Of a stretch of DNA of 35,045 nt, positions 1-35,045 are shown in pieces. The translations under genes were made by a program, and so were the position numbers. The notes under the pieces were generated by a model, which ran no database searches, had not been told where the DNA came from, and worked only from the letters and a program-made list of their open reading frames with translations. Numbering within the stretch: position 1 is the stretch's first letter; the number at the start of each line of letters is the position of its first letter. Origin of the DNA: an uncultured cyanobacterium (lineage in GTDB: Bacteria > Cyanobacteriota > Cyanobacteriia > Thermostichales > Thermostichaceae); the NCBI GenBank assembly GCA_937944885.1, contig CALFBB010000057.1, positions 1-35,045 of the forward strand, read 5' to 3'.

Positions 1-6
1 TCCCAC

Positions 7-27
7 ACGTTGCTCGCAGAGCGACGT
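7..27. other. 9-bp hairpin near the window edge
   Basis: Positions 7-15 pair with 19-27 around a 3-nt loop, with one G-T wobble. No T-run follows on either strand, so it is not a convincing terminator. The remaining bases up to 147 show no supportable gene. It may be the 3' hairpin of a transcript that lies outside the window. Confidence 0.35.
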
Positions 28-147
28 TGGATAACAGTAGTCATGATTTGATACGAACTTCCCGAAGGAAGCGCGAAGATTTACACCCTAAGATTAAGAC
101 ATCCGTTAAGTTTCGTCAACTATCCCACCCCCAACTGAGAACCTCTT

Positions 148-810
148 GTGCCAACTGGCGATTGGATTTTAGGCATTCACACCACAACTCCCGTTTTGGG
201 TCTAGCACTCTTGCCCGTTGAAGAGGGCCTTGGTCGAGGTCACAACCAATGTTGGCCTTTGGATCGGCAAATGGCAGCTCAGCTCCATCCTTGCTTAAAA
301 GAGTTTTTAGCTTCTCAGGATCAGCCGCCGATTGCCGCCATTGCCGTGGCTGTAGGGCCGGGTAGCTTCACGGGCAGCCGGCTGGGGGTGACGGTAGCAC
401 GTGTATTGGGGCAGCAGTTGCAGGTGCCGGTGTTTGGCTACTCGGCTTTGGCAGCGATTGCCCGTCAGGTTTGGCATCTAGAGGGATCCCCGGCGGATCC
501 TCTGACTGTGGCCGTGCAGATGGATGCCAAGCGGCAGGAATGGTACGGAGGTGTTTATCGAGTTGAGCGAGAACAAATTTCAGCCCTGTTGCCGGATCAA
601 ATTTGGTCTCTAGAAGCCTGGGAGGCAGCTCTGAAAAACTGGCCCGAAGCCAAGCAGGTGGACGCTGCTGCTTTTGCAAATCCGGTGCCAGTGGTGGCTT
701 TAGCAGAATTGGCTCGGAGTGATTTTTGGGCCGGGTTGCGACCTTCGTGGCAGAAGGTGTTACCTGTTTATGGCCGTCAACCGCCGATTGATCCTAGGGT
801 GCTGAATTAG
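148..810 (+). CDS. tsaB: tRNA threonylcarbamoyladenosine biosynthesis protein TsaB
   Basis: TsaB is the non-catalytic partner of TsaD in the complex that puts threonylcarbamoyl on A37 of ANN-reading tRNAs in the cytoplasm. The 220-aa product begins with the family's actin-like ATPase-fold strand ([15 protein letters not shown], residues 7-21) and carries the hallmark [11 protein letters not shown] loop at about residues 71-81. Length is close to the usual 220-235 aa. The GTG at 148 is chosen because the conserved first strand starts only six codons later; its ribosome site is weak. It is followed 58 nt later by efp in the same direction, and the set ends at a terminator after accB. The family is clear; the exact start is less so. 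Confidence 0.9.
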
Positions 811-868
811 AGTGGCCCATCGCCACGGTAAGATTGGTAAAGTCCACGCAACGGATCCCCCTGCTGAC

Positions 869-1426
869 ATGATCTCAAGCAACGATTTGCGCCCTGGTAC
901 CTCTGTCGAAATTGATGGAGCCCCTTACAAGGTGATTGATTTCTTGCACGTGAAGCCCGGCAAGGGAGCAGCCTTTGTGCGCACCAAACTCAAGAACATG
1001 CAGACTGGCAACGTTGTTGAGAAAACCTTTCGAGCCGGTGAAACTCTACCTGCTGCCACCATAGAAAAAGTGGACATGCAGTACCTCTATGCTGAAGGGG
1101 ATAATTTGGTGTTCATGGATATGGAGACTTACGAACAAGCTCCAATCAGCGCCGCCCAAATTGGCAGCTCTGTGAAATACCTAAAGGAAAACATGGAAGT
1201 GGCAATCCTGCGGTGGAACGGGCAGATCATCGATGTAGAATTACCCAACACCGTCACGCTTGAGGTGGTGGAAACAGATCCGGGGGTTAAGGGAGATACT
1301 GCTACAGGTGGAACCAAGCCCGCCAAGCTGGAAACAGGTGCGGAAGTGCAGGTACCTTTGTTTATCAAAGTTGGGGAGCGGATTCGTGTCGATACTCGTA
1401 CCGATACCTACTTGGGCCGTGAGTAG
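869..1426 (+). CDS. efp: Elongation factor P
   Basis: EF-P binds the ribosome between the P and E sites and relieves stalling at consecutive prolines. From the ATG at 869 the product is 185 aa, the standard length, and starts [10 protein letters not shown] as in other cyanobacterial EF-P. The domain I loop PGKG is present with Lys32, equivalent to the modified Lys34 of E. coli. The C-terminal OB fold is intact, with [12 protein letters not shown] at the end. A GTG at 812 would add 19 residues unlike EF-P and is rejected. The gene lies between tsaB and accB; the efp-accB order is a familiar cyanobacterial arrangement, so co-transcription is likely. Confidence 0.97.
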
Positions 1427-1473
1427 TTTCCTCGGCCTGGCTCTGGCTGTTGTGGATAGGTGATGAATCAGGA

Positions 1474-1965
1474 GTGAACTTTCCCTTGGATGCTGTCAAT
1501 TGGCAGGAAATTCGGCTCTTACTCTCAGCCCTCGAAGAGAGTGCTGTTACTGAACTCACTCTTGAGCTCAAAGATTTTCGCCTCACTTTACGCAAAGGGA
1601 TCCCACCTGCTGGGCTGACTCCTTTGGTCAGTTCTGCCCCGCCGCAGACTGCCTCTATTCCTTCTCCGCCACCGGCCCCGGCTGAGACAGTACCTGCTGC
1701 TCGTCAGTTTCCTCCTAGTCATTGGATTGATGTCACAGCGCCTATGGTGGGAACTTTTTACAGTGCACCGGCGCCGGGAGAGACAGACTTTGTCCGCAAG
1801 GGGGAACGGGTCAATAAGGGTCAAACCCTTTGCATCATCGAAGCTATGAAACTGATGAATGAGATAGAAGCTGAAACAGCAGGAGTCGTTACTGAAATTT
1901 TGGTTAGCAATGGGCAGCCGGTGGAATTTGGTCAAGTGTTAATGCGCCTGGATCCAACGGGGTAA
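1474..1965 (+). CDS. accB: Biotin carboxyl carrier protein of acetyl-CoA carboxylase
   Basis: AccB carries the biotin that shuttles CO2 between biotin carboxylase and the carboxyltransferase in the first step of fatty-acid synthesis. The C-terminal biotinyl domain contains the EAMKLMNEIEAE motif; the lysine biotinylated is about residue 126. An N-terminal helical segment and a Pro/Ala-rich swinging linker (about residues 45-85) precede it, giving about 163 aa. The GTG at 1474 is taken because the family-like sequence (NFPLDAVNWQEIRLLL) starts there. A TTG at 1450 would add eight residues. Start choice is uncertain because no well-spaced Shine-Dalgarno is visible for either. It is the last gene before the terminator at 1980. 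Confidence 0.93.
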   Translation: MNFPLDAVNWQEIRLLLSALEESAVTELTLELKDFRLTLRKGIPPAGLTPLVSSAPPQTASIPSPPPAPAETVPAARQFPPSHWIDVTAPMVGTFYSAPAPGETDFVRKGERVNKGQTLCIIEAMKLMNEIEAETAGVVTEILVSNGQPVEFGQVLMRLDPTG

Positions 1966-1979
1966 AAGTTAGTAACAGC

Positions 1980-2006
1980 AGGAGGTTTCATTGGCCTCCT
2001 TTTTTG
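1980..2006 (+). terminator. Rho-independent terminator after accB
   Basis: AGGAGG at 1980-1985 pairs with CCTCCT at 1995-2000 around a short loop and is followed by five more T residues (2001-2005). It sits 15 nt after the accB stop and probably ends the tsaB-efp-accB transcript. Confidence 0.85.
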
Positions 2007-2097
2007 ACCCTGAATAGAGCTCCCAGCGGTATTTATCCACCCTTAAGAAGGATGGGCTAGAGTACAGCTTAAATGCTGAGCTTAGGAGCCAGCCCCG

Positions 2098-4443
2098 ATG
2101 TCCCCACGCTCTTCTTCCTCCTCCGGTTCTACCCCTTTTCCCTTTTTTGAGGCCAAGAATAGTGCGGCGGGTGATGAGCATGAATCTAGCTTACCTCTTG
2201 GGCAACGATTGGTGAAGGCCGGCTTGATTTCCCAATCTCAATTGGCCCAAGCGCTGCGGGAGCAGCAGCAAAACCACCTCAAGTTGGGAGAAATATGTTT
2301 GGAGCGGGGTTGGCTGCAGGTTGCGGATCTCTATCGCTTTCTTCCCAGCCACTCTCTCTCGCTGGGGGAGATCTTGGTGGCATTGGGCTACCTGAATTTT
2401 GAGCAGCTGCGGGTAGCTCTGGCGCAGCAACGGCGTTATGGTCGCAAGCTAGGGGAGATTTTGACTTGGAAAGGCTGGGTCCAGCAGGCAACCTTGGATC
2501 ACGCCTTGGATGTACAGGTACAGTTGCAGCGGCTGGCTGCCCCCAACGCTTGGGAAGCCCTGCAACCCTTTCTGGCTGCTCCGAAGACAGCAGCAGTACC
2601 TCAGCCTGGGGATCCCTTACAGGTGATTCAAACTCAAGGGGAAACTCCCACCTCCTATAAAGCCTCAAGTCTGGAGAGGAAACTAGAAACAGCAGCAGAA
2701 CCCCCGCTGGAGCTAATGGCACCTCTGTTGGATTTCCAGGATCCTGGCTCCTCTCTAGAGCCACAGATGACCCTTGCTGACTACCGCAAACAGGTGGAGG
2801 CTCTGAAATTACAGCTCCAGCTACAGGAGCAGGAGTGGGACAGGATCCTGGCCAACATGAACCGGCAAGTTGCTGATTTTCAGAGCCAGTACCAGCAGCG
2901 GATTCAAGAGTTGGAGGCCACCATCCGTTTACAACAGGCAGAACTTCAGCAACGGGCGAATTTACAGCAGGATTTGATGCTTTGGCGCGAGCAATTGCAA
3001 CGGCTAGAAGCTGATCTGGTCAATGCCCGTGCCGCTGAACAAAGGGCCCAGCAACAGTTGCAAACTCAGCGGGATTGCCATCAATCAGAATTGGAACAAT
3101 TGCAAGAGCAAATCCAGATTCTGCAGAAGGGGCAGTTGGATTCTCTGGGTGCTGTGGCTGATCTGGAAGCTCAGCTAGCCTCTACTCGACAGCAGATGCA
3201 GCAACTTGAGTTGGAACGGGATCAGTTAAAGTTGCAACTTTTGCAAGGGATCCCTCAGGTAGCAACTCCAGACTCGGAGTATTCCGCAGAGGGACAGATC
3301 TCAGAACTGGCCCATCTGCAAGCTCAGGTAACCCGCTTACAAGAGCAACTGGCCAACTCAGAAGCAGAGCTGCGCTCTTGGCAGGAGCGCTATGCCCAGT
3401 TGCAGCAGGAGTACAGCATGCAAGTAACCGAGCTCTCTCGGCGTCCCTCTCTAGAGCAAGTGGAGGTTTTACAAGCGCAACTGCAACAGCTACAGACAGA
3501 AATGACGTCGTTGCTCACGACCAATCGGGAGTACAAAGCACAAATTGCCCAGCAAGAAGAGCAACTGCGACAAAGCCAAGCTCAGATTGCTCAAATGACA
3601 GCAGAACGGGCGGAGATGGATCAGCGCCTAGCGGAACTGGAGGGATCCCTACAAGCTGGCCAGGAGGCATTGGAGCAGGCGCAGCAACAGCTCAAAAGTA
3701 TGGGAGCTCGTCTCATTGCCATCCAAGAACAACGGGCTAAGCTGATGGTGGAGCTGCAACAAGCCCGGGAACTGCTGGCTGCCTATCGAGAGAGCCTGGA
3801 ATCCTTACAAGAGAACCTAAGAATTCAGCAAGACCAGAATCGTCTGTTGCGGGCCAGTTATGAACAACAAAAACTGATTGCCGAAGCAGCACGAGCGGAA
3901 TTGGAAGCTATTCGCGGTCCTGCCGGCTCCGGCGAGGAACAGAGGCCGGGCTTGAGCCCCCTGCTCAGCCGCCTAAGTCAGTTGGGAGGGGTGGAAGATG
4001 AGGAGGAGGAAAAGGATTGGCTTCCCGAGCCTGAGGAAAATGTCGATCCCTTGTTGGCGGACCTCACCCCTTGGGCAAGAAATCTTTTCCAAAACTTGCA
4101 GGAGGCAGGTTTGTTGCATCGACCCCAAATTGAGCAGATTCTCACCACTTGGCAACAGTCAGGGGGGAAGCTCACGACGGCGATTGGCGAATGTGCGGGT
4201 TTGAAGGAAACCACCATTAAGTTTTTTGCTGATGGCGGCTACTCTGCGCGTTTAGCCGGTTGCCGGCGGTTGGAGGAATTCCTCAGGGCTGCTGATTTGC
4301 TTGATCCCACGGTATGGGAGTCTTTACCCTGCATGGATGAGTCCAACCATTGGGGGGATCCCTTGATCGAACGGGGCCTGTTGCGGCCTGAAACGGTTGA
4401 GTATTTCCGCAGGCATTTTCTGCCTCCTCCCCTTAATAGGTGA
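2098..4443 (+). CDS. Coiled-coil protein with MshEN/GspE N-terminal-like repeats
   Basis: This is a 781-aa soluble protein with no signal peptide. Residues 33-135 hold four short helical units of the type LGxxLxxxGxI/LxxxxLxxAL, resembling the MshEN/GSPII_E-N fold found at the N terminus of type II secretion and type IV pilus ATPases. Residues about 225-640 are a long Gln/Glu/Leu-rich coiled coil. A Glu-rich acidic stretch near 655 leads to a C-terminal region (about 665-781) with two or three similar units (for example LQEAGLLHRPQIEQIL and LIERGLLRPETVEYF). No ATPase domain is attached. The ATG has an AGGAG nine bases upstream. Its stop overlaps a possible GTG start of holB, so the two are probably co-transcribed. 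I do not recognise a named gene; a scaffold linked to pilus or envelope machinery is possible but unproven. Confidence 0.8.
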   Translation: MSPRSSSSSGSTPFPFFEAKNSAAGDEHESSLPLGQRLVKAGLISQSQLAQALREQQQNHLKLGEICLERGWLQVADLYRFLPSHSLSLGEILVALGYLNFEQLRVALAQQRRYGRKLGEILTWKGWVQQATLDHALDVQVQLQRLAAPNAWEALQPFLAAPKTAAVPQPGDPLQVIQTQGETPTSYKASSLERKLETAAEPPLELMAPLLDFQDPGSSLEPQMTLADYRKQVEALKLQLQLQEQEWDRILANMNRQVADFQSQYQQRIQELEATIRLQQAELQQRANLQQDLMLWREQLQRLEADLVNARAAEQRAQQQLQTQRDCHQSELEQLQEQIQILQKGQLDSLGAVADLEAQLASTRQQMQQLELERDQLKLQLLQGIPQVATPDSEYSAEGQISELAHLQAQVTRLQEQLANSEAELRSWQERYAQLQQEYSMQVTELSRRPSLEQVEVLQAQLQQLQTEMTSLLTTNREYKAQIAQQEEQLRQSQAQIAQMTAERAEMDQRLAELEGSLQAGQEALEQAQQQLKSMGARLIAIQEQRAKLMVELQQARELLAAYRESLESLQENLRIQQDQNRLLRASYEQQKLIAEAARAELEAIRGPAGSGEEQRPGLSPLLSRLSQLGGVEDEEEEKDWLPEPEENVDPLLADLTPWARNLFQNLQEAGLLHRPQIEQILTTWQQSGGKLTTAIGECAGLKETTIKFFADGGYSARLAGCRRLEEFLRAADLLDPTVWESLPCMDESNHWGDPLIERGLLRPETVEYFRRHFLPPPLNR

Positions 4444-4448
4444 GCTCT

Positions 4449-5450
4449 ATGGCTGAGCTGAGCCGGTCGATTGCCAACCCAAGGGTTCTACCCCCCAATC
4501 ATGTGGTTGGGCAGGAGATAGCGGTGCGTTTGCTGGTGGCAGCTCTGGAGAAAAGCCGCGTTACTTCTGCCTATTGCTTTTTGGGGCCAGAGGGGGTGGG
4601 GCGCAGTTTGCTGGCCCGCTGGTTTGCCCAAGCCCTTTTTTGCGAATCCAGCTCAGAGATCCCCTGTGGGCAGTGCTCCGGTTGTCACTGGCTGCTAACG
4701 GGCAGCCATCCTGACCTGCATTGGGTGAGTCCTACTTATTTGCATCAGGGCCGTCTCATTGCAGCCAACTCGGAAGAAGCGCAAACTTGGCAACGGCGAT
4801 CCCCACCTCAGATTCGCTTGGAGCAAGTACAGGCTGTAACACGGTTTTGTGCCCGTAGACCTATTCGGGCCCAACGCTCGGTGGTGGTCATGGAAGGCTG
4901 TGAAACCTTGGCCGAAGGTGCTGCCAATGCACTGTTGAAAACGCTGGAGGAGCCGGGCTTGGCGCATATCATTCTCCTTGCTCCCCAGAGGACTTCTCTC
5001 CTGCCAACGCTTGTATCCCGTTGTCAGCTGGTGCCCTTTCGCCGCCTCACTCCAGAAGAGGTGAACCAGGTGTTAACTAGGTTGGGCTACGAGGAATTAC
5101 CAGGGATCCCTAGGTCAGAATGGATTGCTTTGGCCCAGGGCAGCCCTGGATTGGCCCTGCTGGCCCACGAGCACTTGCAGCGGATCCCGCTGGATCTGCT
5201 TGGAAATCTCAAACGCTGGCCTCATTCTCTGCCACAAGCCTTGGAATTGGGCAGAGCCATAGCCACCCACTTGGATGTACCCTCACAACTGTGGTTGATT
5301 GACTACCTGCAGCAACACTTCTGGAGGCAGGGATCCCGTCAACCCATCCAGCACCTAGAACATATTCGTCGACAACTGTTGCAGTTTGTGCAACCTCGCC
5401 TCAGTTGGGAGATGAACCTGGCCGGGCTGGATGGAATAGCCGACCCCTAA
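4449..5450 (+). CDS. holB: DNA polymerase III delta' subunit (clamp loader)
   Basis: Delta' is the stator of the clamp loader that places the sliding clamp on DNA. The 333-aa product has a P-loop-like GPEGVGRS (residues 46-53) with Arg in place of the catalytic Lys, fitting the non-hydrolysing role of this subunit. A four-Cys zinc module follows (Cys65, 73, 76, 79), then the highly conserved NALLKTLEEPG segment and a C-terminal helical domain. The ATG at 4449 is preferred; a GTG at 4440 overlapping the previous stop by four bases is the alternative and would add three residues. It converges on sasA with only 20 nt between the stops and no obvious terminator. Confidence 0.92.
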   Translation: MAELSRSIANPRVLPPNHVVGQEIAVRLLVAALEKSRVTSAYCFLGPEGVGRSLLARWFAQALFCESSSEIPCGQCSGCHWLLTGSHPDLHWVSPTYLHQGRLIAANSEEAQTWQRRSPPQIRLEQVQAVTRFCARRPIRAQRSVVVMEGCETLAEGAANALLKTLEEPGLAHIILLAPQRTSLLPTLVSRCQLVPFRRLTPEEVNQVLTRLGYEELPGIPRSEWIALAQGSPGLALLAHEHLQRIPLDLLGNLKRWPHSLPQALELGRAIATHLDVPSQLWLIDYLQQHFWRQGSRQPIQHLEHIRRQLLQFVQPRLSWEMNLAGLDGIADP

Positions 5451-5470
5451 ACCGCAAGTTGTGCAACCTG

Positions 5471-6589
5471 TCACACCCGATATACCGGCAGGGTGAAATG
5501 AAAGCTGCTCCCCTTACCTAGAGTGGACTCTACCCAGATTTGTCCGTAGTGAGCTCGTACAATCTGCCGACACAGGGAAAGCCCAATGCCATACCCCTCC
5601 TGCTGCTGATCCCGCGACAGACGCACCAACTCTGAGAAGATGTTCTCTTGGTCGGCTTCCGGGATCCCTGGGCCCGTATCACTGACGGTGACTTGAACCT
5701 TTTGGCTGGTGCGGTGGACAACATCGAGGCGGATGGATCCCCCGGCAGGGGTGTATTTAATGGCATTGTCCAGCAGGTTAAACACCACCTGACGGATCTT
5801 ATCGGGATCCACATGCACCGAGGGCAGATCTGTTGGAATATCCGACTGAAAGTGCAGTTGTTTGCCCTGGATACGAGGCCAAAGTTCCTCGATCACCGGC
5901 TGACACAGCTCAGGCAACCGGGTTTCTACAGCTCGAATCTGTAGCTCCGAGGCCGTACTACGAGCAGACTCCAGAATATCGGTGATCATGCTGTCCATCT
6001 TGCGCAGCTGCTGGCGGGCATGGTCAAACAATTGCCGCTCTAGCTCCTTGTCCAGGGATCCATTACGCCCCTGTTGTAGGGTTTCTACCGCCAGGGCTGT
6101 AGCAGTCAGTGGGCTACGCAAATCATGCACCAGCATCGCCAAAATGCGGTCCTTGAAATGAAGTTGTTCCCGCAGTTGTGTCCTTTCCTGTCGCAGCAGG
6201 AATAGTTCTTCCGACATTTGTAAGAGGGCTTCCGTCGTGGGTGGGGGAGTGGGATCCTGACCTGCCTGGCTGGAAGCCAAAGCAGCTTGTCTTTGCCAAC
6301 GGGGCCACCATACCTCCAGTTGGGTAGCCAGATCTTCTCCAGCCAAAACCTGGGCAGGCAGGGGTTCTGCCTTCACCAATGCCGGGGTAGCGACTAGCTT
6401 GTAATGCTCCGCCAGGTAGGGGCGCTCCTCCAAGAGCACCACTTCCAAGCGGGCAGGGTGCTGACCTGTCAACCCTTGGATGTGCTGACGCAGCTGCTCG
6501 GCCAGCTCAGCAACACTGGCCCGACTGTTGGTAAACAACAACAGGCGAATCCCCGAGCGGGTAGAGGTACGATCTAGCGATGTCTGCAT
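5471..6589 (-). CDS. sasA: Circadian clock histidine kinase SasA
   Basis: SasA reads the KaiABC oscillator by binding KaiC and passes phosphate to the response regulator RpaA, setting clock-controlled transcription. Residues about 14-100 form the KaiB-like thioredoxin-fold sensor (RLLLFTNSRASVAELAEQL...LVATPALVKAEP), followed by a linker helix. The dimerisation domain has the H box MLVHDLRSPLTAT with the phospho-acceptor His155. The HATPase domain shows the N box (NLLDNAIKY), G1 (DTGPGIP) and G2 (GYGIGLSLC) motifs. The 372-aa length is close to the S. elongatus protein (387). No kai or rpaA gene lies in this window. The ribosome site is weak. Confidence 0.95.
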   Translation of the reverse strand: MQTSLDRTSTRSGIRLLLFTNSRASVAELAEQLRQHIQGLTGQHPARLEVVLLEERPYLAEHYKLVATPALVKAEPLPAQVLAGEDLATQLEVWWPRWQRQAALASSQAGQDPTPPPTTEALLQMSEELFLLRQERTQLREQLHFKDRILAMLVHDLRSPLTATALAVETLQQGRNGSLDKELERQLFDHARQQLRKMDSMITDILESARSTASELQIRAVETRLPELCQPVIEELWPRIQGKQLHFQSDIPTDLPSVHVDPDKIRQVVFNLLDNAIKYTPAGGSIRLDVVHRTSQKVQVTVSDTGPGIPEADQENIFSELVRLSRDQQQEGYGIGLSLCRQIVRAHYGQIWVESTLGKGSSFHFTLPVYRV

Positions 6590-6763
6590 AGGCCAAAACC
6601 AAAGGGGCCAGGGGCAAATGAAAGAGCAACAGCTGCTTGCCAGGGATCCCTCTCCCTCAGACTATTCCCCTTCCTGTTAACCTTCGATCCTAGGAAAAAC
6701 TTGAGAAGCATCATTAAATACAATAGAGAGAACACAATAGAGAAAACGATTTTTCCTCCGTCC

Positions 6764-6791
6764 GTTGTATCTTCCAGGTTGTATCTTCCAG
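6764..6791. repeat. Tandem 14-bp duplication
   Basis: GTTGTATCTTCCAG occurs twice back to back (6764-6777 and 6778-6791), just 3' of the DUF3285 gene. A second imperfect pair, ACAATAGAGA, lies immediately upstream around 6720-6743. The intergenic space 6590-6795 otherwise shows nothing I can name. Confidence 0.8.
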
Positions 6792-6795
6792 AAAG

Positions 6796-6978
6796 TTAGT
6801 GGAATAGGTAGGCCAACCCGACCAAGAGGGCTACCAACCCAACGGACGTGAGCGCAAAGTGCACCAAGGAAGTCTTACCCTTGCGCACCATATTGCGCAT
6901 GGCCAGACGGGTATAACTGAGTTGAGGAGCCGAGGTCTCTGCAACAGAGGGGGAATCTACAGAAGAAGGCTGCGACAT
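6796..6978 (-). CDS. DUF3285 single-TM small protein
   Basis: This 60-aa protein has a disordered Ser/Pro/Gln-rich N terminus, a conserved basic segment (YTRLAMRNMVRKGKTSLVHF, residues 22-41) and one C-terminal transmembrane helix (LTSVGLVALLVGLAYLF). The basic motif plus tail anchor match the small cyanobacterial family DUF3285, whose function I do not know. It is transcribed towards sasA but separated from it by about 205 nt. The ATG at 6978 lacks a strong ribosome site. The 257 nt upstream (6979-7235) show no gene. Confidence 0.8.
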   Translation of the reverse strand: MSQPSSVDSPSVAETSAPQLSYTRLAMRNMVRKGKTSLVHFALTSVGLVALLVGLAYLFH

Positions 6979-7235
6979 TAGGATGCTCAGGGCAACAATT
7001 TAAGGTTACTTTCAGGTTAGCCTAAGCCCGCCCATCGGTGTGCTCTCTTTTGCTCAGAAGACGCCCCATCAAACCTAAGGAAACGGATCCGGCAACGTTT
7101 CTTGGAGCAATCTGGCCAATCAACGGTTCACCCCTTTTTCATAGCCTGGCAGGCAGCGGCTATCCACTGCCCCAACTGCTGGCGCTCCTGATTCAATCCC
7201 GCTGGCGGAATCCTCTGCCCAATCTCAGGACAGGT

Positions 7236-7808
7236 TCAGACAAAGCTACAAGGGATCCGGATGCACTCTTGCAACAGCTGTCGGTAAGCTGGGCCATCCA
7301 TTTCAAAAGCACCGAAGCGGGCCAAATGAGGATTCATCAACTGGGCATCGAAGAGGCGAAACCCCCGCGCCTGCAAGTGCTGCACCAACTTCACCAGCGC
7401 CACCTTGGAACCATTGGGAATGCGATGAAACATCGACTCACCGATAAAGGCCGCTCCCATGGCGATGCCGAGGATCCCACCGGCCAGAGTTTCTCCCTGC
7501 CAGGTTTCAAAGCTGTGGGCAAACCCGGCCTGATGCAAAGACCTGTAGATGTGTTTGAGCTCCGGGCTAATCCAGGTTTGGGGACGGGCTGCACATCCCT
7601 CCACCACTTCCTGGAAAGCAGAATTAATCTTCACCTGGAAGCGCCCGCTGCGCACCAGGGGTCGCAAAGAACGGGGACAATGAAACCGCTCATCCAGAGG
7701 GATCACCGCATGCTGCTTCGTGCCATACCAATTCAGGGATCCCGTTTTTTCATCCGCCATCAAGAAGTAGCCCTGTGCATAGCCACCCAAAATGGCTGCC
7801 ACCTCCAT
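7236..7808 (-). CDS. aat: Leucyl/phenylalanyl-tRNA--protein transferase
   Basis: Aat adds Leu or Phe from aminoacyl-tRNA to the N terminus of proteins starting with Lys or Arg, making them N-degron substrates of the ClpS/Clp route. The 190-aa product carries the conserved GESMF motif near residue 125, an [20 protein letters not shown] core and the [15 protein letters not shown] segment. It is shorter than E. coli Aat (234 aa) because the N-terminal extension is missing, as in many other bacteria. AGGAGG lies about six bases before the ATG, so the start is secure. It follows the cytochrome gene by 36 nt and may be the last gene of the minus-strand run from 13.5 kb. The clpC/clpP3/clpR genes nearby make a functional link attractive but not shown. 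Confidence 0.92.
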
Positions 7809-7844
7809 TGCCTGCCTCCTGCATATCCACCCAGTGGGCCCAAC

Positions 7845-8327
7845 TCAAGATTGCCAATCGGGGGAGAGGCTGGCAAAATCTCCAAAATTCACCCGGGGAT
7901 GACAATCTATACAACTACTCACCCGTACCGGGCTAGGGAACTCAACTTGCAGGTGCAAAGCCCGGAAGTAGCGAGAATCCGCCAAGCGATAGGGCACCTG
8001 TTCCCCTTGCCTCAAGGGACGCGAATTAGGCCGCAAGTATCCCCAGGCCAACTGTAGGGCTACCCCTGTCAAGGGTTGAATCTGCTGGCCGTAGTGGTTG
8101 GGATCCTGAAGAAGCCGCCTCCAGGTTTCGGTGGGCAAGACTTGCGCCGGCAAGGCCACATGGCAACCGCCACAACTGCGTACATACTGAGCCTGCTCCA
8201 GTTGGGCCTGAGTCAAGCTTGGCTGCGCTCCTGACTTCTGCCCCCATCCTGCCAGCAGGGATCCCGCCAGAACCGCGATCATCCCCCAAATCCAAAGCCG
8301 TCTGCGTCGTCCTCGTAAGCGAGGCAT
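7845..8327 (-). CDS. Dihaem cytochrome c, membrane-anchored or secreted
   Basis: The product, 160 aa from the ATG at 8327, starts with a strongly basic stretch and one hydrophobic segment (LWIWGMIAVLAGSLLAGW), a signal peptide or anchor. Two CXXCH haem sites follow: CGGCH near residue 52 and CIDCH near residue 139. The spacing and the segment LPTETWRRLLQDPNHYG after the first haem resemble the DHC dihaem cytochrome c family (PF09626). It should act outside the cytoplasmic membrane in electron transfer; its partner is unknown. GAGAGG precedes the chosen ATG. An in-frame start at 8405 would overlap the upstream gene and add an atypical 26 residues. It lies 55 nt after the DUF4347 gene and 36 nt before aat. 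Confidence 0.85.
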   Translation of the reverse strand: MPRLRGRRRRLWIWGMIAVLAGSLLAGWGQKSGAQPSLTQAQLEQAQYVRSCGGCHVALPAQVLPTETWRRLLQDPNHYGQQIQPLTGVALQLAWGYLRPNSRPLRQGEQVPYRLADSRYFRALHLQVEFPSPVRVSSCIDCHPRVNFGDFASLSPDWQS

Positions 8328-8382
8328 CCTCTCACACCCTGTAGCAGTGCTCTCCCAATCTAAACCAGGTTTAGCCCTTTCC

Positions 8383-11300
8383 CTAGTTTGACCCCGTAAC
8401 CTCAAATCGGATCAGCCCTGAAGTCCCACCGGTAAGATTGACCACCACAACACCATTGGGGTTGGGGATCCCTCCACACTCAGCAGGCACAGGCAGGCCC
8501 GGTGCGATAAAAGCTCCCCTATCCCCATCTTGGGCATCACTCAGGTTGGTAACAGGCTGACCGGTGAAGCCAAGCGATAAACTACCCGGCACATAGCTAA
8601 ACCCCGCAGCCAGAGGATCACACAGCGAAGCCGTCGCCGCAGGTGAATTCAACAAAAAGTAAATAGAGAACTCAACCCGCGAACCGGATCGCACCGCCTG
8701 GCTGACGGATCCCTGGAGGAAGGATTCTGCTCCCCCCGGCCAAGGGATCCCAGCCTCATCATTCGGATCCCCCGGCAGGTTTACATAGCCGGGAATGGGG
8801 CTGCCATTGATGGCGGTGATCCTCTTTACTAGCCGCACTTCAACCGTACCCGGATCCGGTGTCGGTGTCGGTGTTGGGGTAGGTGTTGGTGTTGGGGTAG
8901 GTGTTGGGGTAGGTGTTGGTGTTGGGGTAGGTGTCGGTGTTGGTGTTGGGGTAGGTGTTGGTGTTGGGGTAGGTGTTGGTGTTGGGGTAGGTGTTGGTGT
9001 CGGTGTCGGTATCGGGCCTGTAACCGTCACCGTAATCGTGGCAATGTTCGAGGTATTGCCTTCAGTATCATTGACTGTGTAGCTGATGGTTGAAGTTCCT
9101 GTGAATGTGGGCAGCGGCGTAAAGGTCACTACCCCTGACGCATTCACCGTGTAAGTCCCCTGTCCCGCGACTGTGAATGTAGTCTGGATCCCAGGTGTAC
9201 TCGGGTCTAAGTCCACCGTCGCCGGGTCAATGGCAAAGGTACCCGCCGTATCATTGGCCAGCACCGGAATCGTCACCGGGGTATTGGCCGGTGTGGTCGC
9301 AGTGTCATTGTTGGCAGTTGGCGGTACTGCTGCATCCACCGTCACCGTAATCGTGGCAATGTTCGAGGTATTGCCTTCAGTATCATTGACTGTGTAGTTA
9401 ATCGGCGTAGCTATCCCGGTGAATGTGGGCAGCGGCGTAAAGGTCACTACCCCTGCCGCATTCACCGTGTAAGTCCCCTGTCCCGCGACTGTGAATGTAG
9501 TCTGGATCCCAGGTGTACTCGGGTCTAAGTCCACCGTCGCCGGGTCAATGGCAAAGGTACCCGCCGTGTCATTGGCCAGCACCGAAATCGTCACCGGGGT
9601 ATTGGCCGGTGTGGTCGCAGTGTCGTTGTTGGCCGTCGGTGGGGCAAGCGCCACATTTACCGTGACAGTAGCCTCGCTACAGGTGGGCTGAATGCCCCCT
9701 AGTGGGAAACCTTGGTCACAAACCTTGTAAACAAAGGTATCCATACCAGTAAATGAGGCATTCGGGGTGTAAGTAACCTCTCCAGTTAACGGATTAACGC
9801 TGACCGTACCATTGCTCGGGCCCGTAACAACGTCCACGCTAGCTGGATCCAAATCAAAAGTAACACCCTCATCATTGCCCAGCACATTAATAACAACAGG
9901 TGTAACCCCTGAAGTGTTGGCGATGTCATCCTTTGCAATGGGGTTGAAGGTAATGATGGCACCAGCAGCAACAAGATCAATCCCTCCCTCGCCATCAGAA
10001 GTGTTTGTCGGGAAAGTATTCACATTAGCAAAGTTAGTCGGATTAGTCGGTGCATCTTGGGCCGCTACAGAAAACCCAAAAAAGGTTTGACTGGCAGCAA
10101 TGCCCAAATCCTGGTAGCTGACAAAAACCCCCGAAAGTTTTTGGTTTGTAACTGTAGAATTTGACGGGCCAGTTCCTATGAAAGGACCTGGCGACTGGTA
10201 GACCTTAACAGAAGGGAACACAGTCCCTTTACCCCAGAGCGTAGAACCCACGGTAATCACAGAGCTGTAGGTTGGGGCTAATGGATTACTGTCAATTGCA
10301 GAGATTGTAAACGGATCATTTCCTCCTCGATCCAAAATTAGAAACCCAATTTTATCTAATTTTGCAGGTGGAGCTAGAAGCCCTCCAGCATTAATGTAAT
10401 CAACTCTTTCAATATTGTTTGAGTTAATACTACCAATATTGGTAAACAAATTATCTGAGCCGGCCTTAATAACCAATGTTGGTTTGATTAAGAGCACATC
10501 CTCCATTGTCCCTGTATCCAGGCCTAGCGATAGCGGAGTATCAGGTTGAAGTACCCAAACAATTTGGCGAGAACCTTTTACATTTGCATTATCAACTCGA
10601 TTAATTTTAACCTGGTTAATCACAACTAAGGGTGTAGCTTTTAGACCACCCACCGAAACATCCACCAGGACACTATTGGCATCAAGAGTTGGCGTGGCAG
10701 CCGTTTGTAGGGTATGTTGATAGGCTTGTTGAACACCATCCTGAATGACAATAGTTGAGGCAACTTCACGGCCAGCAGTGACCTCTAGAATCCAGTCGCC
10801 ATCCAAATCTGCATGACCTGTCGCATTATTCGATGCTGCAATATCAGCTTGGGTCCAATGAGCAAGCTGCTCAATCAACAATTCCCCCGCCAATCCAGCG
10901 GCAACATGGCAGCCATAAATCAAAATATCAGCATTAGGAGCCAAAGCCTTTTGCCATGCCCGCAGCTGCCGGGCATAGGTGCCTACGTTGCTCAGAGAGA
11001 GTGTGGCGCTCCCCAGCTCAATGGTTCCCGGGCTGCCATGGGAAAGAATGTGAATAGCCTGGATCCCTTGGCGAGTACTTAAGGCCTCTGTAATTTGCTG
11101 GATCCCGTCTTGATCCCTATCCAGCAAGATCACCTCAGCACCGGGATGGATCCCTGCCAATAGGATGGCCAAATCCGACAGATTGGGATCCACAAAAACT
11201 AGTTCCTGTCCAGCAGTAATATCCGCAATCCTGCCAGGATCCCTTTGGGCTGCGTTGATCTCAGCCGAAGCAGATATCAGCAGCAAGAGTGCAGTTGCGA

Positions 11301-11391
11301 CACTTCCCAAGCCCAACCTAGGGAGCCAGCACTTGGTTGTTAGCCCTTTGGCTTGAATAGCTTGAGATCGGTTAGATTTTTGGGCTGACAT
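8383..11391 (-). CDS. Large secreted DUF4347 protein with cadherin-like repeats
   Basis: This is a 1002-aa extracellular protein. Residues 25-48 are a signal-type hydrophobic segment. Residues about 60-215 match DUF4347, with the conserved HILSHGS (His118) and ILIYGCHVA (Cys161) blocks. An unassigned beta-rich region follows (216 to about 500). Three cadherin-like/VCBS-type units come next, built on the pattern [21 protein letters not shown]; the last two are near-identical 105-aa copies. A Pro-Thr linker of about 25 repeats precedes a C-terminal domain (about 895-1002) that resembles the conserved-repeat domains of bacterial surface proteins. CAGGAG lies eight bases before the ATG at 11391; a GTG at 11409 would add six residues. 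It is the third gene of a run with a VWA lipoprotein and a second lipoprotein-like protein. Adhesion or surface-layer function is inferred. Confidence 0.88.
8858..9016. repeat. Hexanucleotide minisatellite encoding (Pro-Thr)n
   Basis: About 26 hexamers of GGTGTT, GGTGTC and GGGGTA run in tandem, many ordered in 12- and 18-bp higher units. On the minus strand they encode the Pro-Thr linker of the DUF4347 protein. Because the unit is 6 bp, copy-number change keeps the reading frame and only alters linker length. Confidence 0.95.
9023..9652. repeat. Two tandem 315-bp copies inside the DUF4347 gene
   Basis: The blocks 9023-9337 and 9338-9652 are nearly identical over most of their length. Each encodes one 105-aa cadherin-like unit. 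Differences cluster around the TFTG strand (IATPINYTV versus TSTISYTV), which suggests recent duplication or ongoing gene conversion. Confidence 0.9.
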
Positions 11392-11446
11392 ACTGACGCT
11401 CCTGCACACAGAATCTTGAGTCTGCTTCTACAAAACGTGAGGGAAA

Positions 11447-12397
11447 TTAGGGGAATGTAATCGTTATAGAAACAGCATTGGAAGATTGCGTTACCCCGTT
11501 AACTGTAACAAAGGCCCTGTTGATCAAAACCAGCCGCGGCTGCTCTGGAGTGGGAGTAGGATCGGCCGTAGTGGGGGATGGCACCGGAGTGGGAACCGCC
11601 GGAGTAGGCAATGGAGCTACAGGCAGATCCGGAATGGGCGATGGCAGCCGAATGGGAATCTCTACCCGACAGCGCTCATCTGATTGATTGCCCTCAGGAG
11701 CGTAGCAAACCCGAATCAGATCTTCTACAAAGCGCAAATTGCCAAAACGGAGACGATCCGCCCGGTCGATTAAATCTGAGACGAGCTCTTCAAAAGTTCT
11801 GACCGTCCCTGACAAAGGCACCTGCGTAAAGAGGATATTCTCCAGATCCCGTAGCTCGGCAGCCGTCAAGTTTGTCCAGACAATTCTGCCTTGATTTCGC
11901 TCCCGCAGAAGTATCCGGTAGAGGGCTTCACTCCAAGGACTAACATCTACCGCTGCGCTGAAGACAAACCCTCGCAAAATACTGCCATCACCAGCAGTGA
12001 CTTGCACCAGTTGCCCTGCAGGATTGGTAATCTCACCTTGAAATGAAAAGCCAAACCGTCCTCCTGCTTCCAGAGAGGTGGTATCCCGTGCTGGCAGGAG
12101 AAGATCCCCTCGCGAGCTGAGGTTAAAAAGTTGTACGAGGCTACCTGGCCCAAAAATAACGCTCCTGCTTCTACACAAGGCTACTTCTGAATTGCCAGGG
12201 CAGCCCAGTAGGACAAAAGGATCCAGCACTCGCCCGACAATGGCTACTGGGATCCCTGCCGTTGGCCTGTCTCCGCCAGCGGGTAGTGGGGTTGTGGTCA
12301 AGCTGGAGCTGCCCCCGCTACAGCTTTTCAGCAAGACTGCCGCCAGCAATCCAGCTATGGCGACTAAGGATCGGATTGCCTTGTCTCGAGTTGCCAT
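11447..12397 (-). CDS. Secreted lipoprotein-like protein with Pro-Thr linker, function unknown
   Basis: The 316-aa product has an N-terminal hydrophobic export signal (residues 9-25) ending LLKSCSGGSSS, a possible but atypical lipobox because Lys is at -2. Residues about 45-150 look beta-rich, with GRVLDPFVLLGCP and RFGFSFQGEITNPAGQLVQVTAGDG. Residues about 160-225 are helical. A Pro/Thr/Val-rich spacer (about 250-285) leads to a short C-terminal strand region. The ATG overlaps the stop of the upstream VWA gene as TAATG, so the two are translationally coupled. The next gene, for the DUF4347 protein, begins 55 nt downstream. I do not recognise the family. Its coupling to a VWA lipoprotein suggests a joint role at the outer surface or in the periplasm. 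Confidence 0.8.
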   Translation of the reverse strand: MATRDKAIRSLVAIAGLLAAVLLKSCSGGSSSLTTTPLPAGGDRPTAGIPVAIVGRVLDPFVLLGCPGNSEVALCRSRSVIFGPGSLVQLFNLSSRGDLLLPARDTTSLEAGGRFGFSFQGEITNPAGQLVQVTAGDGSILRGFVFSAAVDVSPWSEALYRILLRERNQGRIVWTNLTAAELRDLENILFTQVPLSGTVRTFEELVSDLIDRADRLRFGNLRFVEDLIRVCYAPEGNQSDERCRVEIPIRLPSPIPDLPVAPLPTPAVPTPVPSPTTADPTPTPEQPRLVLINRAFVTVNGVTQSSNAVSITITFP

Positions 12398-13530
12398 TAG
12401 CGCACCACCAATACTGCATCACGGAACTCTGTGGTTAAGCTCAGTCCACCGCGACTGATCTGTAAGCTACCGCTCAGTAGATAGTTGCCAGCTGCCAAGG
12501 GCGATGTTGTCTCAACCCTTACAGCCACCCGATTTTCCCCAATTGCTGCCGGAAAGAGATTGGCAAAAGGAGGCCCCAAGTCTTCTGCTACTTTGGCCAA
12601 AGCAAAGGTTCCTTGGGTGGCCTCCGCCAACTGCTGCAGCTCAAACAGATCCAAATCCGTTCCCAAGCCGATGATGTAGGTCGGGATCCCCTGCCGAGAG
12701 CCATTGGGCAGCTGTTGCACTTGGCGGGCTACTTCTGTCAAGCTAAGAAGACTTTCGTTGTCGATCCCATCGGTGAAAACCACTAGCCGCCGGTTGAGAT
12801 TCTCACTCTGCCGGAAATCACTGAGAAACTGAGCCGTCTCTAGAGTGGCATCGTAGAGAGCTGTATTACCTCCGGGGGCGCTCAGCAGAATACCTCGACG
12901 TAGCGCCGCTTGGTCGTTGGTGAAGTCTTGTAGAAGTTGGGCCGTTCGCAAAGGTCGGCCCAGAGCTGTTACCCCAAAGCCGGTTCCCTGGTTGTCAAAC
13001 CGTAAAATGGCCCCAACATCCAAGGGAGAAGAACGAAACTGCTCCAGTAGCCCGAATGCTGCCAGAAACCTGCGATCCTGACGGTCAGTGACAAACAAAC
13101 TACCTGAGCCGTCCATCAAAATGGCCATCGCCAAGGGCTGCTGCGACAGGTCAGGACGGGGATTTTGGACCCGGCTGGGAGTTAGCCTCAAAGACACCGA
13201 CTGCGGGATCCCTACCAGATCTGTAACCCTGTCAACCCTAAAGCCAATTTCATTCGCCGCCAGCTGAGTTACAGGCTGAGGGGGATCCCTGCGCTCAAGC
13301 AGAGAGAGGTTAAACTCCATCTCCCCTTGAGTGCCGACAAAGAAACGCGTAAAAGCCCCGTTAAAAGTGAGACGCTGCCCGCTTGCTCCCGGATCCCCTA
13401 CCCCGACCAACGTACCGGATGACGAGGAGCCACAACCGGTCACCGCCCAAAGAAACAGGAGGCTAAGCCAACGCAGCCAATAGAAAACACTGGTGCTAGC
13501 AGTGCTAGACCTAGGATAAACACCAGCCAA
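12397..13530 (-). CDS. VWA-domain lipoprotein
   Basis: The 377-aa product has a lipoprotein signal with lipobox AVTGC (acylated Cys33) and a Ser-rich tether. A beta-domain precedes the VWA domain (about residues 130-310). The metal site looks complete: DGSGS at 140-144, Thr224 in GGNTALYDA and Asp254 in FTDGIDNES. A further C-terminal beta-domain follows. Such domains usually bind protein ligands through a divalent metal. The start is a TTG at 13530 with AGGAG nine bases upstream; no better in-frame start precedes the signal peptide, so start confidence is moderate. It is first in the run leading to the second lipoprotein and the DUF4347 protein. The 222 nt before it hold three short repeats that may be regulatory. 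Confidence 0.87.
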   Translation of the reverse strand: MAGVYPRSSTASTSVFYWLRWLSLLFLWAVTGCGSSSSGTLVGVGDPGASGQRLTFNGAFTRFFVGTQGEMEFNLSLLERRDPPQPVTQLAANEIGFRVDRVTDLVGIPQSVSLRLTPSRVQNPRPDLSQQPLAMAILMDGSGSLFVTDRQDRRFLAAFGLLEQFRSSPLDVGAILRFDNQGTGFGVTALGRPLRTAQLLQDFTNDQAALRRGILLSAPGGNTALYDATLETAQFLSDFRQSENLNRRLVVFTDGIDNESLLSLTEVARQVQQLPNGSRQGIPTYIIGLGTDLDLFELQQLAEATQGTFALAKVAEDLGPPFANLFPAAIGENRVAVRVETTSPLAAGNYLLSGSLQISRGGLSLTTEFRDAVLVVR

Positions 13531-13545
13531 GGGAATAGACTCCTC

Positions 13546-13580
13546 TCTTACGGGTCTCTTACGGGTTTCTTCTTACAGGT
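13546..13580 (-). promoter_or_regulatory. Three direct repeats upstream of the VWA operon
   Basis: TCTTACGGGT at 13546 and 13557 and TCTTACAGGT at 13571 lie just before the VWA start. Centre spacing is 11 and 14 bp, close to one helical turn, so a regulator could bind several copies on one face. The rest of 13531-13752 is AT-rich between 13650 and 13700, with a weak 5-bp stem at 13695-13708 that could end clpP3 transcription. Confidence 0.35.
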
Positions 13581-13752
13581 TTATACTGGTAAGGTTGATT
13601 ACCTGCTCGCCCCATAGTGTACCACACGTCTTTCCCCGAGAGGCTACATCGTAAAAAAACAAATCCTTAAAAAATTAATCCTCGTGTAAAGATTAGCTCA
13701 TCAGAGCTTTGCGGGTCTTTTCCATCCTTTAGCCCTGAGCCACGGCTTACCC

Positions 13753-14364
13753 TCAGCTGGCCAGTGCCTCTGAGCGATCCTCAATCACGCGATCCACCAA
13801 TCCGTATGCTTGCGCTTCTGTGGCGGAAAGGTAAAAGTCCCGCTCCACATCCCGCTCAATTTTCTCCAGTGGCTGACCGGTGGTCTGGGCCAGGATCTCG
13901 TTCATGCGTTTTTTCACCCGCAAGGTCTCACGGGCACGAATTTCGATATCACTGGCCTGGCCTTGAATGGTGCCAAGGGAAGGTTGGTGAATCATAATGC
14001 GCGAGTGAGGTAAAGCAAAGCGTTTCCCTTTAGTACCGGCAGCCAGCAAAAAAGCTCCCATAGAGGCAGCCTGACCTATACAAACCGTGACAATATCCGG
14101 CTTGATGTGGTTCATCGTGTCGTAAATGGCCATACCCGCCGTCACAGACCCACCAGGGGAATTGATGTACATGACAATATCTTTTTGCTGATCTTGAGAG
14201 TTCAAATACAGCATCACCCCGACAATGGTATTGGCCAGGCTATCGTCAATGGGTTCGCCTATAAAAAGAATTCGCTCTTGATACAAGCGATCATCCAAAC
14301 TGATCCACTGGCTGTAGGGCTCACCTGGTAAGCGGTAAGGAACACGGGGTACTCCGATCGGCAT
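13753..14364 (-). CDS. clpP3: ATP-dependent Clp protease proteolytic subunit ClpP3
   Basis: This is the active serine-peptidase subunit of a Clp ring. From the ATG at 14364 it is 203 aa with a complete triad: Ser101 (GQAASMGAF), His126 (MIHQPSLG) and Asp176 (VERDFYL). AAGGAG lies seven bases upstream, deciding this start over a TTG 21 bases earlier. It follows clpR on the same strand, separated by 235 nt that contain a GGGGACCCC palindrome and a TTCCC/GGGAA stem but no gene. Pairing with an inactive ClpR immediately upstream matches the ClpP3/ClpR heteromer of S. elongatus, which works with ClpC. The clpP3 rather than clpP1/P2 label rests mainly on that pairing. Confidence 0.92.
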
Positions 14365-14599
14365 AACCAACTCCTTAAAAATCAAAGCAAAGCTCAGAAA
14401 CTCTTCTCAGTCTTCCCGCAAAGGGAAAAACCCAGTTGACCCACCTGTCAGCTATCTTTCGCATTCGGATCTCGAACCAAGCCGGGGCAGACCTCGGTTA
14501 GGGGTCCCCTTTTACTTCCTCCTGATCCTTTCTCCTGATCCAGGCCTAAGGTGAACCTAATCTGTACATCTAGAACCTGATGCCCGAAAGTGGGGCTTG

Positions 14600-15235
14600 T
14601 CAGCTTTTGGACGCTGCCAAAGTAGGTTGAGACTTGCTACTGGTCAGTACCTGATCAATCAGGCCGTAGGCTTTAGCCTCCTCTGGGGTCATGAAAAACA
14701 GCCGCTCTGTATCCCGCTTAATCCGCTCTATCGGTTGCCCGGTGCTGCGGGACAGTTGCTCCAGCATCATGTTACGTATTATTAACACTTCGCGGGTACG
14801 AATCTCAATATCGCTGGCTTGACCACGGGTGCCCCCGTAGGGTTGGTGCAACACAATCGTGGCATTGGGCAGACTGGCCCGGAACCCCTTGGCTCCTGCT
14901 GCTAGCAACATAGCAGCCATGCCGATAGCGTTGCCGATGCAGATGGTGTGCACCGGCGGCTTGATGTAATTCATCGTATCCAGAATGGCAAAGGCTGCCG
15001 TGTCATAGCTATAGGTGCCGGTAGAGTTGATATACATCTTGATCGGCTTTTCCCGATCCTCGTACTGCAGATACAGCAGTTGCTCCACAATCAACTTCGT
15101 AACATTGGCATTGGCTTCTTCTGCCAAAGGCAAGCCAAGATAGACGATTCGCTCTTGCAACAGCAATGAGGCTAGATCAGGGGGAGGGGTACGGACCGGG
15201 GCGCCACCACTGTAGTAGTAGGTCGATTGCACCAT
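14600..15235 (-). CDS. clpR: Catalytically inactive Clp subunit ClpR
   Basis: ClpR is a ClpP-like protein that builds mixed rings with ClpP3 in cyanobacteria and plastids. The 211-aa product keeps the fold and His130 (VLHQPYGG). The nucleophile is lost: the position of the catalytic Ser is Gly105 (CIGNAIGMAAM). The Asp position is Leu179 (DTERLFF). The N-terminal Tyr-rich extension (MVQSTYYYSGG) is typical of ClpR and differs from ClpP. The gene lies between clpC and clpP3, all minus strand. The loss of two triad residues makes the assignment firm. Confidence 0.95.
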   Translation of the reverse strand: MVQSTYYYSGGAPVRTPPPDLASLLLQERIVYLGLPLAEEANANVTKLIVEQLLYLQYEDREKPIKMYINSTGTYSYDTAAFAILDTMNYIKPPVHTICIGNAIGMAAMLLAAGAKGFRASLPNATIVLHQPYGGTRGQASDIEIRTREVLIIRNMMLEQLSRSTGQPIERIKRDTERLFFMTPEEAKAYGLIDQVLTSSKSQPTLAASKS

Positions 15236-15293
15236 ACCTAAAGTTCTCCTGTAGGGAAATCAAAACACAAGACACAAAGCATGGTGGATAAGA

Positions 15294-15330
15294 AAGGGAT
15301 CCGCAGCAGCACTGGCCAAACGGATCCCTT
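15294..15330 (-). other. Stem-loop between clpC and clpR made of two HIP-like octamers
   Basis: AAGGGATCCG at 15294-15303 and CGGATCCCTT at 15321-15330 are perfect 10-bp inverted copies with a 17-nt loop. In the minus-strand transcript the stem is followed by TCTTATCC, so it could act as a weak terminator, processing site or mRNA stabiliser after clpC. Confidence 0.6.
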
Positions 15331-15366
15331 ACATGAGAGAGGGTAAGACCAGATACGGGGCAGAGT

Positions 15367-17841
15367 TTATTCCGCTCCTTGGGATAACAAGACTCGCTCC
15401 GGCTCGGTAATCAGCACCTTCGGCTTACGATCTTCATCCACATCGATGATCGCCTCAGATCCTTCCTTCACCCGTCCGGTGAGGATCTCCTCCGCCAGGA
15501 TGTCCTCCAAGAGGCGCTGGATGGCGCGGCGCAAAGGACGTGCCCCATAGCTGGGATTGTACCCTTCATCCACCACCAACTCCTTAAAGCGATCGGTGAC
15601 CGTAAGGCGAATTTTCTTCTCCGTCATGCGGTCAAACACTTCTTTGAGGAGAATATCGGCAATTTGCTTGACTTCCTCTTTGTTCAGTTGCCGGAAGACA
15701 ATGATCTCGTCCAAACGGTTCAGGAACTCAGGACGGAAGTACTGCTTCAACTCTTCGTTCACCAGGTTGCGGATGCGGTTGTAGTTGGCATCCTCGTCAT
15801 TGCTGTTGAACTCAAAGCCTAGGCTGCCGCCCCCTTTCTCAATCACCTTCGAGCCAATGTTGGAGGTCATCACCAGCAGAGTGTTCTTGAAGTCTACCGT
15901 GCGGCCCTTGGCATCTGTCAGACGACCGTCCTCCAAGATCTGCAACAGCAGATTAAATACATCCGGGTGGGCTTTCTCAATTTCATCAAAGAGCACCACG
16001 GTGTAGGGTCGGCGACGCACCGCCTCCGTCAGCTGACCTCCCTCGTTGTAGCCCACATAACCTGGAGGGGATCCGATCAACTTGCTGACGGTATGCCGCT
16101 CCATGTACTCCGACATGTCCAGCCGGATCATGGCTGACTCTGAGCCAAAGAAGTAGGCTGCCAAGGCTTTGGTCAGCTCAGTTTTACCTACCCCCGTGGG
16201 ACCGGAGAAGATGAAGCTGGCAATCGGACGGTTGGGGTTTTTCAACCCAACACGGGCACGGCGAATAGCCCGGGAGATGGCCCGTACCGCTTCTTCTTGG
16301 CCAATGATGCGCTGATGCAGCGTCTCTTCCATGTGCAGCAGCTTTGCCGATTCGCTTTCGGTTAGCTTCGCCACCGGCACCCCTGTCCAGGCGCTCACCA
16401 CTTGAGCAATATCCTCTTCCGTCACCTCCGGCATCTCGTCGCGGTTGCTTTCTTCCGCTTTTTTGGCAGCGGCAATGGCGCGGATCTGCTGCTTGATCTC
16501 CATTTCTCGATCCCGCAGTTTGCCCGCCTTATCGAAATCCTGAGCCCGCACAGCTGCATCCTTATCTCGCAGAACTCGCCGTAGCTCTTGATCCAGTTCG
16601 CGGGCTGCTGGCGGTAATTGCGAGTTGATCAAGCGCACGCGTGAGGCAGCTTCATCCACCAAGTCAATCGCTTTATCGGGCAAGAAGCGATCAGAGATGT
16701 ACTGATCGGCCAACTTGGCAGCTGCATCGAGGGCAGCATCTGAGATCTTCAGTTTGTGGTGCTGCTCGTAGCGCTCCCGCAATCCGAAGAGGATCTCGAT
16801 GGTCTCTGAAACGGTGGGCTCCCCTACCATGATCGGCTGGAAGCGCCGCTCTAGAGCAGCATCGCGCTCAATATGCTTGCGATACTCATCGAGAGTGGTG
16901 GCGCCGATGCACTGCAACTCACCGCGGGCCAAAGCCGGCTTGAGGATGTTGGCCGCATCGATGGCTCCCTCCGCAGCACCGGCCCCAATCAAGGTGTGCA
17001 CTTCGTCGATGACGAGAATGACATTACCCGCCCCGCGAATCTCATCCATGATTTTCTTGAGGCGCTCTTCAAACTCGCCGCGATACTTGGTTCCGGCCAC
17101 TAGCAAGCCAATGTCAAGGCTAACTACGCGCTTGTCAGCAAGGATGTCAGGCACATCCCCTTGAACAATGCGTTGGGCCAAACCCTCAGCAATGGCGGTT
17201 TTACCAACCCCAGGTTCACCGATGAGCACCGGGTTGTTCTTAGTGCGGCGACCGAGAATTTGAATCACCCGCTCGATCTCCCGCATCCGACCCACCACGG
17301 GATCCAGCTTGCCCTCCTGAGCCAACTGGGTGAGGTTAGAGCCAAACTCATCCAAGGTGGGCGTTTTGGTGCGTCCGGAGGAGGGGCCGCCAGCCGTGAC
17401 TTCGGCAGTTTCTCCCAACATGCGAATCACCTGGGTGCGTACCTTGGAGAGATCCACCCCTAGGTTTTCCAGCACACGCGCTGCCACCCCTTCTCCCTCA
17501 CGGATCAGGCCAAGGAGCAGGTGCTCGGTACCGATGTAGTTGTGGCCCAGCTGACGGGCCTCTTCTAGCGAAAGTTCCAGCACTCGTTTGGCGCGGGGAG
17601 TGAAAGGGATCTCCACGGCTACAAAGCCCGATCCACGGCCAATGATTTTCTCAACTTCAATACGGGCATCCTTCAAGTTCACTCCCATGGACTTGAGAAC
17701 TTTGGCGGCGACCCCAGTGCCCTCGCCGATTAACCCCAATAGAATTTGCTCGGTGCCAACAAAATTGTGACCCAATCGCCTGGCTTCTTCTTGCGCCAGC
17801 ATGATCACCTTGATGGCTTTTTCTGTAAAGCGTTCAAACAT
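15367..17841 (-). CDS. clpC: ClpC, Hsp100 AAA+ unfoldase
   Basis: ClpC unfolds substrates and feeds them to the ClpP3/ClpR ring in the cytoplasm. The 824-aa product has two Clp-N repeats (residues 1-145), a first AAA+ domain with Walker A GEPGVGKT (208-215) and Walker B VILVIDE (274-280), a UVR/M-domain segment (about 428-455) typical of ClpC rather than ClpB, and a second AAA+ domain with Walker A GPTGVGKT (547-554) and a C-terminal D2 small domain. The length matches cyanobacterial ClpC (about 820-840). The ATG gives the standard [20 protein letters not shown] start. clpR and clpP3 follow on the same strand. Upstream are a small dyad at 17890 and the terminator hairpin of tRNA-Arg. Confidence 0.98.
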
Positions 17842-17889
17842 GATCTCCTAGGCTCCCTCTGCCTGCATCAAGGCGGACTTGATAGGCCT

Positions 17890-17906
17890 AATCCTAACAC
17901 AGGATT
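17890..17906 (-). promoter_or_regulatory. Short dyad upstream of clpC
   Basis: AATCCT and AGGATT form a 6-bp inverted repeat with a 5-nt spacer about 50 nt before the clpC start codon. It could be an operator or a 5'-UTR stem. No known cyanobacterial regulator site is recognised. Confidence 0.25.
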
Positions 17907-17931
17907 TGGGTAGACCAAGGGACGGTAAATA

Positions 17932-17954
17932 CCCCAGACGGAGTATGTCTGGGG
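17932..17954 (-). terminator. Terminator hairpin 3' of tRNA-Arg
   Basis: CCCCAGAC (17932-17939) and GTCTGGGG (17947-17954) form an 8-bp perfect stem with a 7-nt loop. It begins seven bases after the tRNA in the direction of tRNA transcription. The following TATTTACC is only weakly T-rich, so it may be an imperfect terminator separating the tRNA from clpC. Confidence 0.6.
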
Positions 17955-17961
17955 GCAAAGC

Positions 17962-18034
17962 GCGCCTGGAGAGATTTGAACTCCCGACACCGTGGTCCGT
18001 AGCCACGTGCTCTAGTCCACTGAGCTACAGGCGC
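17962..18034 (-). tRNA. tRNA-Arg (ACG anticodon)
   Basis: The minus strand folds into a full cloverleaf of 73 nt: acceptor GCGCCTG/CAGGCGC, D stem GCTC/GAGC, anticodon stem CGTGG/CCACG, loop CTACGGA with anticodon ACG, and T stem GGGAG/CTCTC with TTCAAAT loop. A34 would be converted to inosine by TadA to read CGN codons. CCA is not encoded. Confidence 0.96.
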
Positions 18035-18172
18035 AAACAGCCCAACTTGATGGGACAACCACGGTTGAATGCTTGTCCGTGATGGACTCCTATCAATCTG
18101 GCTCAGGTATTCTAACACAAGTAGGGAACTTGGAAAGTTCACCGGAAGTGTGGATATCCGCCTCAGTACCCG

Positions 18173-19318
18173 TCAGCATTCCCCCAGCCATGGCCGGGAG
18201 ATCTCTCCCCCTACTTCTAGGCCGGACTGGTGACTTTCAGTGGCAAGAACCTGTTGCCATACTTGACCTTTCCGTTGCCAGAGCTTGAGCTGCAGGTGGC
18301 CAGCCAAGGTATCTCGACAGTTGCGCTGCATACCTTCTGGGCCGGGGGTAAAAACTGTCTGTCCAGGTTCTTGGGTGTAACCTTCCAGCTGAATGGCCCA
18401 GGCAGAACTTTGCCCTGTGACCCTCCAGAATCCCCAGGGATCCACTTGCCAAGTGAGTCGGGCCTGCCCAGGGCGCCACTCCAGGAAAGGTTGAGATTCC
18501 CATCCATGTAGGCTAATCAAAGCCACTTCCTCAAAGCGTCCAAGCACTTGCCGCTCTGCTCCGGCGCAGGTGAGGCTAAGGCCGGGATGGGTGGGGAAAG
18601 CGTTGCACTGCATCCAAAACCAGCGCTGAGGAAAACTTTGCCCCCAGTTTTTTTCCGCATAGGCGGGGGCTTGCTGAAACTCGTATCGTTTACCACCCCA
18701 TTCCACCCAGCCGCTGGCCAAACCATGGGCCATCAAAATTTGCCAGCCTGGCTCAAAAATCGGCAAGTAAGACCCGATCCCCATGGTGGCTTGGGGCGGG
18801 ATCCCGTAGGCCAACTGAGGTTGGATGCGATAGAGCCAACGCACCGGCTCGGAAGAGAGGGGATCCGGCAAAATCCCCTGGTTGAGGTAAGCAGTGAATT
18901 GGTAGCCACTGGAGCAAGTTTGAAAGAAAGTGAGGGGATCCTGAAGTCCGGTGGGGTTGTGCGGGTTTCTCCTTGTGAGAAAGGTACCCCAGTGGCTGAG
19001 AGCAAGATCATCTTGCTTTGCCCAAAACCTTTGGGGGTTAGGAAACGTGCGCCAACAGAGCTGATCCTGTGGCCCCAACATCTGTGCCATACCCCCCTGC
19101 TGTGGGTCGATGGCGTACATAAAAGAAAAACTAACGGGCTGCGAATCCGCTGAATCAGATGCACAGGGCAAAGTCACGCGGGTGTACCAGCCTTCAAAAA
19201 ATGGCTTGGCCCGCCCATCCCAGTGGTAACCGGCATGGGGCAGGGATCCCTTGACACCCCAATCGACTGATGGGATTGGCCAGGTGGCCGAAAAACAAGG
19301 AGAATTTGACCTGTACAT
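18173..19318 (-). CDS. Tocopherol cyclase (VTE1/SXD1 family)
   Basis: This enzyme closes the chromanol ring of tocopherols and plastochromanol, downstream of the prenyl- and methyl-transferases, probably at the thylakoid or plastoglobule-like membrane face. The 381-aa product shows the family signature near the N terminus (PHAGYHWDGRAKPFFEGWY, residues 26-44), followed by FSFMYAIDPQQGG and the central AEKNWGQSFPQRWFWMQCNAF block. The length is similar to Synechocystis Slr1737. The ATG at 19318 has a weak ribosome site but sits just before the conserved start. It is divergent from cmpA, with about 170 nt between the start codons. No other tocopherol gene is in the window. Confidence 0.92.
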   Translation of the reverse strand: MYRSNSPCFSATWPIPSVDWGVKGSLPHAGYHWDGRAKPFFEGWYTRVTLPCASDSADSQPVSFSFMYAIDPQQGGMAQMLGPQDQLCWRTFPNPQRFWAKQDDLALSHWGTFLTRRNPHNPTGLQDPLTFFQTCSSGYQFTAYLNQGILPDPLSSEPVRWLYRIQPQLAYGIPPQATMGIGSYLPIFEPGWQILMAHGLASGWVEWGGKRYEFQQAPAYAEKNWGQSFPQRWFWMQCNAFPTHPGLSLTCAGAERQVLGRFEEVALISLHGWESQPFLEWRPGQARLTWQVDPWGFWRVTGQSSAWAIQLEGYTQEPGQTVFTPGPEGMQRNCRDTLAGHLQLKLWQRKGQVWQQVLATESHQSGLEVGGEISRPWLGEC

Positions 19319-19487
19319 AGATTTTTATTTATGTTCACCAAATAAACAATTATATTGCATCTATATCTCTCTACCTTTACGATGGCAAACAAGCTAAGGG
19401 TTTAAGGATTCCTTGAGGTTTTGCATTGAGTATCTGCCGTTAGCTTTTTTCAAGTTTGCACTACCCCATCTTTCACACGAGGTGAGC
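19319..19487. promoter_or_regulatory. Divergent promoter region of tocopherol cyclase and cmpA
   Basis: This AT-rich stretch holds two dyads: TTTAT-N9-ATAAA at 19328-19346 and ATAT-N7-ATAT at 19352-19366. The first resembles a LysR-type site but does not match the TTA-N7/8-TAA consensus I recall for CmpR. No GTA-N8-TAC NtcA site is visible, which argues against nitrogen control of the downstream operon. Confidence 0.4.
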
Positions 19488-20792
19488 ATGAGATCACGTC
19501 GCAGCTTTTTGCTGTCTGCTGGTGCGACTACAGCAGGGATTTTCTTCAGTAGCAGCCTAGCACGGGCCAATTCAGGTTACCGAATTGCTCAAGCTGGTGG
19601 TCCCGAGACTCCGAATATCAGGTTGGGATTTATTCCGATTGTGGAATCTGCTCCTCTGATCATTGCTAAGGAGAAGGGTTTCTTTGCCAAGCATGGCATG
19701 ACAGGAGTGGAGGTACTGAAGCAAGCTAGCTGGCCTGCCGCTCGGGACAATGTGGTGATTGGATCCGCCGGTGGGGGCATTGATGGCGGTCAGTGGCAGA
19801 TGCCCATGCCCCACCTGATTCATGCCGGGATCATCACCAATGGCAACCCGGTGCCGATGGCCCTACTGTGTCAGCTCAACACTCAGGGCAACGGCATCGC
19901 CATCGCCGGCATCCATACAGGCAAGGGGCTGGGATTAGATATTTCTGAGGCAGCAGACTACATCAAATCTTTTCCAGAAACCAATGGGCGGCGCTTCAGA
20001 GCAGCCCATACTTTTCCGAATGTGAACCAAGACTTTTGGATCCGCTACTGGTTGGCGGCAGGAGGAGTGGATCCGGACAAGGATATTGACCTCTTGGCAG
20101 TACCTCCGGCAGAGACTGTACAGGGGATGCGCAACGGCACCATGGATGCTTTCAGCACCGGGGATCCCTGGCCTTACCGAATTGTGGCGGATGAAATTGG
20201 CTTTATGGCAGCCCTCACCCATGAGATTTGGCCCTTCCATCCAGAAGAGTATCTGGCCATTCGAGCCGATTGGGTGGAACAAAATCCCCGCGCTACCCAA
20301 GCGATTTTGATGGCAGTGATGGAAGCTCAGCAATGGTGCGACGATCCTGCCAACCGAGAGGAGTTGGTTCGCATTTGCTCAAGCCGCACCTACTTCAATG
20401 TGCCGATTGATGTGCTCACTCCTCCCTATCAGGGCAATTACGAAATGGGAGATGGCAAACCGGCCATCCAGGACTTCAACGCCGGGCCACTCTATTGGGA
20501 GGATGGTCGCGGCAGTGTCTCCTATCCCTACAAAAGCCATGATCTGTGGTTTCTGACGGAAAGCCTGCGCTGGGGTTTCCATGCCCGATCGCTTCCTGAT
20601 TTGGATACGGTACGTCGCTTAGTGGATGAAGTGAACCGGGAGGACCTCTGGCGGGAAGCGGCCCAAGCCTTGGGGGTGAGCAACATCCCCAGCCAAACTT
20701 CGCGGGGTACTGAGCGCTTCTTTGATGGGACGGTGTTTGATCCTCAGGATCCGCAAGCCTACCTGAACAGCTTAAAAATCAAGAGGATCTAA
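19488..20792 (+). CDS. cmpA: Bicarbonate-binding protein CmpA of the BCT1 ABC transporter
   Basis: CmpA captures HCO3- in the periplasm for uptake under low CO2. From the ATG at 19488 the protein is 434 aa. It starts with a twin-arginine signal ([10 protein letters not shown], residues 3-12). It follows CmpA rather than NrtA at diagnostic places: [17 protein letters not shown] (92-108), [14 protein letters not shown] with Gln181 where NrtA has His, and HPEE (251-254) with Glu where NrtA has Lys. The end [14 protein letters not shown] is family-like. Unlike the S. elongatus protein there is no lipobox Cys; the signal ends SLARANSG, so the protein may be free in the periplasm. GAGGTGAG precedes the ATG. 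Starts further upstream add residues before the Tat motif and are unlikely. Confidence 0.9.
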
Positions 20793-20811
20793 ATGCCTTA
20801 AGTCTGGCGGG

Positions 20812-21102
20812 TTGGAGAAGTCTTCGGTCTTTTCCAATCCAATTACACTGATCTTTTACTTGCTTTACTGTGGATCCGTCATGTTGGCTTTAATCCATGT
20901 TCCTCATGAATATTCCAGGAATCCGTTCTATGAAAAGCCGAAGCAGGCTGATTTGACTAAGCTACTTTTGTCTATAGGAATTGGACTGCTCGGCTGTGTG
21001 ATTGCAATCAAGATTTTACTGAGCTTGGAAGCCCTGTGTATGCCTAGCAAGTCAATAGGAAAAGCAGACCAAAACTCGTGTCTTGCGTCTCGAATCCTGT
21101 AA
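20812..21102 (+). CDS. Small two-TM membrane protein inside the cmp operon
   Basis: This reading frame fills most of the 369-nt gap between cmpA and cmpB and lies 19 nt after the cmpA stop. It encodes up to 96 aa from a TTG at 20812, or 73 aa from an ATG at 20881. Two hydrophobic helices are evident: ITLIFYLLYCGSVMLALIHV (residues 11-30) and LLLSIGIGLLGCVIAIKILL (about 51-70). They are joined by a polar loop (HEYSRNPFYEKPKQADLTK). The hydrophobic pattern and conserved-looking position favour a real gene. The weak start, richer AT and lack of a recognised family weigh against it. Function is unknown; a helper subunit of the transporter is one possibility. Confidence 0.55.
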   Translation: MEKSSVFSNPITLIFYLLYCGSVMLALIHVPHEYSRNPFYEKPKQADLTKLLLSIGIGLLGCVIAIKILLSLEALCMPSKSIGKADQNSCLASRIL

Positions 21103-21161
21103 AACCTGACCCAACTCTAGAGCGCTTCAAAAATTGACCGTCCTCTATCTGTCACCAATCT

Positions 21162-21992
21162 ATGACTGCCACACTTTCTTCTCCTGCTTCTAAGTCCAGA
21201 ACTGCGAAAGTTAATCTGGCAAAGTATCGAGATCAGGTCCTGCCGCCGCTAGTGGGGATTATTGGATTTTTGCTGGTCTGGCAGCTCTGTGCGAGTACTA
21301 ACCTTGTTCGATTACCAGGGCCGTGGGATGTTTGGATGGATGAACGGAGTCGCTATCTCATTCTTCATCCCTGGTACCGCAACAGTGATCTGGATCAAGG
21401 TCTATTGCGGCAAACCTTGGCCAGCTTACAACGGGTGGCCATTGGTTACTGTAGTGCTGGGTTGGTGGGTATTGCCGTAGGCATTTTGGTGGGCAGTAGC
21501 GTTTGGATCAATCGCGCTTTGGATCCCATTTTTCAGTTTTTGCGGATGGTAGCTCCCCTGGCCTGGGTACCGATTGCCTTGGCTGCTCTGCAACGCAATG
21601 AACCGGCTGCTCTTTTTGTGATTTTTATTACCTCAATTTGGCCTATCTTAATCAACACTGCTGTGGGTGTTCAGCAGATTCCGGAGGACTACATTAATGT
21701 TTCTAAGGTGCTGAAGCTCTCCAAGATGGATTTCTTCTTTAAGGTCTTGTTACCCTCTGCCTTACCTTATATGTTCACCGGTTTGCGAATTGGTATTGGC
21801 TTATCCTGGCTAGCGATTATTGCGGCAGAGATTGTCATGTCCGGTGTTCCTGGAATTGGTTTCTTCATTTGGGATGCCTATCAGCAAAACTATGTGACGG
21901 AGATCATTGTTGCCGTCATCTACATTGGAGCAGTAGGGTTACTTCTGGATCGTCTGATGGCACTCCTGCAGTCAAAAATAGCCAGTCGCTAG
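21162..21992 (+). CDS. cmpB: Bicarbonate ABC transporter permease CmpB
   Basis: CmpB is the membrane channel of the BCT1 transporter, working as a homodimer. The 276-aa product has six or so hydrophobic helices. The EAA-type cytoplasmic coupling loop reads DYINVSKVLKLSKMDFFFKVLLPSALPYMFTGLR, with the G replaced by the variant usual in NrtB/CmpB/SsuC relatives. The family cannot distinguish nitrate from bicarbonate permeases by eye; the call follows the CmpA partner. The ATG lacks a clear Shine-Dalgarno. cmpC follows after 47 nt. Confidence 0.88.
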   Translation: MTATLSSPASKSRTAKVNLAKYRDQVLPPLVGIIGFLLVWQLCASTNLVRLPGPWDVWMDERSRYLILHPWYRNSDLDQGLLRQTLASLQRVAIGYCSAGLVGIAVGILVGSSVWINRALDPIFQFLRMVAPLAWVPIALAALQRNEPAALFVIFITSIWPILINTAVGVQQIPEDYINVSKVLKLSKMDFFFKVLLPSALPYMFTGLRIGIGLSWLAIIAAEIVMSGVPGIGFFIWDAYQQNYVTEIIVAVIYIGAVGLLLDRLMALLQSKIASR

Positions 21993-22039
21993 ATCTTTAT
22001 CCATTCACTTCTGGCCCATTTCAGTAAGGAGATTGTGTT

Positions 22040-24037
22040 GTGTCCACATTGGTGAATTTGGAGCAGGTAGAAAAGTCTTTTGCCTTACCCGGTGGACAAG
22101 AGTACCTTGCTCTTAAAGGCATTGACTTACAAATCCATCAGGGAGAATTTGTTGCCCTCATCGGACATTCTGGCTGCGGTAAATCCACCCTTTTGAATAT
22201 GGTGGCAGGGTTGTCTTTGCCTACAGGTGGAATTGTGGCCTTGGATGGGCAAACTATTACGGCTCCCGGTCCCGATCGCATGGTGGTGTTTCAGCATTAT
22301 TCTCTCTTGCCCTGGCTAACCGTTCGGCAAAATATTGCTTTGGCGGTGAACACTGTTTTAAGAAATTATTCTCCAGCAGAACGTCAGCAGATTATCGAAG
22401 AGCATATAGACTTAGTGGGTTTACGCCATGCTGCCGATAAGCTACCAGCCCAGCTATCCGGAGGCATGAAACAGCGGGTGGCCATTGCCCGTGCCCTGGC
22501 TCTGCGGCCCAAGGTACTGTTACTAGACGAGCCATTTGGCGCTCTCGATGCCCTCACGCGAGGCAATTTACAAGAGCAGTTGATGCGCATTTGTGAAGAA
22601 CATCAAATGACCACCATTATGGTCACCCATGATGTGGATGAAGCAGTGTTGTTGTCAGATCGGGTGGTCATGCTCACCAATGGGCCGGGATCCCAAATTG
22701 GCAATATCTTGAACATTGATATTCCTCGCCCACGGCGACGGCTAGAGGTGGTTAATCACCCCAGTTACTACAGCTACCGCAGTGAAATTATCTACTTCCT
22801 TAACCAACAAAAACGGATTAAGCAATGGCGTGCCCGCAAGGCAGCTGTGATTGCTAGGCACGGCCTAGAAAAAATCAACTTAGATATTGGTTTTGTGCCC
22901 TTGACGGCTTGTGCTCCCTTGGTGGTGGCTCAGGAGAAGGGCTTCTTTGCCAAACATGGCTTAGAGGAAGTCAACTTGGTGCGGGAAACCAGTTGGCGAG
23001 GGATCCAAGATGGCATCAGCGGGGGCTATTTGGATGCGGCCCAAATGCCTGCTGGCATGCCGGTATGGATGTCCTTAGGTGGAGGGGACAATCCGCCACA
23101 GCCGGTGGTGACGGCGCTCACCCTAACCCGCAACGGCAACGCCATTACTCTGCACAAGCGGTTCTATGAAAAAGGGATCCACACTCTTGGTCAGTTGAAA
23201 GCTCATATTCTGGATAGCCCCAGCCAGCAACTCACCTTTGGAGTGGTCCATCCTAGTTCCATGCACAACCTGTTGTTGCGCTACTGGCTGGCAGCAGGCG
23301 GGATCCACCCCGACCGCGACGTAACCTTAAAAACTTTACCTCCGGCTCAAATGGTAGCCAATCTAACGGCGGGCAACATTGATGGCTACTGTGTGGGGGA
23401 ACCCTGGAATTTGCGGGCGGCCTTGGAAGGCAGTGGCTTTACAGTTGCCACAGATTTGGAAATTTGGCTGGGTCACCCTGGCAAGGTATTGGGGGTGCGG
23501 GAGGACTGGGCCAAGGCTTATCCAAATACCCATATTGCTTTGGTGAAAGCTCTGCTAGAGGCCTGTCGCTACTGTGAGGATCCGGCTCACCAAGAGGAAA
23601 TTCGCGAGCTCCTCAGTCAGCGCGCCTACCTAAGCACCGACAAAAGCTACATCCATCTGGGGGATCCCCATCGCATCACCTGTGATCTGGATACTCCGAT
23701 GCGGGAATATGCGCACCATCAATTCTTTTTGGGGGCTGGTAACCGCCCTAGCCGCACGGAGCATCTCTGGATGATGACCCAAATGGCCCGTTGGGGGGAT
23801 TTGCCCTTCCCCCGCAACTGGGTGGAGATCCTAGAGCGGGTCTGTCAAGTGGGAGTTTTTAGTACAGCAGCCCGTGAATTGGGAATTGATGTTTCCTACC
23901 AGCGGCAGCCGATTCAATTGTTTGATGGGATCCCGTTTCAGGGTGAAGATCCGGTAGCTTACCTGAATAGCCTATCCATCAAGCATGATATCTATATGGC
24001 GGAGGTGGCTTTGGATCGTCGTCCTGTGTTGCTTTAG
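22040..24037 (+). CDS. cmpC: Bicarbonate ABC transporter ATPase with CmpA-like domain, CmpC
   Basis: CmpC is one of two ATPases of the transporter and carries an extra ligand-binding domain thought to regulate uptake. The 665-aa product has an N-terminal ABC domain with Walker [10 protein letters not shown] (42-50), signature LSGGMKQR and Walker [10 protein letters not shown]. From about residue 280 a CmpA/NrtA-like domain begins ([28 protein letters not shown]) and continues to near the C terminus ([14 protein letters not shown]). Size matches S. elongatus CmpC (about 660 aa). The GTG at 22040 has AAGGAG about eight bases upstream. It is followed by a 133-nt gap and cmpD. Confidence 0.9.
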
Positions 24038-24170
24038 ATATTCCTAATGTCCTTTACAGCTTTTTCAAATGCTGGGTAAGGCACTTAGACAGCTCTATGT
24101 TTTGCATGAACTCGAGAAAAGCTGTTCTCTCCTCAGACCTTGTTGAAACTCCAAGTTGGAGCATCCAGAA

Positions 24171-25007
24171 ATGACAAATCTTATGACGGTCTCTAGCCAA
24201 ATCCAAGTCAATAGAGAACCTTACTTACGCATCGAGAATCTCAGTAAAACTTACTCTACACCCAAGGGAGAGTATCCTGTCTTACGAGATATTAACCTCG
24301 ATATCAGTGAGGGGGAGTTTGTCTGTTTGATCGGACATTCTGGCTGTGGCAAGACTACTCTAATCAACATGGTTTCCGGCTTTGCACAGCCTACTGGTGG
24401 GTCTGTTCAAATAAAAGGGCAGACCATTACAGCCCCTGGACCGGATCGGATGGTCGTGTTTCAGGGCTATGCCCTCATGCCTTGGCTAACGGTTTTTGAA
24501 AATGTTTACTTGGCTGTTCAGGCTGTCTTTCCCCAAAAGGGACAGTCAGAAAAACATCAGATTGTGGAGGAACATCTACGCCTAGTGGGGCTATGGGAAG
24601 CTGCTCAAAAATATCCTCCCCAAATTTCAGGAGGGATGAAGCAGCGGGTGGCCATTGCTCGGGCTCTGGCGATCCGTCCGGAAGTGTTGATCTTAGATGA
24701 ACCCTTTGGTGCCCTTGATGCCATTACCAAAGAAGAGTTGCAGGAGGAACTGCTGCGAATTTGGAATGATCACAGGTGTACGGTTTTGATGATTACCCAC
24801 GATATTGATGAGGCCCTCTTTTTGGCCGATCGGTTGGTGCTCATGACCAATGGCCCCGCGGCTACAATTGGCCAGGTAATTGACATTCCCTTTGCTCGTC
24901 CCCGTGACCGAGAGCGCATTCTGGAGGATCCCCAGTATTACCGCTTGCGCAATCAGGTGTTGGCCTATCTCTACGGATCGGAAGCCAATCCAGAGGCTCA
25001 CCCCTAA
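24171..25007 (+). CDS. cmpD: Bicarbonate ABC transporter ATPase CmpD
   Basis: CmpD is the second, stand-alone ATPase of the transporter. The product from the ATG at 24171 is 278 aa, the length I recall for CmpD. It has Walker A GHSGCGKT (55-62), the Q loop in [15 protein letters not shown], signature ISGGMKQR, Walker [10 protein letters not shown] and the switch His in [15 protein letters not shown] lies ten bases before this ATG. A TTG at 24156 would add five residues and is disfavoured. The gene ends 30 nt from the convergent stop of the DICT kinase. Confidence 0.92.
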
Positions 25008-25037
25008 ATCCCCCATTCAAGATCATTCAAGTGGAGA

Positions 25038-27032
25038 TCAAGCAGCCATCGAGGGGTTCTCTTGGGTCTGGGGATGAACCATCGGCAAGGTGAAATGAAA
25101 AGCACTACCTTGATTTAGCCCAGCAGATTCTGCCCAGATCCGCCCCCCCATTGCTTCGATGATCAGCCGGCAAATGGCCAATCCCAAGCCGGTTCCTCCC
25201 ACCGAACGGCGCAGGGATCCCTCCACCTGGTAAAACCGCTCAAAGATGGCCTGCAACCGCTCCGGTTCAATACCTCGCCCGCTATCGGCGATGGTGAACT
25301 TCACCATCCCTGAAGACCCGGCGGTGGCTTCCACAACCTCAACCCGGATCCAGATCCGCCCACTGGCAGGGGTAAACTTACAGGCATTATCCAGCAGCTT
25401 GCGCAACACTTCCACCAGCCATTCCCCATCTGCCCTCACCATCGGTAGCCGCTTAGGCATCACTTGCTCAATGGCAGGTAGTGCCTCATGCCGCCGCCGG
25501 ACTTTGATGTTGCTCAGGGCTAGATCCACACATTCTTGGGCAGAGAGGGGTTCGATGTGCCAACGGATGCGGCCACTTTCCAGCTTGGAGAGGGTGAGAA
25601 AATCCTGCACCAATTCCCGTAAGCGACCGGCATCCTGGAGCGCCGTATTTAGCATCTCCTGGCGCATCTCCCAGGGCATATCTGGGTCGCTGGCCAGGGA
25701 TTCCAAGCACACTTGAATGGTGGAAAGGGGGGTACGCAGCTCATGACCTGTAACCGCAATCAGCTCCGACTTGGCCTGATCCAGGGCTTCTAGTTGTCGG
25801 TTTAGCTCCTCTAGGTGTTGATAGGCTTCTGCCTGCAAAAGGGCAACCCCCACTTGGTTGGCAATTGCTTCTGCCAGCTCCAGGGTGGCTGCTTGCCAGC
25901 GATGGGGATGCTCACGGTGTAGCTCCAGGATGCCCAGCAGCCGACCTTGATAAAGAATGGGCATAGCCACCCAAGCGCGAATCTGAGCGGCTTGCCACAG
26001 CTGCGGCATCCGACATAAGCGTGGATCGCTCTGGCTGTCTTCACAGCACACCGGCTGCTCTGTTTGCATTGCCTCTTGCAATAGGGGATTGGCCTGAATC
26101 GGCCAAAGGGATCCCTTAAGGCTGCCCATGGTTAGGGTACGATACTCGTGCTCAACCTGTACCTCAGGTGTACGGCCATCATAACGGTAAATGAGACAAC
26201 GCCCCACTGCCGCCACCTGTCCTAACTCCTGGACAGCAATGGCCAGAATATCGTTAGGATGCAAAGACTGACGGATAGCGTTACTGATGCGGTTAATGAG
26301 GCGCTCCTTGCGCTCTTGGGCTTGAATGGTGCGGTAAGCCCGCTGCAGCTTATATTGCCCTGCCTGTAGGTAGGTAATCAGACGTTCTGTAAACGGGCCG
26401 GGGTTAAGTTGGCTGGTGCCGTCCGCTAGGGATCCCTCTAGGTATTGGCGGATCGGCTCAAGGCGAGGGGCCAGATCCGGCCGATAGCTGAGGATCTTGG
26501 GTAGCAGAGCCAAAGCTGCTTGTCTGGTTATGAGGCGATCAAAAGACCAAACCCCATCAAACTGGCGGGCAGTATCCATATCATTGCTCCCCCAGGAGGA
26601 GTTGGGCTTGACTCGGGTTCGCTCTCGGCAAACCAAGCAGGTGCTGTAGCTGGCATCAATCACGATGACATGCCACTCCTGGGCCAAGGGATCCGTCGGA
26701 TCCAGGGGAACGGTGTGATAAGGCAGCCCTGCTTGAGTAAAATCAGTCTCCGGCGTGGCTAAGACAAACACATCTCGGGCAATGGCGCTGATGCGACGGT
26801 AACGACGGGCCTCCTGGCGGTAGTAACGTTCTTTTTGAAAATTGGCAAACACCCACGGGGATCCCTGCCCTTGTAACACTTGATCTTCAATGGCATGGCT
26901 GAGGGCTACCAGAGAGGATTTGAAATACAACTGCGGGCGCAGATGCGGCAAAGTCTCCAACAGATCGCCCAGTAGGGAAGTACGACTCTGACGGCTCTGG
27001 CGAGAAGGGGGTCGAGAGCGGGTAGAAGTCAT
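25038..27032 (-). CDS. DICT-GAF sensor histidine kinase
   Basis: This is a cytosolic 664-aa sensor kinase with no membrane segment. Residues about 20-215 match the DICT sensory domain found in cyanobacterial two-component proteins (LYFKSSLVALSHAIEDQ and VFANFQKERYYRQEARRYRRI). A GAF domain spans about 245-400 (VGRCLIYRYDG ... VAMPILYQGRLLGILELH). The H box is AVTGHELRTPLSTIQ with phospho-acceptor His430. The HATPase shows LLDNACKFTP, DSGRGIEP and GGTGLGLAI. No response regulator is adjacent, so it is an orphan. It is convergent with cmpD. Ligand and output are unknown; GAF and DICT domains often sense small molecules or light-linked signals. Confidence 0.88.
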   Translation of the reverse strand: MTSTRSRPPSRQSRQSRTSLLGDLLETLPHLRPQLYFKSSLVALSHAIEDQVLQGQGSPWVFANFQKERYYRQEARRYRRISAIARDVFVLATPETDFTQAGLPYHTVPLDPTDPLAQEWHVIVIDASYSTCLVCRERTRVKPNSSWGSNDMDTARQFDGVWSFDRLITRQAALALLPKILSYRPDLAPRLEPIRQYLEGSLADGTSQLNPGPFTERLITYLQAGQYKLQRAYRTIQAQERKERLINRISNAIRQSLHPNDILAIAVQELGQVAAVGRCLIYRYDGRTPEVQVEHEYRTLTMGSLKGSLWPIQANPLLQEAMQTEQPVCCEDSQSDPRLCRMPQLWQAAQIRAWVAMPILYQGRLLGILELHREHPHRWQAATLELAEAIANQVGVALLQAEAYQHLEELNRQLEALDQAKSELIAVTGHELRTPLSTIQVCLESLASDPDMPWEMRQEMLNTALQDAGRLRELVQDFLTLSKLESGRIRWHIEPLSAQECVDLALSNIKVRRRHEALPAIEQVMPKRLPMVRADGEWLVEVLRKLLDNACKFTPASGRIWIRVEVVEATAGSSGMVKFTIADSGRGIEPERLQAIFERFYQVEGSLRRSVGGTGLGLAICRLIIEAMGGRIWAESAGLNQGSAFHFTLPMVHPQTQENPSMAA

Positions 27033-27204
27033 AGCCCTAGTGGCAAAATGAGCAGGTCATCGGTCACAAACATAGGGATATCCAAACCCTAGGGAGCAAG
27101 CTCACTGCTAGTTTAACGGCTGGGATCCCAGAAAACCGGGAGCTTAACGAGCTGCAAGATTGAGCTGTCTTAAACTAAGGATTATAAAGTTGTGTGTGGA
27201 GCAC

Positions 27205-27648
27205 ATGTCGGGATCTCGGTATAGCCAAGAAGATGTGCAGCAGATTTTACAACGGGCCATCGCCCGCCAGCCGCGCCTGGGAGAGTTTAGCCGTCCTCAG
27301 CTGCAAGAAATGGCTGCCGAATTGGGGATTTCCGCTCAGGAGCTGGAGCTGGCCGAACGGGAATGGCAGGCTTGGCAGCAGCTAAACAGCCAACAGCAGG
27401 AATTTCAACGCTACCGCCGTCGCCATTTTTACCATCTGCTGGGTCGCTATGGGATTGTCAATGCCTTTCTGGTGGGGCTGGATCTACTCTCCGGTGGGGG
27501 GCTGTCTTGGTCTTTGTACGTGTTGATGGGTTGGGGTCTAGGGGTTGCCCTCAAAGGCTGGAATACTTACCACACCGAGGGAGAAGGCTACGAGAAAGAG
27601 TTCCACAAGTGGCAGCAAAAACGTTTCAAGCAGAAACATTCCAATTGA
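27205..27648 (+). CDS. 2TM-domain membrane protein
   Basis: The 147-aa product has an N-terminal soluble helical part (about residues 1-62; YSQEDVQQILQRAIARQ and LQEMAAELGISAQELELAEREW) like that of cyanobacterial 2TM-domain proteins, then the 2TM hairpin (HLLGRYGIVNAFLVGLDLLSG and WSLYVLMGWGLGVALKGWNTY) and a basic tail. Its function is not known; similar domains are often fused to sensors or regulators. The ATG at 27205 has GGAG four bases before it. A start at 27160 would add 15 residues and is less likely. tRNA-Gly follows 48 nt downstream. Confidence 0.8.
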   Translation: MSGSRYSQEDVQQILQRAIARQPRLGEFSRPQLQEMAAELGISAQELELAEREWQAWQQLNSQQQEFQRYRRRHFYHLLGRYGIVNAFLVGLDLLSGGGLSWSLYVLMGWGLGVALKGWNTYHTEGEGYEKEFHKWQQKRFKQKHSN

Positions 27649-27696
27649 GCCCTGCTGCTCCGCACAGAAGTGGAGATGCTATTATAAGCGTTTAGT

Positions 27697-27767
27697 GCGG
27701 GCGTAGTTTAATGGTAAAACTACAGTCTTCCAAACTGTTGTTGTCGGTTCGATTCCGTCCGCCCGCT
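27697..27767 (+). tRNA. tRNA-Gly (TCC anticodon)
   Basis: It folds into a 71-nt cloverleaf: acceptor GCGGGCG/CGCCCGC, short D arm, anticodon stem ACAGT/ACTGT with loop CTTCCAA (anticodon TCC), and T arm GTCGG/CCGTC. The T stem contains a T-T mismatch at its second pair. Discriminator is T; CCA is not encoded. Confidence 0.93.
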
Positions 27768-28017
27768 TCCACAAAATCCTCGCCGCTCTTGGTTTTTGGG
27801 AGTTGGGCCACAGCGAATTGGGCCACAGCGAAAAGTTGTAGGGAGAATTTGGATAAGTTTGCTGGGATAGCTGGCAAGGAGGCCACAGAAGCCGGCCGGA
27901 GAGGGCCTCAAGCAGCTGGGTCGGTGCTGATGAGGTACTGATGATATCAGATGATATCAATGGAGCGTGCACAGCCAACCGGTAGGCTAGGGTTAACCTC
28001 CTCAAGTCCAGGTCTGC
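27768..28017. other. Gene-free stretch with short tandem duplications
   Basis: No supportable gene is visible. It holds a perfect tandem pair of TTGGGCCACAGCGAA (27803-27817 and 27818-27832) and a tandem pair of GATGATATCA (27940-27949 and 27950-27959). Both look like slippage products in non-coding DNA. Confidence 0.6.
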
Positions 28018-28356
28018 CTACAGCGCGCAAGGGCGGCACTGGGTCCTGCTTGAGTCCCTTTGGTGGGTTCGCTCTCTGCTTCTAACCGCTTTGCAGTTCT
28101 CTTCACAGGGATGTGCTCTGCCCCTAGCTTTGGCATCCCGCGAGCAAGGAGGCCGAGCGCACTGACTCCACGGGCATTTGCGATGCAACAACAGAGTGCC
28201 TACCTCCTCCTCTAGGGCTTGGATTTGGCGGCTAATGGCCGATTGGGTTAAGCCACTGACGCAGGCAGTAGCCAAAAAACTGCCCGTTTCCACCACTTTC
28301 AAAAAAGTTTGCAACAGCTCAATGCGCACCGGGGATCCTCTCGCGGCCAAACCCAT
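28018..28356 (-). pseudogene. Truncated LysR-type regulator remnant
   Basis: The first part (residues about 11-60) is a clear LysR-type winged helix: IELLQTFLKVVETGSF, then GLTQSAISRQIQALEEEVG. After LLLHRK the reading frame turns into Cys/Arg-rich sequence with no resemblance to a LysR effector domain, and the frame ends at 112 aa where a full regulator is about 300. A start codon and HTH are present, but the effector domain is missing. It is divergent from the serine hydrolase at 28460, a typical LysR-target arrangement, so it may once have controlled that gene. Confidence 0.75.
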
Positions 28357-28393
28357 TTCGTGGTGGCATCCTAGCTAGGGAATCCACAGGCTT

Positions 28394-28411
28394 TTGTAAG
28401 CGCTGTTACAA
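28394..28411. promoter_or_regulatory. Inverted repeat between LysR remnant and serine hydrolase
   Basis: TTGTAA-N6-TTACAA lies in the divergent intergenic space, about 50 nt before the hydrolase start. It has the size of a regulator-binding dyad and may be the relic operator of the LysR remnant. Confidence 0.35.
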
Positions 28412-28459
28412 GACCCGCAAGCCAGAAACAAACCAGATACAAACGGGAGATGAAAGCCG

Positions 28460-29578
28460 GTGCACTGGGATCCTACACCTTTAGAAACCGTGATCGATGC
28501 TGCAATACCGAGACTTTTTCCGGCAGCGCAAGTGGCGATTCGGCAAGGGGGAGAATCTCTATTTGCCCGTACCTTTGGCTATCTGGAGGTAGCAGTCAAC
28601 CAACAACCTGTACAGCTAGACACCTATTTTGATCTAGCCTCCCTGACCAAGCTCTATACTGCCACCGCTTGCATGACCCTGGTGGAAGCGGGAGTGGCGC
28701 ACCTGGATCAACCGGTCAGCACCCTTTTGCCGGAGCTGCAGGGATCCCGCCCGATTCGCCCTTATGAGGATCCCTTGCAGCCGGGGCAATGGATTGCCTT
28801 GGAACCGGAAAGGGGCAGTCTGGTTGCTGCAGAACAGGTAACCCTACGGCAGCTGCTCAGCCACAGCAGCGGCTTACCGGCCTGGCGGCCCCTGTTTCGG
28901 GAGCCGGATGCTGCCTCGGCTCGACAGATGGCTTTGCACACCTTTTTTTCCTACCGGCCTGGCTCCCGCGTGGTTTATAGCGATATCGGCTTTATCCTCT
29001 TGGGGCTGGGCTTAGAACGCCTGCTGGGAAAAAGTCTGGATCTCATTGTGCAAGAGCAAGTGTTGCACCCTCTGCAGTTGCGCAACACCCAGTTTTACCC
29101 AGGGGATCCCTTCTCCCCTCCCACCCCCCCACCCCCCTGTGTGCCGACGGAGTGGTGCCTTTGGCGCCGGCGCCGCCTGATCGGACAGGTACACGATGAG
29201 AATGCAGCTCGCCTGGGGGGGATTGCCGGGCATGCCGGGCTGTTTGCCACGGCTGAGGAGGTGGCCGCCTTTGGGGAAAGTTTTCTCCAGGGATCCCTGC
29301 TGCAGCCGGAAACCGTGGCCGAAATGACCCGCGAGCAGATGGGAGGGCGGGGCTTGGGGTTTGCCTTGCGCTCTGGGGATCCCTTGGCCAGTAGCTTCCC
29401 CTTTAGCCCTGGTACCTTTGGCCATACCGGCTTTACCGGCACCTCCTTGTGGATCGATCCGCAGCGGCAGCTGGTGGTGGCGTTACTTACCAATGCCGTC
29501 TATCACGGTCGGGCAGATCAGGGGTTTCAGGCTTTCCGGGTAGCGGCCCATCAGGCCATTCTAGAGGGGTTTGCTTGA
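28460..29578 (+). CDS. Serine hydrolase, class C beta-lactamase / PBP4* family
   Basis: The 372-aa product shows the three active-site motifs of the family: SLTK (61-64) with the nucleophilic Ser, YSD (173-175) in place of YxN, and HTG (322-324) in the KTG position. It has no signal peptide, so it probably acts in the cytoplasm or is exported by another route. A Pro-rich insert (FSPPTPPPPCVPTEW, about 218-232) interrupts the helical domain. The GTG at 28460 is preceded by GGGAGATG. Substrate is unknown; relatives include esterases, D-amino peptidases and beta-lactamases, so antibiotic resistance should not be assumed. Neighbours on both sides are pseudogenes. Confidence 0.85.
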   Translation: MHWDPTPLETVIDAAIPRLFPAAQVAIRQGGESLFARTFGYLEVAVNQQPVQLDTYFDLASLTKLYTATACMTLVEAGVAHLDQPVSTLLPELQGSRPIRPYEDPLQPGQWIALEPERGSLVAAEQVTLRQLLSHSSGLPAWRPLFREPDAASARQMALHTFFSYRPGSRVVYSDIGFILLGLGLERLLGKSLDLIVQEQVLHPLQLRNTQFYPGDPFSPPTPPPPCVPTEWCLWRRRRLIGQVHDENAARLGGIAGHAGLFATAEEVAAFGESFLQGSLLQPETVAEMTREQMGGRGLGFALRSGDPLASSFPFSPGTFGHTGFTGTSLWIDPQRQLVVALLTNAVYHGRADQGFQAFRVAAHQAILEGFA

Positions 29579-29589
29579 GTAGCTTGAAG

Positions 29590-30222
29590 TGGAAGAGTCG
29601 TTTTATCAACCCAGCCCAGATGCTTCTGGTGCGGCTGGTCATGGTTGCTATTGGCAGTTGCTATTGTGATCCGCACCCAGGGATCCGTACTGCGGCAGGT
29701 GGAGGCAAAACTGGCGCTGGGATGCGATGGCCGTCTGTTGAGCACCATTGGCGGTGGAGCCCTAGTAGAACTCCTCACCCCTTCCCCGACCCTGCTGGTG
29801 GTGGGAGCCGGCCACTGTGGGATGCCGTTGGCCCAAATTGCCCATTGGGCGGGGTTTCGCCTCTGGGTTCAGGATAACCGGCCCAGCTACATGACCCCAG
29901 ACCGCTTTCTTCCCCCTGCCGAACCCGGCAGCCCTTTTTAGAGCTGATCCCGGAGCTCAGCTGCTGCTTAGAACTCTACAGGGCTCTGCTGACCCATGGC
30001 TACAGCCTCAATTGTCACATTTTGCGGGCCATCTCCCAGGCCAAGCTCTCTTTACCGTTCCTTGGGCACGATCGGCAGCCGGCAACGGGTAAAAACCGTG
30101 TTGCCAACCTTGACCCCGGAAGGGATCCCGGAAACTGCCTCTGCCCCCCTCTACGCCCCGGTTGGACCGGAGATCCACGCCGAACTCCTGTCAAAATTGC
30201 TACAGTACCACCGCCCAACTGA
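29590..30222 (+). pseudogene. XdhC/CoxI-family pseudogene, frameshifted and internally deleted
   Basis: Fragments of one XdhC-like protein follow in order but alternate between two reading frames: NPAQMLLVRL near 29610, then VIRTQGSVLRQVEAKLALG and STIGGG with LLVVGAGHCGMPLAQIA (29645-29938), then FLELIPEL and ALLTHGYSLNCHILRAIS (29935-30045), then LGTIGSRQRVKTVLPTL and LYAPVGPEIHAE (to about 30184), then TPVKIATV (to 30222). At least four frameshifts are needed, one at the T5 run near 29936. About 80 residues between STIGGG and LLVVGAGH of normal XdhC are missing. XdhC proteins mature molybdenum enzymes such as xanthine dehydrogenase; none is seen here. Confidence 0.82.
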
Positions 30223-30290
30223 TCCAGGTTGGGCAAGAAGCGTCACTCCGCTTGCAGCAATCTAGAGGAAAGGTTAGCCTAGATGAGCGG

Positions 30291-30364
<74 letters not shown>

Positions 30365-30521
30365 TTTCTTAAGATGATGGCCCCGATGATGACCTCTATG
30401 GCCTTCTCCGACCAGGTGGTTAGCCAGGTTTGGGAAACCCTTTGGGTAATCTTCTGTTTTGATGGATTCTCCTTGCTCCAGACTGGCAGCGAGAGGGGTT
30501 CTCCCCGAAAGAGGCGATGCA

Positions 30522-31508
30522 TCAGTTTTGCCTCCAGCCTCCTCGCCGGCGAAGGTGCAGCAACATCTGCACAACCCAGCTTAAAACCGGTAGCTCAATC
30601 AGTGGCCCCACCACCAAAGCCAGCACAATTAGCGGGCGCTCCGGAAAGGCAGCAGCAGCAACGGCCAAAGCCAGCGGCGAATTGCGTGCCAAGGTCGTAC
30701 AGGTGAGGCAAGCCAGCTGTGGGTAGGTCAGATCCAACCATCGCCCCACCCGCTGGGCCAGCCAGAAATTGACAACAAAAAACAGCAGAACCGGGGCCAG
30801 CAGCCTGAAGAACAAGGCCGGATTTTGCATGAGAAGACGGCCCTCCGCTGTAAAAATACAGACAATAGCCAAATTCAGACTCAATAGCTGAAGGGCACTC
30901 AGCAGAGTAGGGGATCCCAGCCAGCCCAGCTTCTCCCGAAGGTAGGGGCCGCAAAACTGGGTCAGGAGGGCTGCCAAAAAGGGCAACCCCAGCACCCAGA
31001 GCAACCCCGTCAAGAGCTCCCCAGGCTGCAGCTGCACCAGATCCCCCACCAAAAGCAACAGATAAACCGGCAACAGCAGCAGTTGTAGAACCCAGTTGAG
31101 GGGCAAGAGGGCGGTGGCCAAGACCCCATCCCCGCCGGCTAGGCCGGTAAACACCAAGTACCAGTCAGTGCAAGGGGTAACCATGAGCATGATCAGGCCA
31201 ACCCATAGATCCGGCAAATCCGACAGGAAAAGCGCCCCCAACCCCCAAGCCAGCAGCGGAGTCCACAAAAAGTTGATGCACAGACTGGCCCACACCACGC
31301 GGGAAGCACAAGAGAGCTGCCTAAACTGCTGAATTGGGATCCCCAGAAAAGTCAAGTAAAGCAGCAGAGCCAGCAGCGGCTGAACCCAATGCCCTAGCAC
31401 CTCGCCAGCACTTGATCCCTGAGCCAGGGTCAGGCCCAGCCCAACCGATACCAGGACCCACACCGGTTGGGCCTTTTCCAGCAGCTGCATGGAATGATTC
31501 TCGCTCAC
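30522..31508 (-). CDS. SBF/ACR3-like sodium-dependent or arsenite transporter
   Basis: This is a polytopic inner-membrane protein of 328 aa with about nine or ten hydrophobic helices. The block TPCTDWYLVFTGLAGGD (about residues 111-127) and the later LTCTTLARNSPLALAVAAAAFP (near 275-296) match the bile-acid:sodium symporter/arsenical-resistance superfamily, which includes ACR3. The superfamily is clear but the substrate is not. No arsR or arsC gene is adjacent, so arsenite export is only one option. The GTG at 31508 is used; an ATG at 31490 is an equally plausible start. It is divergent from the gyrA-family gene, with 121 nt between them. Confidence 0.8.
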   Translation of the reverse strand: MSENHSMQLLEKAQPVWVLVSVGLGLTLAQGSSAGEVLGHWVQPLLALLLYLTFLGIPIQQFRQLSCASRVVWASLCINFLWTPLLAWGLGALFLSDLPDLWVGLIMLMVTPCTDWYLVFTGLAGGDGVLATALLPLNWVLQLLLLPVYLLLLVGDLVQLQPGELLTGLLWVLGLPFLAALLTQFCGPYLREKLGWLGSPTLLSALQLLSLNLAIVCIFTAEGRLLMQNPALFFRLLAPVLLFFVVNFWLAQRVGRWLDLTYPQLACLTCTTLARNSPLALAVAAAAFPERPLIVLALVVGPLIELPVLSWVVQMLLHLRRRGGWRQN

Positions 31509-31629
31509 CGTGTCCTGGGTTAGGTTGTCTTTGACTGCAGTTTCTCATCCCCTGTGGCTGGGGGATCCCATCTTACAAGGGTCAAGGAAACGGCTAAAGT
31601 AACCAGAAAGTGTTCCCCTCCTTTGTGCT

Positions 31630-34146
31630 ATGACTCAGCAACTGACTCTCGACGGATTGGGATCCGACTCCAACGGCAGATCCCGTCTAGGGCGGGTGAT
31701 TACGACCGATCTGCAGGGGGAGATGCAACGCTCCTACCTAGAGTACGCCATGAGCGTCATTGTCGGGCGGGCACTACCGGATGTGCGGGATGGGCTGAAG
31801 CCGGTGCACCGCCGCATTCTCTACGCCATGCACGAGTTGGGCCTAACGCCGGAGCGGCCCTATCGCAAATGTGCCCGGGTGGTGGGGGATGTACTGGGGA
31901 AATACCACCCCCATGGGGATCAGGCGGTTTACGATGCCCTGGTGCGCATGGTACAGGAGTTTTCCAGTCGTTACCCCCTAGTGGCGGGGCACGGTAACTT
32001 TGGCTCGGTGGACGATGATCCGCCGGCGGCCATGCGCTACACCGAGTGCCGGCTGGCGCAGCTCAGCCATACGGCGCTTCTGGAGCAGGTGGGGGAAGAA
32101 AGCGTTGATTTCATGCCCAATTTCGATGGATCCCAGGCGGAACCGACGGTGCTGCCGGCTCGCTTGCCTATCTTGCTCCTCAACGGTTCCTCCGGCATTG
32201 CTGTCGGTATGGCCACCAATATCCCGCCCCACAACCTGGGGGAACTGGTGGATGGTTTGCTCGCTCTAATCGATCATCCTGACCTAGAAGCGGAACAGCT
32301 ACTGCAGTGGATCCCGGGGCCAGATTTTCCCACCGGCGGTCAAATTGTCGATAGCCAAGGGATCCGCGAAGCCTACCTAAATGGACGTGGCTCCATCTCG
32401 ATGCGGGGGGTAGCCCGTTTTGAAGAAATTCAACCGGGTAAAGGTCGCCATCGACGGCCTGCCCTCATCATCACAGAGTTTCCCTATCAGGTGAACAAAG
32501 CCGCCTGGATCGAGAAAGTGGCGGAACTGGTGAGTCAAGATCGGATCACCGGCATTGCCGATCTGCGGGATGAATCGGATCGCAGCGGTATCCGGGTGGT
32601 GGTGGAGCTGAAGCGGGAGGCCAATCCCCAGGAGGTTTTGCAGCAGCTGTACAAGCTCACCCCTTTACAGACCAACTTTGGGGTGATTTTGCTGGCCCTG
32701 GTGAACGGGGAACCCCAACAACTGACCCTTAAGCAGATCCTGCAACACTTTCTCCAGTTTCGGGAGGCCACCCTCAACCGCATTTTTCGCGCCGAGCTGC
32801 AACGGGTGGTGGGTAAAGCGGCAGAGGTGGAGGGGATGCTCCTGGCCCTAGCGGACCTGGATGGGGTGATCCAGCTGTTGCGCCAAGCCCCGGATGGTAC
32901 GACCGCCAAAGAACAACTCCAAGCCCGCCTAAGTTGTACCTCACAACAGGCGGATACCATTTTGGCCATGCCCCTGCGCCGCCTAACCGGCTTAGAACAA
33001 GAACGACTGCGCCAGGAGCAGCAGCAGTTGCAAGCCCGCATCGAAGAATTGCAAGGGCTACTGGCGGATCGCCGCAAACTGTTGAACTACCTGAAAAAAG
33101 AGCTGCGCCACTTGAAGAAAACCTTTGCCGATCCTCGGCGTACGCAAATTGTGTCCGCCGAGCAATTGGAAGGGGAGCTGGCCCAAATTCCCACCGGTGA
33201 GGAAAGAGAGGACAGCAGCTTTTTGCTGCAATTGACCCGCAAAGGCTATGTGCGGCGCCTGCCCATCCCTGGTTCTCGCTCCCGCAGCAACCCTACTCAA
33301 CGGGAACTGGGGGAAGATACCTTGATGGAGTTGGAAGAGGTGACCTTACACCAGGAAATCTTGGTGCTGACGGCTCCTGGTCGTGCCTTCACCGTGCCCA
33401 TCGAAGGGATCCCCCTCAGCACCGGACAATCCCGCGGTGTACCCTTGCTAACCCTGTTGCCTGCCCCAGAACCCATCATCGCCACTTTCACTTTGGATCC
33501 CCAACAGGTGGATGCAGCCCTGGTGTTACTCACTCGGCAGGGGCGAATCAAACGGGTAGCTGTGGCGGATTTTGTCGGTCTCACCCAGCGGGGATCCACA
33601 GCCATCAAACTCAAGCAAGGAGATGAGCTGGGTTGGGCTGCTCTTCAGGATCCCAGTCAGCAAGACTGGAGCCTTATTTTGGCCACCTCGGGGGGGCGAC
33701 TGCTGCGGCTGGATGGAGAACAGGTTCCCCTGATGGGGCGAGTGGCTATCGGCCAGCTGGCCCTGCGCTTGAGCCGTAAAGAACAGATTGTTGGCATGAC
33801 CTTGCTGCCCCCCGACGGGATCCTAGTCTTGGCCAGTCAAGCGGGGTACCTGAAGCGGCTGGCTCTGAAGGAGATTACGCCAATGGAGCGAGGCCAGGTG
33901 GGGGTACAGGCCTTTCAGTTTGTCAGCCGAGGTGATGTGTTGGTGGGCTTAGTGGGCCTAGCGCCGGACCCCAATCGGTCAGGACAGCCCCAGATAGATC
34001 TGTTCACCAAGTCAGAACGGATTCACTCGTTTTTGCCGGAGGAGATCCCTCTACAAAATCGGAGCGGCGGTGGCTCTTTGGTGCTGAAGTCAGAGCAGGC
34101 TACCGGCCTGCATTTGTTTTGGCCGCAGTGGGCATTAGAGCAGTAA
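31630..34146 (+). CDS. gyrA: Type IIA topoisomerase subunit A (GyrA family)
   Basis: This subunit cuts and rejoins DNA in gyrase or topoisomerase IV. The 838-aa product has the winged-helix breakage domain with catalytic Tyr137 (AMRYTECRL), preceded by the quinolone-determining segment [11 protein letters not shown]. Gln98 replaces the Ser83 of E. coli, and Asp102 matches Asp87. A coiled-coil and tower region follows to about residue 520, then a six-blade C-terminal DNA-wrapping domain. The canonical GyrA box QRRGGKG is not present; the equivalent place reads [13 protein letters not shown]. It could therefore be a topo-IV-like paralogue (ParC), and the symbol is provisional. gyrB or parE is not in the window. 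Confidence 0.88.
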
Positions 34147-34162
34147 TGGGCTCAGTCCCAGG

Positions 34163-34201
34163 CGGGAGCTTTACCCGGGAGCTTTACCCGGGAGCTTTAC
34201 C
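34163..34201. repeat. Three perfect tandem 13-bp repeats
   Basis: CGGGAGCTTTACC occurs three times without change (34163-34175, 34176-34188, 34189-34201) in the short gap between two convergent genes. The last base is shared with the stop codon of the minus-strand gene. Copy junctions create CCCGGG and each unit holds AGCT. Confidence 0.95.
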
Positions 34202-34788
34202 TAGGGCGCGGGCTCTTGCCCAGGCGGCGTGGGAGCGGCCGGAGCAGACAGATGCTCATCCTGGGGCACTTCTGGATGGCCTATTGGCTCAGGAACGGTG
34301 CCGCCTGCTTTTAGGACGAGATATTGCAGGGTTTGGTGCAGTTGTTCCAGCAGGGCACGGATGGCATGGCGAAAATCGGTGTGATCCGCTTTCATCTGTT
34401 CCAGCAGGGCGCGGGTCACCTCCTGAAAGTTCCTCAGAAGCTCTTGCTGTTGGGCAACGATTTGCACCAGTTGGCGTTGATCCACAACCACATCCCGCAG
34501 ACAGGAGCGTAGCTCATCCAGCTGGCTCTGCCAAAGGGCTTGCCCCTCCCGCAACTCCATCACACTGATCCGCAAATCAGCAGTCGAATCCCGCAGAGCT
34601 TCATAGTGGCGGCGTTCTGCTTCCAGCTGTCGCTGCTGCTCCTCCTGTTGCCGGCGCAACTCGGAGTTGGCTTGTAAGTTGGCTTCCACTGCTCTGAGCA
34701 GTTGATCCAGCCTGGCTTCGGTGAGGGCCCAGCCCTCTTGCGCCAGAGAAGGCTGCCCTTGGCTAACCCGCTTGCGGAAATACTTCAC
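34201..34788 (-). CDS. Coiled-coil protein of unknown function
   Basis: The 195-aa product is mostly helical: a basic N terminus (MKYFRKRVSQGQ), a long Gln/Glu/Leu/Arg-rich coiled coil (about residues 22-160, with repeats such as QQEEQQRQLEAERRHYEAL and LLEQMKADHTDFRHAIRALL) and a Pro/Ala-rich disordered tail. No signal peptide or membrane helix is seen. The start is a GTG at 34788 with AGGGTG upstream. It converges on the gyrA-family gene. I do not recognise a family; a filament or scaffold role would be a guess. Confidence 0.65.
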   Translation of the reverse strand: MKYFRKRVSQGQPSLAQEGWALTEARLDQLLRAVEANLQANSELRRQQEEQQRQLEAERRHYEALRDSTADLRISVMELREGQALWQSQLDELRSCLRDVVVDQRQLVQIVAQQQELLRNFQEVTRALLEQMKADHTDFRHAIRALLEQLHQTLQYLVLKAGGTVPEPIGHPEVPQDEHLSAPAAPTPPGQEPAP

Positions 34789-35045
34789 AGTTGCTACACC
34801 CTACATCTATAACATCTATACATCCGCAGCTGTATTCCGATCATATCCCGAAGCTGAGGCAATGACGGATCACCCGTGAACGCAACTAGCGATGATTCAC
34901 TGCTTCGCAATTAAATCCTAGCTTCCCAATCCTGTTGCCAGAGAGGGAGGCGGCGCTCTCGCCTACTGCCAGGAACTTTTGCCTTTGCAGCACCCCAGGT
35001 CATTTCTGCCTGTGGGTTTTGGGTTGAAAGTGTTCATGCCAACTT
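34789..35045. other. Gene-free end of the window
   Basis: No gene, RNA or terminator is supportable here. A short tandem ACATCTATA pair lies at 34803-34820, upstream of the coiled-coil gene. A gene may begin beyond the window edge. Confidence 0.5.

Follow-up and report, generated by a model that had tools for sequence, protein, structure and literature searches.

In LapA/LapG-type adhesin retention, a giant repeat protein at the cell surface is combined with a cysteine-type peptidase, LapG, which is a separate periplasmic protease of the BTLCP type. Other surface proteins, such as PilY1, carry an exported VWA domain with a MIDAS and may bind their ligands in a metal-dependent manner. Cyanobacteria encode DUF4347-RTX giants, in which the domains after an N-terminal DUF4347 are of the cadherin/Big, Calx-beta or enzyme kind; many of these proteins have little or nothing ahead of DUF4347, and RTX repeats form the C-terminal end of many, as in type I secretion substrates. 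Outside this phylum, PA0256 of Pseudomonas aeruginosa carries a DUF4347 domain (PMC8262886), and a 2026 paper names this protein Tce1 and describes it as a putative cysteine protease with a His186/Cys240 dyad (PMC13323088). In the literature searched, neither Tce1 nor any DUF4347 domain from cyanobacteria is reported to have protease activity, which counts against reading the domain as a peptidase, and we found no experimental work on such a protein from cyanobacteria.

The locus analysed here lies in a 35,045-nucleotide stretch of DNA from an uncultured cyanobacterium of the family Thermostichaceae (the window). As the original prediction had it, three consecutive minus-strand genes encode exported proteins, which we refer to as VWA, MID and GIANT. 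VWA (12397–13530; 377 aa, TTG start) comprises a lipobox, an N-terminal beta region, a VWA domain with an intact MIDAS (Pfam VWA 1.8e-7, above the cut-off) and a C-terminal beta region. Its TAA stop overlaps the ATG of MID as TAATG (CGCTAATGG), an overlap already described. The family-specific MID protein (11447–12397; 316 aa) consists of a Cys after a hydrophobic stretch, a beta-sandwich-like part, a helical part, a Pro-Thr linker and a C-terminal beta hairpin. GIANT (8383–11391) has its ATG at 11391, 55 nt past the MID stop and with GGAG ahead of it, which fits the 1002-aa DUF4347/cadherin-like protein originally proposed; an alternative GTG start would extend it to 1008 aa (8383–11409). It is composed of a hydrophobic N-terminus, DUF4347, cadherin/Big/CshA repeats, a long Pro-Thr repeat linker recognised in the sequence (8845–9012, approximate ends) and a C-terminal beta-rich domain (8386–8840), so that two of the proteins, MID and GIANT, do contain the Pro-Thr linkers claimed for them. 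In Pfam, GIANT matched DUF4347 together with Big_9, CshA and cadherin repeats; NCBIfam added mainly a CshA-type repeat, with a tandem-95 repeat just below the cut-off and the VWA model sub-threshold. Linkers similar to the Pro-Thr repeat of GIANT occur elsewhere in the same genomes, at many loci.

No consensus promoter or terminator was found above chance in the stretch, so it is the spacing of the genes that argues for a shared transcript, and the trio probably constitutes one operon. A short direct repeat present in two copies (ACCCGTAAGAG; 13537–13570) lies in what is presumed to be the leader, just ahead of the start codon of VWA. At the other end, the ORF of a dihaem cytochrome c gene (DHC; 7845–8405) overlaps the end of GIANT. 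The original prediction had noted that this cytochrome follows directly, which is true in the window, but it is not a conserved neighbour: it stands beside the trio in no relative, and we rejected it as a member of the unit.

The DUF4347 domain of GIANT (PF14252; 10708–11202, minus strand; E 1.6e-57) scored 189.6 bits in Pfam (4.2e-56) against a cut-off of 24.6, and its AlphaFold model reached a pLDDT of 93.9. Structure comparison of this model with Foldseek and VIA-align gave Tce1 as the best match (9qpe; Z 13.2, rmsd 2.8, 146 residues aligned), followed by SAVED-CHAT (Z 9.2) and then by Craspase CHAT, caspases, legumain and C11, whose Z values of about 7 mean little alone and are exceeded by those of 9qpe and SAVED-CHAT. 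The chain 9qpe_G is itself deposited as a DUF4347 protein. The layout of motifs is that of clan CD, with a hydrophobic strand (52–58) followed by SHG and a second strand (92–101) followed by YGC. In an alignment of 35 domains, five from trio giants and 30 from other cyanobacteria, the Cys of YGC was present in every sequence and the His of SHG in 34. The one copy that has lost the His, at L109:1468-2013, carries SFG in place of SHG. As modelled, the N-terminal domain of GIANT is shown to adopt a cysteine-peptidase fold of clan CD (caspase/CHAT/CPD-like) and to carry the His-Cys pair expected of such a fold. H118 (codon 11038–11040, minus strand; H124 from the GTG) and C161 (10909–10911, minus strand; C167 from the GTG) are the candidate catalytic residues, and are candidates for the counterparts of the Tce1 dyad on the basis of fold and motif rather than of a residue-level superposition.

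Sequence profiles of cyanobacterial CHAT and C14 families matched DUF4347 weakly (E ~0.03, probability <2%), and the weak C14 alignment paired His-Gly with His-Gly and ran through both Cys sites, so the assignment of the fold rests on structure. The possibility that DUF4347 is an adhesin fold was ruled out by the matches of the model to Tce1 and then to CHAT and caspase-type peptidases. The DUF4347 profile also matched ECT2L (PDB 11xu_A1) weakly but over nearly its full length (E 0.0029), which suggests a eukaryotic relative of the domain. The metal-dependent adhesion or surface assembly that had been put forward for this locus is an incomplete description: some 160 residues near the start of GIANT have a fold of the peptidase type and contain a His-Cys pair, which makes a proteolytic step at least as likely as adhesion.

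Tce1 and GIANT share the DUF4347 fold and the conserved His and Cys, but they differ in context: Tce1 is a 310-aa type VI cargo loaded in Hcp3, whereas the trio domain heads a 1002-aa repeat protein, predicted to be Sec-exported and encoded with two partner genes. Of 386 genomes of the cyanobacterial phylum, 96 encode the DUF4347 domain, often in several copies. Seven of these large secreted proteins were examined in full: DUF4347 was N-terminal in each, the domains after it were cadherin, beta-helix, lectin-like, Calx-beta or chitinase (GH18) domains, and five of the seven had RTX repeats. Two loci (L132:9818-13309 and L133:6432-9938) fuse DUF4347 directly to a GH18 chitinase-type domain, followed by Calx-beta and RTX, a layout in which an N-terminal peptidase-type domain stands ahead of an enzyme payload. 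All five trio giants have a strongly hydrophobic segment before DUF4347 (14-residue mean hydropathy 1.9–2.3); one non-trio copy reaches 1.96, in sequence that possibly lies ahead of the true start. GGxGxD motifs were absent from the available sequence of the five trio giants, two of which are cut by contig ends and others of which have N runs or frame breaks. The GIANT of the window has no HemolysinCabind match, no GGxGxD and a hydrophobic N-terminus, and is not an RTX/type I substrate by these marks. The trio giants thus differ from the DUF4347-RTX giants in their Sec-like N-terminus, in the lack of any RTX repeat seen and in their two partner genes. With a home-made profile, no VWA was detected beside DUF4347 at 20 loci elsewhere, and the 25 families listed by a Pfam scan of 132 neighbours of DUF4347 loci do not include VWA.

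The MIDAS of VWA reads DGSGS...T...TDGID, in agreement with the DxSxS...T...D signature of such domains; it is intact, as originally claimed, and conserved in the orthologues, the first Asp-x-Ser-x-Ser being DSSGS in G004. A lipobox was recognised by eye (AVTGC), and its Cys is invariant across six aligned orthologues. VWA orthologues were found in seven genomes. Outside the window's family, none of the 386 phylum genomes contained a full-length relative, and matches elsewhere covered mainly the VWA core; likewise, a profile search of the PDB returned matches only to the VWA core of TRAP proteins. The likeness to PilY1-type proteins is limited to the exported VWA domain and its possible metal-dependent binding, and no pilus genes were seen adjoining the trio.

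MID had no family or structure match in Pfam, NCBIfam or the PDB, and its predicted structure was of low confidence (pLDDT 47), too poor for a fold search. The Cys after its hydrophobic stretch is invariant, but four of five orthologues have a Lys at −2 (LKSC, LKGC or IKSC), an atypical lipobox, and the canonical form occurs only in G006. For the earlier description of MID as a second lipoprotein, the conserved Cys speaks in favour and the Lys against; a lipid anchor is plausible from the sequence. The 386 genomes sample the phylum evenly, and none of those outside the window's family yielded MID (within the sample, only genus members did); orthologues or remnants of MID were found only in that family.

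Relatives of MID and VWA occur in G001–G004, which belong to the window's genus, and in G006 and G007, from two other genera; they were not found in G005 or G008. The order VWA-MID-GIANT is retained in five genomes (G000, G003, G004, G006 and G007) that represent three genera of one family, and at unlike chromosomal sites, so the genes are indeed neighbours elsewhere, as the original prediction needed. A unit spread across cyanobacteria was not seen; we found it only within one family. Beyond these five genomes, two keep remnants (G001 and G002) and one lacks the genes. In G003, GIANT runs off contig C5 within the Pro-Thr repeat, and the matching C-terminal half ends contig C48, by a psbQ-like gene; in G007, the halves also lie on separate contigs that we infer to join, and both assemblies break in or near the Pro-Thr linker. 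Searches of viral contigs and plasmids found no relative. This comparison of gene orders gives good support to the view that the trio is a system, and because the three genes are kept together, in the same order and at several sites in related genomes, they probably represent one small cell-surface module.

The trio adjoins clpP in G000 and G004. In G001, G002 and G003, its site is flanked by tyrS and a short gene on one side and by a psbQ-like gene on the other, and the trios of G006 and G007 have other neighbours. The tyrS/psbQ-like site is empty in G000, G004 and G005, with the flanks about 300 bases apart, that is, in genomes that have the trio elsewhere or do not have it. Several stages of loss are also visible. 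An internal deletion in the GIANT of G001 removed DUF4347 and the repeats and retained the N-terminus and the C-terminal domain, indicating that the head is dispensable there or that the gene is decaying. G002 still has a shortened VWA and a MID stub. All three trio genes of G004 contain frame breaks, and the adjoining clpP1, clpP2 and clpC are intact; dN/dS values between G000 and G004 were 0.08–0.19 for all three genes, which shows earlier purifying selection. The variety of sites and the joint decay show that the three genes have for the most part been retained, relocated or lost together. The VWA and MID of G000 and G004 are closer to those of G007, from another genus, than to those of G001 and G003. 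This likeness could reflect horizontal transfer of the unit from one genus to another, but trees that hold the genus together were not rejected (MID p-AU 0.065; concatenate p-AU 0.21; VWA unresolved).

Taken as a whole, we tentatively favour an optional outer-surface module made of the VWA lipoprotein, MID and a stalked, Sec-exported GIANT with a caspase-like peptidase head. VWA and MID would be exported by Sec and held by lipid at the outer membrane. GIANT would follow the same export route; its cadherin-type repeats and Pro-Thr linker would form the stalk, its C-terminal domain would bind the cell or the VWA-MID pair, and the DUF4347 head may act as a peptidase on GIANT itself or on neighbouring surface proteins. 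The MIDAS of VWA would bind a metal-dependent ligand, either GIANT or an outside surface, and thereby hold or switch GIANT. A more specific version, in which VWA with MID binds GIANT at the outer membrane and times self-release of the head or cleavage of neighbours as a metal-gated surface protease, is rather doubtful; no such metal-gated, protease-type surface switch has been described for cyanobacteria in the literature searched. The arrangement resembles LapA/LapG in joining a surface repeat giant to a cysteine-type peptidase, but in the trio the peptidase-type domain lies within GIANT and belongs to another clan.

A serious rival, although we regard it as unlikely, is that the module serves adhesion only, with the repeats and VWA doing the binding and DUF4347 as an idle head or export cap that cuts nothing. 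VWA and repeats of the CshA and cadherin types are features typical of adhesins, the G001 GIANT persists without DUF4347, and in yeast Tce1 was not toxic, a setting in which the putative active site of Tce2 matters for toxicity (PMC13323088). However, an idle cap would not need the Cys and His that are conserved in 35/35 and 34/35 cyanobacterial copies. It is improbable that another cell is the target of the peptidase head, in contact-dependent antagonism or defence against predation, as proposed for the type VI DUF4347 effector. The closest relative of known structure is a T6SS cargo and the patchy loss among close relatives would suit an optional competitive trait, but the trio has no conserved neighbour that encodes a secretion apparatus or resembles an immunity gene, and its Sec signal and lipoprotein partners suggest a role at the surface of the cell itself. 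That three unrelated exported genes are neighbours by chance, as the 55-nt gap before the DUF4347 gene might allow, is very improbable, being already refuted by the shared order in three genera at unlike sites and countered by the joint decay in G004 and G002.

DUF4347 is rarely mentioned in the literature that we searched, and its role becomes accessible to experiment once it is read as a caspase-like cysteine-peptidase domain whose His-Cys pair is conserved. The trio offers a compact case, in which a putatively Sec-exported DUF4347 protein is accompanied by two small co-inherited partners, and the window's family holds natural variants in which either DUF4347 or the whole module has been lost.
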